In this document: one piece after another, positions 1-64,000 of the stretch
Numbering within the stretch: the first letter of the stretch is position 1
How the letters are laid out: each line of letters opens with the position of its first letter
Assembly (NCBI GenBank): GCA_017854855.1
Contig: JAFMGZ010000001.1
Coordinates: 1-64,000, forward strand
Reading direction: 5' to 3'
From: Sulfitobacter sp.
GTDB taxonomy: Bacteria; Pseudomonadota; Alphaproteobacteria; Rhodobacterales; Rhodobacteraceae
DNA length: 64,000 nt
Position numbers and translations under genes: made by a program
The notes under the pieces: model-generated
The model's input: the letters and a program-made list of their open reading frames with translations, nothing else
What the model was told of the DNA's origin: nothing
The model's database searches: none

Positions 1-1
1 G

Positions 2-850
2 ATCGAACCGTTTGACGCGCTGTTTACCCAAGGCATGGTGACCCATGAGATCTACCTGACACGTGATGCCAGCGGGCGTCCGGTCTATCACCTGCCCGAA
101 GATGTGACCGAGGGCAAACTGGCCGACGGCACAGAGGTGGAGATCGTTCCCTCGGCCAAAATGTCCAAATCCAAGAAAAACGTGGTCGATCCGCTGCACA
201 TCATCTCGAACTACGGTGCCGACACGGCACGCTGGTTCGTACTGAGCGATTCGCCCCCCGAGCGCGACGTTGAATGGACGGCATCGGGTGCGGATGCCGC
301 GTTCAAACACCTTGGCCGGGTCTGGAACATCTGTGACCGGATTGGCGCGATGGATGCGGCGGCGGCCGGAACGGGCGATGATGATCTGCTGCGCGCCATG
401 CACAAAACCATCCATGATGTGACCCTGGGCATCGAATCCTTCGGTTTCAACGCGGCCATTGCCAAGCTTTATGCCTTTACCGCCGTCTTGCAGAAATCCA
501 AGGCCGGCCATGCGGCCCAGCGCGAGGCGATCATGACACTGGCACAGCTGATGTCACCGATGACACCCCATCTGGCCGAAGATATCTGGGCCCGTCTGGG
601 CGGTGAGGGGCTGATTGTAAACGCACCATGGCCCAAGGCGGACGAAGCCATGCTGGTGGATGATACTGTCACCTTGCCCATTCAGATCAATGGCAAGCGG
701 CGTGCAGAAATTCAGGTTCCGGCGGATATGTCGAAGGAAGAGGTTGAAAAAATCGCGCTGGCCCATGAAGCTGTCATCAGAACCCTTGACGGGGCTACGC
801 CGAAAAAGGTGATCGTTGTGCCCGGACGTATCGTGAATGTCGTTGCTTAG
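2..850 (+). CDS. leuS: Leucyl-tRNA synthetase, C-terminal part (cut by window edge)
   Basis: Charges tRNA-Leu with leucine in the cytoplasm. Only the last 282 residues are present; the frame is open from base 2 to the stop. The catalytic-domain stretch [11 protein letters not shown] is followed by the class I signature KMSKS at fragment residues 53-57, which binds ATP and the tRNA acceptor end. The rest is the helical anticodon-binding domain (containing [13 protein letters not shown]) and the small C-terminal domain. The stop lies 14 bases inside lptE, so leuS, lptE and holA are probably one transcription unit, an order common in alphaproteobacteria. The catalytic N-terminus and editing domain are upstream of the window. 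Confidence 0.97.
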
Positions 851-1331
851 GACCAAACCCACCCGCCGTTTTGTTGTGCTGGCCCCTCTGGCGCTGGCCG
901 CCTGCGGCTTTGAGCCGGTCTATGGCCCTGGCGGAAATGGCGCGTCCTTGCAAAACCGCGTGTTGGTCGATCCGCCCAGCACGCAGGATGGCTATCTTCT
1001 GGTCAGAGAACTGGAAGAAAAGCTGGGACGTGCTGCTCAGCCTGCTTTCGCGCTGTCGTTGACCATCAACACCGCTGAGACCCGGCTGGCGATCGACCGC
1101 GAGGGCGATACCGGGCGGCTCAACCGGATCGGGATTGTCGATTACAGCCTGCGCAATGTGGCCACGGGGCAGATTGTGACCTCGGGCCAGGTTGAGAATT
1201 TCGTGGGATCATCGGCGACCGGTACGACGGTCGAAACACTTGCCGGTGAACAGGATGCGCAAAAACGTCTGATGAAGGTCATCGCAGATCAGATTATTGC
1301 AAGGCTCTATGCCGCTGATCTGTCCGCATGA
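837..1331 (+). CDS. lptE: LPS-assembly lipoprotein LptE
   Basis: Outer-membrane lipoprotein expected to plug the LptD barrel and help insert lipopolysaccharide at the cell surface. The 164-residue product begins with a basic stretch and a lipoprotein signal ending in [10 protein letters not shown], the lipobox cysteine being near residue 23. The sequence after it, GFEPVYG, is typical of alphaproteobacterial LptE. A compact alpha/beta body follows, with no further membrane segment. It overlaps leuS by 14 bases and holA by 4, so the three are likely translationally coupled. Assignment rests on the N-terminus, the size and the conserved place between leuS and holA. Confidence 0.88.
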
Positions 1332-2326
1332 AGCTATCGCCGCGCGATGCAAACGCCTATTTTGCCCGGCCCGATCCGGATAAGACCGGGCTGCTGATCT
1401 TTGGCAGCGATGCCATGCGCGTCGCGCTCAAACGTCAGGAGTTTCTGAAATCCCTGCTGGGGCCCGGTGCCGAGGAAGAGATGCGCCTGACCCGTATTCC
1501 CGCAGCCGAATTGCGCCGCGATCCGGCGATGTTGCTGGATGCGGTCAAGGCCGTGGGCTTCTTTCCCGGCCCGCGTGCTGCATTTGTCGAGGATGCCAAT
1601 GACACGGTCGCGGCGATCGTGATTGATGCGCTGGGGGACTGGCAAAAGGGCGATGCGCAGATCGTGGTCAGTGGCGGCGACCTGAAGAAAACTTCGAAAA
1701 TCCGCAAAGCGTTTGAGGCGCATCCCGGTGCCTATGCCGCCGCGATCTATGACAACCCTCCCGACCGGGCCGAGATTGAAAACATCCTGTCTGCGGCCAA
1801 ACTGACCCCGCAACCCGATGCGATGGTCGTTCTGACCGATCTGGCCCGTATGATCGACCCCGGCGATTTTCGCCAGACCATCGAAAAGCTGACGCTGTAC
1901 AAGCTGAATGATCCCACCGACCTGAGCAGCGACGACATTGCCGCCTGCGCGCCTACATCGACAGAGGCCGATGTAGACGATATTTTGCATGTGGTTGCCG
2001 AAGCGCGGGCCAGCGATATCGGCCCGGTGATGAGCAAACTGCAGGCACAGGGCGTCACCGCCGTCACGCTGACCATCATGGCGACGCGGCATTTCCGCAC
2101 GCTGTACCGCATTGCCGCCAGCCCCGGTGCGCCGATCTACGGTGTGCGCGACCGGGACCGCGCCATGCGACAGGCCAGAAGCTGGGGTGCCGCCAAACTG
2201 GAAACCGCGCTTGGCGTGCTGACCGATACCGATCTGACGCTGCGCTCTGCTGGACAGAACGCCCCGGCGCTTGCTTTGGTGGAACGTGCCTTTATCCGGT
2301 TGGCGATGCTGGGCGCGCAACGATAA
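1328..2326 (+). CDS. holA: DNA polymerase III subunit delta
   Basis: Clamp-loader delta subunit, which opens the beta sliding clamp during replication. The 332-residue length is normal. The N-terminal domain contains LLIFGSDAMRV and the RIPAAELRRDPAMLLDAV region; the C-terminal collar domain carries the family stretch TRHFRTLYRIA. The ATG overlaps the lptE stop in an ATGA junction. Delta subunits do not hydrolyse ATP, and accordingly there is no intact P-loop. Identification comes from overall similarity to HolA and from the leuS-lptE-holA order. Confidence 0.92.
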   Translation: MKLSPRDANAYFARPDPDKTGLLIFGSDAMRVALKRQEFLKSLLGPGAEEEMRLTRIPAAELRRDPAMLLDAVKAVGFFPGPRAAFVEDANDTVAAIVIDALGDWQKGDAQIVVSGGDLKKTSKIRKAFEAHPGAYAAAIYDNPPDRAEIENILSAAKLTPQPDAMVVLTDLARMIDPGDFRQTIEKLTLYKLNDPTDLSSDDIAACAPTSTEADVDDILHVVAEARASDIGPVMSKLQAQGVTAVTLTIMATRHFRTLYRIAASPGAPIYGVRDRDRAMRQARSWGAAKLETALGVLTDTDLTLRSAGQNAPALALVERAFIRLAMLGAQR

Positions 2327-2344
2327 ATTCGAGGAGGATTATCA

Positions 2345-2938
2345 ATGTATACAGTTGTTGGAGCGATCAAATCCCGGGCCTTTCGGGTCATGTGGATGTT
2401 AGAGGAAATGGGGCTTGAATATGCCCATATCGATGCAGGACCACGGTCGGACGAGGCGAAAAAGTACAATCCGTCAGGCAAGATCCCAGCGCTTGTTGAT
2501 GGCGATGAGGTTTTGACCGACAGCGTCGCGATCATGACCTATCTGGGCGATAAACACGGACAGCTGACCGCCCCTGCCGGCACGCCCGCCCGCGCGCGTC
2601 AGGATGCCATGACCTTTTGGCTGATTGATGAGTTTGACGCGATCCTGTGGGCTGCGGCCAAACACAGTTTTGTCTTTCCCGAAGACCGCCGCGTGCCAGA
2701 GATCAAGGACAGTCTGAAAGCAGAGTTCGCAAGATCAGCCGATCTGCTGGCCGAACGTCTGGAAGGCCCGTTTTTGATGGGTGACCAGATGACCCATGCC
2801 GATATTCTGGCCTGTCACTGCCTGAACTGGTCCATCGGCGCAGGTTTTCCGCGCCTGAACGACAAGCTGGCGGATTGGGCCAAGGGCCTGCGGGATCGTG
2901 ATGCGTTCAAGGCCGCGCAGGCCAAGGTCGCAAGCTGA
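2345..2938 (+). CDS. Glutathione S-transferase family protein
   Basis: Cytosolic 197-residue protein with the two-domain GST layout. The N-terminal thioredoxin-like half carries SRAFRVMWMLEEMGLEY, the glutathione-site region, followed by a GKIPALVDGDEVLTDSVAIMTYL stretch containing the cis-proline and the gamma-glutamyl-binding D-S pair. The C-terminal half is helical, with the N-capping motif MTHADILACH. A strong ribosome-binding site (GAGGAGG) sits just before the ATG. It is 18 bases after holA, so it may be read with it, and it ends tail to tail with the next minus-strand gene. The substrate cannot be told from sequence. Confidence 0.88.
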   Translation: MYTVVGAIKSRAFRVMWMLEEMGLEYAHIDAGPRSDEAKKYNPSGKIPALVDGDEVLTDSVAIMTYLGDKHGQLTAPAGTPARARQDAMTFWLIDEFDAILWAAAKHSFVFPEDRRVPEIKDSLKAEFARSADLLAERLEGPFLMGDQMTHADILACHCLNWSIGAGFPRLNDKLADWAKGLRDRDAFKAAQAKVAS

Positions 2939-4141
2939 TCACAGATCAGTGGCTCGCAGGCGTTTGACAGCCTGCAAGCCTGCCCAACGGCCCGTGGCCA
3001 GACTGACAGAGATCAGATAGCCGCCTGTTGGCGCTTCCCAGTCCAGCATCTCTCCTGCGGCGAAAACACCCGGCAGATCACGCAGCATCAGCCCCTGATC
3101 CAGCGCACCAAAGGCAATGCCGCCGGCTGTTGATATTGCCTCGTCGATGGGGCGCAGCCCCGCGTGCTGGACCGGCAGAGCCTTGAGCAGGCGCGCAGTG
3201 GCCCGCAAGGTGTTGGGCAAGGGGCGGGCCATTTCCTGCACCAGTGCAATCTGTGCCGGTGACAATTTCAAGGTCTTGCGCAGGTGATTGGCAAGGCTTG
3301 CCTTGCCGCGCGGTTTGCTGAGCCGCGCGGTGATTTCGGGCACGGTCATGTCAGGCAGCAGATCCAGCGTCAAAGCATGCCCTTCGCGAATGCCCCGCGA
3401 CACGGTATAGATGCCGCCCCCCTCCAGACCGCGCAAGGACAGTGTCGCCTCTCCCCGTGATGCGTAAGGCCCCGCAGCCCATGCCACGCCCTTGAGCGGT
3501 GCACCGAAATGTTTCGCCATATGGGGTGACCATTCAACCATCAGACCCGCATTGGAGGGGGCAAAGGGGGCGATCTTGATCCCTTTGGCCTGCAGGATGT
3601 CAGCCCAGGCCCCGGTGGCACCCAGCCGTGACCAACTGGCACCACCCAGGGCCAGAACAGTGGCATCCGCCGTGATCTGTTGTGGTCCCATCGGCGTGTC
3701 AAAAGTCAGTGCATCACCTTGCCAGCCTTGCCAGGACCAGCGCGTGCGCAGTTCGACACCCAGCGCACCCAGACGCCCCATCCAGGCGCGCAGCAGGGGT
3801 GATGCCTTCATCGCCTTGGGAAACACGCGACCGGTTGAGCCGGTAAAGACCTCTTGGTTCAACCCCCGCGCCCAATCCTGAACAGCCTTTGAGTCAAAGT
3901 CACGGATGATCGGGGCCAGGGGGGCGGCCGCGTCCGTGAGGGCGGCCATGAAGGGCGTGAAAGCCTCGTCCTTGGTCAGGTTCAGACCGGATTTGCCCGC
4001 CATCAGGAATTTGCGCCCCGCCGACGGTTTTGCCTCGCAGAGAGTGACCTTCAAACCGGCCTCGGCCATCACTTCGGCGGCCATCAGGCCTGCGGGGCCT
4101 GCCCCGATGACTACAGCATGTTTAATGGGCGCATCTGTCAT
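2939..4141 (-). CDS. HI0933/BaiN-type flavoprotein (TIGR03862-like)
   Basis: FAD-dependent oxidoreductase of unknown substrate, 400 residues. The N-terminal dinucleotide-binding motif VIGAGPAGLMAAE is followed by an acidic strand end (TLCEAKP), as expected for FAD binding. The family stretches GKSGLNLTKDE, TGRVFPKAMKA and, near the C-terminus, AGEMLDWEAPTGGYL are present. These belong to the HI0933 group that includes the bile-acid enzyme BaiN; the closest subgroup I recall is TIGR03862. Its start overlaps the stop of the upstream MscS gene by 4 bases, so the two are probably co-transcribed. The gene ends directly against the GST gene with no room for a separate terminator. Confidence 0.85.
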   Translation of the reverse strand: MTDAPIKHAVVIGAGPAGLMAAEVMAEAGLKVTLCEAKPSAGRKFLMAGKSGLNLTKDEAFTPFMAALTDAAAPLAPIIRDFDSKAVQDWARGLNQEVFTGSTGRVFPKAMKASPLLRAWMGRLGALGVELRTRWSWQGWQGDALTFDTPMGPQQITADATVLALGGASWSRLGATGAWADILQAKGIKIAPFAPSNAGLMVEWSPHMAKHFGAPLKGVAWAAGPYASRGEATLSLRGLEGGGIYTVSRGIREGHALTLDLLPDMTVPEITARLSKPRGKASLANHLRKTLKLSPAQIALVQEMARPLPNTLRATARLLKALPVQHAGLRPIDEAISTAGGIAFGALDQGLMLRDLPGVFAAGEMLDWEAPTGGYLISVSLATGRWAGLQAVKRLRATDL

Positions 4142-5496
4142 GTCTCAACCTTGGGCATCCCGCCCTTGATCTCTACAACGCGCTGCGGATAAGGAATCTC
4201 GATCCCGGCGTCCTTGAGCGCGTTCCAGATCAGGAACAACACATCAGACGTGTATTTGTTGTCCCCGTCATCCAGCCCGTTCACCCAGAATTCGACGGCA
4301 AAATCAATGCCATTGTCGCCAAACCCGCGCAGTTCGCAATCTGGCGGATAGGGTTTGTCCAGCACCTCGGGATGGGTCGCGACGGCGGCCTCTATCAAGG
4401 CGGGGACCAGATTGATGTCCGTATCATAGCTGACCGAAAACGGGGCCTCAAAGCGGTTGGCAGAGCCGCTGTCGGAATAGTTGATCACACGGGTGGTGAT
4501 AAAATCCTCGTTGGGAACAACGATCCAGCGGCCATCAAAGGTTTCAAGGATCGCGGCGCGGGCCATCATCTTGACGATCTTGCCCTTTTCGCCGCCGTCC
4601 AGTTCGACATAATCACCGACCGTTGCCTGGCCTTCGACCAACAGGATCACGCCCGAGATAAAATTCGAGGCAATCTTTTGCAGGCCAAACCCCAGACCCA
4701 CACCAATCGCACCGCCCAGAACCGCCAGCGCGCTCAGGTCTACGCCGATGATGTTCATCAACAGCAAGAAGGCGATGGCAAAGATCGCAAACTCTGCCGT
4801 CTTGATCAAAAGTTGCCGGATGGAGGGGCGCATTTCCTTGTTTTGCGCGATCAGCGCAGAGGTCTGGCTGTTGGACCACTGGCCCAGCCAGAACAGGATT
4901 GCCCCGGCAATCAGGCCACGCACCAGCGTGATCAGCGAAAAGCGGATGTTGCCGACACCGACAACGGTTTCTGACAGGGCCTGGCTGACCACATCCAGCA
5001 GACCCAGCGTATAGATCGCCATGATCGGCAGCAGGATATAGCGGCCCATCAGCTTGAGGAACGGGTCAGAGACGATGTCACGCACCAACGCACGGGCGGC
5101 CAGCAGCAAGAACAGGCGTTTGCCAAAGGCAATCACAGCCCCGCTGTCAAACAAGGAGCGTACGATGCTTTCGCCGATGCCGGTCAACGCATAGGCCAGC
5201 AGGGGTGAAATCAGCGGTAGGAATTGCAGCAAGAACCGGCGCGGCGTGGCAAAGATGTTCTCTTTTTCACCCGGATCGATCAGTTTGGCCAAGCTGGGGC
5301 GCAGCCGCCGGGTGATCACACCCGCCAGCAGCCACGCCAGCACCAACAGCGCAAACTGCGACCAGGCTGCGGGGCTTGCCAGCCAGCTGAGTGCCAATTC
5401 CCAGGCTTGCACCGCATAGCCGTAGGCCTGCTGTACGATTTCAGGTTGCGCAGAGAGATCGAACGCCATGGGTCCGCCTTGATTATCCAACTTCAT
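4138..5496 (-). CDS. Mechanosensitive ion channel, MscS family
   Basis: Inner-membrane channel that releases solutes on hypo-osmotic shock. The 452-residue protein has several N-terminal membrane helices, then the pore helix region rich in Ala and Gly (LAVLGGAIGVGLGFGLQ), then the beta domain with VGDYVELDGGEKG and WIVVPNEDF, and an alpha/beta C-terminal domain. It is longer than E. coli MscS (about 286 residues) because of extra N-terminal helices. Two starts are possible: ATG at 5496, preceded by GAGG, and an internal ATG at 5469, preceded by AAGGCGGA. The first is given. It lies divergent from the tiny lipoprotein gene at 5640. Confidence 0.92.
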   Translation of the reverse strand: MKLDNQGGPMAFDLSAQPEIVQQAYGYAVQAWELALSWLASPAAWSQFALLVLAWLLAGVITRRLRPSLAKLIDPGEKENIFATPRRFLLQFLPLISPLLAYALTGIGESIVRSLFDSGAVIAFGKRLFLLLAARALVRDIVSDPFLKLMGRYILLPIMAIYTLGLLDVVSQALSETVVGVGNIRFSLITLVRGLIAGAILFWLGQWSNSQTSALIAQNKEMRPSIRQLLIKTAEFAIFAIAFLLLMNIIGVDLSALAVLGGAIGVGLGFGLQKIASNFISGVILLVEGQATVGDYVELDGGEKGKIVKMMARAAILETFDGRWIVVPNEDFITTRVINYSDSGSANRFEAPFSVSYDTDINLVPALIEAAVATHPEVLDKPYPPDCELRGFGDNGIDFAVEFWVNGLDDGDNKYTSDVLFLIWNALKDAGIEIPYPQRVVEIKGGMPKVET

Positions 5497-5587
5497 TGAA
5501 CAACCTCATGCCCCCGTGACCCGCAAGGTTCAAGGTTTTTGACGGATCGGCCCGCCCGTCGCAGTCATTAAGGGTGCGGCACTTGCC

Positions 5588-5616
5588 TTGACAGCGGGCA
5601 CAGCAGCGGAAATTGT
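5588..5616 (+). promoter_or_regulatory. Candidate sigma-70 promoter for the tiny lipoprotein gene
   Basis: A perfect -35 hexamer TTGACA (5588-5593) is followed after 17 bases by AATTGT (5611-5616), a weak -10 match, 24 bases before the ATG at 5640. It is the only good -35 in the 143-base divergent gap between the MscS gene and the lipoprotein gene. Predicted from spacing and the -35 alone. Confidence 0.4.
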
Positions 5617-5639
5617 GCCCAAAACAAAAGAGGCAGAAC

Positions 5640-5714
5640 ATGCGTATTCTATTGACCCTTACCGCTCTGACGATCCTTGCCGCCTGCGATGTGCCTTTTG
5701 TGCCGTTGATCTGA
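5640..5714 (+). CDS. Tiny lipoprotein, 24 residues
   Basis: A very short gene. The product is a complete miniature lipoprotein: Met-Arg, a hydrophobic run of Leu, Thr and Ile, the lipobox LAAC with Cys at residue 16, then only eight residues (DVPFVPLI). A ribosome-binding site (AGAGGC) lies 7-8 bases upstream of the ATG and a TTGACA promoter-like element is further upstream. After signal peptidase II processing the mature peptide would be nine residues on a lipid anchor. The tail DVPFVP looks familiar from small Roseobacter lipoproteins, but I cannot verify that here. Function unknown; comparable in size to entericidin-like peptides but not similar in sequence. Confidence 0.65.
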   Translation: MRILLTLTALTILAACDVPFVPLI

Positions 5715-5732
5715 TCAGACGGCACCACCTGC

Positions 5733-6353
5733 CTATCTGGTCGCTGGACCACACATTTGCTTGATCCCGGTTGCAATCTCGGGGACCGCGGCGGCGGTTT
5801 GCTGCGTCAGCATCTGCGCGTGTTCCATCAGCGCGTCCGGCTCTATGATCCGGTCGATCAGGCCAAAATTCAGCGCCTCTTCTGCCTCGATCTTTTGACC
5901 GCCCATCAAGATCAGCTTGGTCCGGGCCGGCCCGATTAAGGCGCTCATGCGGGCCGGATCGGAGGGTTGCGGCAGAAAGCCCAATTTCATGACCGGGTAA
6001 AAGAACTTGGCACTCGGCACGCTGATGCGCAGATCGCATGCCAGTGCCATGCCCATTGCCCCACCCGCCAGCGTGCCGTTGAGTGCCGCAATGCTCAGCC
6101 CCGGCAGTGCCACGATGGCCCCGGACAGGCGTTCCCAAATATCTGATTTGGCCAGTCCCGCGCGGGCTTCGTCCAGATCGGCACCGGCGCTAAAAACCTT
6201 GCCGTTGCCCGTCAGGATGACAGCGCGGGCGGCCTGCGCGTCTTCCATGATCTCGGACAATTCGGTCAGCATGACATGGGTCAGCGAATTGGCCTTGTCC
6301 GGCCTGTTGAGGGTCACGGTCCAGACATCGTTGTTTTTGGAGAGGTCGATCAT
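5733..6353 (-). CDS. Enoyl-CoA hydratase/isomerase (crotonase) family, short and lacking catalytic glutamates
   Basis: Crotonase-fold protein of 206 residues, about 50 shorter than usual at the C-terminus; it stops after helix sequence ending MCGPATR. The CoA-binding features are clear: VTLNRPDKANSL, the oxyanion region FSAGADLDE, and GTLAGGAMGMALACDLR. Where classical hydratases carry two catalytic glutamates, this protein has Gly (in GGAMGMALACD) and Val (in FFYPVMKLG), so simple enoyl-CoA hydration is unlikely; a hydrolase, isomerase or other crotonase activity is possible. The start overlaps the SDR stop by 4 bases, making a two-gene unit. No frameshift that would restore a longer C-terminus is apparent. 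Confidence 0.8.
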   Translation of the reverse strand: MIDLSKNNDVWTVTLNRPDKANSLTHVMLTELSEIMEDAQAARAVILTGNGKVFSAGADLDEARAGLAKSDIWERLSGAIVALPGLSIAALNGTLAGGAMGMALACDLRISVPSAKFFYPVMKLGFLPQPSDPARMSALIGPARTKLILMGGQKIEAEEALNFGLIDRIIEPDALMEHAQMLTQQTAAAVPEIATGIKQMCGPATR

Positions 6354-7099
6354 ACCAGCCCCACCTCACGGCGAATGGCGTCATCGCGCAGCGAGATTTC
6401 ATCGCCCAGGAACCGGTCCGCTGCACTGCTGCACATCCACAACAGGCATCTGGCGGGCCAATCCGCCGGAATGTGATCTTCCCAGTTCAACTGGCTGACC
6501 GGGTTGATCCCGGATGCCTTGATCTCGCGCTGCATCTGGGTGGCGACAGTGCCGGGCGACAGGCCGATGGCGCGAATCCCGTGCTCTGCCTCTTCCAGAT
6601 GGACGCAGCGGGTCAGCATGTTCACGGCCGCCTTGGAGGCGCAATAATGGCTCCATGCCTCAATCGGATGATGCGCCGCACCCGATGATATGGTCAGGAT
6701 TGATCCGCCGCCATTGGATTTCATCACCGGCAGGGCCGCGCGCATGCCGTAAAAGACACCGTTGAGATTGACGTCAATCACCTGTGTCCACTCTTGCGGG
6801 TCAGCCTCTGACAGGTGCGAAATCGGTTCGATGACGCCGGCATTATTGATCAGCACATCCAGGCTGCCAAAGGTTTGCACCGTGGTCTCTACGGCCGATG
6901 CAACCCCTTCATAGCTTGCCACATCGCAAGGAAGGGCGATGGCCTTTGCGCCGATCTGTGCCGCCAGTGCCGCAATCGCATCGTTTGATCGCGCCACCAG
7001 TGCGACATTGGCACCCGCCGCGGCAAAGACCCGCGCGGCCTCGGCACCGATGCCGCGACTGGCTCCGGTTATCATGACTGTCTTTCCATTCATGTCCAT
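6350..7099 (-). CDS. Short-chain dehydrogenase/reductase (SDR)
   Basis: NAD(P)H-dependent oxidoreductase of the classical SDR family, 249 residues. The cofactor motif TGASRGIG is at residues 11-18, NNAG is near residue 86, the catalytic Ser is in TISSGAAHH, and the Tyr/Lys pair is in HYCASKAAV near residue 152. AAAGGAG lies 9 bases before the chosen ATG; a second ATG two codons later is also possible. It is upstream of and overlapping the crotonase gene, so the pair may act on the same acyl-CoA or hydroxy-acid substrate. The C-terminus is somewhat unusual (WEDHIPADWPA), with no clear substrate hint. Confidence 0.92.
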   Translation of the reverse strand: MDMNGKTVMITGASRGIGAEAARVFAAAGANVALVARSNDAIAALAAQIGAKAIALPCDVASYEGVASAVETTVQTFGSLDVLINNAGVIEPISHLSEADPQEWTQVIDVNLNGVFYGMRAALPVMKSNGGGSILTISSGAAHHPIEAWSHYCASKAAVNMLTRCVHLEEAEHGIRAIGLSPGTVATQMQREIKASGINPVSQLNWEDHIPADWPARCLLWMCSSAADRFLGDEISLRDDAIRREVGLV

Positions 7100-7254
7100 C
7101 TGCCTGCACTCCTTTGAGGCTCAATTATCTGTTTTGCATTTTCTCTTGCCTTCGTGGTAATGATCGTGTGTCCAAGGGTCCACCCCTCTGCATCATGCCA
7201 GACGCTTCTGAGGCCGTGTCGGAGGGTGCCGCAAATTTGCCAAAAGGAATTCAT

Positions 7255-8787
7255 ATGTCTCGTTTTTCCCCCGTCGCCTTGGGCCTTGCTGTGCCACTTT
7301 CGCTTTTCTGTCAGGCAGCATTTGCCGATCTGACCCCATCCGAGGTCTGGGGCGACTGGAAAGCATATATGTTGCAAATGGGATATCAGGTCAGCGCGAC
7401 AGAGACCGCGAACGGCGGCGACCTGTCAGTCAGCAATATCGATCTCAGCTTTTCCATGCCGGAGGGCGAAGGCACCATGAACATGGCGCTTGGCACCATC
7501 GACTTCAACCAAAACAGCGATGGCAGCGTGGCCATTATCCTGCCATCCGTCATGCCCATTACCATCAGCGGGAATGACGGTCTGGAGGATGGCGAAGATT
7601 TCAACATGGTGCTGAATTACAGCCAGACGGGTCACGCCCTGACGGCAAGCGGCTCTGCCGAGGCGCTGACCTATGCCTATGACACCGACACTTTTGCAAT
7701 GAACCTGGCGCAGATGCGGGTCGGCGATGACATGATCGACCGCGAACACGCCAATGCGGAAATATCAGGCGTCGATTTCACCAGCACCACGGTCGTGACC
7801 CTTGGGGATATGCGCCAATACGATCAGACCGGCAGCATCGGTGCCATGGCCTATGACATGTTTGTTCGTAATGCCGAAAACGGCGATGCGGTGGCTGAGA
7901 TCACCGGCACGGTCAACGGTGTAAAGATCGCGGGCAAGGGCAGCATCCCCCTGACAGCCGTGGACAGCACAGACCTGGCTGCCATGCTTGGCTCTGGCTT
8001 TGATGTGGCGGGCACGATCAGCTATGGGGGCGGTAGCGCCAATTTCGATCTCAAGGACCCGCAGAACGGCAATTTTGTCGTGAAGAGCACGTCAAACGGC
8101 GGTGATTTTGGCGTCAAGGTCGGGGCAAACGGGCTGGCCTATGATCTGGCGCAGCGCGATCTGAATATCGGGATTACCGTCGAGGGCATGCCGATGCCCT
8201 TTGAATTCAACATGGCCGAAAGCGGCTTTAACCTGTTGATGCCTGTCAGCAAATCGGACGACCCCCAGGATTTTGCCCTGGGGATGAAAATGGCCGATTT
8301 CACCATGTCGGACATGATCTGGGGCATTTTTGACCCTATGGGCCAATTGCCCCGCGATCCGGCCTCGGTCTTGTTGGATATCAGCGGCACGCTGAAGCTG
8401 TTGGTGGATGTCCTGAACCCGGATGTCGTCGAGGACATGGTAGGCGCGCCGGGCGAGGTGCAGTCGCTGCGCCTTGGTGCGTTGTTGGTCAGCGCCGCCG
8501 GTGCCCGGCTGGACGGGACGGGTGACGTGGCATTCGATGGCAACCCAGCGGGGATGGTGCCAGGCGCGGGCAATCCGGTGGGCGAAATGAACTTTGCCGT
8601 GGCCGGGGGCAATGCGTTGCTGGACAAACTGGTGGACATGGGGCTTTTGCCCGCGGATCAGGCGATGGGCGCGCGCATGATGATGGGTCTGTTCGCCGTC
8701 CCCGGCGAGGCACCCGATACGCTGAAATCCAAGATCGAATTCACCCCCGAGGGACAGATATTGGCCAACGGGCAGCGTATTCGCTGA
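7255..8787 (+). CDS. Secreted DUF2125-like protein
   Basis: Exported 510-residue protein. The start chosen is ATG 7255, which has AAAAGGAA upstream and gives a clear Sec signal peptide (cut probably after CQAAFA near residue 24); the frame stays open further upstream but without signal features. The mature part is rich in Gly, Asp, Met and Ser with repeated beta-strand patterns (such as VSNIDLSFSMPEGEG and KSTSNGGDFGVKV), like a long periplasmic beta-solenoid or lipid-transfer-type sheet. I recognise it as most like DUF2125, common in alphaproteobacteria and of unknown function. It stands alone: divergent from the SDR gene and followed by its own terminator. Confidence 0.7.
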   Translation: MSRFSPVALGLAVPLSLFCQAAFADLTPSEVWGDWKAYMLQMGYQVSATETANGGDLSVSNIDLSFSMPEGEGTMNMALGTIDFNQNSDGSVAIILPSVMPITISGNDGLEDGEDFNMVLNYSQTGHALTASGSAEALTYAYDTDTFAMNLAQMRVGDDMIDREHANAEISGVDFTSTTVVTLGDMRQYDQTGSIGAMAYDMFVRNAENGDAVAEITGTVNGVKIAGKGSIPLTAVDSTDLAAMLGSGFDVAGTISYGGGSANFDLKDPQNGNFVVKSTSNGGDFGVKVGANGLAYDLAQRDLNIGITVEGMPMPFEFNMAESGFNLLMPVSKSDDPQDFALGMKMADFTMSDMIWGIFDPMGQLPRDPASVLLDISGTLKLLVDVLNPDVVEDMVGAPGEVQSLRLGALLVSAAGARLDGTGDVAFDGNPAGMVPGAGNPVGEMNFAVAGGNALLDKLVDMGLLPADQAMGARMMMGLFAVPGEAPDTLKSKIEFTPEGQILANGQRIR

Positions 8788-8809
8788 TTACTTTGTCCGC
8801 ATTGTGATC

Positions 8810-8836
8810 AAGGGCGCACCAATGGCGCGTCCTTTT
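8810..8836 (+). terminator. Rho-independent terminator after the DUF2125-like gene
   Basis: An 11-pair stem (one mismatch, one G-U) with the three-base loop AAT spans 8810-8834 and runs into TTTT at 8833-8836. It starts 22 bases after the stop at 8787 and precedes the separately translated pmbA gene. Confidence 0.6.
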
Positions 8837-8904
8837 GGGCGCGCGCACTTGTTCTACGCCTGGTGGAAGGTTACCTCTGACCAAACCCCGATGGAGCTTT
8901 ATCT

Positions 8905-10251
8905 ATGTCACAGGCTTTGGATGCGCTGACCAAATCGCTTTTGCACGCGGCCCAAAAGGCCGGTGCGGATACAGCAGAGGCAAAGGCCGTGCAGGCCACG
9001 TCGCTGTCTGTTGACGTGCGGGCGGGCGCGTTGGAGCAGGCTGAAAGGTCCGAGGGCGTGGATATCGGTTTGCGCGTTTTTGTCGGACAGCGCAGCGCCA
9101 CGGTCTCTGCCTCTGACATATCGGCACGCACGATCGAGGAAATGGCCATTCGCGCCGTGGCAATGGCCAAGGAAGCCCCCGAGGACCCCTATGCCGGTCT
9201 GGCCAGCCCTGATCAATTGGCAAGCGCATGGGATGTTGCGGCGCTGGAACTGTGTGACGCGGCACCCGAACCATCGCCCGAAACCCTGCAAGACGAAGCC
9301 GCGCGCGCCGAGGCGGCGGCATTGGCCGTCGCAGGGGTGGCACAGGTGCAATCTGCGGGCGCGGGCTATGGACGCCAGAACGTCCACACCGCGATGAGCA
9401 ATGGGTTTGAGGGCGGATATGCCCGGACCAGCAAGGGGCTGTCTTGTGTGGCCATTGCGGGCACCGGATCGGGGATGGAGCGGGATTATGACGGCGACAG
9501 CCGCATTTTCCAAAGCGACCTGCGCGCCCCCGAGGACATCGGCACTTCTGCCGGGCAAAGGGCCATTCAGCGGCTGAACCCCAGAAAGCCGCCCACAGGC
9601 ACCTATCCGGTGCTGTTTGATGAAAGAATCGCCTCCAGCCTGATCGGTCACCTGCTGTCTGCGGTGAACGGCAGCGCGGTTGCACGCGGTGCATCATTTT
9701 TGCGCGACGCAATGGGAGAGATGGTTCTGCCCGAACATCTGTCGGTGATTGAGGACCCGCATCGCCCCCGTGTCAGCGGCTCGCGCCCCTTTGACGCCGA
9801 AGGGCTGCCAACGGCGAAACGGATGATTGTCGAAAACGGCATCTTGAAAAGCTGGACACTGGATCTGGCGAATGCCCGCAAGCTGGGGCTGGCCCCGACC
9901 GGCAATGCGTCAAGGGGGACGTCTTCTGCGCCGTCGCCAACCAATTGGAACGTGGCATTGACCCAAGGCACCGACAGCCGGGATGATCTGATCCGGCAGA
10001 TGGGCACGGGCCTGCTTGTCACCTCCATGATCGGCAGCACGATCAACCCCAACACCGGGGATTATTCGCGGGGTGCCGCCGGTCTTTGGGTTGAGAACGG
10101 CGAAATCACCCATGCAATCAACGAATGCACCATCGCTGGCAATCTGCGCGACATGCTGCGCGCCATCGTGCCTGCAAATGATGCGCGCACCCATCTGAGC
10201 CGCGTTGTACCTTCGCTCTTGATACCGGGGATGACCCTTGCCGGCGCATGA
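8905..10251 (+). CDS. pmbA: Metalloprotease-related TldE/PmbA protein
   Basis: PmbA (TldE) is the partner of TldD in a heterodimeric protease that trims peptides and, in enterobacteria, matures microcin B17 and degrades CcdA. The 448-residue length matches the family. Typical stretches are the N-terminal SVDVRAGALEQAERSEG and the C-terminal LANARKLGLAPTGNASR and GLLVTSMIGSTINPNTGDYSRGAAGLWVE-type region. As expected of TldE rather than TldD, no HExxxH zinc site is present. The stop overlaps the following phosphatase gene by 14 bases, so it heads the pmbA-cysQ-DUF4170-waaA-lpxK series. No tldD is in the window. Confidence 0.93.
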   Translation: MSQALDALTKSLLHAAQKAGADTAEAKAVQATSLSVDVRAGALEQAERSEGVDIGLRVFVGQRSATVSASDISARTIEEMAIRAVAMAKEAPEDPYAGLASPDQLASAWDVAALELCDAAPEPSPETLQDEAARAEAAALAVAGVAQVQSAGAGYGRQNVHTAMSNGFEGGYARTSKGLSCVAIAGTGSGMERDYDGDSRIFQSDLRAPEDIGTSAGQRAIQRLNPRKPPTGTYPVLFDERIASSLIGHLLSAVNGSAVARGASFLRDAMGEMVLPEHLSVIEDPHRPRVSGSRPFDAEGLPTAKRMIVENGILKSWTLDLANARKLGLAPTGNASRGTSSAPSPTNWNVALTQGTDSRDDLIRQMGTGLLVTSMIGSTINPNTGDYSRGAAGLWVENGEITHAINECTIAGNLRDMLRAIVPANDARTHLSRVVPSLLIPGMTLAGA

Positions 10252-11014
10252 TCTGCCCTTGTTGATTGATGCGGCCCGGATGGCTGGTCGGGTCGCGACC
10301 AGCTTTACCGGGAGCACGGCGGAACGCTGGGACAAACCCGGTGGCGCGGGTCCGGTCACGGCTGCCGATCTGGCGGTGAATGACCTGTTGCTTTCCACCC
10401 TGCGGCAGGCGCGCCCCGACTATGGCTGGCTGTCGGAGGAAACCGAAGACAACCCTGACCGTCTGGACCGCGACCGCGTTTTTATCGTGGATCCCATTGA
10501 TGGCACCCGCAGCTTTGTCGAAGGGTCCAGCACCTGGGCCCATTCCATCGCCGTGGCAGAACAGGGCGTGATCACCGCTGCGGTGGTCTTCTTGCCCATG
10601 CGCGACAAGCTTTATGCCGCAGCACTGGGCCAGGGGGCCACATTGAACGACCGCACCATTCGCGCCTCCACCATGAGTTCGCTAGGGCAGGCCACCGTGC
10701 TGGCAGCCAAACCCGCCTTTAGCGACCATCATTGGAAGGCCCGGCAGGCACCTGATTTCAAACGCGGGTATCGGCCATCACTGGCCTATCGCTTGGCCCT
10801 GGTCGCCGAAGGGCGGTTCGAGGCCATGCTGACCCTGCGCCACAGCTGGGAATGGGACATCGCCGCCGGTGCGCTGATCGCGGCAGAGGCGGGCGGCTGT
10901 GCCCAGGACCGCACCGGCGCACCCTTGCGATTCAACAATGCCGATCCGCGCCTCAACGGCGTAGTCGCAGGCGGTGGTGCCGTTTGTGCCGCGCTGATAG
11001 ACGCCCTTGCGTGA
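10238..11014 (+). CDS. Inositol monophosphatase-family phosphatase, CysQ-like
   Basis: Mg-dependent phosphatase of the IMPase fold, 258 residues; likely 3'(2'),5'-bisphosphate nucleotidase, which recycles PAP from sulfate assimilation. The metal-binding motifs are visible: LSEETED (the EE pair), the VDPIDGTRSF core near residue 87, and WEWDIAAGALIAAEAGG near the C-terminus. The only in-frame start after the upstream TGA stop at 10232-10234 that leaves the full N-terminus is TTG at 10238; the next ATG (10280) would remove 14 residues. It overlaps pmbA by 14 bases. CysQ is preferred over plain inositol phosphatase from the surrounding DUF4170 and lpxK context; substrate not proven. Confidence 0.82.
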   Translation: MPAHDLPLLIDAARMAGRVATSFTGSTAERWDKPGGAGPVTAADLAVNDLLLSTLRQARPDYGWLSEETEDNPDRLDRDRVFIVDPIDGTRSFVEGSSTWAHSIAVAEQGVITAAVVFLPMRDKLYAAALGQGATLNDRTIRASTMSSLGQATVLAAKPAFSDHHWKARQAPDFKRGYRPSLAYRLALVAEGRFEAMLTLRHSWEWDIAAGALIAAEAGGCAQDRTGAPLRFNNADPRLNGVVAGGGAVCAALIDALA

Positions 11015-11071
11015 GCATTGTGATCTGGATAGGCAAACAGCACCTTTTGTCCAATTCAAAGGAAACCTGAA

Positions 11072-11314
11072 ATGACCCAACGCCTGCATCTCGTCTTTGG
11101 CGGTGAACTGGTAAAACCCAGCGAAAATACGTTCAAGAACGTCGATGATATTCATATCGTCGGTATTTTTCCGGACTACGCCAGCGCCTATGATGCCTGG
11201 AAACGCGAGGCGCAGCGCACCGTGGACAATGCCCATATGCGCTATTTCGTAGCGCATCTGCACCGTCTGCGCGACGAAGAAGTCGCGGCCTCCCCTACCG
11301 AAGAGCTGGGCTGA
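11072..11314 (+). CDS. DUF4170 domain-containing protein
   Basis: Small 80-residue cytosolic protein. The start MTQRLHLVFGGEL, the middle NVDDIHIVGIFPDYASAYDAWK and the end VAHLHRLRDEE are characteristic of DUF4170, an alphaproteobacterial family usually found, as here, between a CysQ-type phosphatase and the lipid A genes. A good AAAGGAAAC ribosome site precedes the ATG. Function unknown; the conserved setting suggests a link to envelope lipid synthesis. It starts 57 bases after the phosphatase and ends six bases before the next start. Confidence 0.8.
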   Translation: MTQRLHLVFGGELVKPSENTFKNVDDIHIVGIFPDYASAYDAWKREAQRTVDNAHMRYFVAHLHRLRDEEVAASPTEELG

Positions 11315-11320
11315 CACGCG

Positions 11321-12553
11321 ATGGCGCGGTCGCTGGGGCTTGCTGCCTACCGCGCCCTGGCACGCCGGGGAGAGGCGCAACTGGACGCACCAATCGCACC
11401 GCGCCCAGCGGGCCAATTGGTCTGGATCCATGCTGGCGAAACCCGCAATCTGCTAGCCGTGCAAGACCTTGCCATGCGCATTGTCACGGCACGGCGGGGG
11501 GTCAGCGTTCTGATCACCACGCCAGACGATTACGCAGCGACACCGCCCACTATCCTGAGACCACAAGGCGACGTCTTTCAGATCAAGGCCCCCAGCGAAC
11601 ATCCCGCAGCCATCGCAGCCTTTCTGGATCATTGGGCACCAAATGTCGGTATCTGGGTCTGGGGCGGACTGAAGCCGAACCTGATATTTGACGCCGCGCA
11701 GCGCAACTGCCCCCTGTTCCTGATCGACGCTGATGTGGACGGGATCGAACTGCGGCAAAGCCGCTGGTTGCCCGATTTGACGCGCAGGGTTCTGGCGGCC
11801 TTTGACACCGTCATTGCCCGGTCAGAGGCGGGCCACAAGCGGCTGATCCAACTGGGACTGAACGACACCCAGGTACAGCAAACCACTGCATTGCTTGCGG
11901 GCGGGCAGGTGCTGGGCTGTGTCGATTCCGACCTGAACGACCTTGCCGCAGCCATGAGCGGACGGCCCGCGTGGTTTGCCACGCAAGTCTTGTCCAAGGA
12001 AATTCCGATTGTGCTGGCGGCCCATAAACAGGCCCTGCGCCTGTCCCATCGCCTAATGTTGATCCTGCAGCCGGCCACATCCGCGCTGGCCGACACCGCA
12101 GTAGACCTGGCCGCAGAGCAGAATATGACCCTTACCCGATGGGATGACGGGCATTTTCCAGATGAGACCACGCAGGTTCTGATCACTGGCGAACCGGCCG
12201 ATCGCGGCCTGTTTTTTCGCGTGGCCCCTGTGTCGTTCCTGGGGACGACGCTGGTTCAGGGCAAAGGCGGCTGTGACCCTCTGGATGCGGCCTCGCTGGG
12301 ATCAGCTATCTTGTATGGGCCAAAGGTGCGTCATTACCTGCCGTCCTATTCCCGGCTTGCCGCCGCCGGTGCAGCACGGATCGTGAATGACGCGGATGCC
12401 CTTGGCACCGCCGTGTCGACGCTGATCGCCCCCGACCATGCGGCAACAATGGCTTTTGCGGGTTGGGATGTTATCAGTAAAGGGGCGGCGCTGACCGACA
12501 AGGTGATCGATCTGGTACAAGACACACTCGATATTGAAATGAGCCGCACATGA
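11321..12553 (+). CDS. waaA: Divergent 3-deoxy-D-manno-octulosonic acid transferase-like glycosyltransferase
   Basis: Probable Kdo transferase adding Kdo to the lipid A precursor at the inner membrane; 410 residues, GT-B-like. The N-terminal half has [10 protein letters not shown] where typical WaaA has an S-x-G-E motif, keeping the glutamate thought to be the catalytic base. [13 protein letters not shown] resembles the WxELWPN region. In the C-terminal half, [22 protein letters not shown] matches the sugar-nucleotide-binding stretch (typical G-G-S-L-V and G-H-N-P-L-E). The A-A-S-T-H-x-G-E-E motif is not recognisable at [14 protein letters not shown]. Position directly before lpxK (4-base overlap) supports the role; the sequence is clearly divergent. 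Confidence 0.75.
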
Positions 12554-13545
12554 CCCGTGCTCCGGCATTCTGGCATCTGTCCAAACCGGACTGGCGCGCA
12601 CAGATGCTGCGCCCCTTGGGCGCGGTTTACGCCATGGCAACCGCCCGACGTCTGAAACAGGGGATGCGCCAGCAGATGGATGTGCCCGTTGTCTGCGTGG
12701 GCAATATCAACGCCGGTGGCACGGGCAAGACGCCAACGGTGATGGCCGTGGTCGAACATTTGCGCGGCCTGTTTCACGAGCCTCATATTATTTCACGGGG
12801 CTACGGCGGCACGCTTGAAGGGCCGGTGAGGGTAGATCCGGCACGGCACAAGGCGGCAGAGGTCGGAGACGAACCGTTGCTGTTGTCAGCCTTTGCCGAA
12901 GTTTGGGTCGCCAAGGACCGCGCGGCAGGTGCCAGGGCCGCGCAGGATGCCGGGGCCAGTGTGATCATATTGGACGACGGCTTTCAAAACCCCGCATTGG
13001 CCTATGACCTGTCAGTGGTCGTGGTCGATGCTGCCAAGGGCTTTGGCAACCGCCTTTGTCTGCCGGCGGGGCCCCTGCGCGAACCCGTTGACGTGGGGCT
13101 GGCCCGCGCCGATCTGGTCTTGTCGATCGGAGCAGCCGATGCCCAGGCGCAGTTCAGCCAGGCAACCCCCCTGCCCGCCGGATTGGCGCATGTCACAGCC
13201 GCGCTGGAACCGCTGCAGACGGGGATGGATTGGTCCGATACCCGTGCCCTTGCCTTTGCCGGGATCGGGCATCCGGAGAAGTTTTTCCAAACCCTGCGGG
13301 CATTGGGCGCAACCCTTGTCCATGCCGAGGCGCTGGATGATCATCAGCCGCTGACCCCCGCACTGATGGCCCGGCTGGAGGCAGATGCCACCGCGCGGGG
13401 TGCGCAATTGGTCACCACCGAAAAAGACGCCGTGCGCCTGCCTGCAAGCTTCAGGATGAAGGTGATCACCCTGCCCGTCCGGCTGAACCTACCGCAAGAA
13501 AACGCACTGTTTGCGGCGCTGGACGCCTTGCCAAGGCCGGATTGA
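12550..13545 (+). CDS. lpxK: Tetraacyldisaccharide 4'-kinase
   Basis: LpxK phosphorylates the 4' position of the lipid A disaccharide at the inner membrane, the step before Kdo addition. The 331-residue protein has the family P-loop [15 protein letters not shown] near residue 55, the ISRGYGG motif, VGDEPLLLS, and [10 protein letters not shown] with the conserved D-D-G-F-Q. An N-terminal amphipathic region should anchor it to the membrane. ATGA overlap with the Kdo-transferase gene gives a lipid A pair. It is the last gene of the plus-strand series and faces the CoA-transferase gene with an 86-base gap in which I see no convincing terminator. Confidence 0.96.
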
Positions 13546-13631
13546 CACAGGCAGCGGGCCGCAGACTGCGCCCCGAGATGTCACCTCAGAGCGTTATTGG
13601 AAACGCTGTATCAGCTCGTCCAAGAAAAGCG

Positions 13632-14756
13632 TCAGTTGTCTTCGCCCAGTTTTGGCGCAGGCCTGTGCAGCGCCAGTTTTGCATCCGAAAAGTTGAAGGG
13701 CGACCGCAGGCCCGGCACACCGTCCAGTTCAATCTGCATCCCCCGGGCAATCACCTGGGGATCAGCCATGACATCATCCAGGTTATTGATCGGACCTGCG
13801 GGCACATTTTCCGCTTCGCAGGCGGCCAGCAGCGCATCGCGGGTGCGCAGGCGGGTGGCACCGGTGAGGCGGCGGATCATCTCTGGCCGGTTGGCCACAC
13901 GATCTGCGTTCTTTAGGTAGTCGGGCGATGTTGCCATGTCATCCAGCCCCAGCAGGCGACACAGCCGCTGATACTGACCGTCATTGCCGGTGGCGATGAT
14001 GATATGACCATCGCTGGTTTCAAACACCTCGTAGGGCGTGAGGTTTGGATGGGCATTGCCCATTCGCGTGGGCGGCACGCCAGTGGTCAGATAGTTCATC
14101 GCCTGATTGCCCATGATCGCCACAGCGCAATCCAACAGGGCCATATCGATATGCTGGCCCTGGCCGGTCTGGCTGCGCTGATAGACGGCGGCAAGGATCG
14201 CGGTGGTTGAATAGATGCCGGTAAAAACATCGGTGATCGCCATGCCGGATTTTTGCGGCTGGCGGTCCGGCTCTCCGGTGATGGACATCAGACCGGACAT
14301 GCCTTGGATGATGAAATCATACCCCGCGCGGTGCGCATAGGGCCCGGTGTGGCCGAACCCGGTGATCGAGCAATAGATCAGACGGGGGAATTCATCTTTC
14401 AGACTGTCGTAGTCCAGCCCGTATTTCTTGAGCCCGCCGGTCTTGAAGTTCTCGATGACGATATCTGCGTCCTTGAGCAGCGCCTTGAGCTGGGCCTGTC
14501 CTTCGGGCGTGCGAAAGTCGATCGTAACGCTGGCCTTGCCACGGTTCGTGGAATGGAAATACGAGGCCGACACATCATCGTCGCGTTCGACGAAAGGAGG
14601 GCCCCACTGGCGCGTGTCATCACCTGCGGGGCTTTCCACCTTGATCACTTCACAGCCAAGATCAGACAAGGTCTGTCCGGCCCAAGGCCCCGCCAGAATA
14701 CGCGCCATTTCGATGACTTTGAGACCAGCAAGCGGGCCTGGACCGGACTGTGACAT
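13632..14756 (-). CDS. CaiB/BaiF family (type III) CoA-transferase
   Basis: Transfers CoA between carboxylic acids; cytoplasmic, 374 residues. Family features: GLKVIEMARILAGPWAGQTLSDLGCEVIKVE at the N-terminus, then the nucleophile Asp region in FIIQGMSGLMSITG and DVFTGIYSTTAIL, and GRMGNAHPNL-type sequence (here TRMGNAHPNLTPYE). Such enzymes act on formyl-CoA, carnitine, succinyl-CoA or other acids, and the acceptor cannot be named from sequence. Its start is immediately next to the stop of the DsbA-like gene (sharing base 14756), so the two are probably transcribed together although unrelated in chemistry. Confidence 0.88.
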   Translation of the reverse strand: MSQSGPGPLAGLKVIEMARILAGPWAGQTLSDLGCEVIKVESPAGDDTRQWGPPFVERDDDVSASYFHSTNRGKASVTIDFRTPEGQAQLKALLKDADIVIENFKTGGLKKYGLDYDSLKDEFPRLIYCSITGFGHTGPYAHRAGYDFIIQGMSGLMSITGEPDRQPQKSGMAITDVFTGIYSTTAILAAVYQRSQTGQGQHIDMALLDCAVAIMGNQAMNYLTTGVPPTRMGNAHPNLTPYEVFETSDGHIIIATGNDGQYQRLCRLLGLDDMATSPDYLKNADRVANRPEMIRRLTGATRLRTRDALLAACEAENVPAGPINNLDDVMADPQVIARGMQIELDGVPGLRSPFNFSDAKLALHRPAPKLGEDN

Positions 14757-15433
14757 CAGCTGCCCAGCTCGGCGTCGATCAACGCCTTCATATCTGCGTA
14801 AGCCATGTTCGAATGCTTGGTGCCGTTGATCAGGAAACTGGGCGTTGAGGTGATTTCATCACGTTCGCCGTTTTCCTGGTACCATGCCACCAGCGTCTGG
14901 GCCTGTGTCGCATCCTGCAGGCAGCTTTCCAGCGTGTCATTGTCCAGCCCGGCCAGACGCCCGATCTTGCGCAGCTCATCCACGATCGCCGCCGGCTCGC
15001 CTGCACGGGCCCATGTGGACTGGCCTTTGTAAATCAACTCAGCGATGCCAAAGAATTTGTCCTGACCGCCGCAGCGCGCCACCATGGACGCCCAAAGCCC
15101 CGGCCGGTCAAAGTAGACCTCGCGGTAGATGAACTTGATCTTGCCGGTGTCGATATAGTCGGCCTTGAGCTGCTTGTAGGGGCCTTCGTGAAAGGCCGCG
15201 CAATGCGGGCAGGTGAAAGAGGCGTATTCAATCACGGTCACGGTCGCATCAGGGTCGCCCTGCACCATGTCGGTGATCAAGGATGTATCGACATCGGCGG
15301 ATGTGCTTTGCGCATTGGCAGGCCCCGGCAAGACACCGATCGCGGTGGAATTGACGCTCTTGTTACCCGAGATGGCCCAGCCCCCCAGGCCAAGCACGGC
15401 CAAAGCGCCAAGAATCATGTTTCTGCGTTGCAT
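14756..15433 (-). CDS. DsbA-family thiol:disulfide protein
   Basis: Periplasmic thioredoxin-fold protein of 225 residues, probably an oxidase or isomerase of protein disulfides. An N-terminal hydrophobic segment (MILGALAVLGLGGWAI) acts as export signal or anchor. The redox motif CPHC is at about residues 75-78 inside YASFTCPHCAAFH, followed by the helical insertion and the cis-proline loop TSTPSFLING near residue 202. The C-P-H-C active site is that of classical DsbA, but the overall form resembles the alphaproteobacterial DsbA/ScsC group. Probably co-transcribed with the DciA-like gene 22 bases upstream. Confidence 0.9.
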   Translation of the reverse strand: MQRRNMILGALAVLGLGGWAISGNKSVNSTAIGVLPGPANAQSTSADVDTSLITDMVQGDPDATVTVIEYASFTCPHCAAFHEGPYKQLKADYIDTGKIKFIYREVYFDRPGLWASMVARCGGQDKFFGIAELIYKGQSTWARAGEPAAIVDELRKIGRLAGLDNDTLESCLQDATQAQTLVAWYQENGERDEITSTPSFLINGTKHSNMAYADMKALIDAELGS

Positions 15434-15455
15434 GTTGCGTTCCTTTGTCTGCTTT

Positions 15456-15965
15456 TCAGCGGTTGTTCTTGTTCAATATGTTCTCGCCCAGACGCGCAAG
15501 GGCCTCTCTGAGCCCCTCGTCGGCTACAGGGCTGGCGGTTTGAGCCGCTTTTTGCCGCACAGCGGGGTCAGAGGCCACCACTTTTTGCGCGGCGGCCTTA
15601 TGACCAAAGGCGACCTTGCCTTCGGAAAATCCGGTGGCGGCAGTCTGGGTGATGCGCACGCGCGCGATGGCGTTATAGCCATAGACCGCGTTTACCTTTT
15701 GGCGCAGCTGTTCTTTTTGCATTTCCAGCATGGGGGCATTGGCCCCCGTGGTCAGCAACGTCAGCGTGGCCCCCATGCCCGCCCTGCCATAACCGATCTC
15801 AACAGGCTGCGCGATTGCCGCGATGTCCTGGCCTGCGATTTCCGCCCATTGGGTCAACAGCCGCGACTGCGCAAACCCCCGCGTCTCTGACGCGCGGCGG
15901 ATCTGGCCGGACAGCAGACTGTCCGTCCGCTTGAACCCTTTTGTGCTGGTACGCCGTGGCGGCAT
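15456..15965 (-). CDS. DUF721 (DciA-like) protein
   Basis: 169-residue cytosolic protein with the DUF721 pattern: SRLLTQWAEIAGQDIAAIAQPVEI in the first half, then LTLLTTGANAPMLEMQKEQLRQKVNAVYGYNAI. DUF721 includes DciA, the ancestral loader of the DnaB helicase, so a replication role is plausible. The start chosen is ATG 15965 (MPPRRTS), preceded by TGAGGGAAAC; an open frame reaches an earlier ATG at 15998 but that has no ribosome site. A low-complexity alanine-rich tail follows the domain. It is divergent from mutY by 85 bases. Confidence 0.8.
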   Translation of the reverse strand: MPPRRTSTKGFKRTDSLLSGQIRRASETRGFAQSRLLTQWAEIAGQDIAAIAQPVEIGYGRAGMGATLTLLTTGANAPMLEMQKEQLRQKVNAVYGYNAIARVRITQTAATGFSEGKVAFGHKAAAQKVVASDPAVRQKAAQTASPVADEGLREALARLGENILNKNNR

Positions 15966-16050
15966 GGCTATGTTTCCCTCAAAGGCACCTACCAACATAG
16001 CGTCTTGCCCCTATATCACCAGCCCAAGCCGCTGACCGGAGCCGTAAACA

Positions 16051-17118
16051 TTGCGTGAAACCGCCCCCCCTGACGATCTGCCACAAGTGCTGCTTGAGTG
16101 GTACGACCAACATGCCCGCCAGATGCCCTGGCGCGTGGGCCCCGCCGCGCGCAGATCGGGGCTGTGCCCGGACCCCTATCGCGTCTGGATGAGCGAAATC
16201 ATGTTGCAGCAGACCACCGTTGCAACGGTACGTGACTATTTCCAGCGTTTCGTGGCGCGCTGGCCCACGGTTGCCGATCTGGCCGCCGCCGAGGATGCAG
16301 AGGTGATGGGAGAATGGGCGGGCCTTGGCTATTATGCCCGCGCGCGCAACCTGTTGAAATGCGCCCGTGCGGTCGTGGCCGATCACGATGGCCGGTTTCC
16401 TGCCGATCACGCCGCCCTGCTCAAGCTGCCGGGCATCGGCCCTTACACGGCGGCGGCAGTGTCATCTATTGCCTTTGATCTGCCCTTTACCGTTCTGGAT
16501 GGCAACGTGGAGCGGGTCATGGCGCGGCTTTATGACATTCACACGCCCCTGCCCGCCGCCAAGCCGGAATTGATGGCGAAAGCCCAGGCGCTGACCCCGC
16601 AGGAGCGTCCGGGGGATTATGCACAGGCGGTGATGGATTTGGGGGCGACCATCTGTTCGCCCAAATCGCCTGCCTGCGGAATTTGCCCCTGGCGTGATCC
16701 CTGTGCGGCCAGATTGGCGGGCACGCAGGCCTTCCTGCCCAAAAAGACCCCCAAGAAAGCAAAGCCTGTACGCCACGGCACCGTCTATCTGGCGCAGCGC
16801 GAAGATGGCGCCTGGTTGCTGGAAACACGCCCCGACAAGGGGCTACTGGGCGGCATGCTGGGCTGGCCCGGTTCAGACTGGATCGACACCGCGCAAGAGC
16901 GGCCCGACGGCCTGCCGCCCGTCGCAGGTGACTGGAGCGTTTTGCCCGGCGAGGTGCGACACACGTTTACGCATTTTCATCTTATCCTAACGGTAAAGAT
17001 CGCTATGGTTGCACAACAGACTCAGCCAACAACAGGTGATTTCATGCCACGCGATGCCTTTCGACCGTCCGATTTACCCACTGTCATGCGAAAAGCGTTT
17101 GATTTGTCGCAGGTTTGA
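16051..17118 (+). CDS. mutY: A/G-specific adenine glycosylase
   Basis: DNA repair enzyme removing adenine mispaired with 8-oxoguanine. The 355-residue protein has the catalytic Glu region MLQQTTVATV, helix-hairpin-helix LLKLPGIGPYTAAAV, catalytic Asp in VLDGNVERVMAR, the four iron-sulfur cysteines spaced C-x6-C-x2-C-x5-C in CSPKSPACGICPWRDPC, and a C-terminal NUDIX-like domain with HTFTHFHL that reads 8-oxoG. The start is TTG 16051, the first start-like codon after an in-frame stop at 16045; a GTG twelve codons later is the alternative. It stands alone, divergent from the DciA-like gene. Confidence 0.95.
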   Translation: MRETAPPDDLPQVLLEWYDQHARQMPWRVGPAARRSGLCPDPYRVWMSEIMLQQTTVATVRDYFQRFVARWPTVADLAAAEDAEVMGEWAGLGYYARARNLLKCARAVVADHDGRFPADHAALLKLPGIGPYTAAAVSSIAFDLPFTVLDGNVERVMARLYDIHTPLPAAKPELMAKAQALTPQERPGDYAQAVMDLGATICSPKSPACGICPWRDPCAARLAGTQAFLPKKTPKKAKPVRHGTVYLAQREDGAWLLETRPDKGLLGGMLGWPGSDWIDTAQERPDGLPPVAGDWSVLPGEVRHTFTHFHLILTVKIAMVAQQTQPTTGDFMPRDAFRPSDLPTVMRKAFDLSQV

Positions 17119-17196
17119 CCACCTATCACGGCTATGCCTGAAACCGGTCTTGCACTATCTTTTCAACCAAGGCGCAGCTCTTTGAGGTGACCGCGT

Positions 17197-18348
17197 ATGT
17201 CTATGCAACAAGATAATATTCCAGCCGCGGACCTGGCCCGTTTCAGCAGCGCCTTGCCTTTTTGGCTATCGCTGGGTTTGGTTCCGTTTGTTTGGGTCGG
17301 CGCGTTGTATGGCGGCTGGGCCATTCCGCTGATGCCGTTGATGTCATGGTTCTTGTTCGCAATTCTTGATTTCGTGCTGGGAGAGAACTCTCAGAATGCC
17401 GATACCGATGCCACGGAACAGGACATGTTCTGGTATCGGATGTTGACGATGATCTGGGTTCCCACGCAGGTCGTGACCGTGTTCAGCCTGATCTGGTATG
17501 TCCCCCAAGCCGAACATCTCGATCTGGCAGAGCGGATGGGGGTATTCTTTGGGGTTGGTGTCATCTCTGGGACGATTGGCATCAATTATTCCCATGAATT
17601 GATGCACCAGAAATCCAAGATCGAACGCTGGCTGGCAGATATCCTGCTGGCCCTGGTGTTGTATTCGCATTTCCGGTCCGAACATCTGTTGGTGCATCAC
17701 CGCTATGTCGCCACGCCGCGTGATCCGGTGACCGCGCGCTACAATGAAGGTTTTCATCGGTACTATCCGCGTGTGTTGCGTCAATGCCTGCAATCGGCGT
17801 TCAAGGCCGAGGCGGATATGCTGGCGCGCAAGGGGCTGCGCTGGACCAACCTGCGCAATCCCTTTTTCAAATATTGGGCGCTTCAATTGGGCTTTTTGTC
17901 GCTCGCATTCGTTCTTGGGGGATGGAGCGGTGTGCTCTTGTTCTTGCTGCAGGCGGGCGTCGCCATCTGGCAGCTGGAACTGGTCAATTACATTGAACAC
18001 TACGGGCTGACGCGCAAACACCTGGGCGATGGGAAATATGAGCATGTGCAACCGCATCATTCCTGGAACACCTCGTACCGGGCGTCCAACTGGTTGCTGA
18101 TCAACCTGCAGCGACATTCTGATCATCACTACAAACCTGACAGGCGCTTTCCGGTCTTGCAGAATTACGGACCGGAAGAGGCACCTCAAATGCCTTATGG
18201 CTATCCGACCATGACAATCGCCGCGATGATCCCGCCACTTTGGCACCGCATCATGAAGCCGCGCGTGCGGGAATGGCGCAAGCGCCATTATCCCGAGATC
18301 AAGGATTGGTCCGACTACAACAAGCACCGGACCCCGATGCCACGCTAA
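17197..18348 (+). CDS. alkB: AlkB-type alkane 1-monooxygenase (membrane diiron hydroxylase)
   Basis: Integral-membrane non-haem diiron enzyme, expected to hydroxylate the terminal carbon of alkanes. The 383-residue product has paired membrane helices and the histidine boxes of the family: HELMH near residue 133, EHLLVHHRYVATPRDP near 166, NYIEHYGL near 265 and LQRHSDHHYKPDRRF near 306. Compared with typical AlkB, box A ends in Gln rather than Lys (HELMHQ) and box B has V-H-H instead of G-H-H. GAGGTGA precedes the ATG. No rubredoxin, rubredoxin reductase or AlkS-type regulator is adjacent, so electron donors must be encoded elsewhere. Xylene monooxygenase or fatty-acid hydroxylase relatives are less similar. 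Confidence 0.88.
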   Translation: MSMQQDNIPAADLARFSSALPFWLSLGLVPFVWVGALYGGWAIPLMPLMSWFLFAILDFVLGENSQNADTDATEQDMFWYRMLTMIWVPTQVVTVFSLIWYVPQAEHLDLAERMGVFFGVGVISGTIGINYSHELMHQKSKIERWLADILLALVLYSHFRSEHLLVHHRYVATPRDPVTARYNEGFHRYYPRVLRQCLQSAFKAEADMLARKGLRWTNLRNPFFKYWALQLGFLSLAFVLGGWSGVLLFLLQAGVAIWQLELVNYIEHYGLTRKHLGDGKYEHVQPHHSWNTSYRASNWLLINLQRHSDHHYKPDRRFPVLQNYGPEEAPQMPYGYPTMTIAAMIPPLWHRIMKPRVREWRKRHYPEIKDWSDYNKHRTPMPR

Positions 18349-18463
18349 GGCGCTTGCAGGAATAACCGCCAGGTCACGCCCCCCTGAAGATCACTCTTGG
18401 ATGCAAACACCATGTTAAGTCTTTTATGGCACCCCTTGGGCGAGGTTTCTTGAGGGGGCGCCC

Positions 18464-18892
18464 ATGCAGGCAATGCAAACACTTCCAAATCCGCGACGCG
18501 CAGTTGCAGGGCAAAACTGTCTGATCGTTGAAGACAGCGCATTTGACAGCGAAAAATTGACCCGCGTGATCCACAACATCAAAACCAACCTGGTGGTCGA
18601 AGTGGCATCAACCCTGCGCGCCGCGCGCGATGCCCTTGAAAAGGGCAAGCCACGGCTGATCCTTTTGGATAACAATCTGCCGGACGGATTGGGCACGAAT
18701 TTCGCGCTGGAACTTTCGCGTGATCCAAAATTTTCGGATATCCCCATCATCTTGGTCAGTGACTGGCCCTCACCCTTTATGTGGGAAAAGGCGGCAACAG
18801 CGGGGGTTGCCTATGTGCTGAGCAAAATGGAATTCGATGCACGCTATGTGCGCGCGGCCCTTAGCGGGCAAAAGGCCAACCGGCTGAACTGA
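18464..18892 (+). CDS. Stand-alone response-regulator receiver domain
   Basis: 142-residue protein consisting of one CheY-like receiver domain with a short basic N-terminal extension. The acidic pair E23-D24 (LIVEDSAFD), the phosphoacceptor D69 (LILLDNNLPDG), S99 (ILVSD) and K121 (VLSKMEF) are all in place, so it should be phosphorylated. There is no output domain, so it probably acts by protein contact or as a phosphate relay. No histidine kinase is next to it; it is flanked by alkB and a VWA protein with gaps of 115 and 82 bases. A GAGGGGG run serves as ribosome site. Confidence 0.9.
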   Translation: MQAMQTLPNPRRAVAGQNCLIVEDSAFDSEKLTRVIHNIKTNLVVEVASTLRAARDALEKGKPRLILLDNNLPDGLGTNFALELSRDPKFSDIPIILVSDWPSPFMWEKAATAGVAYVLSKMEFDARYVRAALSGQKANRLN

Positions 18893-18974
18893 TCCGACCG
18901 CAGGCACCGGTGATCTGGGGAATTTACACCATGCAACCGAAAGCCTAACCTGCCCCTGTCTGCCACATCTGCCG

Positions 18975-19832
18975 ATGGGATCCGCCATGACTGCCCCGTC
19001 CAATCGCGCCCGCCACCTGCACCGTATTGCGCCGATTCTTTTGGGCCTGATGTTGTCATGTTTCATGCCCGCACCCGCCACCGCGCAAATGACCGAGGTG
19101 GATCTTGAACTGGTCCTTTTGGTAGATGTATCGCGCTCCATGTCAGAAGAGGAGTTGGAACTGCAGCGGCGCGGCTATGCCGAAGCGCTGAGGTCGGAGG
19201 ATGTTTTTCAGGCTGTCCAATCTGGCCTGCTGCAGACATTGGCCTTGACCTATGTTGAATGGGCCGGGTCGCAGGAAGTCATCGTAGACTGGCAGTTGAT
19301 CGAAGGGCGCGATGACCTGAACGCCTTTGCCGACCGGCTGACGGCCCGGTTCAACCCGTCGATGCGCCGCACCTCGATCTCAGGCGCGCTTGGCTTTGCT
19401 GCCGGGCTGATTGAGGGGAATGCATACCGGGGGCTGCGCCGTGTCATCGACATTTCGGGTGATGGGCCCAACAATCTGGGGCCTCTCGTGACCCGCGCGC
19501 GCGATGAAACCATCGCCAAGGGGATCACCATCAACGGACTGCCCCTGATGACCGCAGAAGGCAGCATCATGTTCTTTCATCTGGACCGGCTGGACATCTA
19601 TTACCAAAGCTGTGTGATCGGCGGCAGCGGGGCCTTTGTGATCCCGGTTTATGTCTGGTCCGATTTCGCGACGGCCGTGCGCCGCAAACTGGTGTTGGAA
19701 ATCGCAAGCCACGCCCCAGCACCCCGGATCATCAAGGCACAGGCCCCGGCAAGAGACCCAAGCGACTGCCGCATCGGCGAAAAGATATGGCGCGAATGGC
19801 AGCAGAACCGCCAGTTTTTCTATGATCCCTGA
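18975..19832 (+). CDS. DUF1194 von Willebrand factor A-like secreted protein
   Basis: Exported 285-residue protein with a signal peptide (cut probably after PAPATAQ near residue 37; an internal Met at residue 5 is an alternative start). The mature part begins a VWA-like fold with a metal-ion-dependent adhesion site D-x-S-x-S in VLLVDVSRSMS near residue 50, a Thr position in RTSISGALGFA and DISGDGPNN further on. This matches DUF1194, common in Rhodobacterales and Rhizobiales, of unknown function. It may bind a protein partner in the periplasm in a metal-dependent way. It faces ccrM, with a minus-strand terminator in between. Confidence 0.85.
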   Translation: MGSAMTAPSNRARHLHRIAPILLGLMLSCFMPAPATAQMTEVDLELVLLVDVSRSMSEEELELQRRGYAEALRSEDVFQAVQSGLLQTLALTYVEWAGSQEVIVDWQLIEGRDDLNAFADRLTARFNPSMRRTSISGALGFAAGLIEGNAYRGLRRVIDISGDGPNNLGPLVTRARDETIAKGITINGLPLMTAEGSIMFFHLDRLDIYYQSCVIGGSGAFVIPVYVWSDFATAVRRKLVLEIASHAPAPRIIKAQAPARDPSDCRIGEKIWREWQQNRQFFYDP

Positions 19833-19868
19833 AAACCGTTACTTGGCTGCGGCACCCATGCGCAAAAC

Positions 19869-19897
19869 AAAAAAAGACCCCGCCACAAGGGCGGGGT
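19869..19897 (-). terminator. Rho-independent terminator of ccrM
   Basis: Read on the minus strand, an 8-pair GC stem (ACCCCGCC with GGCGGGGT, loop of five) is followed by C and seven T. It lies 65 bases after the ccrM stop. Confidence 0.85.
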
Positions 19898-19961
19898 TCA
19901 GGTGAGTGCCGTTAACACCCCTCATGAGGAGGGATGAAGGCACCGGCGGTGTTCGGAAAAC

Positions 19962-21178
<1,217 letters not shown>

Positions 21179-21784
21179 CTACAACATCTTGTGTACGGGT
21201 TTGAACGAACGTCTATGGTGTGGGGTCACCCCAAGATTTTGAAGCGCCTCCATGTGCTTTTTTGATCCATATCCCATGTTGGTTTCCCATCCATAGCCTG
21301 GGTGCTGTTGCGCCAATGACAACATGACATAATCCCGACATATTTTGGCCATAATTGAGGCCGCCGAAATGCTCTGTGACCGGGCATCTCCCTTGATGAT
21401 TGTCTGGGCAGGAAGGACCAGATCGCGTGGCACCATATTGCCATCAATCAGGGCATAATCAGCCGGCACCTTCAGCCCGTCCAATGCGCGCGTCATGGCA
21501 AGGTGGCTGGCACGCAGGATGTTCAGCCTGTCGATTTCCTGAACCGAGGCATGGGCGATGCTGACATCGGCAACCTGAATGATTTCATCATACAGCCGTT
21601 GGCGGGCTTTCTGGCTCAGCTTCTTGGAATCGTTCAACCCTTCGGGAATCCGATCAGGGTCCAGCACGACAGCTGCGGCTGTCACCGGCCCGGCCAAGGG
21701 GCCACGGCCCACTTCATCAACACCGGCAATGCGCAGGTATCCCTGTGCCATGGCGGTCTGTTCAAAACTGAAATCTGGTTTCAT
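21179..21784 (-). CDS. rnhB: Ribonuclease HII
   Basis: Cuts the RNA strand of RNA-DNA hybrids and starts removal of misincorporated ribonucleotides. At 201 residues it is of normal length. The acidic metal-binding residues are in GVDEVGRGPLAGPV near residue 22 (Asp-Glu) and YALIDGN near residue 115 (Asp), with SISAASIMAKICRD and HPGYGWETNMGYGSKKHMEAL in the C-terminal half, all typical of RnhB. It precedes ccrM on the same strand with a 116-base gap holding the probable ccrM promoter. The upstream side carries a minus-strand terminator belonging to the neighbouring gene. Confidence 0.96.
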   Translation of the reverse strand: MKPDFSFEQTAMAQGYLRIAGVDEVGRGPLAGPVTAAAVVLDPDRIPEGLNDSKKLSQKARQRLYDEIIQVADVSIAHASVQEIDRLNILRASHLAMTRALDGLKVPADYALIDGNMVPRDLVLPAQTIIKGDARSQSISAASIMAKICRDYVMLSLAQQHPGYGWETNMGYGSKKHMEALQNLGVTPHHRRSFKPVHKML

Positions 21785-21831
21785 CCCCTCTCAAGACCCA
21801 AAGATCGGGCCAAGCTCAACCCCTGGGCATG

Positions 21832-21861
21832 AAAAAAGGGAAGATGCCCGAACATCTTCCC
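21832..21861 (-). terminator. Rho-independent terminator after the RYDPP-repeat gene
   Basis: On the minus strand, GGGAAGATG and CATCTTCCC form a perfect 9-pair stem with a six-base loop, followed by six T. It ends transcription of the gene at 21906 before rnhB. A second 8-pair stem (21867-21874 with 21885-21892, ATCCGGGC/GCCCGGAT) lies just before it without a T run. Confidence 0.88.
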
Positions 21862-21905
21862 CAGTCATCCGGGCGGCAGGGGCTGCCCGGATCAGGACGC
21901 GGGTG

Positions 21906-22445
21906 TTACCCCCGCGCCAAACGGTAGCCCGCGTCGCGCAGACAGCGCGCCTCATAGCCACGGCGGTACCCATCGCGGGTCTTGAAGCTGAAGTTGCAAT
22001 GCTGGGGCAGACGGTGGGCAAAACTGTAGTTACGTTGCAGGCAGCGGTTGCCGAACATCCGCACCTTGCCGTGACGGGTTTCAAGGCTGCGCAGGCATTG
22101 CCCAGGCAGCAGCTTGCGGTTCACGCGCTCGGGCAATGGTCTGGCTTGGGGCTTATGGCCGTATTGCGGGTCGTAACGTGGAGGGTCGTAGCGGGGCGGG
22201 TCATAGCGGGGGGAATCGTAGCGCGGCGGATGTTGTTTATGGACCTGCTGGACGGGTGCGGGCTCATGTCGGTTGGCATCGCGATCCTTTTTCTTGTCGT
22301 GGATAATCTTGCCCACAACGGCAAGGCCCAGAATGGCTGCGACAACGCGGGCCGTATCATTTTCACCCGCACGGGCCGGGACCGCGCCGATCGCGGTCAA
22401 TGCGATGGCAGCGGCGGTGATGGTGGCAATAAACTTGCGGTACAT
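21906..22445 (-). CDS. Periplasmic protein with RYDPP repeats, unknown function
   Basis: 179-residue exported protein that I do not recognise. The start chosen is ATG 22445, with AAAGGAC eight bases upstream; it gives a signal peptide ending in VPARA. A short hydrophobic segment (ARVVAAILGLAVVG) follows, then a charged stretch DKKKDRDAN, four tandem R-Y-D-x-P units in a proline-rich linker, and a C-terminal domain with four cysteines (GQCLRSL, GNRCLQR, QHCNFSF, EARCLRD), which could form two disulfides. The layout suggests an inner-membrane-tethered or periplasmic protein with an extended spacer that may span toward the wall. It has its own terminator. Confidence 0.7.
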   Translation of the reverse strand: MYRKFIATITAAAIALTAIGAVPARAGENDTARVVAAILGLAVVGKIIHDKKKDRDANRHEPAPVQQVHKQHPPRYDSPRYDPPRYDPPRYDPQYGHKPQARPLPERVNRKLLPGQCLRSLETRHGKVRMFGNRCLQRNYSFAHRLPQHCNFSFKTRDGYRRGYEARCLRDAGYRLARG

Positions 22446-22613
22446 GTGATATGTCCTTTCCAAGAGGAGTGCGGGAAGATCCGCGCTTTCATGGGATCAG
22501 ACTGGATGCACCCTTTGCAGACAGGCAATAACACCGGGTTGTTATCGAATATCATGCGCTGTGCCGGGGCCTGGATATTGAATAACATCCGTCAAAGGCG
22601 CATCAATCGGGTT

Positions 22614-22907
22614 ATGAAACACAACATTCTCCTCCCTCTCGCTACAGCGCTGCTGATCGCACTGGCCCTGCCCGTGCAGGCGGCGGGCTGTTATGCTGAC
22701 TACAAGGCCAAACAGGACAATCCGCTGCGGCTGCATTACGGTGTGGCGCAGATCAATGGTCCATGTGATGCGGCCAGTGCCGCCTCAGAACTGGCTCCGC
22801 GCCTTGCCTCCCGGGGCTGGACGCTTTTGAACATCCTCTCTGTTTTCGGTGAGGACGGACTTGCGCAAAGGAAAGACAGTGCCGGATCAAATTACCTCCG
22901 CTTCTGA
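22614..22907 (+). CDS. Small secreted protein, unknown function
   Basis: 97-residue protein with a clear Sec signal (LLPLATALLIALALPVQAAG, cut near residue 23). The mature part has two cysteines (GCYADYK and GPCDAAS) that may pair, and looks like a short helical domain. ATG 22614 is chosen because it opens the signal peptide; the open frame extends far upstream without coding character. It overlaps the next gene by 29 bases, so the two are likely translated from one transcript and may act together. I do not recognise a family. Confidence 0.7.
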   Translation: MKHNILLPLATALLIALALPVQAAGCYADYKAKQDNPLRLHYGVAQINGPCDAASAASELAPRLASRGWTLLNILSVFGEDGLAQRKDSAGSNYLRF

Positions 22908-23571
22908 CATACGCCGGTTTGTGGGGCTGGGGATTGCCGCGATCGTGGGATTGCTGGTCGTTGGGGCCGTTGTGCTGTTCTGGACATTGCCGGACGCCAA
23001 TCTGTTCAATGCACAGGTCGAACGCATCTTTGTCGAGAATGACGATCTGACCAGCGGATCAGAGATCAAACTGCTTGAGATCCTGGCGCAATCGGGCACT
23101 GCATTTTCCGACACACTGGCCAGTTACAGGATGGTCATCTTTGTCCTGCTGGTTTTCGCCGCCGCGATGCTGAGTGCGGCCCTGGTTTTCCTGATCATGC
23201 TGATCACCTTCAACCGCCGCATGGCACAGATCGAGCGGGCGGGCATTCAGGTCAATTCGCTTTTGATCAGCCGCGAGGAAAACACCGTCTATCTGAACAA
23301 CCTCGGATTCAAGCTGACCGCAGCCGCGATGGAGACCATGTCCGTGCTGGCAGAGGCGCGGATGGATGATGACGTCATGTCGGGTTCCGAGATCGAAGGC
23401 GTGATTTCAGGCCGGGATGCCGCCGATTGTGACGAAGCGGCGGGTGCCACGCGCATCAAACGCCTGCGCGATACGCTGGGCAATCAGATCGTGTCAGAAT
23501 TGCTGGTCAAAAATATCGCCCGGCGCGGTTATATGCTGGCCATCGACAAAGAGGTGATCAAGGTCATCTGA
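22879..23571 (+). CDS. Two-TM membrane protein with C-terminal OmpR-like winged helix
   Basis: 230-residue protein started from GTG 22879, which has AAAGGA six bases upstream; an in-frame earlier start at 22849 is less likely. Two membrane helices (about residues 14-35 and 83-107) enclose a loop of about 47 residues expected in the periplasm. The cytoplasmic C-terminus, from FKLTAAAMETMSVL to the end, follows the pattern of OmpR/PhoB winged-helix domains: L-T-x-x-A-x-E at the start, then TRIKRLRDTLGN as recognition helix and NIARRGYML as the wing. This suggests a membrane-bound transcription regulator like ToxR or CadC but with inverted order. It is likely co-expressed with the small secreted protein. 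Confidence 0.6.
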   Translation: MPDQITSASDIRRFVGLGIAAIVGLLVVGAVVLFWTLPDANLFNAQVERIFVENDDLTSGSEIKLLEILAQSGTAFSDTLASYRMVIFVLLVFAAAMLSAALVFLIMLITFNRRMAQIERAGIQVNSLLISREENTVYLNNLGFKLTAAAMETMSVLAEARMDDDVMSGSEIEGVISGRDAADCDEAAGATRIKRLRDTLGNQIVSELLVKNIARRGYMLAIDKEVIKVI

Positions 23572-23573
23572 AC

Positions 23574-23603
23574 GCGCGTATCAGCCGTCAGGCTGATGGC
23601 GCT
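23574..23603 (+). terminator. Stem-loop after the winged-helix membrane protein
   Basis: ATCAGCC (23580-23586) and GGCTGAT (23591-23597) form a perfect 7-pair stem with loop GTCA, with GCGC/GCGC complementarity just outside. It starts within ten bases of the stop but lacks a T run, so it may be a weak or Rho-assisted terminator. Confidence 0.4.
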
Positions 23604-23678
23604 GTCGCACGGGCCCTCTGGTCAAGCGTGGCCTTCCCTGTCTAGGGTGCATCATCACCACGTCAAAGGAAGACCAAC

Positions 23679-24452
23679 ATGCCCGTTCCCGTAAATCCGT
23701 TCAAGAAAGCCCTCAAAGAAGGACAGACTGTTTTTGGCTGTTGGCTGGGCCTTGCCGATACTTTCAGCGCAGAGCTGATGGGAACAGCCGGGTTTGACTG
23801 GCTTTTGATCGACGGGGAACATGGGCCAAACGACCTGCGTTCCATTCTGGCGCAATTGCAGGTGCTTGAGGCATCAGACAGCCATGCGGTGGTCCGGGTG
23901 CCCATCGGTGAAACATATCTGCTCAAACAGATTCTGGATGCAGGGGCGCAGACCGTGCTGGTGCCGATGGTCGATTCCGCCGAACAGGCGCGGCAGCTGG
24001 TGCGCGATGTCACCTATCCGCCGCATGGCGACCGCGGTGTCGGCTATGCCTTGACGCGGGCTTCGCGTTTTTCACAGATCAAGGATTACGGCACGACCGC
24101 CGATGCCCAGACCTGTCTGTTGGTGCAGGTCGAAAACCGCAAGGGGATCGCCGCGCTTGATGACATTCTGGAGATTGAAGGGATTGACGGTGTGTTCATC
24201 GGCCCCGCCGATCTGGCTGCGGATATGGGGCATATGGGCAACGCGCTGCATCCAGATGTGCAGGCCGTGATCATGGACGCCCTGCGCCGCATTCGGGCAG
24301 CGGGCAAAGCGCCCGGCATTCTGTCCACAACAGATCACGTGACCGACGCCGCGCTTGAGGCGGGTGCCCAGTTTGTTGCGGTGGGCGCGGATATCTTGTT
24401 GCTGACCCACAATGCACAGGCGCTGAGCGCCAAGTGGAAATCGCGCAGCTGA
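23679..24452 (+). CDS. HpcH/HpaI family aldolase
   Basis: Class II metal-dependent aldolase splitting 2-oxo acids to pyruvate and an aldehyde, for example 4-hydroxy-2-oxoheptanedioate. The 257-residue protein has the family motifs: LLIDGEHGPND (catalytic His, near residue 46), VVRVPIGE (Arg), VLVPMVDSAEQA, GDRGVGYALTRAS, LLVQVENRKGI with the metal-binding Glu, and FIGPADLAADMGH with the metal-binding Asp. It is followed after one base by an MFS transporter gene, suggesting uptake of a substrate that is then cleaved. No 4-hydroxyphenylacetate or aromatic meta-cleavage cluster is adjacent, so the physiological substrate is open. Confidence 0.9.
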   Translation: MPVPVNPFKKALKEGQTVFGCWLGLADTFSAELMGTAGFDWLLIDGEHGPNDLRSILAQLQVLEASDSHAVVRVPIGETYLLKQILDAGAQTVLVPMVDSAEQARQLVRDVTYPPHGDRGVGYALTRASRFSQIKDYGTTADAQTCLLVQVENRKGIAALDDILEIEGIDGVFIGPADLAADMGHMGNALHPDVQAVIMDALRRIRAAGKAPGILSTTDHVTDAALEAGAQFVAVGADILLLTHNAQALSAKWKSRS

Positions 24453-24453
24453 C

Positions 24454-25629
24454 ATGAACGCAGGGATCTTCCTGTTGGGGCTGGCCTATGTGCTCAGCCA
24501 GTTTTTTCGCGCCTTTCTGGCTGTTCTGGCCGAAATACTGGAAACCGACATCGGGGCGAGCCCGGATGATCTGGCCTTTGCCTCGGGGCTTTGGTTCTTT
24601 GCCTTTGCGGCCTGCCAAATTCCCATCGGCATGGCGCTGGACAATGTCGGGCCAAGGCGCACTGCCGGTTGGCTGTTGCTGCTGGGGGGTGCGGGCGGGG
24701 CTGCTGTCTTTGCCATGGCCACGACGCCTGCGCATATCAGCATCGCGATGGCCCTGATTGGGGTCGGCTGCGCACCGGTTCTTATGGCTTCTTACTATAT
24801 TTTTGCCCGGGAATATCCGCCGGCGCAATTTGCGGTTCTGGCCTCTGTCATGGTGGGGCTGGGCAGCCTTGGGAACCTTTTTGCCTCTTATCCGATGGCG
24901 ATTGCCGCGCAAATGCTGGGCTGGCGCATATCCCTTTGGGGATTGGCGGCTCTTTGTGCACTGGTTGCCTTTGGCACGCTTGGGCTGGTCAAGGACCCGG
25001 CCAGGGTTACCGGCCCGCTGCGCGGATCACTGGCGCAGTTGCTGCGCATCAGGGGGCTATGGCTGATCTTTCCGTTGATGGGGGTCAGCTATGCCTTTCC
25101 GGCGGCGATGCGTGGCTTGTGGATCGGACCCTATTTGGCTGATGTTTTTGACGCCGATACCGTGATGATCGGGCAGGCCAGCCTGTTGATGGGGCTTGCC
25201 ATGGTTCTGGGGGCTTTGGCCTATGGGGCGGTTGACCGGATCAGCCCCTCGCGCAAATGGCTGATTGCCGGTGGCTCTGGGGTTGCGCTGATTGCAGGGC
25301 TTGCGCTGGTGCTCTGGCCCGCGGCGAGCATGGCGATCAGCCTGACCTCAATTTGCATCATCGGCTTTTTCGGGGCGACCTATCCGGTGATCATGGCCCA
25401 TGGTCGCAGTTTCCTTCCGCCGCATATGATTGGCCGGGGGGTCACCATGCTGAACCTGTTCAGCATTGGCGGCGTGGGTATCGTCCAGTTTCTGTCAGGT
25501 CGGATTTACCGCGCAGCCCTGCCCGCCGAAACAGCCGCAGCGCCCTATGTCGCGGTCTTTGTGCTGTTCTCAGCGGTGTTTGTCCTGGGGTACGCGGTCT
25601 ATCTGTTCAGCAGCGACCGGGCGGATTGA
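24454..25629 (+). CDS. MFS transporter
   Basis: Twelve-helix inner-membrane carrier of 391 residues. The first helix begins directly at the N-terminus, and LDNVGPRRTAGW after helix 2 is the cytoplasmic loop 2-3 signature of the major facilitator superfamily (typically G-x-x-x-D-R-x-G-R-R). The central loop after helix 6 (KDPARVTG) is short. Its ATG follows the aldolase stop by one base, so the two likely form an uptake-and-cleavage unit. The last 60 bases overlap the tail of the convergent DUF3095 gene. Substrate unknown. Confidence 0.88.
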   Translation: MNAGIFLLGLAYVLSQFFRAFLAVLAEILETDIGASPDDLAFASGLWFFAFAACQIPIGMALDNVGPRRTAGWLLLLGGAGGAAVFAMATTPAHISIAMALIGVGCAPVLMASYYIFAREYPPAQFAVLASVMVGLGSLGNLFASYPMAIAAQMLGWRISLWGLAALCALVAFGTLGLVKDPARVTGPLRGSLAQLLRIRGLWLIFPLMGVSYAFPAAMRGLWIGPYLADVFDADTVMIGQASLLMGLAMVLGALAYGAVDRISPSRKWLIAGGSGVALIAGLALVLWPAASMAISLTSICIIGFFGATYPVIMAHGRSFLPPHMIGRGVTMLNLFSIGGVGIVQFLSGRIYRAALPAETAAAPYVAVFVLFSAVFVLGYAVYLFSSDRAD

Positions 25630-26769
25630 TCGCTTTTTCATCTGCGACGCCGCCAGCGTATAGCCCCCCGCCGCACCATCAACAAAATGCACATGATCAT
25701 CCGTCAGGATCGATGGGACGATGCAGGTCATCATCGCGGCATCCTGTGTGGCTGTGCCGTATCGGATCAGGCCCATGGCTTCGGCGTCGCGCAATACCGT
25801 TTCGATCTGCGCCTGCGTTTCAGGATCGCAATCAAGTGTCATCTTGAGACCGTCGTCCAGCTTGCGAAAATCGGCGTTCTCTGCGACCACGCGGGCATAG
25901 CGGCGCGCGTCAAAGCCAGCCAGCGTGATCCCGGTGCGTATCAGCAGCCACGCCACAAAAGATTCAAAAAGCGCCTTGGCGCGGGCTGCGCCCAGCGATC
26001 CGGCACCGCGCGTCGCATGTGCCTCAAGGCGCGCACCTTGTGGCGGCCAGCTTGATCCCGGACCGGTGGCGGGCGCAGGGTGGCCCCCACGCTCAAGCCC
26101 CTGTGCCAGGGCCACAATGTGGTCATAGACATCGGCAACCCTGTCTGGTGCCGCATCCGGCACCGGCGCGACAAGGACTGACAGGATCGTGCCATTACGG
26201 GCAGGCATCGGTGACCAGCGGCACGACAGCCCGGTCAGATCCGGCAGGCTACCTTGCGGGGCGGGGTCCAGCAGATAGTGCCCTGCCTTCATCTGCGTTT
26301 CCGCCCAAAGCAGGCCACCGCCGTCAAACATCGCGTAATCGGCCCCTTCGGACACCTGAAACCGCGCCACGCGCACATCCGTGCCAGCGGCACGTGCGTC
26401 CGCCACAGGAACCAGCGCCACACGCATTTCCAGCCCGAATTCGGCCTGTGCCCAGCGCGCCACCCTGGCCAAGGCGTCCCTTGCGGCGGCACAATCTTCG
26501 GGCCGCACCGCAAAACCCGCGCCGTCACCACCAAACACAAAGGGAAATGACGCCCCCCTGAGCGCATTCATCATGGCGGAAATCACAGCGGCACCGACCA
26601 TGTTCACGGTCTTATAGCGCCCCTCGTTGATCAAACCCGTCGAATTCACGATATCGGCCACGCCAATCCACCAATCATGCGGCAATGAGGTGTAGCGTGC
26701 TGACCGGGTCAGCTCATCAAAGGCACTGATGCGCGGCAATTGAGGGTAGAATTGATCCGTCACCGTCAT
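25570..26769 (-). CDS. DUF3095 protein, nucleotide-cyclase-like
   Basis: 399-residue cytosolic protein of the DUF3095 family. The start is ATG 26769 with GGAG eight bases upstream; earlier in-frame codons lack a ribosome site. The N-terminal half resembles a class III nucleotide cyclase fold: WWIGVADIVNSTGLI near residue 40 looks like the first metal-binding Asp strand, and PFVFGGDGAGFAV near residue 82 like the hairpin carrying the second Asp. The C-terminal half (LRDAEAMGLIRYGT, VHFVDGAAGGYTLAA) is family-specific. Cyclase activity is inferred, not known. It ends inside the MFS gene with a 60-base convergent overlap and is divergent from asd. Confidence 0.85.
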   Translation of the reverse strand: MTVTDQFYPQLPRISAFDELTRSARYTSLPHDWWIGVADIVNSTGLINEGRYKTVNMVGAAVISAMMNALRGASFPFVFGGDGAGFAVRPEDCAAARDALARVARWAQAEFGLEMRVALVPVADARAAGTDVRVARFQVSEGADYAMFDGGGLLWAETQMKAGHYLLDPAPQGSLPDLTGLSCRWSPMPARNGTILSVLVAPVPDAAPDRVADVYDHIVALAQGLERGGHPAPATGPGSSWPPQGARLEAHATRGAGSLGAARAKALFESFVAWLLIRTGITLAGFDARRYARVVAENADFRKLDDGLKMTLDCDPETQAQIETVLRDAEAMGLIRYGTATQDAAMMTCIVPSILTDDHVHFVDGAAGGYTLAASQMKKRSIRPVAAEQIDRVPQDKHR

Positions 26770-26906
26770 CACAAAAGCTCCGCTTGCTGCTGCTTGTCTA
26801 CCACGCTGACACACCCGCCGACCAGCCATGCCGCGCAAGGCCTTTTCATGGGTTCCCAAGCGGTGTATGTGCCGCCAACCATCCCTAAATATATCGGAGA
26901 AATCAG

Positions 26907-27929
26907 ATGGGTTATCGCGTCGCCGTCGTGGGCGCCACAGGCAATGTGGGCCGCGAAATGCTGAACATTCTGGCCGAGCGCCAGTTTCCTACGGACGAAG
27001 TCGTGGCATTGGCCAGCCGCCGTTCGCTGGGAACGGAGGTCAGCTATGGGGACAAGACGCTCAAATGCAAGGATCTGGATACGTTCGACTTCACGGGCTG
27101 GGACATGGCGCTGTTCGCTGTAGGCTCTGAAGCGACCAAGAAATATGCACCCGCTGCCGCCAAGGCAGGCTGCGTTGTGATCGATAACTCTTCGCTGTAT
27201 CGCTATGACGCGGATATTCCGCTGATTGTGCCCGAAGTGAACCCGCAGGCGATTCACGACTATGCAAACCGCAATATCATCGCCAACCCAAACTGTTCGA
27301 CCGCGCAGATGGTTGTCGCGCTAAAGCCCTTGCATGACCGCGCGACGATCAAGCGCGTCGTCGTCAGCACCTATCAGTCCGTGTCCGGTGCCGGCAAAGA
27401 AGGCATGGACGAGCTGTGGGACCAGACCAAGGCGGTCTATAACCCCACATCTGATGTGCCCCCGAAAAAGTTCCAAAAGCAGATCGCGTTCAATGTGATT
27501 CCGCAGATCGACGTGTTCATGGATTCGGGCGACACCAAAGAAGAATGGAAAATGATGGTCGAGACGAAAAAGATCATCGACCCTAAGATCAAGGTGACCG
27601 CAACCTGTGTGCGTGTCCCCGTCTTTGTCGGCCACTCCGAATCGATCAACATCGAATTCGAAGACCATCTGGACGAGGATGAGGCCCGCGATATCCTGCG
27701 CGAGGCACCCGGTGTCATGGTGATCGACAAGCGCGAGCCCGGCGGCTACGTCACGCCGATCGAATGCGCGGGGGATTTCGCCACTTTCATCAGCCGCATC
27801 CGCCAGGACAGCACGATTGATAACGGTCTGAACCTGTGGTGCGTCAGCGACAACCTGCGCAAGGGTGCCGCCCTGAACGCCGTCCAGATCGCAGAGCTGC
27901 TGGGCCGTGAGGTGCTGAAAAAAGGGTAA
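26907..27929 (+). CDS. asd: Aspartate-semialdehyde dehydrogenase
   Basis: Second enzyme of the aspartate pathway to lysine, threonine and methionine and to diaminopimelate for the cell wall; reduces aspartyl phosphate with NADPH. The 340-residue length is usual. The N-terminal cofactor motif is VVGATGNVGREML; the catalytic cysteine is in IIANPNCSTAQMV near residue 131; TYQSVSGAGKEGMDEL and VPVFVGHSESINIEF complete the active site, the latter with the conserved His. A GGAGA ribosome site precedes the ATG. It is a single-gene unit followed by two tandem terminators. Confidence 0.97.
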   Translation: MGYRVAVVGATGNVGREMLNILAERQFPTDEVVALASRRSLGTEVSYGDKTLKCKDLDTFDFTGWDMALFAVGSEATKKYAPAAAKAGCVVIDNSSLYRYDADIPLIVPEVNPQAIHDYANRNIIANPNCSTAQMVVALKPLHDRATIKRVVVSTYQSVSGAGKEGMDELWDQTKAVYNPTSDVPPKKFQKQIAFNVIPQIDVFMDSGDTKEEWKMMVETKKIIDPKIKVTATCVRVPVFVGHSESINIEFEDHLDEDEARDILREAPGVMVIDKREPGGYVTPIECAGDFATFISRIRQDSTIDNGLNLWCVSDNLRKGAALNAVQIAELLGREVLKKG

Positions 27930-27948
27930 GGCGTTCCTGCAAACCCTG

Positions 27949-27980
27949 CGCCCCTTTGGCTTGCATAAAGGGGCGATTTT
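27949..27980 (+). terminator. First terminator after asd
   Basis: CGCCCCTTT (27949-27957) pairs perfectly with AAAGGGGCG (27967-27975), loop of nine, followed by ATTTT. It begins 20 bases after the asd stop. Confidence 0.7.
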
Positions 27981-27985
27981 ACACC

Positions 27986-28020
27986 ATGGGGTGTCCGGAC
28001 ATCGGGCACCCCATTTTTTT
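27986..28020 (+). terminator. Second terminator after asd
   Basis: ATGGGGTG (27986-27993) pairs perfectly with CACCCCAT (28007-28014) over a 13-base loop and runs into seven T. Together with the preceding stem-loop it gives a tandem stop between asd and the convergent carbonic anhydrase gene. Confidence 0.85.
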
Positions 28021-28068
28021 GGTCAATTTCGGCCGCTGCGGCCCGCAATCGCAAGACAGGTCTTGGCC

Positions 28069-28719
28069 CTAAACGGGTTGGAAGCTGTCGCTTTGCGGAT
28101 TGTAATGTTCCAGCCCGCCCTCACCGATATCGGTCCACAGACCGTGCAGGGTCAGTTCACCTTCCTCCACCCGCTCTTTCAGCCAGGGAAAGGTCATCAG
28201 GTTCTCAAGCGAGATCATCACCGTGTGTTTCTCAAGCTGGCGTGTCTGTTCTTGGCGGTCGTCGATGTCTTTGACGATGTCATAGCGCGGGCGCAGGATG
28301 TCCATCCAGCGCCCGACAAAGCTGTCATGGGCGTCCAGTTCGGGCGCGTGACCTTCGCACATGTCAATGCAGCCTTTGACACCGCCACAGTTCGAATGGC
28401 CCAGAACGATCACATGACTGACCTTCAAAAAGCGCACAGCGTATTCCACCGCAGCAGATGTGCCATGGTGATCGCCGTCCGGTTCATAGGGCGGAACAAG
28501 GTTCGCAATATTGCGATGGATAAAGAATTCGCCCTGATCCGCACCGAAGATCGACGTGACATGAACCCTGCTGTCACAGCAGGAAATCACCATCGCGCGG
28601 GGATGTTGGCCATCCGATGCCAGCCGGCGGTACCATGATTTGTTTTCCGCATATCCCGTGGCCTTCCAGCCGTGATATCGCTGCACCAGATAACCTGGCA
28701 AAAGCCGCGCGTGCTCCAT
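28069..28719 (-). CDS. Beta-carbonic anhydrase
   Basis: Interconverts CO2 and bicarbonate in the cytoplasm, supplying bicarbonate to carboxylases. The 216-residue protein has the zinc ligands in ISCCDSRV (Cys47, with the Asp-Arg dyad D49-R51) and VLGHSNCGGV (His and Cys near residues 107 and 110). RNIANLVPPYEPDGDHHGT and the Ala-Ala-Val-Glu-Tyr-Ala stretch are typical of the beta class, clade of bacterial Can/CynT. It is a single gene, divergent from the helical-protein gene by about 147 bases. The carboxylase subunit gene accD elsewhere in the window is a plausible user of its product. Confidence 0.95.
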   Translation of the reverse strand: MEHARLLPGYLVQRYHGWKATGYAENKSWYRRLASDGQHPRAMVISCCDSRVHVTSIFGADQGEFFIHRNIANLVPPYEPDGDHHGTSAAVEYAVRFLKVSHVIVLGHSNCGGVKGCIDMCEGHAPELDAHDSFVGRWMDILRPRYDIVKDIDDRQEQTRQLEKHTVMISLENLMTFPWLKERVEEGELTLHGLWTDIGEGGLEHYNPQSDSFQPV

Positions 28720-28866
28720 CTTACTTCCGTCCCAAATAGTCTGCAGGCACTCCTATCCCAAATTTTTGACAGTTTCGAGAGAAAAGGCCCTTTGCGCTCA
28801 ACCATTTCATCATCTGTGTATAGGATTTTGCGCATCGCCGTGGGGGCAATCAAAGGGTGAGTGACA

Positions 28867-29244
28867 ATGCAGCTGCTGCAAATAAAACCAATGGAAAACG
28901 TCATTGTCGATCAGGATCGGCTGGGCGCGCTTTATGCGCAACTGGGCGAGGCCGGTGCCGAAGATGTTGTTTGCCGCGCACTGGAGGAATTGGCGCTGCG
29001 CCTGTCCCATAGCGAGATGCTGTTTCACCAGGAAGGCTGGGTCGACCTGCGCCAGAACACCCGCAGTCTGATTGCGATTGCGGATCAGATCGGCATGACC
29101 GCGCTCAGCCAGGTCGCGCAGGATGTGAGCCATTGCATCGACCGCCGGGACATCACTGCGCTGGCTGCGACCCTGTCGCGCCTGATCCGGGTCGGTGAAC
29201 GTTCTTTGACCGCCATATGGGATCTGCAGGATATCCCCTTCTGA
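28867..29244 (+). CDS. Small helical protein, HPt-like fold without the histidine
   Basis: 125-residue protein that I believe is conserved in Rhodobacterales without an assigned role. ATG 28867 is chosen; GTG 28861 is an alternative, both behind AAAGGGTGA. The C-terminal two thirds, with LRQNTRSLIAIADQIGMTALSQVAQ and ATLSRLIRVGERSL, has the helix spacing and the G-M-x-x-L-x-x-x-A pattern of histidine phosphotransfer domains, but the position expected to hold the phospho-His is Asn-Thr. It could bind a response regulator without relaying phosphate. The similarity is by pattern only. The nearby genes are carbonic anhydrase and an aminopeptidase. Confidence 0.6.
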   Translation: MQLLQIKPMENVIVDQDRLGALYAQLGEAGAEDVVCRALEELALRLSHSEMLFHQEGWVDLRQNTRSLIAIADQIGMTALSQVAQDVSHCIDRRDITALAATLSRLIRVGERSLTAIWDLQDIPF

Positions 29245-29309
29245 CCAGTTGCGGGCCGGCAGGAAACAGGTAGGCTGCGGCAAAATTCACTTTAGCCGTC
29301 AGGTTCCAC

Positions 29310-30695
29310 ATGCCCCTTACCTTTGCCCCACCTTCAGATCATGCCATTCCGCTTCATGTGGTTGAAAAAGATGCGGTCGAAAGCTGGCTTGCCAGCCAAA
29401 GTGATGCCGCCCAGGCCTGGATCAACGCGCAGGCCTTTACCGGTGCGCTGGGTCAGGCCGTTGCTGTTCCGGGTCCAGATGGGCTGCCGATGCTGGCGCT
29501 TGTTGGCTATGGCACGGCCCAAAGCCGCAAGCGGGGGCGGTTTCATCTGGCGGCTGCGGCGGCAAATCTGCCAAAGGGGGCATATGCCCTGACCGAAGGC
29601 GCGCTGGCCGAGGATCAACTGCACAGCGAGGCGCTGGGATGGCTTTTGGCCGGATACCGGTTTGATCGCTATCGCACGCAAACACCACTGCAGGCCAGGC
29701 TTGTCGCCCCCAGGGGTATCGACGCGGAAAAGGTACAGGCCATTGCAGCAGGCGAGGCGCTGAGCAGGGATTTGATCAACACCCCCGCCAGTGACATGGG
29801 GCCACCCGATCTGGAACAGGCCGCCCGTGATCTGGCGGAGGCGCATCAGGCAGATATCAATGTGATCACCGGTGACGCGCTGCTTGAGCAGAATTTTCCG
29901 ATGATCCATACGGTTGGCCGCGCGGCAGACCGTGCACCAAGGCTGATTGACATGCGCTGGGGCACCGCTGGGCCCAAGCTGACCCTTGTTGGCAAGGGCG
30001 TTTGTTTTGACACCGGCGGGTTGAACCTCAAGCCCGGTGCATCAATGGGGCTGATGAAAAAGGACATGGGCGGTGCGGCCGCCGTGCTGGGGCTGGCACA
30101 TATGATCATGGCTACGGGGCTCAGACTGCAATTGCGCGTGCTGATCCCCGCGGTTGAAAATGCCGTGTCTGGCAACGCGTTTCGCCCCCAGGATATCCTG
30201 ACATCCCGCAAGGGTCTGACGGTTGAGATCAACAATACCGACGCCGAAGGGCGTTTGGTGCTGGCAGACGCGCTGGCTTTTGCGGATGAGGATAAACCAG
30301 ATCAGATCATCTCGATGGCGACGCTGACGGGGGCCGCACGTGTGGCCGTAGGTCCGGATCTGGCACCCTACTTCAGTGACGACCCAGCCTTTGTTTCAGC
30401 GCTTGAGACAGCGGCGGCAGCGCAGAACGATCCGGTCTGGCGGATGCCGTTTCACGACCCCTATGAGACGATGATTGAACCGGGCATTGCCGATCTGGAC
30501 AATGCGCCCTCTGGCGGCTTTGCCGGATGTATCACGGCGGCGCTATTTCTGCGCCGCTTCGTGACCGACAGCCCCTATGCGCATTTCGACATCTATGGCT
30601 GGCAGCCCAATGCGGCCCCGGCGCGGCCCAAAGGCGGTGTGGGGCAGGCCACCCGCGCCCTGCACGCAGCGCTGGGTCCGCTGCTGAACCTATGA
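29310..30695 (+). CDS. M17 family leucyl aminopeptidase
   Basis: Two-metal cytosolic aminopeptidase removing N-terminal residues from peptides; 461 residues. The C-terminal catalytic domain shows GKGVCFDTGGLNLKP (metal-binding Asp and Lys) near residue 232 and the signature NTDAEGRLVLADAL near residue 310, followed by SMATLTGAARVAVGP. The N-terminal domain is shorter and more divergent than in PepA, as in the PepB-like/Rhodobacterales group. Its stop overlaps the start of the NlpC/P60 gene (ATGA), so peptide cleavage and cell-wall peptide hydrolysis are encoded together, possibly for muropeptide recycling. Confidence 0.93.
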   Translation: MPLTFAPPSDHAIPLHVVEKDAVESWLASQSDAAQAWINAQAFTGALGQAVAVPGPDGLPMLALVGYGTAQSRKRGRFHLAAAAANLPKGAYALTEGALAEDQLHSEALGWLLAGYRFDRYRTQTPLQARLVAPRGIDAEKVQAIAAGEALSRDLINTPASDMGPPDLEQAARDLAEAHQADINVITGDALLEQNFPMIHTVGRAADRAPRLIDMRWGTAGPKLTLVGKGVCFDTGGLNLKPGASMGLMKKDMGGAAAVLGLAHMIMATGLRLQLRVLIPAVENAVSGNAFRPQDILTSRKGLTVEINNTDAEGRLVLADALAFADEDKPDQIISMATLTGAARVAVGPDLAPYFSDDPAFVSALETAAAAQNDPVWRMPFHDPYETMIEPGIADLDNAPSGGFAGCITAALFLRRFVTDSPYAHFDIYGWQPNAAPARPKGGVGQATRALHAALGPLLNL

Positions 30696-31465
30696 CCGAT
30701 CCACGCCAGACGCCTGATCCTGCTGTGATCACGCGCCGCGACCCCGCGCGGATCACACAGCCTGTGACGGACCTGTGCCGCAGCGCCGCAGGCCCCAGGG
30801 ACCGACAGCTGCTTTATGGTGATGCGGTGACCGTTTTGAACGACGATCAGGGCTGGTGCTATGTTCAGGCGAAAAAGGACGGCTATTGCGGCCATGTGCC
30901 GTCTGACAGTCTTGGCCCGCCTGCATCCGCCAGCCACCTGGTGACCGCGCCTGCGACCCATGCCTATCAGAGGGCTGATTTCAAATCCCCCGACCTGTGC
31001 AGCCTGAGCCATGGCAGCCAAGTGGAGGTGCAGGCAAAGGCAGGCATATTCGCACAAACGACACTGGGTTTCATACCTTTGGTCCATCTTGCCCCGATTG
31101 GGACGGTTGCCAATGACCCTGCAGATATCGCTGCCCTGTTTCTGGGGACGCCCTACCTTTGGGGTGGCAACAGCCGCTGGGGGATAGATTGTTCGGGTCT
31201 TGTGCAGGCGGCCCTGTTGGCCTGCGGCATCCCCTGCCCCGGTGACAGTGATCAACAACATGCACTGGGACAGCCCGCATCAGCAGAATATCGGCGCAAT
31301 GACCTGTTGTTCTGGAAGGGGCATGTGGCGCTGGTGGTAGATGGGAAACGCCTGATCCACGCAAATGCGGCGACCATGTCAGTGGTGTATGAATCCATCG
31401 AAGAAGCGCGCCAGCGCATCAGCGATCAGGGCGACGGGGCCGTCACGGCACATCGCAGGTTTTGA
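30692..31465 (+). CDS. NlpC/P60 family peptidoglycan hydrolase with SH3 domains
   Basis: 257-residue C40 cysteine peptidase expected to cut gamma-D-glutamyl-diaminopimelate bonds in murein peptides. The first part holds two SH3b-like units (around GDAVTVLNDDQGWCYVQ and HGSQVEVQAKAGIF). The C-terminal NlpC/P60 domain has the catalytic Cys in WGIDCSGLVQ near residue 167 and the His in WKGHVALVVDG, with LIHANA after it. No signal peptide is seen, so like other cytosolic members it may act on recycled peptides; this fits the ATGA overlap with the leucyl aminopeptidase. A start at 30692 is chosen for that coupling. Confidence 0.92.
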   Translation: MTDPRQTPDPAVITRRDPARITQPVTDLCRSAAGPRDRQLLYGDAVTVLNDDQGWCYVQAKKDGYCGHVPSDSLGPPASASHLVTAPATHAYQRADFKSPDLCSLSHGSQVEVQAKAGIFAQTTLGFIPLVHLAPIGTVANDPADIAALFLGTPYLWGGNSRWGIDCSGLVQAALLACGIPCPGDSDQQHALGQPASAEYRRNDLLFWKGHVALVVDGKRLIHANAATMSVVYESIEEARQRISDQGDGAVTAHRRF

Positions 31466-31480
31466 TCGGGACAGGCCCGG

Positions 31481-31828
31481 TCACTCCACCGCGCGGATCA
31501 GCTTGCGTTCCAGGATGCGCAGAACGGATTTCAGGTCATGCCCACGGCGCAGCACCTGACCGCCTGTTCCCACGACCGCGTACATCCCTTGTTTGCTGCG
31601 CAATTTGGGCCGCTTTTCAATGCGGTAGAGTGGAATTTCAGCTGTACGCCGGAACACAGAGAACACCGCGACCTCGCGCAGACAGGAGATGCCGTAGTCG
31701 CGCCATTCTCCTGCGGCAACCATCCGGCCGTAAAGCGACAAGATCACAGACAGCTCTGTGCGGTGAAACGCGACCTGCTCTGGGGGGCGCTCAAAGGGGG
31801 TCACCTGGGGGGGAAATTGAACAGTCAT
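31481..31828 (-). CDS. DUF2794 domain-containing protein
   Basis: 115-residue cytosolic protein. The stretches VAFHRTELSVILSLYGRMVAAGEWRDY and YRIEKRPKLRSKQGMYAVVG are characteristic of DUF2794, found across alphaproteobacteria with unknown function. ATG 31828 (MTVQFPP) is chosen because it matches the usual family N-terminus; the open frame continues far upstream without support. The protein is basic toward the C-terminus (LRRGHDLKSVLRILERK). It is convergent with the NlpC/P60 gene, 15 bases away. The 205 bases upstream, before paaI, show no gene or clear element. Confidence 0.83.
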   Translation of the reverse strand: MTVQFPPQVTPFERPPEQVAFHRTELSVILSLYGRMVAAGEWRDYGISCLREVAVFSVFRRTAEIPLYRIEKRPKLRSKQGMYAVVGTGGQVLRRGHDLKSVLRILERKLIRAVE

Positions 31829-32033
31829 GATACCACAGTTGCGCCCTTCGTTTCGCAAATCAAGTGCTAGCGCGTTTTGGCAAAAAAGCCTGCCTGCCTT
31901 GGCGCGACCCAAAATCAAAGATTTCAACGCGTTAACCGGCAGGTCATGGACCGGCTGTTGCAAGAATTGCCCTGACCCCGTCATGCATGTTGAAAGCGTT
32001 ACAGAATAATGGCAATGCTTGAGATTATGAAAC

Positions 32034-32489
32034 ATGAAAGCTGAGCTCATGACCCCAGATGCACGTGCGCGCAAATGTGCCGAGTTGATGTTCGCCAAAG
32101 ATTCGGCCTCGCCCGGGTTGGGCATGGCGATCCAAAGCGTGGGGCCGGGTCATGCTGTCATGACCATGACGGTTCGGCCGGACATGTTGAACGGCCACCG
32201 CATCTGTCATGGCGGATTCATCTTTGCGCTGGCAGACAGCACCTTTGCTTTTGCCTGCAATACCTACAATCAGCTGACCGTCGCACAGCAAAATCAGATC
32301 ACCTACCTGAACCCCGGAAAAGCAGGAGAGGTTCTGACCGCACGCGCCGACGAAGTGTCGCGCACAGGCCGGTCCGGCATCTATGACGTCACCGTCACGG
32401 GCGAGGATGGCAGGACAGTCGCGCTGTTCCGGGGTCTGTCGCGCACTGTCAAAGGACAGCATTTCCCCGAGGAGGACACCGCATCATGA
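32034..32489 (+). CDS. paaI: Hydroxyphenylacetyl-CoA thioesterase PaaI
   Basis: Hotdog-fold thioesterase that releases CoA from stalled ring-hydroxylated intermediates of phenylacetate breakdown. The 151-residue protein has NGHRICHGGFIFALADSTFAFACN near residue 53, with the catalytic Asp region and the H-G-G motif of the PaaI group, and YLNPGKAGEVLTARADEV. Two starts are close (ATG 32034 and ATG 32049). It overlaps paaK by 4 bases. The ring epoxidase (paaABCDE), paaZ and other phenylacetate genes are not in the window. Confidence 0.9.
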   Translation: MKAELMTPDARARKCAELMFAKDSASPGLGMAIQSVGPGHAVMTMTVRPDMLNGHRICHGGFIFALADSTFAFACNTYNQLTVAQQNQITYLNPGKAGEVLTARADEVSRTGRSGIYDVTVTGEDGRTVALFRGLSRTVKGQHFPEEDTAS

Positions 32490-33793
32490 AAGACCTGACC
32501 CCCGCAAAAGGCAGCCTTGACCCCATCGAAATCGCCAGCCGGGACGAGATTGCGGCCCTGCAACTGGAGCGTATGAAATGGTCCTTGCGCCACGCCTATG
32601 ACAATGTGCCCTTTTACAAGTCCAGCTTTGACGCGGCGGGTGTGCATCCCGACAATTTGACGGACCTCAGCGATCTGGCAAAGTTTCCCTTTACCGTCAA
32701 AACCGATCTGCGCGACAACTATCCGTTCAAAATGTTCGCAGTCCCGCGCGCGCAGGTGGCGCGCATTCATGCCTCTTCTGGCACGACGGGGCAGCCGACA
32801 GTGGTGGGATACACCCAGCGGGATCTGGAACACTGGGGCAGCGTTGTTGCCCGGTCCCTGCGGGCAGCCGGCATGCGCCCCGGCGACATGTTGCACAACG
32901 CCTACGGCTACGGGTTGTTTACCGGCGGGCTTGGCATCCATCTGGGTGCCGACGCGCTGGGGCTGACCACCTATCCCATTTCGGGCGGCATGACCCCCCG
33001 GCAGGTGCGCCTGATCGAAGATTTCAAACCCAAGGGGATCACGGTCACCCCGTCCTATTCGCTTTCGATCCTCGACGAATTTGCCGCCCAGGGCCTTGAT
33101 CCCCGCGACTGTTCGCTTGAGGTTGGCATCTTTGGCGCTGAACCTTGGACCAACGCGATGCGCCAGGAGATTGAACAGGCGTTTGATATGCATGCCCTCG
33201 ACATCTACGGCCTGTCCGAAGTCATGGGCCCCGGCGTCTCCATGGAATGCGTGGAGACGAAAGACGGGCTGCACATCTGGGAGGATCACTTCTTTCCCGA
33301 AATCATCAACCCCGAAACCGGTGAACCCGTGGCCGAAGGTGAGCAGGGCGAACTGGTCTTTACCTCGCTGACCAAGGAAGCCTTTCCAATTATCCGGTAT
33401 CGCACCCGCGACCTGACCCGTTTGTTGCCGGGCACCGCGCGCAGCATGCGGCGCATGGAAAAGGTCACAGGGCGCAGCGACGACATGATCATCTTGCGGG
33501 GCGTCAACGTCTTTCCGACCCAGATCGAAGAGGCCCTGATGGCAACCAAGGGCCTGGCCCCCCATTTCCAGATTGAACTGTCACGGCCCAACCGGATGGA
33601 TCAGATGCGCGTGCTATGTGAATGTGCGGATGCCTCTGTCTCAGACGATGCGCGCGCGGCTGCCGCCAAGGCAATGGCCGCACAGATCAAGCAAACCGTC
33701 GGGATCAGCGTGCAGATTGACGTGGCGGATGTGGGCGGTGTTGCACGTTCCGAAGGCAAGGCGGTGCGTATCGTCGACAAGCGCCCGAAATAA
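32486..33793 (+). CDS. paaK: Phenylacetate-CoA ligase
   Basis: Activates phenylacetate with ATP and CoA, the first step of the aerobic hybrid pathway. The 435-residue protein is an ANL-superfamily member of PaaK size. The P-loop-like adenylation motif is ARIHASSGTTGQPTVVGYT near residue 95, Y-G-L-S-E is at IYGLSEVMGPG near residue 240, and the hinge and C-terminal domain follow RTRDLTR and GRSDDMIILRGVNVFPTQIEE. A GGAGG ribosome site lies before its ATG, which overlaps paaI. Convergent with a TetR gene 13 bases away. Confidence 0.95.
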   Translation: MKDLTPAKGSLDPIEIASRDEIAALQLERMKWSLRHAYDNVPFYKSSFDAAGVHPDNLTDLSDLAKFPFTVKTDLRDNYPFKMFAVPRAQVARIHASSGTTGQPTVVGYTQRDLEHWGSVVARSLRAAGMRPGDMLHNAYGYGLFTGGLGIHLGADALGLTTYPISGGMTPRQVRLIEDFKPKGITVTPSYSLSILDEFAAQGLDPRDCSLEVGIFGAEPWTNAMRQEIEQAFDMHALDIYGLSEVMGPGVSMECVETKDGLHIWEDHFFPEIINPETGEPVAEGEQGELVFTSLTKEAFPIIRYRTRDLTRLLPGTARSMRRMEKVTGRSDDMIILRGVNVFPTQIEEALMATKGLAPHFQIELSRPNRMDQMRVLCECADASVSDDARAAAAKAMAAQIKQTVGISVQIDVADVGGVARSEGKAVRIVDKRPK

Positions 33794-33806
33794 TCACAAG
33801 GTGCCG

Positions 33807-34433
33807 TCAGATGCCGCCCGACCCATAGCGGGCCAGAAAGGTTTCGACGGCACCATCCACCACCCGGTCAATCTCTGCATCGGTGACCGACTTTGTGATC
33901 CCAAAGATCAGGCGCGGCCACAGGTCCGCCTTGCACAGTTCACCAAACTGGTCGGCGGCCAATCTGTAATCGTCGATCTTGAGCTGCCCACGCGCAGCCG
34001 CTTCGCGAAAATAATCCGCCATCTCGGCCCGGATAACGGCGGGACCTGAATTGTAGAACGACTGGCCAATCTCTGGAAAACGGTCCGATTCAGCCACGCA
34101 TATCCGGAAAATCTGCACCCCGAAAGTGGAGGTGATAAACCGCAGAAAATGGTGCCCCGCCTGTGACAGCACCTGGCGTGGGGGTCCTGCCTTGTCGATG
34201 CTGTCCAGCGCCTCGCGGGCCTGCCGGATACATTCCGCGTTGGCAACTTCCATGAACAACAGCCTTTTGTCGGGAAAATAGCTGTACAAGGTCGCCTTGG
34301 ACACGCCCGCCACACGCGCAATTTCGTCAACGCTGGCCCCTTCAAAGCCGTCGGCCATGAAAACAGACCGCGCACCTTGCAGCACCTGATCAAACTTGCG
34401 GCCCTTGCGAACCTTTTGGACGGTTAAGGTCAT
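33807..34433 (-). CDS. TetR/AcrR family transcriptional regulator
   Basis: 208-residue DNA-binding repressor. The N-terminal helix-turn-helix is complete: ARSVFMADGFEGASVDEIARVAGVSKATLYSYFPDK, about residues 22-57. The C-terminal ligand domain (HHFLRFITSTFGVQIFRICVAES and so on) resembles the TetR_C_7/AefR-like group. It lies convergent with paaIK and divergent from mbfA, so either could be a target, though mbfA has its own iron box. In Rhodobacterales a TetR gene near paa genes often controls them; that is inference here. An imperfect GTGAA-20-TTCAC repeat at 34450-34479 is in its upstream region. Confidence 0.9.
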   Translation of the reverse strand: MTLTVQKVRKGRKFDQVLQGARSVFMADGFEGASVDEIARVAGVSKATLYSYFPDKRLLFMEVANAECIRQAREALDSIDKAGPPRQVLSQAGHHFLRFITSTFGVQIFRICVAESDRFPEIGQSFYNSGPAVIRAEMADYFREAAARGQLKIDDYRLAADQFGELCKADLWPRLIFGITKSVTDAEIDRVVDGAVETFLARYGSGGI

Positions 34434-34516
34434 GACGTCTCCGGGATTTGTGAAGGTCGTTATAAACCGTTTCGTTCACTTCCAACATGAAAAAGCATCC
34501 ATTTGAGTAAAGCTGA

Positions 34517-34554
34517 TTGCGATACTTCGGCAGAGTAATTAGAATGATTCTAAA
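34517..34554 (+). promoter_or_regulatory. mbfA promoter with Irr box over the -10
   Basis: A -35 TTGCGA (34517-34522) and -10 TAGAAT (34540-34545) are spaced by 17 bases. The 17-base element at 34538-34554 reads ATTAGAA-TGA-TTCTAAA, matching the iron-control element TTTAGAA-N3-TTCTAAA of the Irr regulator at 13 of 14 half-site positions. The box covers the -10, so binding should block transcription when iron is low. The match is seen directly; Irr as the binder follows from known mbfA regulation in Agrobacterium and Bradyrhizobium. Confidence 0.78.
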
Positions 34555-34568
34555 CAAAGGAGCGTCAA

Positions 34569-35543
34569 ATGCGATTTTCCGTTAATAGAAAACGATTTAA
34601 AGACTTGAGTGAACAGCAGGTCCTGGCCCTCGCCATCTCATCTGAAGAGGACGATGCGCGTATTTATCGCGGCTACGCCGAGATACTGCGTGCCGAATTC
34701 CCCAAGAGCGCCGCAATCTTTGAGGGGATGGCCGCCGAAGAGGATCAGCATCGCCAACGGCTGATCGACCTGCACCAGGAGCGCTTTGGCTCCACCATCC
34801 CGCTGATCCGGCGCGAACATGTATCGGGCTATTATGCGCGCCGGCCCGTCTGGCTGATAGAAAACCTGGGGCTGGACCGCATCCGCGCCGAAGCCACCGC
34901 AATGGAGCAAGACGCAGAACGCTTCTATCTGGCGGCGGCAGCGCGGACATCCGATGCGCAGACCCGCAAATTGCTGGGTGATCTGGCCGCCGCCGAGGCC
35001 GGGCATCAAACCACTGCAGAGGACCTGACCGCCACGCATCTGGACCACGATAGCGCAGCCGAAGAAGACAGCCGCGCCCATCGCCAGTTTGTGCTGACAT
35101 GGGTTCAACCGGGTCTGGCGGGCCTGATGGATGGTTCTGTCTCCACCCTTGCCCCTATTTTCGCCGTCGCCTTTGCGACGCAGGACACATGGACCACCTT
35201 TCTGGTTGGTCTGGCCGCCTCTGTCGGGGCCGGTATCTCCATGGGCTTCACCGAGGCCGCCTCTGACGACGGGCAGCTTTCTGGCCGCGGCTCGCCTGTG
35301 AAACGCGGGCTTGCGGCTGGTGTCATGACGACATTGGGCGGTCTGGGCCACGCCCTGCCCTATCTGATCCCTGATTTCTGGACGGCGACCATCATCGCCT
35401 TTGCCGTTGTCTTTATCGAACTTTGGGCGATTGCATGGATACAGAACAAATACATGGATACCCCGTTCTTTCGCGCGGCCTTCCAGGTGGTTCTGGGGGG
35501 GGCGCTGGTCTTTGCGGCCGGTGTGCTGATCGGATCGGGATAG
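34569..35543 (+). CDS. mbfA: Membrane-bound ferritin / iron exporter MbfA
   Basis: 324-residue fusion protein: a cytosolic ferritin-like (erythrin/rubrerythrin) N-terminal domain and a C-terminal VIT1/CCC1-type membrane domain. In the first 160 residues, ISSEEDDARIYRGYA, MAAEEDQHRQRL, AMEQDAERFY and AAEAGHQTTAE give the E/E-x-x-H diiron ligands. From about residue 168, FVLTWVQPGLAGLMDGSVSTLAP starts the VIT-type helices. MbfA exports iron and protects against iron and peroxide stress. AAAGGAG precedes the ATG, and an Irr box overlies its promoter. It may be read together with the AEC carrier 39 bases downstream. Confidence 0.93.
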   Translation: MRFSVNRKRFKDLSEQQVLALAISSEEDDARIYRGYAEILRAEFPKSAAIFEGMAAEEDQHRQRLIDLHQERFGSTIPLIRREHVSGYYARRPVWLIENLGLDRIRAEATAMEQDAERFYLAAAARTSDAQTRKLLGDLAAAEAGHQTTAEDLTATHLDHDSAAEEDSRAHRQFVLTWVQPGLAGLMDGSVSTLAPIFAVAFATQDTWTTFLVGLAASVGAGISMGFTEAASDDGQLSGRGSPVKRGLAAGVMTTLGGLGHALPYLIPDFWTATIIAFAVVFIELWAIAWIQNKYMDTPFFRAAFQVVLGGALVFAAGVLIGSG

Positions 35544-35582
35544 AGCCTTGCCTGAAGAAGGATTGCTGGCTACTGCTAACGC

Positions 35583-36512
35583 ATGCTGGCGATCTTTCTG
35601 AAAACGCTTCCTTTCTTTGCCCTGATCGGGGTTGGGTATTGGGCCGGGCGCACCCGGTTCTTTAGCGCGCAAGCGACGGCTGATCTGACCAAATTCGTCT
35701 TCTACTTTGCGCTTTCGGCAATGCTGTTTCGGTTTTCCGCCAACCTGTCGATCGCCGACGTCTGGGATACGCGACTGGCCGCCGCCTATCTGTGGGGCAC
35801 GGCCTTTGTGTACGGCATTGCCACGATGGTTGGTTTTATGCGCGGGCTGGATGTGCCCACCAACGCAATCGAGGCGCAATGCGCCGTCATCGGCAACACC
35901 GGTTTTCTGGGAGTGCCGATGCTGACCTTGCTGCTGGGGGCAGAGGCGATTGGCCCGATCGTATTGGCACTGGCGATAGATCTGATCGTATTTTCCAGCC
36001 TGATTGTCATCTTGATCACCGGATCCCGCGACGGGCAGATCAGCCTGCGCATGTTGCGCACCATTGGGCTGGGGCTGGTCAAGAACCCGATGATCGTCTC
36101 CATATCGCTGGGGTTTCTGTGGTCTGGCCTGAGCATTCCGATACCCGACCCGATGAACAATTTCCTTGGCATTCTGGGCGGCGCGGCCACGCCCGGTGCC
36201 TTGTTTGCCATCGGCGCGTCGCTGGCGCTGACCTCCCCGGACAAGCTTGAGATCGCAGGCTGGCTGAGCTTTTGCAAGCTGGTGCTGCATCCGCTTTTCG
36301 TGGGTTTTGCTGCCCTCTTCTTGTTTGGCGTGGACCCGGCCAAGGCCGGCATCATCATCGCGGTCTCAGCGCTGCCCGTGGCGGGCAATGTCTATATGCT
36401 GGCGCAGCATTACGGGGTGGCCCCGGTGCGCGTTTCAACCGCGATTCTTGTTTCGACGGCCATCAGCATTCTGACCGTCAGCCTTGTTGTGGGCTGGGTG
36501 ACATCCAGCTAG
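35583..36512 (+). CDS. AEC family transporter
   Basis: Inner-membrane carrier of the auxin-efflux-carrier family, 309 residues and about ten helices (five plus five). The N-terminal FFALIGVGYWAGRTRFFS and the conserved half-way VIGNTGFLGVPMLTLLLG and late VSALPVAGNVYMLAQHYG motifs are typical. Bacterial members move malate, malonate or other small acids. No enzyme gene next to it indicates the substrate. It follows mbfA by 39 bases with a poor ribosome site, so it could share the iron-regulated transcript or have a weak promoter of its own. Confidence 0.88.
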   Translation: MLAIFLKTLPFFALIGVGYWAGRTRFFSAQATADLTKFVFYFALSAMLFRFSANLSIADVWDTRLAAAYLWGTAFVYGIATMVGFMRGLDVPTNAIEAQCAVIGNTGFLGVPMLTLLLGAEAIGPIVLALAIDLIVFSSLIVILITGSRDGQISLRMLRTIGLGLVKNPMIVSISLGFLWSGLSIPIPDPMNNFLGILGGAATPGALFAIGASLALTSPDKLEIAGWLSFCKLVLHPLFVGFAALFLFGVDPAKAGIIIAVSALPVAGNVYMLAQHYGVAPVRVSTAILVSTAISILTVSLVVGWVTSS

Positions 36513-36585
36513 AACCCCGGTTCCATTCATCATACCATTGCACCGGCCCGGCAGGGGCCATGCCCATTTCACGAAGGATAGACCC

Positions 36586-37419
36586 ATGAAAACACTCTCT
36601 GAAAACGCCTGTTTCGGGGGCACCCAAGGGGTCTATTCCCACGCCTCTTCCGCCTGCAATTGCGAGATGACATTTGGCTTGTTCCTTCCGGCCGAGGCCA
36701 AGGATGGGCCCGTTCCGGTCCTTTGGTACCTGTCAGGCCTGACCTGCACCCATGAAAATGCGATGACCAAGGCAGGTGCGCAGGCTTGGGCGGCAGAGCA
36801 CGGGATCGCGCTGGTCTTTCCAGACACTTCCCCGCGCGGCGATGACGTGGCCGATGATGAGGCCTATGATCTGGGCAAGGGTGCAGGTTTTTATGTGAAC
36901 GCGACCCAGAAGCCATGGGCCGCGCATTTCAAAATGTGGGACTATGTCGCCGAGGAACTGCCGGCACTCATCGCGGAACATTTTGCCGTGGACATGGAGC
37001 GTCAGGGGATCACCGGTCATTCCATGGGCGGACATGGTGCCTTGACCATGGCGATGAACCTGCCCGGTCGCTTTCTTTCCGTTTCGGCCTTTGCCCCCAT
37101 CGCCAACCCAACGGCCAGCGATTGGGGCCGCAAACAGCTGACCGCCTATCTGGGCGATGACACGGATGCCTGGGCCAAACATGACGCGACCTTGCTGATG
37201 GCAGAGGTCGGTTTTGACGGACCCGTGCTGATTGATCAGGGTGCCGCAGACCAATTTCTGGATCTGCTCAAACCTGAGACGCTGGCAGGTGCCATGGCCG
37301 CCAAGCGCCAGGAAGGGACGTTTCGGATGCAACCGGGCTATGACCACAGCTATTTCTTTGTCTCCACCTTCATGGAAGACCACATAGGCTTTCACGCCGA
37401 TGCGCTTTATGCGGGTTGA
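36586..37419 (+). CDS. fghA: S-formylglutathione hydrolase
   Basis: Hydrolyses S-formylglutathione to formate and glutathione in formaldehyde detoxification. The 277-residue alpha/beta hydrolase shows WYLSGLTCTHENAMTKAG (oxyanion region), the nucleophile Ser in ITGHSMGGHGALT near residue 147, the Asp in LIDQGAADQFL and the His in PGYDHSYFFVSTF. ATG 36586 is chosen, behind GAAGGATAGACCC. The partner glutathione-dependent formaldehyde dehydrogenase gene is not in the window. Its stop is four bases before the YaiI-family start. Confidence 0.95.
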   Translation: MKTLSENACFGGTQGVYSHASSACNCEMTFGLFLPAEAKDGPVPVLWYLSGLTCTHENAMTKAGAQAWAAEHGIALVFPDTSPRGDDVADDEAYDLGKGAGFYVNATQKPWAAHFKMWDYVAEELPALIAEHFAVDMERQGITGHSMGGHGALTMAMNLPGRFLSVSAFAPIANPTASDWGRKQLTAYLGDDTDAWAKHDATLLMAEVGFDGPVLIDQGAADQFLDLLKPETLAGAMAAKRQEGTFRMQPGYDHSYFFVSTFMEDHIGFHADALYAG

Positions 37420-37422
37420 TCC

Positions 37423-37875
37423 GTGACCGCCCTGTATATCGACGCCGATGCCTGCCCCGTCAAAGCAGAGGCCGAACGGGTGGCGACCCGGCACAGGCTG
37501 CGGATGTTTGTCGTCTCAAACGGTGGGCTGCGCCCGTCGCAAAACCCGCTGGTTGAGACGGTGATCGTTCCCGATGGTCCGGATGTCGCTGACATGTGGA
37601 TCGCAGAGCGGTGCGGGCCGGGCGATGTGGTGGTGACCGGTGACATCCCGCTGGCTGCAAAATGCGTTGAGGCAGGTGCCCGCGTGCTCAAACACAACGG
37701 AGAGGCGCTGACGGCTGCAAATATCGGCAATGTGCTGGCCACACGCGATCTGATGACCGATCTGCGGGCGGCAGACCCGTTTCGGCAGGGCGGCGGCAAG
37801 AGCTTTACAAAGGCGGATCGGTCGCGTTTTCTGGATGCATTGGAGCGCGAATTGCGCGCAGCACAACGCGGCTGA
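37423..37875 (+). CDS. YaiI/YqxD family protein (UPF0178, DUF188)
   Basis: 150-residue protein of the UPF0178 family, a PIN-like nuclease fold of uncertain function. The N-terminal [18 protein letters not shown], the central [30 protein letters not shown] and [22 protein letters not shown] are diagnostic and keep the family acidic residues. It starts with GTG 37423, four bases after the fghA stop, and precedes the HAD gene by 61 bases. Co-transcription with fghA is likely from spacing. Confidence 0.92.
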
Positions 37876-37936
37876 GGTATCATTCAAGACCGTTCCCGCG
37901 CGATGACACGCCAGCGGCACGGGTGGAGAGCACAAG

Positions 37937-38557
37937 ATGACACCTCAAGCGGTGATCTTTGACATCGGTAATGTCCTGATCGAATGGCAGCCAGAGCGGT
38001 TCTATGATCAGGTGATAGGGCAGGACCGCCGCCGCGCCATGTTTGCCGCCGTCGATCTGCACGGTATGAATGACCGCGTCGACCGGGGCGAAAACTTTGG
38101 CGATGTGGTGCGCCAGACGGCCCGGATGTTCAACGACTGGCACGATGAAATCCTGCTGTGGCATGACCGCTGGATCGACATCGCCACCCCCGCCATCGAC
38201 CATTCCGTGCGATTGATGGCCGCCCTGCAGGCCCGGGGCGTGCCGGTGTTTTCATTGACCAACTTCGGCATACAGACCTATGAAATTGCCGCTGGGCGCT
38301 ATGGCTTTTTGAATGATTTTGACCGCGATTTCATTTCTGGCCATCTTGGCGTGATCAAACCTGATGCAGGTATCTACAAAGCGGTCGAGGACACCGCAGG
38401 GCTGCAGGGCGCGCAGCTGCTCTTTACCGATGACCGGCAGGACAATATTCAGGCGGCAGCCTCTCGTGGCTGGCAAATCCATCATTTTGACGGCTCTCAG
38501 GGCTGGGCGGACAGGCTTGTCAGCGCGGGACTGCTGGGCCCGGAGGACGCACGATGA
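37937..38557 (+). CDS. HAD-family phosphatase, YihX-like
   Basis: 206-residue haloacid dehalogenase-superfamily enzyme. Motif I is VIFDIGNVLIEWQP (nucleophile Asp near residue 9, with Gly-Asn in place of the second Asp, as in the YihX group of sugar-phosphate phosphatases), motif II SLTNFG, motif III GVIKPDAGIY with the Lys, motif IV LFTDDRQDNIQAA. YihX removes phosphate from alpha-D-glucose 1-phosphate; the substrate here is not certain. The stop overlaps the ornithine-cyclodeaminase-family start by 4 bases, beginning a three-gene coupled unit. Confidence 0.9.
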   Translation: MTPQAVIFDIGNVLIEWQPERFYDQVIGQDRRRAMFAAVDLHGMNDRVDRGENFGDVVRQTARMFNDWHDEILLWHDRWIDIATPAIDHSVRLMAALQARGVPVFSLTNFGIQTYEIAAGRYGFLNDFDRDFISGHLGVIKPDAGIYKAVEDTAGLQGAQLLFTDDRQDNIQAAASRGWQIHHFDGSQGWADRLVSAGLLGPEDAR

Positions 38558-39474
38558 CATCCATTCCAATGATCCCTTTCGACGCCGGCGAAGCAGTGCT
38601 TGACTGGATCGGCTTGACCGAGGCCCTTGCCGCCGGTCACAGCCTGCCCAAGGCAGAAATTGGCGATACCTTTTTGTACCGGGGCAAAGATACCTTGCTG
38701 AACCGGGCAGCCTGGATTGACGGATTGGGCATTGCCGTCAAATCCGCCACCATCTTTCCCGGCAATCCGGCCAAAGGCGCGCCGATGATCAACGGAGGTC
38801 TGAGCCTGTATTCAGACGGCGATGGCACGCTTGAGGCGATCGTCGACTTTCATCTGGTGACCAAATGGAAAACCGCAGGCGACAGCCTGCTGGCTGCGCG
38901 CCGTCTGGCCCGGCCGGACAGCCGCAATATCCTGATCGTGGGGGCCGGCAATCAGGGCCGCGCCCTGCACGCGGCCTATGCTGCGGCGTTCCCGCATGCC
39001 GCCTTTACCGTCTGGAACCGCAGCCCTGCCAATGCTGAAAAAATGGCCGCAGAGCTGCCAGATCTTGCCATTGCCGATGATCTGGAAACAGCCGTTTCTG
39101 CGGCAGACATCATCACTTGCGCCACCATGTCCACCGATCCGCTGATCAAGGGCGATTGGCTGCGTCCGGGGCAGCATCTGGACCTGATCGGGGCCTACCG
39201 CCCGGATATGCGCGAAGTGGATGATACGGCCCTTTTGCGGGCCCGCGTGTTCGTGGACAGTTTCGACACCACCATAGGCCATATTGGCGAAATCGACATT
39301 CCGCTGAAATCGGGAACGATCACCCGTGACCATCTGATTGCTGATTACTACCACCTGGACGCATTCCGGCGTCACGGCCCCGATGATATCACCTTGTTCA
39401 AGAATGGCGGCGGTGCCCATCTGGACCTGATGACATCGCGTTACATCCTGGACCGTTGGACCGCACAAGAATGA
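38554..39474 (+). CDS. Ornithine cyclodeaminase/mu-crystallin family protein
   Basis: 306-residue NAD(P)-binding enzyme. The Rossmann motif NILIVGAGNQGRALHAAY lies near residue 130; the N-terminal substrate domain has LGIAVKSATIFPGNPAKGAPMINGG and the conserved Lys of KTAGDSLLAARRLA. Members act as ornithine cyclodeaminase, alanine dehydrogenase, ketimine reductase or delta-pyrroline-carboxylate reductase, and the exact reaction cannot be decided. It overlaps the HAD gene and the alpha/beta hydrolase gene by 4 bases each. Acidic D-residue and cofactor contacts are retained, so it should be active. Confidence 0.87.
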   Translation: MTSIPMIPFDAGEAVLDWIGLTEALAAGHSLPKAEIGDTFLYRGKDTLLNRAAWIDGLGIAVKSATIFPGNPAKGAPMINGGLSLYSDGDGTLEAIVDFHLVTKWKTAGDSLLAARRLARPDSRNILIVGAGNQGRALHAAYAAAFPHAAFTVWNRSPANAEKMAAELPDLAIADDLETAVSAADIITCATMSTDPLIKGDWLRPGQHLDLIGAYRPDMREVDDTALLRARVFVDSFDTTIGHIGEIDIPLKSGTITRDHLIADYYHLDAFRRHGPDDITLFKNGGGAHLDLMTSRYILDRWTAQE

Positions 39475-40385
39475 TCTGGTTTGCCTTGATCCTGCTGGTG
39501 ATCTTCGCCGCGCCCTTCGTGATCGAAAACAGGCGGCGGGTAATGGATGATGTCGCGCGTGGATCAGCGCCGGGGCAGTTTGTCGAACTGTCGGGCGGGG
39601 TCACGCATTTCCAATGGCATGGTCCTGCCAATGGCCCTTTGGTGGTCTGTGTGCATGGTCTGACCACGCCCAGCTTTGTCTGGGGGGGCATCACCAGGGG
39701 GCTGGCCCTGTCAGGCTACAGGGTGCTGACCTATGACCTTTACGGGCGCGGATTTTCCAGCAGGCCCAAAGGCGCACAGGGGCGGTCATTCTTTTTCAAA
39801 CAGCTGAATGAAGTGCTGGACAGCCAGGGCATAGACGAAGAGTTCACCCTGATCGGCTATTCCATGGGGGGGGCGATCGCTGCTGCTTTTGCAGCCACCT
39901 ATCCCGCTCGGGTGCATCAGCTGATCCTATTGGCCCCCGCTGGCATGGGCATCTGGTCCGGCAAATTGGTGCAGTTCATCAAGGAGACCCCTTTGATCGG
40001 GGATTGGCTGTTTTTGCTGCTCTCTCCGCGCCTTCTGCGCAAAGGACTGCGGGCAGAGGTGGGGCTGGCCAGCAGCGTGCCGGACATCACGGCCCTGCAG
40101 GCCGCAGAGATCGGTTTCAAGGGCTTCTTGCCCGCGATCCTCGCCAGCCGTCGCGGCATTCTGTCAGAACCGCTGGAGGCAGATCACCGCGAATTGGCTG
40201 CACGGGGCATTCCGGTATTGGCCATCTGGGGCCGCGATGACGTGGTGATCCCGATTTCTGCTGTAGGGGTCCTGGCAACATGGAACCGCGATGCCCATCA
40301 AGAGGTGATTGACGGGGCCGGTCACGGGCTGCCCTATACCCACACCGATATGGCGCTGCAGATCATGGGCGACTGGATGACATAG
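39471..40385 (+). CDS. Membrane-anchored alpha/beta hydrolase
   Basis: 304-residue serine hydrolase. ATG 39471 overlaps the upstream stop (ATGA) and gives an N-terminal membrane anchor (FALILLVIFAAPFVI). The hydrolase core follows: VVCVHGLTTPSFVW (oxyanion H-G), the nucleophile in LIGYSMGGAIAAA near residue 124, the acid in IWGRDDVVIP and the His in DGAGHGLPYTH. It probably faces the periplasm if the anchor is N-in. Substrate unknown. It ends 15 bases before a convergent MFS gene. Confidence 0.88.
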   Translation: MIWFALILLVIFAAPFVIENRRRVMDDVARGSAPGQFVELSGGVTHFQWHGPANGPLVVCVHGLTTPSFVWGGITRGLALSGYRVLTYDLYGRGFSSRPKGAQGRSFFFKQLNEVLDSQGIDEEFTLIGYSMGGAIAAAFAATYPARVHQLILLAPAGMGIWSGKLVQFIKETPLIGDWLFLLLSPRLLRKGLRAEVGLASSVPDITALQAAEIGFKGFLPAILASRRGILSEPLEADHRELAARGIPVLAIWGRDDVVIPISAVGVLATWNRDAHQEVIDGAGHGLPYTHTDMALQIMGDWMT

Positions 40386-40400
40386 GGCGGCGATGTGGCG

Positions 40401-41642
40401 TCAGGCCGTAACCAGCCCTTCCAGACGCCGTTCCCTGATCGGCAGATGGACGATGGCGCTAAAGGCCCCGACCGCAATGCCGACCCACCAGACCGCAGTA
40501 TAATTGCCATAGACATCATAAAGCCTGCCGCCCAGCCAGACCCCCAGGAAGCTGCCCAGCTGGTGAGAAAAGAACACGATCCCGTAAAGCGTTCCCATGT
40601 ACCGCAGCCCATAGATATGCGCGACAAGCCCGGAGGTCAGCGGAACGGTTGCCAGCCACAGCGCCCCCATGCCGACAGAAAACAATATCACGGTGACCGG
40701 CGTGATCGGGAACATGATGAACAGCGCCGCAAAGATGGTGCGCCCGGTATAGATCCCGGCCAGCAGATACCGTTTGGAATACCGCTTGCCGGCCCAGCCC
40801 GCCGCCAGCGTCCCCCCGATATTGGCCAGCCCCACCAATGAAATCGCCACGGCCCCCAATGCCGATGTGGTGGTGATGCCCATGTTGTGCAACACACCGC
40901 CCGCCAGAATGGGGCCGCACATTTCGGTGACGAAGGCCGGGAAATGCGCGGTGATAAAGCCCAGTTGGTAACCACAGGAAAAGAAGCCCAGAAAGATCAT
41001 CGTGTAAGAGGGATCCTTGAAAGCTTTGACCAGGATCTGGCCAAGGCTTTCTTCCAGTTCCGCCTTTTGCGCCAGCACCGGGGCGCGCATGAATGGCAGC
41101 GTCAGGATCATCGACAGGATAACGGCTGCAAAAACCATGAAGGTGCTTTGCCAGCTGAGAAACCCCAGCATCCATTCAGCCGCCGGTGCGCCAAAGACCT
41201 GGCCCGCACTGCCCGCCGCCGTCACGATCGCCAGTGACATGGAACGGTTTTCATCACTGGATGCGCGGCCCACCACGGCCAAAACAACCCCAAACCCGGT
41301 ACCCGCGATGCCAAACCCAACCAGCCAGGCATAGGCCTGATGCTCAATTGGGGTCACGGAATTGGCCGACAAGATGAGGCCCAAGGCATAGACCACCGCG
41401 CCAATGATGATGGCCCGCCTGTCACCGATCTTTTCCGCCATCGCCCCAAAGATCGGCTGGCCAATGCCCCAGGCCAAATTCTGGATCGCGATGGCCAGCG
41501 AAAATTCCGCGCGCAGCCAGCCGAATTCCTCTGCGACAGGAATCTGGAAAACCCCGAATGACGCCCGGACAGCAAAGCTGACCATGATGATCACACAACT
41601 TACGATAAGGACCGGCGTGAAAAGGGAACTGCGCTGCGTCAT
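40401..41642 (-). CDS. MFS transporter
   Basis: Twelve-helix major facilitator carrier, 413 residues. MAEKIGDRRAIIIG after helix 2 is the loop 2-3 motif; IAGTGFGVVLAVVGRASS lies in the helix 4 region with the conserved Arg, and RYSKRYLLAGIYTGRT is the matching second-half loop. The pattern resembles monocarboxylate or oxalate/formate-type carriers found in Rhodobacterales, but the substrate is not clear. It is a single gene, divergent from zapE by 157 bases and convergent with the alpha/beta hydrolase. Confidence 0.9.
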   Translation of the reverse strand: MTQRSSLFTPVLIVSCVIIMVSFAVRASFGVFQIPVAEEFGWLRAEFSLAIAIQNLAWGIGQPIFGAMAEKIGDRRAIIIGAVVYALGLILSANSVTPIEHQAYAWLVGFGIAGTGFGVVLAVVGRASSDENRSMSLAIVTAAGSAGQVFGAPAAEWMLGFLSWQSTFMVFAAVILSMILTLPFMRAPVLAQKAELEESLGQILVKAFKDPSYTMIFLGFFSCGYQLGFITAHFPAFVTEMCGPILAGGVLHNMGITTTSALGAVAISLVGLANIGGTLAAGWAGKRYSKRYLLAGIYTGRTIFAALFIMFPITPVTVILFSVGMGALWLATVPLTSGLVAHIYGLRYMGTLYGIVFFSHQLGSFLGVWLGGRLYDVYGNYTAVWWVGIAVGAFSAIVHLPIRERRLEGLVTA

Positions 41643-41799
41643 GGAAAATATCCTTGGTCCTGAACCGCCACATTATGCACTTTGCGAACCGCGTCAAATC
41701 AAGCCTTGTGCAAAGCTTGGATGATTTGCTGATGGATCGCGGCCCGGAGGCCTGCGCAGACGCTTTTCAAATCAGCGCCCTATGGGTTAAGGCAGGAAC

Positions 41800-42864
41800 A
41801 TGAAAAGTCTAAAAGAAACATATGACGCGATGATTGCTGCCGGATCGCTCCAAGCTGATCCGGCACAGGAAGCCGTCTTGCCCGAATTTGACCGCATCCG
41901 CGAGGCGCTGTTGACCCCGGTCAAGAAAGGCCTGTTCCGCAAAGCGCCCGAACCGCCCAAGGGTCTGTACCTTTGGGGGGGCGTGGGCCGTGGCAAATCC
42001 ATGTTGATGGATCTGTTTGTCGAACATCTGGACGGCATCCCGGCAAGAAGGGTGCATTTTCATGCGTTCATGCAGGAAATTCATTCCGCCATGCACGAGG
42101 CACGCAAAACCGGTGTGGACGATGCGATTGCGCCAGTCGCCGCAGATGTTGCGGCCTCCGTGCGGCTCTTGGCGTTTGACGAGATGCAGATCACCGACAT
42201 CACCGATGCGATGATCGTCGGACGGCTGTTTCAAGCGCTCTTTGCTGCCGGCGTGGTGGTTGTGACCACGTCAAACCGGCCGCCAGATGCGCTGTACAAG
42301 GACGGTCTGAACCGGAACCTTTTTGTCCCCTTCATCGAGTTGATAAAAGAACGGATGGTCGTGCATGAACTGGCCAGTCCGACAGACTACCGTCAGGACC
42401 GTCTGGCAGGAAGCCAAGTCTATTTCACACCGGTAAATGCCCATAGCCGCGACGCGATGGACGCGGTCTGGAATGATCTTGCCGGCGGGGCAGGCGAGCC
42501 TTTGATCCTGCGGGTCAAAGGACGGGACGTGGAAATACCGCACTATCGCAACGGCATGGCCCGCGCGCGGTTTCACGCATTGTGCGGCGCGGCCCTGGGC
42601 CCTGCCGATTACCTTGCGCTGGCGGATGCCGTACGGGTTTTGCTGTTGGACGACATCCCACAATTGGGCCGCACAAATTTCAATGAGGCCAAGCGTTTTG
42701 TGACGCTTATTGATGCGCTTTACGAGGCGCGCGTGCGGTTGATCTGCTCCGCCGCCGCCGCGCCTGAAATGCTGTATCTGGAGGGCGAAGGCACCTTTGA
42801 GTTTGAGCGCACCGCCTCACGGCTGCGCGAAATGCAGGCCGAAGGCTGGGGTGTGCAACCTTGA
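41800..42864 (+). CDS. zapE: Cell division ATPase ZapE (AFG1-like)
   Basis: 354-residue ATPase of the AFG1 family; in E. coli ZapE destabilises the Z-ring under some stresses. Walker A is LYLWGGVGRGKSMLMD near residue 62, the region VHFHAFMQEIH follows, Walker B is LLAFDEMQITD near residue 127, and VVVTTSNRPPDALYKDG is the sensor region. The end LICSAAAAPEMLYLEGEG is typical of the family. TTAAGGCAGGAAC precedes the ATG. A stem-loop overlaps its stop codon. Confidence 0.94.
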   Translation: MKSLKETYDAMIAAGSLQADPAQEAVLPEFDRIREALLTPVKKGLFRKAPEPPKGLYLWGGVGRGKSMLMDLFVEHLDGIPARRVHFHAFMQEIHSAMHEARKTGVDDAIAPVAADVAASVRLLAFDEMQITDITDAMIVGRLFQALFAAGVVVVTTSNRPPDALYKDGLNRNLFVPFIELIKERMVVHELASPTDYRQDRLAGSQVYFTPVNAHSRDAMDAVWNDLAGGAGEPLILRVKGRDVEIPHYRNGMARARFHALCGAALGPADYLALADAVRVLLLDDIPQLGRTNFNEAKRFVTLIDALYEARVRLICSAAAAPEMLYLEGEGTFEFERTASRLREMQAEGWGVQP

Positions 42865-42890
42865 TCGGGGTTCACAACTGAACCCTGATC
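42863..42890. terminator. Stem-loop between zapE and the small membrane protein gene
   Basis: GATCGGGGTTCA (42863-42874) pairs with TGAACCCTGATC (42879-42890), 12 pairs with one G-U, loop CAAC. It separates two convergent genes and overlaps the zapE stop. No T run follows on either strand, so it may act as a weak two-way terminator or as an RNA-end protector. Confidence 0.5.
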
Positions 42891-42898
42891 GGTCGGTG

Positions 42899-43093
42899 TC
42901 AGTCAGAAATGAGAACGATACGGTCCTGTGACACCACATCATCTGGGTGATAGGGCGCGTCGCCCATGTACAACGACCATATTCCCCCCGTGATGATCCC
43001 CAATCCAATAACGAAAAAGGCGATCTGTGACAGCACCCGATTTTCCGGGACGGTCGAAGGTCTGTGGTTTTCAATAGCCTTCTGGCTCATCAT
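42899..43093 (-). CDS. Small single-TM membrane protein, unknown
   Basis: 64-residue protein of unknown function. A charged N-terminus (QKAIENHRPSTVPENR) is followed by one membrane helix, about residues 26-47 (LSQIAFFVIGLGIITGGIWSLYM), and a short acidic tail. ATG 43093 is chosen, preceded by AGGGGA; a second ATG one codon later is possible. It lies 103 bases after folC on the same strand and is convergent with zapE. The helix carries several glycines, as in proteins that pack against other membrane subunits. Confidence 0.6.
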   Translation of the reverse strand: MMSQKAIENHRPSTVPENRVLSQIAFFVIGLGIITGGIWSLYMGDAPYHPDDVVSQDRIVLISD

Positions 43094-43196
43094 GCTCTTC
43101 CCCTGTTGCATTCAATTATTTTACGGTCGTGCCGTTTTGAATTTACAACTGGAAGATACTAAAAATCAGTGAATCTGCATAGGGGGGCAGCGCAAT

Positions 43197-44471
43197 TTAT
43201 TCGTTTTCGCGCAAGATTGCCCCCGCTAGGTACAATGATCCGCAGATCAGGATACGCGATTGCGGGTCCTTTGCGATGATATCGCGCACCGCGGCTTCGA
43301 CAGTTTCGGCCTCTACCGCATCCATCCCCACGGCGCGGGCGGCATGTGCGGTTTCTGCCGCATGCAGGGTCGCGTTTTCGCCCGGGATGGTCACAGCATG
43401 AAGGCTTTGGACATGGGCCGCGAGGGGGCGCAGATAACCGTTGATGTCCTTGGTATTCAGCATGCCACAGATCAGATGGGTGTGCCCTTTGGGGCCGGTT
43501 GCCAGCATCTCGGCCAGCGCCTCTCCGGCGGCGGGATTATGGCCGCCATCCAGCCACAGCTCTGCCGCGCCCGCCGCATCGATCAGCGGCCCCTTGCGCA
43601 GGCGCTGCATCCGCGCGGGCCAATAGGCACGGGTGACAGCGGCTTCGCAGGCGGCCTCGTCCATGCCGAAATGACGCAAGGCCGCCAGCACGGCACCCGC
43701 ATTCATCACCTGATGATGTCCCGGCAAATTCGGCAGGGGCAGATCCAGCAGACCTGTCTCATCCTGATAGATCAGCCGGCCCGCCTCCTGGCCCACATGC
43801 CAATGTTGACCGTAGACAGACAGGGGTGCGGCCTGCCGGGCGGCAACGGCCTCGATCACCTCAAGACCTGATTCTTGCTGGGGGCCCACAATGCAGGGCA
43901 CGCCGCGTTTGATGATCCCCGCCTTTTCGCCCGCGATTTGCGGCAGGGTGTCGCCCAGAAACTGCTGATGGTCCAGAGAGACAGGCGTGATGATGCTCAG
44001 CGCGGTCCTGTCGCTGACATTCGTCGCATCCAGCCGCCCACCAAGCCCCACTTCGAGCAGTGTGAAATCAGCCGGGGTGCGCGAAAAGGCCAGCAGTGCC
44101 GCCGCTGTGGTAATCTCGAAATAGGTGATGTTTTCGCCGTTGTTGGCGGCATAACATTCGTCCAACACGGCTGTCAGCGCCGCTTCGTCAATCAATGTGC
44201 CCGCCAGCCGGATGCGTTCATGGAAACGCGCCAGATGCGGCGAGGTATAGGCATGGACCGTCTTGCCTGCGGCTTCCAACCCGGCGCGGATCATCGCTTG
44301 GGTCGATCCTTTGCCGTTGGTGCCCGCAATATGGATCACGGGGGGCAGGTTGTCTTGCGGATTGTCCAAGGCGTCCAACAGCCGGAACATGCGATCCAGC
44401 GTCAGATCTATGATTTTGGGATGCAGCGCCATCATCCGTTCAAGAATGATGTCAGATGTGGGCGCGGTCAT
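43197..44471 (-). CDS. folC: Dihydrofolate/folylpolyglutamate synthase
   Basis: Adds glutamate to dihydropteroate and to folates, making the cofactors for one-carbon transfer. The 424-residue bifunctional enzyme shows the P-loop [17 protein letters not shown] near residue 50, [29 protein letters not shown], and the C-terminal domain with [16 protein letters not shown] (Mur-ligase type His). It overlaps accD by 4 bases; the accD-folC pair is widespread in alphaproteobacteria. No clear terminator is seen after its stop. Confidence 0.96.
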
Positions 44472-45424
44472 TTCTTGGGCGCATCCTTGTCTGCTTTTGC
44501 CTTGCTTTCAGCAGGTTCTGCCACAGCCGGCTCTGTCACCTCTTGCGGCGCAGGCAGATCGCCGCGCACAGCAGGCGTCAGGCCCAAAAGCATACGGGTG
44601 ATGTTGATCAACTCGTCACGCAGTTCTGTTCGGGGCGTCACGCGGTCCAACATGCCGTGGTCCAGCAGGTATTCGGCGCGCTGGAACCCCTCGGGCAGTT
44701 TTTCTCGGATCGTCTGTTCAATGACGCGCGGCCCGGCAAAGCAGATCAGCGCATTCGGCTCAGCGATATGCACATCCCCCAGCATGGCATAGCTGGCCGT
44801 CACACCACCCGTGGTCGGATGGGTCAGCACCACGATATAGGGCAGACCTGCTTCTTTCAGCATCTGCACCGCGACCGTGGTGCGCGGCATCTGCATCAGG
44901 CTCAGGATGCCTTCTTGCATACGGGCCCCGCCCGCAGCTGAAAACAGGATCAGCGGGCGTTTCAGTTTTACCGCCTCTTCTGCGGCAGCAATGATCGCAT
45001 TGCCCACGTACATGCCCATGGACCCTGCCATAAAGGAAAAGTCCTGACAGGCCGCCACGATAGGTGTGCGCCCAATCTCGCCTGTCGCGACCAGCATTGC
45101 CTCGGCTTCGCCAGTGGCCTTCTGCGCCGCCTTCAGACGGTCCGGATACCGTTTTTGATCGCGAAAATGCAAAGGATCCGCCGTCGGCGATGGCACTTTG
45201 ACAGCCGTAAAGATACCGCCATCAAACAGCATCGTGAAACGTTCACGCGGGCTGATCGGCATGTGATGACCGCAATTGGTGCAGACATTCAGATTGTCCG
45301 ACAATTCGCGATGAAACAGCATCGTTCCGCAGTCATCGCATTTGGTCCACAGGTTGTCCGGAGTCTCGCGGCGTGAAAAGATCGAATTGATCCGGGGGCG
45401 GACGTAGTTTGTGATCCAGTTCAT
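44468..45424 (-). CDS. accD: Acetyl-CoA carboxylase carboxyltransferase subunit beta
   Basis: Beta subunit of the carboxyltransferase that makes malonyl-CoA for fatty acid synthesis. The 318-residue protein has the N-terminal zinc ribbon with four cysteines (KCDDCGTML and [10 protein letters not shown]), the crotonase-like core with [33 protein letters not shown], and [22 protein letters not shown]. It ends in an Ala/Lys-rich tail. It lies 59 bases downstream of the CPBP protease gene and is coupled to folC, so it may be on the same transcript as the pseudo-ABC transporter. Confidence 0.97.
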
Positions 45425-45483
45425 GGGATGTCCCTGATGTCTTGATTATGCTTCCAGATAAGGCGGTGGGACGGAAATTGCAA

Positions 45484-46383
45484 TCAGCGCCTGATCGCGA
45501 CCCGCGCGGCCAGCCACAACACCAGCATCATGGCGAAATCAACGGGCAGCCACGCCTGAAGCGCCTCGATGTCATCCAGCGAAAAAGGCGTGAGATAGAG
45601 CGCCAGACCAGAAAGCTCGTCTGGTAGAGAGACGATCATCATTGCAGAGACATTGTTCCAGAAATGTACCGCAATGGCAGGACCAAGCGATCCCGAGCGC
45701 GCCGTGAGATCCGCCATCAAGATGCCGAACAATCCGGCCCATACCGCGATCAAAAGGGCATTTTCACCCGCCGTATCGGGCAGGTAATGCCCCAAGGCAA
45801 AGAGTACCGAAGGCAGCACCATCCAGACCAGCGGAGAGCGAAACCGCGCCGCGAGCTGCTGCTGGACATACCCGCGAAACACTATTTCTTCTGCGCTGAC
45901 CTGCAAGAGGATGAAAAACAGCGAGGGGACCAACAAGACCATCCAGCGGCTCAGCGCCATGTTGGGCACATAATCGCCCCCCATGTCCCAAGGCGGCAGC
46001 ACCAGCACCACGCCCGTCACCGCCAGCACGGCGACAGAGACACGCCGAAAATCCCGGCCCAGCAGATGGGCGGGACCCAGCAAGGTTACAAAACTGCGGT
46101 GATGCAGCAGACGCACCGTCAGGCCAGCCGCGATGCTCATGAAGATAAAGCTGAACAGCAAGATATACATGGCGGCCGGACTGGCCCCGCTGGCCAGATC
46201 ATTCAGCAACTGCCCGCCCGAAGGGGCCAGCAGAACATAGAGCGCCTGAAAGAAAACCTGATTGAGAGAAAAATAGGCGAATGTCGCCAGACACAAACCG
46301 GCAATCAGTCGCCAGAGTGCGGGATAACTGCGGGCCGGGGCAATGAATTCCTCATGCGCGGCATAGGCAGCGGGGCGGATCAC
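45484..46383 (-). CDS. CPBP-family intramembrane protease
   Basis: 299-residue multi-spanning membrane protein of the CPBP (CAAX protease/Abi) family. The catalytic motif E-E-x-x-x-R is in SAEEIVFRGYVQQQL near residue 165, followed by the second motif with His in LFALGHYLP and the third in AIAVHFWNNVSAM, the metal or active-site residues of the family. It begins with GTG in a GTGA overlap with the stop of the pseudo-ABC transporter gene, so the two proteins are made together. Bacterial members process membrane peptides or act in signalling; the substrate here may be the neighbouring transporter or its partner. Confidence 0.9.
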   Translation of the reverse strand: MIRPAAYAAHEEFIAPARSYPALWRLIAGLCLATFAYFSLNQVFFQALYVLLAPSGGQLLNDLASGASPAAMYILLFSFIFMSIAAGLTVRLLHHRSFVTLLGPAHLLGRDFRRVSVAVLAVTGVVLVLPPWDMGGDYVPNMALSRWMVLLVPSLFFILLQVSAEEIVFRGYVQQQLAARFRSPLVWMVLPSVLFALGHYLPDTAGENALLIAVWAGLFGILMADLTARSGSLGPAIAVHFWNNVSAMMIVSLPDELSGLALYLTPFSLDDIEALQAWLPVDFAMMLVLWLAARVAIRR

Positions 46384-49300
46384 TCTTCCGCCTCACTGTC
46401 AGGTTGGGGCGGCTTTTGAGGTCCAAACTCCCTTGGGATTTCGACACCGGCCGCCAGCATCACGTCGGCAGCACCGCTCAGGTATCCGGCGACGGTGCGG
46501 AAAAGCCTGAGCAGAACCTGATGGTCCCCCTCAACGACCGACCGGAATTGTTCCGCGCCGATGCGCAGGAATTTCGCCTCTTGGACGGCGACAAGGTCCA
46601 GTTGGCGCGGCTCATCCAGCAGGATGGACAGATCACCGATCAGCCTGCCGGGCTCCACATCCGAAATGTGGCGAATGGAGCCGTCTTTTTGGATAAGCCC
46701 CAGTTCGGCGCGCCCGGACAGGCACAAATAGGCCGCGTCGGCGCGTTCGCCGACCTTGAATATGCGCTGCCCTGCCTCGGCGGTGTACCATTGCGCGGCA
46801 AAGGCCAGAAGGCGTCTGTTGCGGGGGTCCAGAGAACCGAAAAGTTCGTTCCGGCTGATGATCCGCAGCTTGCGACGCAGATCGTCAGAGGCGCTGTCCT
46901 GATCCTCAAAACTGTCGGATTTCACCACCCCGTCGATCCGCCCGTTGCGAATTTCGATATGCATGTCGAAATCTTCCGGCTTGGCAAAGCTGTCGTTGAT
47001 ATAGATCTGGGTCGTGTCGGGCAGCAGCGCGCTCAGCCGGTGGCGGATCTGGCTTTGGGTTTCAGCATCCAATCCGGCCAGGGCCTGATTCAGCACCATG
47101 ACATCGGGCCGTTTGATCGCGGCACGACCAAAGGCCGCGCGCTGCTGGAACATCGCGGGCAGATTGGTGCCGCCGATGGCTGTGGGCACATCGAACAGAT
47201 TTGTTGAAATCAGCTGCTTGAGACCATTTTCCTCAAGCACGCTTGCGACGATGTCCTGAACCAGATCCTCTTGCAGCCCGGCCATGGATGAAATCCGGCC
47301 ATACAGAAGGTTCTCAAGGACGGTCAGCCGCGGCAGATAATTTTCTGGCGCGATCGGAATGAACAGATTCTTGACCTGTTCGCGCATCATCGGGCCGTTG
47401 GTCTTGCGAATGCGCAAGATTTCTTCCTTGAAGGTCTCGGGGAACGCGGGACCGATCTGTTCTGCAGTCAGGGCAAAGGGGACGGTCAGCAGCAATGCGA
47501 ACTCTCTCTCCGACAAGGCCGCATCGCCACGATCCCGGCGGCGCGAGGCGATATCCACCAGTTGCTCATACAGGGATTCTTCGATCCCCAGCGCGGTGAA
47601 CAGGGGATGTTCCGTGCCATCCCTGCCAAAGGCGTGATGCAACATTTCCACCAATGTCTGCGAAATTGCGATGCCCTGTGCTGCAAGCCCCTGATCCACG
47701 ACCATCGCCAGAAATTCCTGTTCAGTCACCAGCCGTTGCTGGGTGATCTCGAACCTTGGTGCGGCGAACATCAGGTTGCCGCCCAGCGGCACGGCCGGAT
47801 TGAATGTGTCGGGGTCAAACCGATGCACGGCCTTGCTCAGTCCTTCGGCCTTTAGCCGTTCATATATCTCTTCACGCAGGCCCACGATCCGCCGCGCCAG
47901 TTCGGGATGCCTTTCGGGGTCCATCAGGGAATGCAGCATGCGGTCAAAAATCACGTCAGAGGTGCCCAGGGCATTGGTGATCTCATACCAAAAGCGGTTC
48001 ACATCCTGTGTCGTGGACAGGCCCGCAAGCTCAGGATCTAGCCATTCAGCGGCAGTGCTGTCGGGGCTGTTGCCGGACCGGCGTGCCTCGATCGTGGAAC
48101 GGTCGCTGTGCTCTGGATCCCACAGCACGGTCTTTGGGCTGGTCCTGAGCGGCATCAAAAGGTTGTCGCCAACGGTGCCTTGAAAAAAATAGGGCTGTGC
48201 ATTTGCATATCCGATGCGGGCGGCCACGACGGCCTGATGCAGTTTGCTCAGGTCATGCCCGGCGATGACGATCTTGCCTCTGGTTGGCAACAATTCACGG
48301 GTCAGCACATCTGATATTGCCGTGCGTTCGGATTGGTTGCTGACCTGCAACGCAACCTGACTGCCTGCAGGGATCACCAGATCGATGTCTTCCAGGATCA
48401 TATCGCCACTGGGCCCTCTGACCGACACGGAATGCAATTCAAGATCGCCGCGCAAATGCGGAATTTCTTCTGGCATCCCTTCGAACAGGCTATCGTCGAT
48501 CATGTTGAAAGGCGCAAAGCGTTCAATCACGATATCCCAGCGGACGGCCATGTCTTGGGTCTGGTTGTAATAGGCCAGAAGCTCTTTCCAGGGGCTGGAC
48601 AGATCCTTGTAGGCGGCAAGGGCCGCAACCAGCGCACCAACTGTGATCTGGCCCTTGATCGCCAGATAACCGCCGACCGCGTAAAAGAAAAACGGGGTCA
48701 GCTGACCGATGAAGTTGTTGAGGAACTTCATGAAGAATTTCTTTTGGTAAATGCGGAACCGCACCTCGAACAGACGGCCCAGCCGGTCGGTGAAACCCGC
48801 CAGCCGGTAGCGCCAGCCGCCGTTGGTGCGCAGATCGGTGATGCCTGCCGCAGTCTCTCCGATCTCGGCCGCAAAGTGACGTACTTCCTTGATCCGTTCC
48901 TTGTTCAGCTCATTGATCTGCCGCTGCACCAGCGGGATAAGCCAGGCCTGCAAGGGGATCAGCGCCACACCGGCAAGGCCGAACCACGGCGATTGCACAA
49001 ACAGGAACACCAGAATGATCAGCATCTGGCCGGCTTGAAATACCGGCTGCGCCACAGCATCGCCCATCAGCCCGCCCATCGGCTCTGCCTCTGATGTGAC
49101 CATGCTGACCAATTCGCCCTGCGACGTCTCTTGGAAATAGCTGCGCGGGAAACGCATCATGCGGCTGACCAGTTGATAGCGGAACCGGCGCAACAGACGT
49201 TCGGCCAAAACACCTTTCATCGTGTTCAGGCGCATTTTCAGCAGCCCATGGACCAGAACCGCCCCCAGATAGCCAAAACACAGCGCCATCAGAAAGGTGA

Positions 49301-49487
49301 CCTGGGAAACCTGATAGCCCAAGACGTTCACAATTGCCGTCTCTGCACCGATGGCATCGTTGATGATGCGCTTGGGCAATTCCAGCGTCGCATATAGGAA
49401 CGGAAAGGTGAAAACCGTAAAAGCCAGCAAGAACAGCTGATCCCGACGGGAATACTTCCAGATGAACGAAAAAATACTGCGTTCCAT
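46380..49487 (-). CDS. Pseudo-ABC transporter with cyclic-nucleotide-binding domain
   Basis: 1035-residue protein (ATG 49487; an in-frame TTG at 49529 is less likely). Residues 1-325 form a six-helix ABC exporter membrane domain; the strand-rich start of a nucleotide-binding domain is at 348-450, split by an insertion of about 250 residues, with the second half at about 711-850. The Walker A position reads QVSNQSERTA (381-390), without the glycines and Lys; the signature is LPAMFQ (776-781); Walker B ends VMVLNQA with Asn-Gln for Asp-Glu (797-802); the switch His is Asn (IYINDS). Residues about 880-1010 match a cNMP-binding fold (RLIGDLSILLDEPRQ). ATP-driven export is therefore improbable. 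It overlaps the CPBP gene and may be a signalling or scaffold protein. Confidence 0.82.
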   Translation of the reverse strand: MERSIFSFIWKYSRRDQLFLLAFTVFTFPFLYATLELPKRIINDAIGAETAIVNVLGYQVSQVTFLMALCFGYLGAVLVHGLLKMRLNTMKGVLAERLLRRFRYQLVSRMMRFPRSYFQETSQGELVSMVTSEAEPMGGLMGDAVAQPVFQAGQMLIILVFLFVQSPWFGLAGVALIPLQAWLIPLVQRQINELNKERIKEVRHFAAEIGETAAGITDLRTNGGWRYRLAGFTDRLGRLFEVRFRIYQKKFFMKFLNNFIGQLTPFFFYAVGGYLAIKGQITVGALVAALAAYKDLSSPWKELLAYYNQTQDMAVRWDIVIERFAPFNMIDDSLFEGMPEEIPHLRGDLELHSVSVRGPSGDMILEDIDLVIPAGSQVALQVSNQSERTAISDVLTRELLPTRGKIVIAGHDLSKLHQAVVAARIGYANAQPYFFQGTVGDNLLMPLRTSPKTVLWDPEHSDRSTIEARRSGNSPDSTAAEWLDPELAGLSTTQDVNRFWYEITNALGTSDVIFDRMLHSLMDPERHPELARRIVGLREEIYERLKAEGLSKAVHRFDPDTFNPAVPLGGNLMFAAPRFEITQQRLVTEQEFLAMVVDQGLAAQGIAISQTLVEMLHHAFGRDGTEHPLFTALGIEESLYEQLVDIASRRRDRGDAALSEREFALLLTVPFALTAEQIGPAFPETFKEEILRIRKTNGPMMREQVKNLFIPIAPENYLPRLTVLENLLYGRISSMAGLQEDLVQDIVASVLEENGLKQLISTNLFDVPTAIGGTNLPAMFQQRAAFGRAAIKRPDVMVLNQALAGLDAETQSQIRHRLSALLPDTTQIYINDSFAKPEDFDMHIEIRNGRIDGVVKSDSFEDQDSASDDLRRKLRIISRNELFGSLDPRNRRLLAFAAQWYTAEAGQRIFKVGERADAAYLCLSGRAELGLIQKDGSIRHISDVEPGRLIGDLSILLDEPRQLDLVAVQEAKFLRIGAEQFRSVVEGDHQVLLRLFRTVAGYLSGAADVMLAAGVEIPREFGPQKPPQPDSEAEE

Positions 49488-49587
49488 GCGGGGGCTTTCT
49501 CTGGGGCCGGGGCCACGATCAGCGCCCAAATCACTTCGGGTTCAAGGTAAGCCCGCAGCAGACGCATTACAACATCGCCTGTTGGTC

Positions 49588-49616
49588 TTGCAGCACCCCG
49601 CCTGCCCGACTATTCC
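49588..49616 (+). promoter_or_regulatory. Possible ilvD promoter
   Basis: TTGCAG (49588-49593) and TATTCC (49611-49616) are spaced by 17 bases, 30 bases before the ilvD ATG. Both hexamers are imperfect, and no attenuator-type leader peptide rich in branched-chain residues is seen. Confidence 0.3.
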
Positions 49617-49645
49617 GGTAGCAACGTTTTTTCAGGGAGGACGCC

Positions 49646-51412
49646 ATGTCCAATAATCAACGCTTTGACAAATCCAAACTGCCCAGCCGCCATGTAACCG
49701 AAGGACCCGCCCGCGCGCCGCACCGGTCCTACTACTATGCGATGGGTATGACCGATGAGGAAATTCACCAGCCCTTGGTCGGCGTCGCCACCTGCTGGAA
49801 CGAGGCAGCCCCCTGCAACATCGCGCTGAACCGTCAGGCCCAGGCCGTCAAGATCGGCGTCAAGGCAGAACAGGGCACGCCGCGCGAATTCACCACGATC
49901 ACCGTCACCGATGGCATCGCCATGGGCCACGAGGGCATGCGTTCATCCCTGGCCTCGCGCGAAGCGATTGCCGATACGGTAGAGCTGACCATGCGCGGTC
50001 ACTGCTATGACGCGCTGGTTGGTTTGGCCGGGTGTGACAAATCCCTGCCCGGCATGATGATGGCGATGATCCGCCTCAATGTGCCGTCCGTGTTCATGTA
50101 TGGCGGGTCCATCCTGCCCGGCCGCGCGCCCGAAGGTGCCGATGTGCCAGCGGCATTCGCAAATCGCGATCTGACCGTACAGGACATGTTTGAGGCCGTC
50201 GGCAACTGGCAAGGCGGCACGATGACCGAAGCAGAGCTGGAAATCCTCGAACGCGTCGCCTGCCCTTCTGCGGGTGCTTGCGGTGGTCAGTTCACGGCCA
50301 ACACGATGGCCTGCGTGTCAGAAGCGATCGGCCTTGCGCTGCCGAATTCATCCGGTGCGCCCGCGCCTTACAAATCGCGTGACGAATATGCGATTGCCTC
50401 AGGTGCTGCGGTCATGAACCTGATCGAAAAGAACATCCGCGCGCGCGACATCTGCACCCGCGAAGCATTTGAAAACGCGGCCCGCATCGTGGCCTGCACG
50501 GGCGGGTCCACCAATGCCGGTCTGCACCTGCCCGCCATGGCACATGAGGCAGGGATCGACTTCTTCCTTGATGACGTTTGCGAAATCTTCCGCGACACGC
50601 CGCATTTTGTCGATATGAAACCGGGCGGCGCTTATGTGGCCAAGGACCTTTACGAAGCAGGCGGTGTGCCTGTCGTGATGAAGGAGTTGCGCAAGGCTGG
50701 CCTGCTGCACACCGATTGCATGACCGCGACGGGGTATTCCATGGGCGAAGAGCTGGACAAGATCGAGCGTGAGGCAGACGGCAAAGTAATCCACGCGATC
50801 AGCAACCCGATCAGCAAGACAGGCGGTGTCGTGGGCCTCAAGGGCAACCTTGCCCCTGAAGGTGCCATCGTGAAAATCGCAGGCATGTCGGACGAGGACA
50901 TCATCTTTACCGGCCCCGCGCTGGTGTTCGAATGCGAACAGGACGCCTTTGAAGCCGTGCAGAACCGCACCTATTCCGAAGGCGACGTCTTTGTCATCCG
51001 CAACGAAGGCCCTGCAGGCGGGCCCGGTATGCGTGAAATGCTGGCGACCACGGCGGCGCTGTCGGGTCAGGGCATGGGCAAGAAGGTGGCATTGATCACC
51101 GACGGCCGTTTCTCTGGTGCGACACGCGGTTTCTGCGTGGGTCACGTCGGGCCTGAGGCCGCATTGGGTGGCCCAATCGGGCTGCTCAAGAATGGCGATA
51201 TGATCACCCTGAACGCCATCACCGGGTCAATCAGCGTTGACCTGACGGATGAAGAACTGGCCGCACGCAAGGCAGAATGGAAGGGCCCGCGTCCTACCAA
51301 CTATGCATCCGGTGCGTTGTGGAAATATGCGCAGCTGGTAGGGCCGACCTATCTGGGTGCCGTGACACATCCCGGTGGCAAGGCAGAAACCCATGACTAC
51401 ATGGATCTTTAA
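49646..51412 (+). CDS. ilvD: Dihydroxy-acid dehydratase
   Basis: Iron-sulfur enzyme of valine, leucine and isoleucine synthesis, dehydrating dihydroxy acids to 2-oxo acids. The 588-residue protein has the cluster cysteines in [11 protein letters not shown] near residue 50, [14 protein letters not shown] near 130 and [20 protein letters not shown] near 206. The dehydratase stretches [34 protein letters not shown] and [20 protein letters not shown] are complete. AGGGAGGACGCC precedes the ATG. It is followed by a 20-base overlap with a lipoprotein gene. Confidence 0.97.
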
Positions 51413-51968
51413 GGGCCCCGTTTCGGCCCTTGCCCTGACCAGTCTCGCCGCTTGCGGGGAAGGTCAGGGTCCCTCTTTCCTGAAAGGTCTGTCAGCGCCA
51501 TCTGTGGCGCTGTCACAGGCCGATATGGCCTTTGGTGCGGTGACGCTAAAGGCCCCTAGTGGCTTTTGCATCGACAAAAGCAGCCTCAAGCAACACTTTG
51601 CCCTCATGGCACGTTGTGACGCATTTGGCGTGCCTTCAGCTGCGGGCACAGCCCCTGTCGGGCTGATCACTGTCAGCTTTTCCGCGATCACGGATGTGCC
51701 AAGTCTACCGTCCCCGCAAGATACCGCAAAGGCCATGGACCTGCAGCAGGTCTCTGACCCGATAGAGGTGGAGACCGGCGTAATCTTTCGTGCGACAGGC
51801 ACCGTACCGGTCGAAGGGATGAGCGCGCGGCATTGGCGTGCCACGGCGCAGATTGGCACGCAGTTGATGGGTCTGGCGCTGTTCGCCCCCGAAGACAGCG
51901 CCGCCGCCCAAGACGAAGGCCGCAGCATTCTGTCCGCCGTCATCGCCGAGGCAAGCGCCGGGTCCTAG
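51393..51968 (+). CDS. Lipoprotein of unknown function
   Basis: 191-residue lipoprotein. The ATG at 51393 overlaps ilvD by 20 bases and gives a signal ending in the lipobox SLAAC near residue 20. The mature part has two further cysteines (SGFCIDKSS and MARCDAFG) and a beta-rich layout with [16 protein letters not shown] do not recognise a family; I believe similar proteins follow ilvD in other Rhodobacterales, but this cannot be checked here. The overlap suggests translation coupled to ilvD despite unrelated function. Confidence 0.7.
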
Positions 51969-52097
51969 GTTCAATTGTTTCTCAAATGCTGACAATTCAA
52001 ATTCAAAATCCGAATTGTCCCCGATTATTTGCCCAATTTATTTGAACGAAACCTTCCTCGCGGATAGGATGTGAAAAAATATAAGGCACGCGCAGTC

Positions 52098-52871
52098 ATG
52101 TCCAAAATTTCCCTCGGCTTTCTGGATAGAAAGATGCTTGCAAAGAGCTTTGGCCATTGGGCACAGGCCGCACGCAAGGCATCTGATGCCGAAATCTCTG
52201 TCTTGCGCCGCCAGCGCAACGATGCCCGCGCGCTCAAGGTTCATCTGGACAAGCTGATCCACGTCGCGACCCAGCGTCTGGGTCCGCCCCTGCAGGGGGC
52301 GCAACATTTCCCCAAACCCCATAACACGGATTGGGCCTGGCGGCCTGAACTTTGGCAAGGCCCGCTGGCAACGCCCGGTATTTCGTCGGTCCAGACCAAA
52401 TCCAAGATGGGCGAAGAGATCACCCTGTTTCACGATTGCGACCTTGCGGAACTGACCATGCGCCAGCTGCGCAATCTGCGCGAGGAAGACATCGCGCCCT
52501 ACGGCCTGCAACTTGATATATTCGAGTTCAGGGGCTCTTTCTTGTCCATGGTCATTGATCTGCCGCAAGAGGGGATCACCGGCCTGAGGCAGACCCATCT
52601 GCTGCGCATGGACGCGATTGTCGAGCTGGAAAAACCACTGGAGATTTTTGCGCGGCTGAACATCAAACACGGCCCCAACACGGAACAGATTGTCCGCGAG
52701 TTGCCACTGGATGGCGAAAACTACCGCGTTGAGTTTGATCTGGCATATTCGAATTTGAATGAGAAACGGGTGGAGCGCGCCTGGATCGACATCATTTTCG
52801 AAGGACCGAAAATGAACCAGATCGTCCTTCGGGACCTTACCTTGACGCGCCGCCCTCGGGCCAATCTGTGA
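52098..52871 (+). CDS. Rhodobacterales conserved protein (DUF6478-like)
   Basis: 257-residue cytosolic protein. ATG 52098 is chosen as the family-like start (MSKISLGFLDRK); GTG 52071 is in frame upstream. Stretches such as HWAQAARKASDA, LHDCD-type ITLFHDCDLAELTMRQLRN, RGSFLSMVIDLP, IKHGPNTEQIVRELPL and FEGPKMNQIVLRDLTL are, to my memory, strongly conserved in Rhodobacterales in a family now called DUF6478. The function is unknown; the C-terminal half looks like a beta sandwich, perhaps binding carbohydrate or a protein. The next gene is 13 bases downstream and probably co-transcribed. Confidence 0.65.
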   Translation: MSKISLGFLDRKMLAKSFGHWAQAARKASDAEISVLRRQRNDARALKVHLDKLIHVATQRLGPPLQGAQHFPKPHNTDWAWRPELWQGPLATPGISSVQTKSKMGEEITLFHDCDLAELTMRQLRNLREEDIAPYGLQLDIFEFRGSFLSMVIDLPQEGITGLRQTHLLRMDAIVELEKPLEIFARLNIKHGPNTEQIVRELPLDGENYRVEFDLAYSNLNEKRVERAWIDIIFEGPKMNQIVLRDLTLTRRPRANL

Positions 52872-52884
52872 AAGGAGCCAAAGC

Positions 52885-53256
52885 ATGTCTGCATTGGAGC
52901 TAACCAAAACGATGCTAATTCAGGGCGTCTGGCAGGGCATCATCACAGCGGCCAGTGGGCAAGAGCCGCAGGTTGAGGTGATGCATGAGAACACGGTCGT
53001 CCCGGATGTGGTACTGACCCATGACCCAAGCGCCGATCACTGGACGTTCTCTGTGCCCGTTCCGGCACAGGCCATCGCCGAGGGCGTTCAGACCCTGATC
53101 ATGCGTGACAAGTTAGCGAATGCAAAGATTGGGCATATGACCCTGATCGCAGGCGAACCGCTTGATCTGGATATCCGCGCAGAGATGGATTTGATGCGCG
53201 CAGAACTGGACATGCTCAAACGTGCCTTTCGACGGCATTGCGCCGATACGGAGTGA
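52885..53256 (+). CDS. Conserved protein, beta-sandwich plus coiled tail, unknown
   Basis: 123-residue protein following the DUF6478-like gene by 13 bases with AAAGGAG before its ATG. The first 95 residues look like strands of a beta sandwich (VWQGIITAASGQEPQVEV, HWTFSVPVPAQ), and the last 25 form a helix with heptad-like spacing (MDLMRAELDMLKRAF), suggesting a dimer. I do not recognise a named family. Its pairing with the previous gene suggests a complex. The 191-base gap after it holds only the ctpA terminator. Confidence 0.65.
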   Translation: MSALELTKTMLIQGVWQGIITAASGQEPQVEVMHENTVVPDVVLTHDPSADHWTFSVPVPAQAIAEGVQTLIMRDKLANAKIGHMTLIAGEPLDLDIRAEMDLMRAELDMLKRAFRRHCADTE

Positions 53257-53335
53257 CCGGCAAGCGGTGAGAGCTTGACGAATACATGATCTGCCGAAAA
53301 TGCTCTGGGCCTGCCACAGTGATCTGATCCAGCAT

Positions 53336-53370
53336 AAAAAAGGACAGCGCAGGCAAATGCCCCGCTGTCC
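53336..53370 (-). terminator. Rho-independent terminator after ctpA
   Basis: On the minus strand GGACAGCG and CGCTGTCC form a perfect 8-pair stem (53363-53370 with 53342-53349) followed by six T. It ends the gpmI-envC-ctpA transcript 78 bases after the ctpA stop. Confidence 0.85.
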
Positions 53371-53447
53371 CTGATTTCTATGCGCGCGTCGTCCAGATCT
53401 GATGCGCCGGACCAACCAGCAGCGCAGCTGGTCTCGCGCAGGTTTTA

Positions 53448-54794
53448 TCAGTCCGGCTGTCCCAGTGCCGAGAGGCCCTTGAGAATATCAATGGCATAGG
53501 CCAGTTGGTAATCCTCTTCGCGCAGCTCTGCTGCCTTCTCTGCCTTTTCACGATCTTCCATGATCTGCTTGACCTCGTCTTCTGTCAGGCTGTCATTGTT
53601 CAGGCTGCCCCGCAGGTCAGCCTCTGAACGCGATGGACGGTTGCTGGGTGCTTCTTCTTCTGTTGCGACCTTGGCGGGGGGCTGTGCCACCACGATGTCA
53701 GGTGACACGCCCAGCGCCTGAATGGACCGGCCCGATGGGGTGTAATACCGCGCCGTGGTCAGGCGCATCGCGCCATTGCCCCGCAGCGGCATTACCGTCT
53801 GGACAGATCCTTTGCCGAAACTCTTGGTCCCGACCACGATCGCCCGGCGGTGATCCTGCAGCGCACCTGCCACAATTTCAGAGGCCGAGGCGGAGCCACC
53901 ATTGATCAGCACCACGATGGGCTTGCCCTGTGACAGGTCCCCCGCCGTCGCATTCACACGGTCGCCATCGGCCAGTTCGCGGCCACGGGTGCTGACGATC
54001 TCGCCTTTTTCAAGGAAAGCATCGGAAACCGCGATGGCCTGGTTCAACAAACCACCGGGGTTGTTGCGCAGGTCCAGCACAATGCCGTTGATATTGTCGA
54101 TGCCACCTGCGGCGGCAATCTGTTCTTCCAGACCTTCCTTCATCTTGGGATAGGTCTGTTCGTTGAAGGTGGTCAGGCGCAGCACGGCCGTTTCTCCGAC
54201 GGTGCGGGCGCGCACGGCGGTCAACTGGATGGTGTCGCGGATGATCGAGACATCAAATGGTTCCTGCTCGCCCTCACGCACGACGGTGATGACAATCTCT
54301 GAACCCACGGGGCCACGCATCAGTTCAACCGCATCGTCCAGCACCAGACCCAGCAGGCTTTCGCCATCCACATGAGTGATAAAATCACCCGCTTCGATCC
54401 CCGCCTCAAAGGCTGGCGTGCCATCAATCGGTGAGACAACTTTGACAAAGCCTTCCTCTTGCGTGACCTCGATGCCCAAACCGCCGAATTCACCGCGGGT
54501 CTGTTCGCGCATCTTTGCCGCGTCCTTGGGCGACAGATAGCTGGAATGCGGATCAAGTGAGGTCAGCATGCCGTTGATGGCCGCCTCAATCAGATCGGAT
54601 GAATCGGTCTCTTCGACATATTGGGCGCGAATACGCTCAAAGATATCGCCAAACAGATCCAGCTGCTCGTACACATTCTCAGTCTTGGCGCTTTCCTGGG
54701 CCAGCAGCGGTGCCGCGATCTGCGTCGTTGCGATCACACCGGCCACCGTGCCGCCCAGCGCGGCCATAAAGAACTTTCTCATCTTGCTATCCAT
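53448..54794 (-). CDS. ctpA: C-terminal processing protease (S41 family)
   Basis: Exported serine protease of 448 residues with an N-terminal signal (FFMAALGGTVAGVIATTQIAAPLLA). A PDZ domain follows (GLGIEVTQEEGFVKVVSPIDG and DFITHVDGESLLGL). The catalytic Ser is in INGGSASASEIVAGAL near residue 311 and the Lys in TKSFGKGSVQTVMPL, as in the CtpA group. The C-terminal tail is charged. It overlaps the EnvC-like gene by 8 bases; the gpmI-EnvC-CtpA order is known from alphaproteobacteria, where CtpA and a degenerate LytM factor act in cell-wall remodelling. Confidence 0.93.
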   Translation of the reverse strand: MDSKMRKFFMAALGGTVAGVIATTQIAAPLLAQESAKTENVYEQLDLFGDIFERIRAQYVEETDSSDLIEAAINGMLTSLDPHSSYLSPKDAAKMREQTRGEFGGLGIEVTQEEGFVKVVSPIDGTPAFEAGIEAGDFITHVDGESLLGLVLDDAVELMRGPVGSEIVITVVREGEQEPFDVSIIRDTIQLTAVRARTVGETAVLRLTTFNEQTYPKMKEGLEEQIAAAGGIDNINGIVLDLRNNPGGLLNQAIAVSDAFLEKGEIVSTRGRELADGDRVNATAGDLSQGKPIVVLINGGSASASEIVAGALQDHRRAIVVGTKSFGKGSVQTVMPLRGNGAMRLTTARYYTPSGRSIQALGVSPDIVVAQPPAKVATEEEAPSNRPSRSEADLRGSLNNDSLTEDEVKQIMEDREKAEKAAELREEDYQLAYAIDILKGLSALGQPD

Positions 54795-55917
54795 CCTCGT
54801 CCGTTCGGAACCAGTTTGCTGGATCCTGTGGGCTATTGTCCTGTCTTACTTCTATATAGAGCGTTTCTGAACGCTCTGTGCCAGTGCCTTCACGCAGGGG
54901 TGACAATTCAACGCCATTTTTTGACGAAACTCCGCCCATCAGGCCAATGGGCGTGCCCCCGGCAATCACCTGTCCTGCCTCACCATAGACCACATCGAGA
55001 CCCGCAAGGACAAACAGGATATCTGCCTGCGGTTCGAGAATCACCACATTGCCGAAATCCAGCAACGGCCCGATGTATCTGATCGTCGCGGCGGTGGGTG
55101 TTGTGACGATTGCACCGGGGCGCGTGGCCAGGATGATACCGGGGCGCGCGACCCCTGCGGCATCCGCCTCGTTTGCGCGGCGCAGCACCAATCCCTGAAC
55201 CGGCAACGACAACTCACCCGCTGTGCCATCCAATGATACAAGTGCTGGCTCCACCTCGTCTGTGACGATCTCGGACAGGCCGCTGGCAAAGGCGTCCAGC
55301 GTCTCGGTAGAGGCGATAAGGATCGCGGTGCGCACGGGATCGGCGGTAAACCTTCGGGGCAGATCGGTCCGGTTTGCCATGGCCTGATTGAGCGCGGTGC
55401 GCGCGGCCTGCACTTCGGTCAGCCCCTCTTGCAGGCGTTGCTTGGCATCCACTTGCAGGGCACGCAGGGTCTGTACGTTTTCCAGATCCATGCGCAGCGC
55501 GTCGGCCTTGCGGTTCAAGGCTGGCGTCAGCTCTGCCAGCAGCATCCCCGCCCGCGCCGTGCCCGCAGGCCCGTCAGGATGCAGCAATGTCACCGGAGAG
55601 GCCCCCGGACCGATGCTTTGCAGCACACCTAGAAATTCGGCGACTTCGCCGTCGCGCGATTCCAGCCGCTTGCTGATCTGCGCTTCGCTGATGGCCGCCT
55701 GCCGCAGCCCCGACCGCATCGCGCCCAAGCCCGCCTCAAAGGCCTGAATTGTCTCCGTCAGCGCCTTTACCCTGTCGCGCGCGCCCTCTGCCTGATCCAG
55801 CATAGTGGACGCTTCTTCCAGCGCATCAGCTGCGGCCAGGGCCTGCAACCCGACGGGCGACTGGGCAAGGGCCAGCGCAGGCCAGCACAGCGCAAGGATG
55901 ACCGCCACAATTCTCAT
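54787..55917 (-). CDS. EnvC-like factor with degenerate LytM domain
   Basis: 376-residue exported protein. A signal peptide (VAVILALCWPALALA) precedes a long coiled-coil region, about residues 30-190, with repeated Ala/Leu/Glu. The C-terminal M23-like domain (GIILATRPGAIVTTPTAATIRYIGPL, DFGNVVILEPQADILFVLAGL, SETLYIEVRQDN) aligns with EnvC, but the metal ligands expected at H-x-x-x-D and H-x-H are not conserved, so it is probably not a peptidase. EnvC-like proteins activate amidases at the division site. It overlaps gpmI by 4 and ctpA by 8 bases. Confidence 0.82.
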   Translation of the reverse strand: MRIVAVILALCWPALALAQSPVGLQALAAADALEEASTMLDQAEGARDRVKALTETIQAFEAGLGAMRSGLRQAAISEAQISKRLESRDGEVAEFLGVLQSIGPGASPVTLLHPDGPAGTARAGMLLAELTPALNRKADALRMDLENVQTLRALQVDAKQRLQEGLTEVQAARTALNQAMANRTDLPRRFTADPVRTAILIASTETLDAFASGLSEIVTDEVEPALVSLDGTAGELSLPVQGLVLRRANEADAAGVARPGIILATRPGAIVTTPTAATIRYIGPLLDFGNVVILEPQADILFVLAGLDVVYGEAGQVIAGGTPIGLMGGVSSKNGVELSPLREGTGTERSETLYIEVRQDNSPQDPANWFRTDEDG

Positions 55918-57431
55918 GAGATCAGCGATACCCCAGTCATTTCCTGTGGCTGCGGCAGCCCCATCAACGCCAACAACGTCGGTGCCAGATCAGCCAGCCT
56001 GCCCGCGCGCAGCACAGCCCCCTGTGGCCCGCCGATCAGGGCGACAGGCACCGGGTTCAGCGTGTGGGCGGTATGCGCACCGCCCGTTTCTGGGTCAATC
56101 ATCGTCTCGCAATTGCCGTGATCCGCTGTCAGCAGCATGGCACCGCCAGCCTTTTCCAACGCCGTGACCACCCGTGCCAGACCGGCATCCACCGCCTCGC
56201 AGGCGGCCATCGCAGCCTTCAGGTCACCGGTATGGCCGACCATGTCGGGGTTCGCATAATTCACCACGATCAGGTCATATCCATCCTCGATTGCGCGCAC
56301 GAAATGATCAGTCACTTCCCCTGCCGACATTTCAGGCTGCATGTCATAGGTCGCGACATTGGGGGATTTGGGCATGAAACGGTCTTCACCGGCGGCGGCC
56401 TCTTCTTCTCCGCCGTTCAGGAAAAAGGTGACATGGGGGTATTTCTCAGTTTCGGCCAGCCGGAACTGACGCCGCTCATGTTTGGCCACCCAAGCACCCA
56501 GGGTATTGGGCAGATCGGGCTTGTGATACATTGTGGTCATATAGGCCGCGTGCTGCTGCGAATATTGCGCCATGCCCATCAACGCGCACCATTCCGGCCG
56601 CCTGCCTGCCTCAAAGGCATCAAAGTCAGGGTCACCAAGTGCTGCCATGATCTCGCGCGCGCGGTCCGCCCGGAAATTCAGACAGAACAGCCCGTCGCCG
56701 TCCCTGGCCCCGTCATAGCCCGGCAGCACCGTGGGCTGAATGAATTCATCATCCTCGTTGCGCGCATAGGCTGCGTCTACCGCTTGCGACGCCGTTGGTG
56801 CCGCAAGACCCTTTGCCCGCACCATGGCATTGAACGCCTTTTCGACGCGGTCCCAGCGGTTGTCGCGGTCCAGCGCAAAGTAACGGCCCGTGACCGTCAC
56901 AACCTTCACCGCTGCGGGAAGCTGCGCCTGCAGCGTCTCGAAATAGCCCAGCGCAGAACGCGGTGCCACATCGCGCCCGTCGGTAATCGCGTGGATCACC
57001 ACCGGCACGCCCGCATCATCCAACGCCCTTGCGGCGGCGATCATATGGCTGATGTGGCCATGCACCCCGCCATCCGACACAACCCCCATCAAATGCGCCG
57101 TGCCGCCCGTCTTGTGCAGCTTTTCGATAAAAGCAAGCAGCGGCGGATTCTGCGCAAAGGACCCGTCCTCAATCGCCAGATCAATCTGGCCAAGGTCCAT
57201 TGCGACCACCCGGCCTGCACCGATGTTGGTATGACCCACCTCTGAATTGCCCATCTGGCCACTGGGCAGCCCCACGTCCGGGCCATGGGTGATCAAGGTG
57301 CCATGGGGACAGGTCTGCATGATCCGGTCAAAGGTCGGGGTGCGGGCCAGCGCAGGTGCATTGCCCTCGCGGATATCGCTGATGCCCCATCCATCCAGAA
57401 TGCACAGAACCACTGGTTTTGGGGTCTTCAT
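55914..57431 (-). CDS. gpmI: 2,3-bisphosphoglycerate-independent phosphoglycerate mutase
   Basis: Interconverts 3- and 2-phosphoglycerate in glycolysis and gluconeogenesis using two Mn ions. The 505-residue protein is of normal size. The catalytic Ser is in GLPSGQMGNSEVGHTNIGAG near residue 60, with VVLCILDGWG at the N-terminus (metal Asp) and the C-terminal LLTADHGNCETM and NYANPDMVGHTG (metal Asp and His residues). It starts the minus-strand unit with the EnvC-like and CtpA genes by a 4-base overlap and is divergent from the zinc-finger gene. Confidence 0.96.
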   Translation of the reverse strand: MKTPKPVVLCILDGWGISDIREGNAPALARTPTFDRIMQTCPHGTLITHGPDVGLPSGQMGNSEVGHTNIGAGRVVAMDLGQIDLAIEDGSFAQNPPLLAFIEKLHKTGGTAHLMGVVSDGGVHGHISHMIAAARALDDAGVPVVIHAITDGRDVAPRSALGYFETLQAQLPAAVKVVTVTGRYFALDRDNRWDRVEKAFNAMVRAKGLAAPTASQAVDAAYARNEDDEFIQPTVLPGYDGARDGDGLFCLNFRADRAREIMAALGDPDFDAFEAGRRPEWCALMGMAQYSQQHAAYMTTMYHKPDLPNTLGAWVAKHERRQFRLAETEKYPHVTFFLNGGEEEAAAGEDRFMPKSPNVATYDMQPEMSAGEVTDHFVRAIEDGYDLIVVNYANPDMVGHTGDLKAAMAACEAVDAGLARVVTALEKAGGAMLLTADHGNCETMIDPETGGAHTAHTLNPVPVALIGGPQGAVLRAGRLADLAPTLLALMGLPQPQEMTGVSLIS

Positions 57432-57654
57432 CTCGATCTTGCTCCACGCCTCATTGTTTTGCGGTCTTTTACTCCTTCAATGGCGTGGGGTGAACCTCTT
57501 TCCTCGGGGGTTTGGCGTCTGACCTGCCTGTCTGGTCAATCTGCACGCCAATCAGCGGTGTTTTGCGCATCACAGGTGCCCAACTCGGCCTTGTCCCGCG
57601 CTGGCACATTGGGCATAACACCCCCCAAACAGCCCAGAGCCAAGGATTGCCCCC

Positions 57655-57834
57655 ATGAGCCAAGATGCGCCCGAAACCCGGATCGTAAACACCTACCGGA
57701 TTGCCTGTGACGGCGGCGAGGGTGCCTTGGGCCATCCACGGGTCTGGCTTCAGATCCCCCATGACAAGGGCTGGGTCGAATGTGGATATTGCGACTGCAA
57801 ATTCGTCCATAACGATTTTGAAGGCAAAGTCTGA
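57655..57834 (+). CDS. NDUFS6-type zinc-finger domain protein (zf-CHCC)
   Basis: 59-residue protein that fills the classic CHCC pattern: Cys in RIACDGG near residue 18, His in LGHPRV near 27, and the pair CGYC near 43-46, with [10 protein letters not shown] after it. In eukaryotes the fold is the complex I subunit NDUFS6; bacterial one-domain versions are common in alphaproteobacteria with uncertain roles. AAGGATTG precedes the ATG. It lies divergent from gpmI and 127 bases before polA. Zinc binding is inferred from motif spacing. Confidence 0.85.
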
Positions 57835-57961
57835 GCGCTGCGCAGGCGCTTGGTTGCCGCGACTGTCCATCGCAGATGCCGCGTGAGCACAAGGTGATTG
57901 CCTGCTGGCAGCGCCCCATGCTTCGTGGCAAAAAGAATGAACACAATCGGGGAGCACGTTC

Positions 57962-60760
57962 ATGTCCGGCACATTCGGCAAAGGTCACCATCTGCATCTT
58001 ATCGACGGCTCTGCCTTTATCTTTCGTGCCTATCATGCGCTGCCACCGCTGACGCGCAAATCCGACGGGCTGCCGATCGGGGCCGTTGCGGGCTTTTGCA
58101 ACATGCTGCACCGTTACGTGGAGGCCAACACAGGCCCGGATGCGCCCACCCATGTGGCCGTAATCTTTGACAAGGGCAGCCATACCTTTCGCAACGACAT
58201 GTTTGACCAGTACAAGGCCAACCGCGAGGCAATGCCCGAGGACCTGCGCCCCCAGATTGCCCTGACCCGCGCCGCGACAGAGGCGTTCAACATCGCCTGC
58301 GAGGAAAAAGAGGGCTATGAGGCCGATGACATCATCGCCACCCTTGCCGTTCAGGCCCGCAAGGCGGGCGGGCGCTGTACCATCATCAGCTCTGACAAGG
58401 ACCTGATGCAATTGGTCGGTGGCGGCGTCGAAATGCTTGATGCGATGAAGAACAAGCGCATCGACCGCGAGGGTGTTTTCGAGAAATTCGGTGTCTATCC
58501 CGAACATGTGGTCGATGTGCAGGCGCTGGCGGGCGATTCGGTGGATAACGTGCCGGGTGCGCCCGGCATCGGGATCAAGACTGCCGCCCTGTTGATCAAT
58601 GAATTTGGCGATCTGGACACGCTTTTGGCCCGCGCCGAAGAGATCAAACAGCCCAAGCGCCGCGCGACCCTGATCGACAATGCAGATCAAATCCGCCTGT
58701 CGCGCCGCCTGGTGCAGCTGGACGAAAATACGCCGCTGGATTTCACATTGGACGACCTGGAGGTCCGCGACCCTGATCCCGACAGGCTTTTGACGTTTCT
58801 CGCAGAAATGGAGTTTCGCACCCTGTCCAAGCGCGTTGCCGCCCAACTGGGGGCCGAGGCCCCGAAAATCGCCGAGGCCCCCGCGGCGGCGGATGCGCCA
58901 AAGCAGGAAAATGTGCCCTTCGACGCGGATAAATACGAACAGGTCAGCGACGCTGCCGCCTTGCAAAGATGGATCGATGCGATATACGAGCTGGGCTATG
59001 TCGCCGTCGATACGGAAACAACCGGCCTGAACGAGATGACCGCCGATCTGGTCGGCATTTCATTGGCGACCGAACCGGGCAAGGCCTGCTATATCCCGCT
59101 GATACACAAGGCAAACCGGGGCGACGACCTGTTTGGTTCCGACGCATTGGCCGAAGGGCAGATGCCGCTGGCGCAGGCGCTGGAAATGCTGACCCCGATG
59201 CTGGAGGATCCTGCGATCCTCAAGATCGGGCAAAACATGAAATACGACGCCAAGATCTTTGCCCAGATTGGCATCACCGTGGCCCCTTTTGATGATACGA
59301 TGCTGATGTCTTATGCGCAGCACGCAGGCCTGCACAATCACGGCATGGACACCCTGTCAGAACGCTATCTGAACCATACGCCGATCCCGATCAAACCGCT
59401 GCTGGGGTCCGGCAAATCCGCCGTCACCTTTGACAAGGTACCGCTGGACGAGGCCGTGAAATATGCGGCCGAAGATGCCGATATCACCCTGCGCCTTTGG
59501 CAGCTCCTCAAACCGCAGCTGCACCGGGCACAGGTCACGCGGGTCTATGAAACGCTCGAACGGCCCCTGGTGCCTGTTCTGGCGGCCATGGAACGCTCTG
59601 GCATCAAGGTCGACCGCGATACGCTTTCGCGCATGTCCAACGCCTTTGCCCAGAAAATGGCCGGGCTGGAGGATGAGATTTACCAACTGGCAGGCCATAA
59701 ATTCAATGTCGGCTCTCCCAAGCAGCTGGGCGAGATCCTGTTTGACGAAATGGGCGTCGAGGGCGGCAAGAAAGGCAAGACAGGTGCCTATGCCACCGGT
59801 GCCGATATCCTAGAAGACCTCGCGACAGAGCATGAGCTGCCCGCCCGTGTGCTGGACTGGCGGCAATTGTCGAAACTGAAATCCACCTATACCGATGCGC
59901 TGCAGGACCACATCAACCCAGATACGGGCCGGGTGCATACGTCCTATTCCATCGCGGGGGCCTCCACGGGCCGTCTGGCCTCAACCGATCCGAACCTGCA
60001 GAATATCCCGATCCGCTCCGAAGAGGGGCGCCGCATCCGCGAGGCTTTTGTGGCTGAACCCGGCAAGACGCTGGTCGCACTCGACTATTCCCAGATCGAA
60101 CTGCGTATCCTTGCCCATATCGCCAATCTTCCTGCCCTCAAGGAGGCCTTTGCACGCGGCGATGACATCCACGCCATGACCGCGTCAGAGATGTTCGATG
60201 TCCCGATGGACGAAATGACCCCGGACATCCGCCGTCGCGCCAAGGCGATCAACTTTGGCGTCATCTACGGCATTTCCGGTTTTGGTCTGGCGCGCAATCT
60301 GCGCATCCCAAGGTCCGAGGCACAGGGGTTCATCGACCGCTACTTTGAACGCTTTCCCGGCATCCGCACCTACATGGACGACACCAAGGCATTCGCCAAG
60401 GAACACGGCTATGTCGAGACCCTGTTTGGCCGCAAGATCCACACGCCTGAAATCGCCTCCAAGGGGCCGCGCGCCGGTTTCGCCGCTCGCGCCGCGATCA
60501 ATGCGCCGATCCAGGGCACGGCCGCAGATGTCATCCGTCGCGCCATGATCCGCATGCCCGCCGCGATCGCGGACCTGCCCGCCACCATGCTGTTGCAGGT
60601 GCATGACGAATTGCTGTTCGAGGTAGAAGCCGGCCATGAGGACGCGCTGATCGACGCGGCCCGCGAGGTCATGGAAAACGCCAATGATCCGGTGGTAAAG
60701 CTGGATGTGAAACTGACCGTGGATGCGGGCAAAGGCTCCAATTGGGCCGAAGCGCATTAA
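57962..60760 (+). CDS. polA: DNA polymerase I
   Basis: 932-residue repair and Okazaki-fragment polymerase. The N-terminal 5'-nuclease domain (to about residue 290) has HLIDGSAFIFRAYHAL, DDIIATLA and AGDSVDNVPGAPGIG. The 3'-5' exonuclease keeps its acidic motif (VDTETTGL near residue 349), so proofreading should be active. The polymerase domain shows STGRLASTDPNLQNIP, motif A DYSQIELRILAHI near 707, motif B RRAKAINFGVIYGISGFG near 768 and motif C QVHDELLFEV near 880. GGGGAG precedes the ATG. Confidence 0.97.
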   Translation: MSGTFGKGHHLHLIDGSAFIFRAYHALPPLTRKSDGLPIGAVAGFCNMLHRYVEANTGPDAPTHVAVIFDKGSHTFRNDMFDQYKANREAMPEDLRPQIALTRAATEAFNIACEEKEGYEADDIIATLAVQARKAGGRCTIISSDKDLMQLVGGGVEMLDAMKNKRIDREGVFEKFGVYPEHVVDVQALAGDSVDNVPGAPGIGIKTAALLINEFGDLDTLLARAEEIKQPKRRATLIDNADQIRLSRRLVQLDENTPLDFTLDDLEVRDPDPDRLLTFLAEMEFRTLSKRVAAQLGAEAPKIAEAPAAADAPKQENVPFDADKYEQVSDAAALQRWIDAIYELGYVAVDTETTGLNEMTADLVGISLATEPGKACYIPLIHKANRGDDLFGSDALAEGQMPLAQALEMLTPMLEDPAILKIGQNMKYDAKIFAQIGITVAPFDDTMLMSYAQHAGLHNHGMDTLSERYLNHTPIPIKPLLGSGKSAVTFDKVPLDEAVKYAAEDADITLRLWQLLKPQLHRAQVTRVYETLERPLVPVLAAMERSGIKVDRDTLSRMSNAFAQKMAGLEDEIYQLAGHKFNVGSPKQLGEILFDEMGVEGGKKGKTGAYATGADILEDLATEHELPARVLDWRQLSKLKSTYTDALQDHINPDTGRVHTSYSIAGASTGRLASTDPNLQNIPIRSEEGRRIREAFVAEPGKTLVALDYSQIELRILAHIANLPALKEAFARGDDIHAMTASEMFDVPMDEMTPDIRRRAKAINFGVIYGISGFGLARNLRIPRSEAQGFIDRYFERFPGIRTYMDDTKAFAKEHGYVETLFGRKIHTPEIASKGPRAGFAARAAINAPIQGTAADVIRRAMIRMPAAIADLPATMLLQVHDELLFEVEAGHEDALIDAAREVMENANDPVVKLDVKLTVDAGKGSNWAEAH

Positions 60761-60801
60761 GCTGGGGGGTCACGCCCATCCTTGCGCGCCGCATCCCGTA
60801 G

Positions 60802-60820
60802 GGTGGACGCCCCGTCCACC
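60802..60820. repeat. Short perfect hairpin, REP-like
   Basis: GGTGGAC (60802-60808) and GTCCACC (60814-60820) form a perfect 7-pair stem over GCCCC, within the sequence CCGTAGGGTGGAC. It lies between polA and the GST gene. The lead-in CGTAGGGTGG recalls widespread small palindromic repeats, but only one copy is in the window, and it could also be part of a leader. Confidence 0.35.
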
Positions 60821-60838
60821 TGACCTGCAGGAGGCCCG

Positions 60839-61456
60839 ATGCTGCCCACCTTCTATTCCTTCCGCCGCTGCCCCTATGCCATGCGCGCGCGGCTGGCGCT
60901 GGACGTCTCCGGCGTGCGCACTGAACTGCGTGAAATCGTGCTGCGCGACAAGCCGCCCGCCTTTCTTGCGGCCTCTCCCTCTGCGACGGTGCCCTGCCTT
61001 GTGACGCCTTCGCAAACCATCGACGAAAGCCTTGATGTGATGATCTGGGCGCTGGAACAGAATGATCCCGAGGGCTGGCTGGACATGCCACAGGCCGGAT
61101 GGGAATGGATCACGCGCTGCGATGGCCCGTTCAAATCCGCGCTGGACCGCACCAAATATGCCACCCGCTATCCAGATGAGGACCCCGCCCGGCACCGCGA
61201 CATCGCCAGCGCGTTCCTGGCTGATCTGGATGCCCAGATTGCACCGTGGATCGGTGCGCGCGCCAGTCTGGCGGATTTTGCCATCCTGCCTTTCGTGCGC
61301 CAGTTCGCCTTTATCGACAAGGCATGGTTCGACGCACAGGACTGGCCGCAGCTTCAGGGCTGGCTTGAGGCGTTTCTCAGCTCTGACCGGTTTGCGCGGA
61401 TCATGCAGAAATATCCCAAATGGCAAGCGGGCGATGCGGCGACGCTGTTTCCATAG
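60839..61456 (+). CDS. Glutathione S-transferase family protein
   Basis: 205-residue protein with the GST layout. The N-terminal thioredoxin-like half has FRRCPYAMRARLALD near residue 6, with C-P-x-A rather than a redox CxxC pair, then SATVPCLVTPSQTIDESLDVMIW with the cis-Pro and E-S glutathione contact. The C-terminal half is helical with ASLADFAILPFVRQFAF. GGAGGCCC precedes the ATG. Such Cys-type (beta or omega-like) GSTs may have thiol transferase activity. It follows polA by 78 bases and is convergent with the Hyi gene. Confidence 0.85.
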   Translation: MLPTFYSFRRCPYAMRARLALDVSGVRTELREIVLRDKPPAFLAASPSATVPCLVTPSQTIDESLDVMIWALEQNDPEGWLDMPQAGWEWITRCDGPFKSALDRTKYATRYPDEDPARHRDIASAFLADLDAQIAPWIGARASLADFAILPFVRQFAFIDKAWFDAQDWPQLQGWLEAFLSSDRFARIMQKYPKWQAGDAATLFP

Positions 61457-61471
61457 GCGGCAGCATTTGGA

Positions 61472-62236
61472 TCACTTGGCCTGCGCCATCCATCCCAGGG
61501 TATCTTCGGTCCGCCCGCCGGGATGATATTCTGCGCTGACCCAGCCCTGATAGGCCGATGCCGCGATCCGGTCAAAAAGGGCGGCAAAATCAATGGAACC
61601 CGTACCCGGCGCGGACCGATCCGGCGCATCGCCGATCTGAATGTGCCGGATCAGGGGCTTGTATCTGTCAAACACCGCGACCGCATCGCCGTGGATCATC
61701 TGCGCATGGTAGCAATCGTATTGCAGCCCGACATTCGGGGCATCCACCGCAGCCAGAATCTGTGCGGCCAGTTCATAGTCGTTCAGGAAATAACCCGGCA
61801 TCGCCTGCGGGTTCAGCGGCTCTATCGTCAGCATCAGATCGTCAGGCGCACGATTGGCAGCCCAGGCCAGGTTCTGTGCAAATGTCTCGAATGCCGCCTC
61901 ACCCTCGGCGGTGCCCGCCATCACATGCAGACAGCCTGCGCCAAGGCTTTCTGCAAATCTGTAGGCGCGGACGATGTCCTTGCGAAACCGCTCCACCTGC
62001 TCGGGCTCTGCGGCAAAGCCACGCGAGCCACCCGTGTAATTGGGGGGCGGCGCATTCATCAAGACCAGTTCCAGGCCATTGGCGATCAGCGCACGTTTGG
62101 TTTCCTTGGCCGCGATGTCATAGGGGAACAATATCTCAACCGCCTGAAAACCCGCCTCAGCCGCAGCCTCGAACCGGTCAAGATAGGGCAGTTCGGGCCA
62201 AAGCAGGCTGATGTTGGCGGCAAATTTTGGCGGCAC
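61472..62236 (-). CDS. hyi: Hydroxypyruvate isomerase family protein
   Basis: 254-residue TIM-barrel sugar isomerase, interconverting hydroxypyruvate and tartronate semialdehyde. Typical stretches: FAANISLLWPELPYLDRFEAAAEAGFQAVEILFPYD, MNAPPPNYTGGSRGFAA, MLTIEPLNPQAMPGYFLN (metal Glu) and VGLQYDCYHAQMIHGD, IRHIQIGDAPDRSAPGTGSIDF. The start is GTG 62236. It lies nine bases after the DUF1285 gene on the same strand. Acts in glyoxylate metabolism when paired with tartronate semialdehyde reductase, which is not in the window. Confidence 0.9.
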   Translation of the reverse strand: MPPKFAANISLLWPELPYLDRFEAAAEAGFQAVEILFPYDIAAKETKRALIANGLELVLMNAPPPNYTGGSRGFAAEPEQVERFRKDIVRAYRFAESLGAGCLHVMAGTAEGEAAFETFAQNLAWAANRAPDDLMLTIEPLNPQAMPGYFLNDYELAAQILAAVDAPNVGLQYDCYHAQMIHGDAVAVFDRYKPLIRHIQIGDAPDRSAPGTGSIDFAALFDRIAASAYQGWVSAEYHPGGRTEDTLGWMAQAK

Positions 62237-62244
62237 GGCAGACC

Positions 62245-62832
62245 CTACGGCAGTTCATTCGAAGGGATGATGCCAAAAAATTTGCCCCCTGACCACACAC
62301 CAAACCACCCTTCGTGGTGCACCCCCAGATCAACCAGCCGGTAAAAGCTTTTGCGGTCGATCAGCGCTTCGAGGTTGCGGCGTATCAGCACATAGGGCGA
62401 CGGCTCTCCTGTGTCAGGGTCGCGCAGCACGCGGATCGGCATATCGGGGCCCGCCTTTGCCTTGTCGTCCAGATTGGTGACAAAAGTCAGCACCTGGTCA
62501 ACACCTTCGCCCGTCACGTCGAAATCAACGGCGACGAAAGGCGCGTCTTCAACGGTGATACCCACTTTTTCAACGGGTGTGACAAGGAAATAATCATCCC
62601 CTTCGCGCCACAGAATCGTTGCGAACAATTTGACCAAACCAGGCCGACCAATGGGCGTCCCTTCGTAAAACCAGGTGCCATCGCGTTTGATCTGCATGTC
62701 GATATCGCCGCAAAACGGCGGATTCCACTTTTCCAAAGGCGGCAATCCGCGTGTTTTCACAGCATTTGCAGAGGCTGCAAGGCTGGTTGCCGTCGGGGTC
62801 ACGGTTTTTTGTCCGCTCATTGCTTTTGCCAT
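62245..62832 (-). CDS. DUF1285 domain-containing protein
   Basis: 195-residue protein. The sequences NPPFCGDIDMQIKRDGTWFYEGTPIGRPGLVKLFATILWREG and EKVGITVEDAPFVAVDFDV are diagnostic of DUF1285, which is common in proteobacteria with unknown function. The first 26 residues are low-complexity. ATG 62832 is used; ATG 62820 is a close alternative. It is divergent from moxR, 58 bases away, a conserved arrangement in alphaproteobacteria around the moxR-DUF58 cluster. Confidence 0.88.
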   Translation of the reverse strand: MAKAMSGQKTVTPTATSLAASANAVKTRGLPPLEKWNPPFCGDIDMQIKRDGTWFYEGTPIGRPGLVKLFATILWREGDDYFLVTPVEKVGITVEDAPFVAVDFDVTGEGVDQVLTFVTNLDDKAKAGPDMPIRVLRDPDTGEPSPYVLIRRNLEALIDRKSFYRLVDLGVHHEGWFGVWSGGKFFGIIPSNELP

Positions 62833-62890
62833 TTCCAGTTAAAGGGATAGGTTTACATTAAAGCTATATAAACCCGAGGAAGCATTTGTC

Positions 62891-63898
62891 ATGACCCAAG
62901 CCGAAGACATGGTGGCCCAGATCGAAGCATTGGGCGAAAAGCTCGCTGAAGCCAAGAAATCCATCACCAACCGTTTCATCGGTCAGGACCGTGTGGTGGA
63001 ACTGACGCTGACCGCGCTTTTGTGTGGTGGCCATGGCCTGTTGATCGGCCTGCCGGGGCTGGGCAAGACGCGGCTGGTGGAAACTCTCAGCACCGTGATG
63101 GGCCTGCATGGCAGCCGGGTACAATTCACCCCCGACCTGATGCCGGCCGACATCCTGGGGTCAGAGGTGCTGGAAACCGCGCCCGATGGCAGCCGGTCTT
63201 TCCGATTTATCGAGGGGCCGATATTTTGTCAGCTGATGATGGCGGATGAAATCAACCGTGCCTCGCCCCGGACCCAGTCTGCCCTGCTTCAGGCGATGCA
63301 GGAAAAAACCGTGACCGTCGCGGGTCAGGACCGTCCGCTGGGTGTGCCGTTTCATGTGCTTGCCACGCAAAACCCGATTGAACAGGAAGGTACCTACCCT
63401 CTGCCGGAGGCGCAGCTGGACCGTTTCCTGGTGCAGATCGACGTCCCCTATCCCGACCGCCAGACCGAACGTGATATCCTGTTGGCCACCACGGGTGATA
63501 CGGACGCGCAGTCCAGCCAGGTTTTCACCACCCAGGAATTGCTGGCCGCACAGCGCCTCTTGCGCCGGATGCCCGTGGGCGAATCCGTGGTTGAGATGAT
63601 CCTTGATCTGGTTCGTGCCTTCCGCCCCGAAGAAGAGGGCGCAAGCCCGCAGGTCCGCGAGACAGTGGCCTGGGGGCCAGGACCCCGTGCCGCACAGGCC
63701 TTGATGCTGGCGGTGCGCGCCAAGGCGCTGCTTGACGGGCGTCTGGCCCCCTCGGCTGAGGATGTGCTGGACATGGCGCGCCCCGTGCTGAGCCACCGCA
63801 TGGCGCTGAACTTTGCGGCGCGGGCACGCGGCGACAGCCTCACTGCACTGATCTCTGACACAGCGCGCGCACTGACCGGAACAAAGGCCGCAGCGTGA
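62891..63898 (+). CDS. MoxR-family AAA+ ATPase
   Basis: 335-residue AAA+ ATPase that acts as a chaperone for assembly or activation of other proteins. Walker A is HGLLIGLPGLGKTRLVETL near residue 53, Walker B is MMADEINRASPRTQSALLQAMQE near residue 120, then VLATQNPIEQEGTYPLPEAQLDRFL with sensor 1 and the arginine finger. It is the first gene of a moxR-DUF58-type cluster: its stop overlaps the GTG of the DUF58 gene by 4 bases. The remaining VWA or DUF4159 genes probably lie beyond the window. Confidence 0.95.
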   Translation: MTQAEDMVAQIEALGEKLAEAKKSITNRFIGQDRVVELTLTALLCGGHGLLIGLPGLGKTRLVETLSTVMGLHGSRVQFTPDLMPADILGSEVLETAPDGSRSFRFIEGPIFCQLMMADEINRASPRTQSALLQAMQEKTVTVAGQDRPLGVPFHVLATQNPIEQEGTYPLPEAQLDRFLVQIDVPYPDRQTERDILLATTGDTDAQSSQVFTTQELLAAQRLLRRMPVGESVVEMILDLVRAFRPEEEGASPQVRETVAWGPGPRAAQALMLAVRAKALLDGRLAPSAEDVLDMARPVLSHRMALNFAARARGDSLTALISDTARALTGTKAAA

Positions 63899-64000
63899 CC
63901 GATCCGCTTTCCCTTCGCGCCAAGGCAGAGGATCAGGCCGCACGCCTGCCTGCACTTTTGGCGCGGGCAGAACATTTGGCCGGTGCCGTGCTGCTGGGCG
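63895..64000 (+). CDS. DUF58 domain protein, N-terminal fragment
   Basis: Only the first 35 residues are in the window. The start is GTG 63895 overlapping the moxR stop. The visible LPALLARAEHLAGAVLLG is the usual beginning of DUF58 proteins, which sit next to moxR genes and carry a VWA-like domain. The rest of the gene is past the window edge. Confidence 0.85.
   Translation, partial: MTDPLSLRAKAEDQAARLPALLARAEHLAGAVLLG

Follow-up and report, generated by a model that had tools for sequence, protein, structure and literature searches.

The protein P0001, encoded on the minus strand of the window (the whole 64,000-nucleotide stretch of a Sulfitobacter sp. contig that was analysed), is read from its sequence and that of its relatives as the putative membrane subunit of an alphaproteobacterial glycan/glycolipid translocation system, fused to its own cyclic-nucleotide-binding regulator (probability roughly 0.55). 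The best reading would be a cyclic-nucleotide-regulated glycan/glycolipid translocator, or its assembly platform, probably working without canonical ATP hydrolysis. The anatomy of the protein, a triplication in its nucleotide-binding domain (NBD), the conserved loss of its ATPase motifs, its conserved cNMP-binding partner and its co-occurrence with a glycosyltransferase (GT) operon were computed.

Results

P0001 joins an exporter-type membrane domain to a cNMP-binding tail

46380..49487, minus strand: P0001, a degenerate ABC exporter carrying a fused cNMP-binding domain, 1035 aa, ATG at 49487, without internal stop
48498..49487, minus strand: transmembrane domain, residues 1-330 (Pfam, predicted structure, column entropy)
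46473..46883, minus strand: cNMP-binding domain, residues 869-1005 (Pfam and PDB sequence matches)

As originally predicted, the 1035-aa frame contains an ABC exporter-like membrane domain and a cNMP-binding-like end, matching ABC_membrane (PF00664) at residues 62-290 (3.1e-23) and cNMP_binding (PF00027) at residues 904-986 (2.7e-13; 50.1 bits vs a cut-off of 27.5). The ABC_tran match stayed under its Pfam cut-off (21.6 vs 25 bits). The predicted structure had a mean pLDDT of 81.9 and a pTM of 0.69, with pLDDT below 50 at residues 133-148 and 295-319 of the modelled transmembrane domain. All 50 Foldseek matches listed were ABC exporters; their TM-scores were low and did not exceed 0.55 (by target length). 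The membrane domain is assigned to the exporter type on these matches and PF00664. Residues 1-330 were the most conserved large region, with a mean column entropy of 0.62 bit vs 0.92-1.62 in the NBD stretches.

P0001 thus resembles type IV ABC exporters (MsbA, PCAT1, TmrAB, P-glycoprotein) in membrane-domain sequence and fold matches, and differs from them in its replaced catalytic NBD motifs, the triplication inside the NBD and the cNMP tail. Against the MsbA model (NCBIfam TIGR02203) it scored 148.3 bits, below the curated cut-off of 602 bits.

The NBD carries a tandem triplication and lacks every canonical motif

48312..48356, minus strand: Walker A equivalent, residues 378-392, VALQVSNQSERTAIS, the motif itself reading VALQVSNQSERTA (alignment)
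47826..48197, minus strand: NBD repeat 1, residues 431-554, holding GTVGDNLLMPL (hhalign with repeat 2: 93%, 2.6e-7)
47361..47825, minus strand: NBD repeat 2, residues 555-709, holding FNPAVPLGGNLMFA (hhalign with repeat 3: 98.3%, 1.7e-14)
47148..47360, minus strand: NBD repeat 3, residues 710-780, holding LPRLTVLENLLYG and continuing into the signature region (hhalign, model)
47121..47174, minus strand: signature equivalent, residues 772-789, GGTNLPAMFQQRAAFGRA, with LPAMF in place of the signature (alignment)
47058..47120, minus strand: Walker B and D-loop equivalent, residues 790-810, VMVLNQALAGLD, with Walker B as VMVLNQ (alignment)

The NBD insert, estimated at about 250 residues in the original prediction, spans about 270 (approximately residues 440-710) and consists of three tandem copies of one NBD segment. 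Repeats 2 and 3 formed the best pair and have equal strand-helix-strand spacing in the predicted structure.

Neither GxxxxGK[ST] nor LSGGQ occurred anywhere in P0001, and Walker A, signature, Walker B and switch His were all changed, as had been claimed. The losses are conserved: when the window protein was aligned with 72 of the best 80 of 336 relatives, GxxxxGK[ST], LSGGQ, the Walker B Asp-Glu pair and the switch His were each present in 0/73 sequences. Two residues claimed in advance need adjustment. The switch His is indeed lost, but its column holds Asp832 and not the neighbouring Asn831; the Asn-Gln form of Walker B is correct for the window copy, and 17 other sequences share the Asn, but the Asp is still Asp in 46/73. 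The Walker A equivalent has E387 and R388 in 65/73 and A390 in 72/73; the P-loop glycines, too, have gone from the window clade.

A paralogue in the same genome (L002/L217), 48% identical to P0001, is also without a canonical site. A heterodimer with a catalytic paralogue was set aside, this being the sole close paralogue found in the genome; ordinary exporters (L003-L006) are encoded there as well and might supply a canonical NBD partner.

Motif decay is graded across the wider family

The family was detected in 131 of 385 sampled alphaproteobacterial genomes, Sinorhizobium meliloti among them. The refuting condition set beforehand, homologues with intact motifs, has a mixed outcome: the motifs are missing from close relatives, and their loss is incomplete further out. 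Among 140 wider-family members (duplicates and L244, L121 and L134, all below 820 aa, left out; at least one duplicate genome, G414 with L159 and L196, still in), K, S/T, D, E and H were all retained in one (L136, with K, T, D, E, H), Walker A was intact in nine, and Walker A and B were both retained in L159, L160, L162 and L196. The family thus apparently arose from an active ATPase and is decaying by degrees. In members with a separate cNMP partner (n = 97), the P-loop glycines are kept in 89 and 95 cases; 79 keep Lys/Arg and 93 keep the signature Gln. The window clade is more degenerate.

Degenerate nucleotide sites can still bind ATP. P0001 could be imagined as a working ATP-driven exporter whose site is unorthodox: Walker A and B, though altered, would still bind ATP, and binding or slow hydrolysis would drive transport, a mode with precedents in half-sites of known degenerate exporters. 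The residues kept by separate-partner members, the motifs of L136 and the nine intact Walker A sequences all favor this, as do precedents in PMC7756269, where nucleotide binding alone suffices for translocation by TmrAB and Pdr5 has a half-site with every motif changed. Like the exporters described there (TmrAB, Pdr5, ABCC1), P0001 has lost catalytic residues in an otherwise folded NBD. In those cases, however, one of two sites is degenerate and the other canonical, whereas both copies in this genome are degenerate, and the window clade has also lost the P-loop glycines. An ATP-driven exporter is considered unlikely.

In the same 97 separate-partner members, Walker A S/T was replaced by D/E in 85, Walker B D by N in 57 and both in 53, with S/T retained in five only. 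A compensating acidic swap between Walker A and Walker B was discarded, as five S/T keepers of 97 are too few for covariation.

A cNMP-binding domain is fused to or encoded beside the ABC protein

46590..46652, minus strand: phosphate-binding-cassette equivalent, residues 946-966, PGRLIGDLSILLDEPRQLDLV (alignment)

The tail of P0001 matched PDB entry 5d1i (4.4e-13) and PKA regulatory subunits. In 66 loci, the cNMP domain was fused in 18 and encoded by a separate downstream gene on the same strand in 45, together 63, in agreement with cyclic-nucleotide regulation as the probable theme put forward earlier; the fusion is one event on the tree. The canonical cassette motif is G-E...R-(S/T/A)-A. 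The window cassette retains the G and R, with Asp for Glu and Gln-Leu after the Arg, and its G951, D952 and R961 are invariant (73/73); separate partners (n = 97) have the cassette Gly in 97, Glu in 93 and Arg in 96. As the window cassette is off-canonical, it may bind another ligand or none. A cyclase encoded next to the family gene was rejected as ligand source, cyclase homologues being too few: 2/66 loci and the S. meliloti cluster.

The ABC and small cNMP-protein pairs of Sinorhizobium medicae (L171) and Rhizobium laguerreae (L173) belong to the same family, have the NBD insert and include a partner equivalent to the P0001 tail. Unlike P0001, each consists of two genes within a glycosyltransferase cluster, where the annotation says no more than ABC transporter for one and Crp/Fnr or cNMP-domain protein for the other. 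HetC likewise combines an ABC exporter with a cNMP-type domain; according to PMC10986499, this domain is required for function and bound ppGpp (Kd 59 uM), with no thermal protection by cAMP. HetC differs from P0001 in its N-terminal cNMP domain, C39 peptidase domain and essential catalytic ATPase residue (PMC10986499), the last of which has no counterpart seen in P0001; a Pfam scan of P0001 found neither an N-terminal cNMP domain nor a C39 peptidase.

Co-occurrence of the family with a glycosyltransferase operon

The family is nearly always found in genomes with one set of sugar-linking enzymes, which suggests a probable role in sugar-based export. Across the class, 124 genomes had both the ABC family and the GT operon, 7 ABC only, 3 GT only and 251 neither (n = 385, shared descent uncorrected; one weak match of 33% identity, G218, scored GT-positive). 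Within the taxonomic family, the counts were 31, 0, 5 and 113, respectively (n = 149, shared descent uncorrected), with five weak GTb matches of 33-39% identity (G035, G065, G072, G103, G104) among 41 left out; including the five raises GT-only to 10 and leaves ABC-only at 0. Photo_RC, an unrelated control trait, gave a nominally significant negative association (7/31, p 0.025), indicating that lineage structure affects such tests. Both the ABC gene and the operon were also present in two Moritella genomes, outside the class.

The operon of this genome lies on another contig (L280 11630-17644) and encodes GT28-like and GT4-like glycosyltransferases, a histidine phosphatase and a polysaccharide-deacetylase-like protein. 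GTb homologues adjoined the family gene in 37-38 of 66 loci; glycosyltransferase queries can match each other's homologues, so these neighbour counts are not independent. Neighbour clusters, which contained many antisense or spurious ORFs, were used only for histidine phosphatase and glycosyltransferase matches that a separate search confirmed, and for DUF3307. GT genes were found near 0/80 copy-1 loci (best 80 of 336 relatives) and the window copy is adjoined by ilvD, CPBP and accD, so that its GT link comes solely from co-occurrence. Two or three family matches, some being pieces of one gene, were present in 26 of the 31 positive genomes of the taxonomic family; another copy could thus serve the glycan operon. 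PMC10945364 describes SMb20813 as homologous to msbA, and this gene is a candidate identity for the S. meliloti family gene; PMC5539429 and PMC6180224 mention neighbouring locus tags in one passage each.

The CPBP neighbour and the conserved frame

45484..46383, minus strand: CPBP/Rce1-like intramembrane protease gene (PF02517, 8.4e-17)

The CPBP ORF begins with GTG on the stop codon of the ABC gene, the GTGA overlap noted previously, and a CPBP homologue adjoins the ABC gene in 67/80 related copy-1 loci (best 80 of 336 relatives). The adjacency was seen only where copy 1 lies with accD and folC, and may be plain synteny; CPBP was set aside as a functional partner. The original prediction favored a sensor or scaffold in the membrane that moves nothing and is gated by a cyclic nucleotide; such a protein would form a regulatory pair with this protease. 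The conserved cNMP tail and motif loss, the CPBP adjacency and purifying selection are consistent with it. The membrane domain is, however, the most conserved large region, CPBP could be synteny, and the family-wide tie to the GT operon points to glycan/glycolipid handling. A free-standing sensor or scaffold is judged distinctly improbable.

A kept function, also predicted, agrees with the dN/dS of 0.097-0.119 (window gene vs four neighbours), 0.034 and 0.003 in two closer pairs and well below 1 in every computable region, alongside the 0/73 canonical motifs. Given the open frame, relatives' frames of 950-1100 aa in 80/80 loci (best 80 of 336) and purifying selection, a pseudogene or frame artefact was rejected. 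On the same values, a decaying paralogue being lost is very hard to credit, despite the greater degeneracy relative to separate-partner members and a stop in eighteen listed matches, mostly second copies, which was taken as terminal because the frames in these matches are open for approximately 1000 aa or more.

Discussion

Under the preferred reading of a cyclic-nucleotide-regulated glycan/glycolipid translocator or assembly platform, the functional partners would be the GT28-like and GT4-like glycosyltransferases, the histidine phosphatase and the polysaccharide-deacetylase-like protein, as suggested by gene order in other lineages and co-occurrence. The membrane domain would move or hold a lipid-linked glycan from the operon enzymes, the NBD pair would serve as a switch or docking platform instead of running a canonical ATP hydrolysis cycle, and nucleotide binding in the cNMP tail would set the state of the protein. 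The family as a whole probably assists the export of a sugar-based molecule, with a cyclic nucleotide in control. A further generalization, tentative and rather doubtful, is a class-wide ligand-gated glycan flippase in which a dedicated cyclic-nucleotide subunit would replace control by ATP hydrolysis and the NBD enlarged by triplication would be a switch and no motor.

New here are the triplicated insert, the class-wide family with graded decay, the fused or adjacent cNMP domain and the co-occurrence with the GT operon. No published description of the family or operon was found in the full-text literature (subscription journals mostly outside coverage), and the family is apparently undescribed so far.

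If the reading is true, a gene set (ABC, cNMP protein, glycosyltransferases, histidine phosphatase) would be named for an uncharacterised glycan pathway found in roughly one third of the genomes sampled across the class (131/385), and an ABC exporter could keep its membrane machinery, lose its motor and gain a second-messenger input.

Architecture of the window protein

The ABC gene of the window has the following features:

46380-49487, minus strand: ABC ORF of 1035 aa, with ATG at 49487
Residues 62-290 of the window protein: ABC_membrane (Pfam)
Residues 904-986 of the window protein: cNMP_binding (Pfam)

The ORF and the Pfam matches bore out the original prediction of an exporter-like membrane domain and a cNMP tail in a 1035-residue frame, and the predicted loss of the canonical Walker A and signature was confirmed, as both GxxxxGK[ST] and LSGGQ are absent from the protein. 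ABC_tran was matched below threshold only, and none of the 25 NCBIfam models listed of 106 matched reached its cut-off, the best of them being MsbA (148 bits vs cut-off 602). The coupling to a CPBP gene was likewise observed: the downstream gene overlaps the ABC gene by GTGA, and its product contains EEIVFR, FALGH and HFWNN, which we take to resemble CPBP catalytic motifs.

The insert in the nucleotide-binding domain (NBD) is a triplicated segment. Residues 431-780 hold three copies with the pattern ENLLFG then GLxxxLxxxGL, and profile comparison matched copies 2 and 3 (98.3%, 1.7e-14), 1 and 2 (93%, 2.6e-7) and 1 and 3 (87%, 4e-6), with fifteen comparisons against five other parts of the protein at or below 1.6%. 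In the structure model (mean pLDDT 81.9, pTM 0.69), copies 2 and 3 share their strand/helix/strand spacing (554/568/575 and 709/723/730). A fold search with the model returned ABC exporters in all 50 matches listed of 1918, with low TM-scores.

Motif loss is conserved among close relatives

A scan with one genome per species found 336 relatives, of which the best 80 were kept (mostly Sulfitobacter, Roseobacter, Tateyamaria and Ruegeria); 72 of these were aligned with the window protein (n = 73). The alignment, proposed with the original prediction, showed that the motif losses are conserved, as GxxxxGK[ST], LSGGQ, the Walker B Asp-Glu pair and the switch-column His were each found in 0/73 sequences. 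The P-loop has given way to a SERTA-like stretch that is itself conserved (65/73 sequences have E387 and R388, 72/73 have A390). The Walker B Asp position holds Asp in 46/73 and Asn in 18/73 and is never followed by Glu in the 73 sequences, and the signature position is mostly LPxxF (L 62/73, P 52/73, F 56/73).

Of the large regions, the membrane domain varies least (entropy 0.62 vs 0.92-1.62 for the NBD stretches and 1.32 for the cNMP domain). Nei-Gojobori dN/dS of the window gene against four neighbours was 0.097-0.119, with synonymous sites near saturation, and two closer pairs gave 0.034 and 0.003. Among the regions that could be computed (one could not), the highest value was 0.182.

Motifs decay by degrees in the wider family

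An insert profile of 11 rows found relatives in 131/385 genomes sampled from the window's class and in 31/398 genomes of a phylum sample of unstated out-of-class share, all 31 belonging to the same class. The named relatives identify this class as Alphaproteobacteria. The 140 full-length members, of which 97 have their cNMP domain on a separate gene, show a graded loss of the motifs. In these 97, the P-loop keeps its second Gly in 95 and has Lys in 48 and Arg in 31, and the Ser/Thr after Lys is Glu/Asp in 85. At the Walker B Asp position, 57 have Asn and 14 Asp; 48 retain the catalytic Glu, 93 the signature Gln and 30 the switch His. K, T, D, E and H are all retained by one locus alone (L136), and LSGGQ is found in 0/140. 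The expectation that homologues lack intact motifs thus held among the 73 close relatives and failed in part in the wider family, where Walker A is intact in 9/140. The Walker A Ser/Thr to Glu/Asp and Walker B Asp to Asn changes occur jointly in 53/97 members (e.g. L241, L130, L278), a swap that perhaps relocates an acidic residue at the metal site.

The cNMP partner

Of 66 family loci, 18 have a fused cNMP domain and 45 a separate same-strand gene for it downstream (domain start 3-622 nt past the ABC stop); in the other 3, one of them on a short contig, it was not found. All 34 fused tips fall in one clade (support 0.887), requiring one change on the midpoint-rooted tree. Across the 97 separate partners, whose cassette typically reads GEIAILCDVPRTATV, Gly is found in 97, Glu in 93, Arg in 96, Thr in 91 and Ala in 96; a Thr in this position is characteristic of kinase domains that bind cGMP. 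Within the window clade, Gly951, Asp952 and Arg961 occur without exception, and the remainder of the cassette differs.

The class III cyclase domain has 12 matches over the family cut-off in the window's genome. A possible local source of a nucleotide signal is encoded in the S. meliloti cluster: a protein with a class III cyclase domain (L238:5323-6672), whose gene adjoins that of a polysaccharide lyase. An ABC exporter needing a cNMP domain has a precedent in HetC, where the ligand is ppGpp (PMC10986499).

Association with a glycan operon

Stretches at the 66 loci were mostly 14 kb, so neighbour counts are lower bounds, and glycosyltransferase queries cross-hit. Glycosyltransferase homologues lie near at least 33-38 of the 66 loci, depending on the query, and the histidine phosphatase query matched near at least 28. 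Pfam assigned GT28-like, GT4-like and His_Phos_1 domains to the operon proteins; a sixth, without Pfam match, is annotated polysaccharide deacetylase in PLSDB. Besides the cyclase-domain protein and the polysaccharide lyase named above, the S. meliloti cluster also holds a nucleotide sugar dehydrogenase. Glycan genes were found near 0/80 window-type (copy-1) loci, where the neighbours are CPBP (67/80), accD (69/80) and ilvD (64/80); the glycan operon of the window's genome sits on contig C35, and its glycosyltransferase GTb shares 76% identity with the S. indolifex protein.

Of 149 genomes in the window's family, 31 carry both ABC and GTb, 0 ABC only, 5 GTb only and 113 neither, five weak GTb matches being left out; the insert was matched in none of the 5 GTb-only genomes. 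In 385 class genomes the numbers were 124, 7, 3 and 251. The P values for ABC with GTb in the two samples (3.8e-27 and 6.6e-88) take no account of shared descent. The control trait Photo_RC, present in 60/149 genomes yet in 7/31 ABC genomes, gave a weak negative association (p 0.025), indicating that tests of this kind respond to lineage structure by itself.

Outside the class, two gammaproteobacterial genomes titled Moritella (sp. JT01, L111; DT_65, L114) carry a fused ABC gene with 54-55% identity to that of the window, on 15 kb loci with a low G+C of 0.40 and 0.43, and their GT operon (L298, L299) lies elsewhere in the same genomes, without a deacetylase match. This suggests joint horizontal transfer of gene and operon.

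Several further neighbours recur. An MscS-like channel gene adjoins GTb in the window's genome (L280:8907-11342), with homologues at 12/13 Rhodobacteraceae GT loci (L175, L282-L292, the window's genome among the 13) and both Moritella loci (L298, L299); none was found in L177-L236 or L238. In the window's genome (L280:2751-8698), as in Sinorhizobium, Rhizobium and Azospirillum (L171, L172, L173, L238), the glycan genes are flanked by genes for an ABC importer of the oligopeptide type, comprising an ATPase, a binding protein and two permeases. Next to the second ABC copy, a divergent gene for a DUF3307 protein recurs; it carries this annotation in L176 and has homologues in 9 loci (L176, L217, L220-L226).

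Discussion

The ABC family is apparently undescribed: the Pfam and NCBIfam models listed include none dedicated to it, PLSDB annotates its members generically only, and no description was found in the full-text literature searched.

The main rival to the favoured reading, a glycan-handling role, is an unorthodox ATP-binding transporter; in PMC7756269, degenerate nucleotide sites occur together with a canonical partner. The membrane sensor or scaffold of the original prediction is less probable, because the membrane domain is conserved and the family is linked to glycan genes. Canonical ATP hydrolysis by the window protein is unlikely.

Beyond the observed anatomy, conservation, cNMP partner and co-occurrence of the family, the glycan-handling role would involve an exporter-like dimer formed by the window protein, alone or with its 48% identical, also degenerate paralogue. 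The tail may sense a nucleotide, and the dimer would handle a glycan or glycolipid that the co-occurring enzymes produce.
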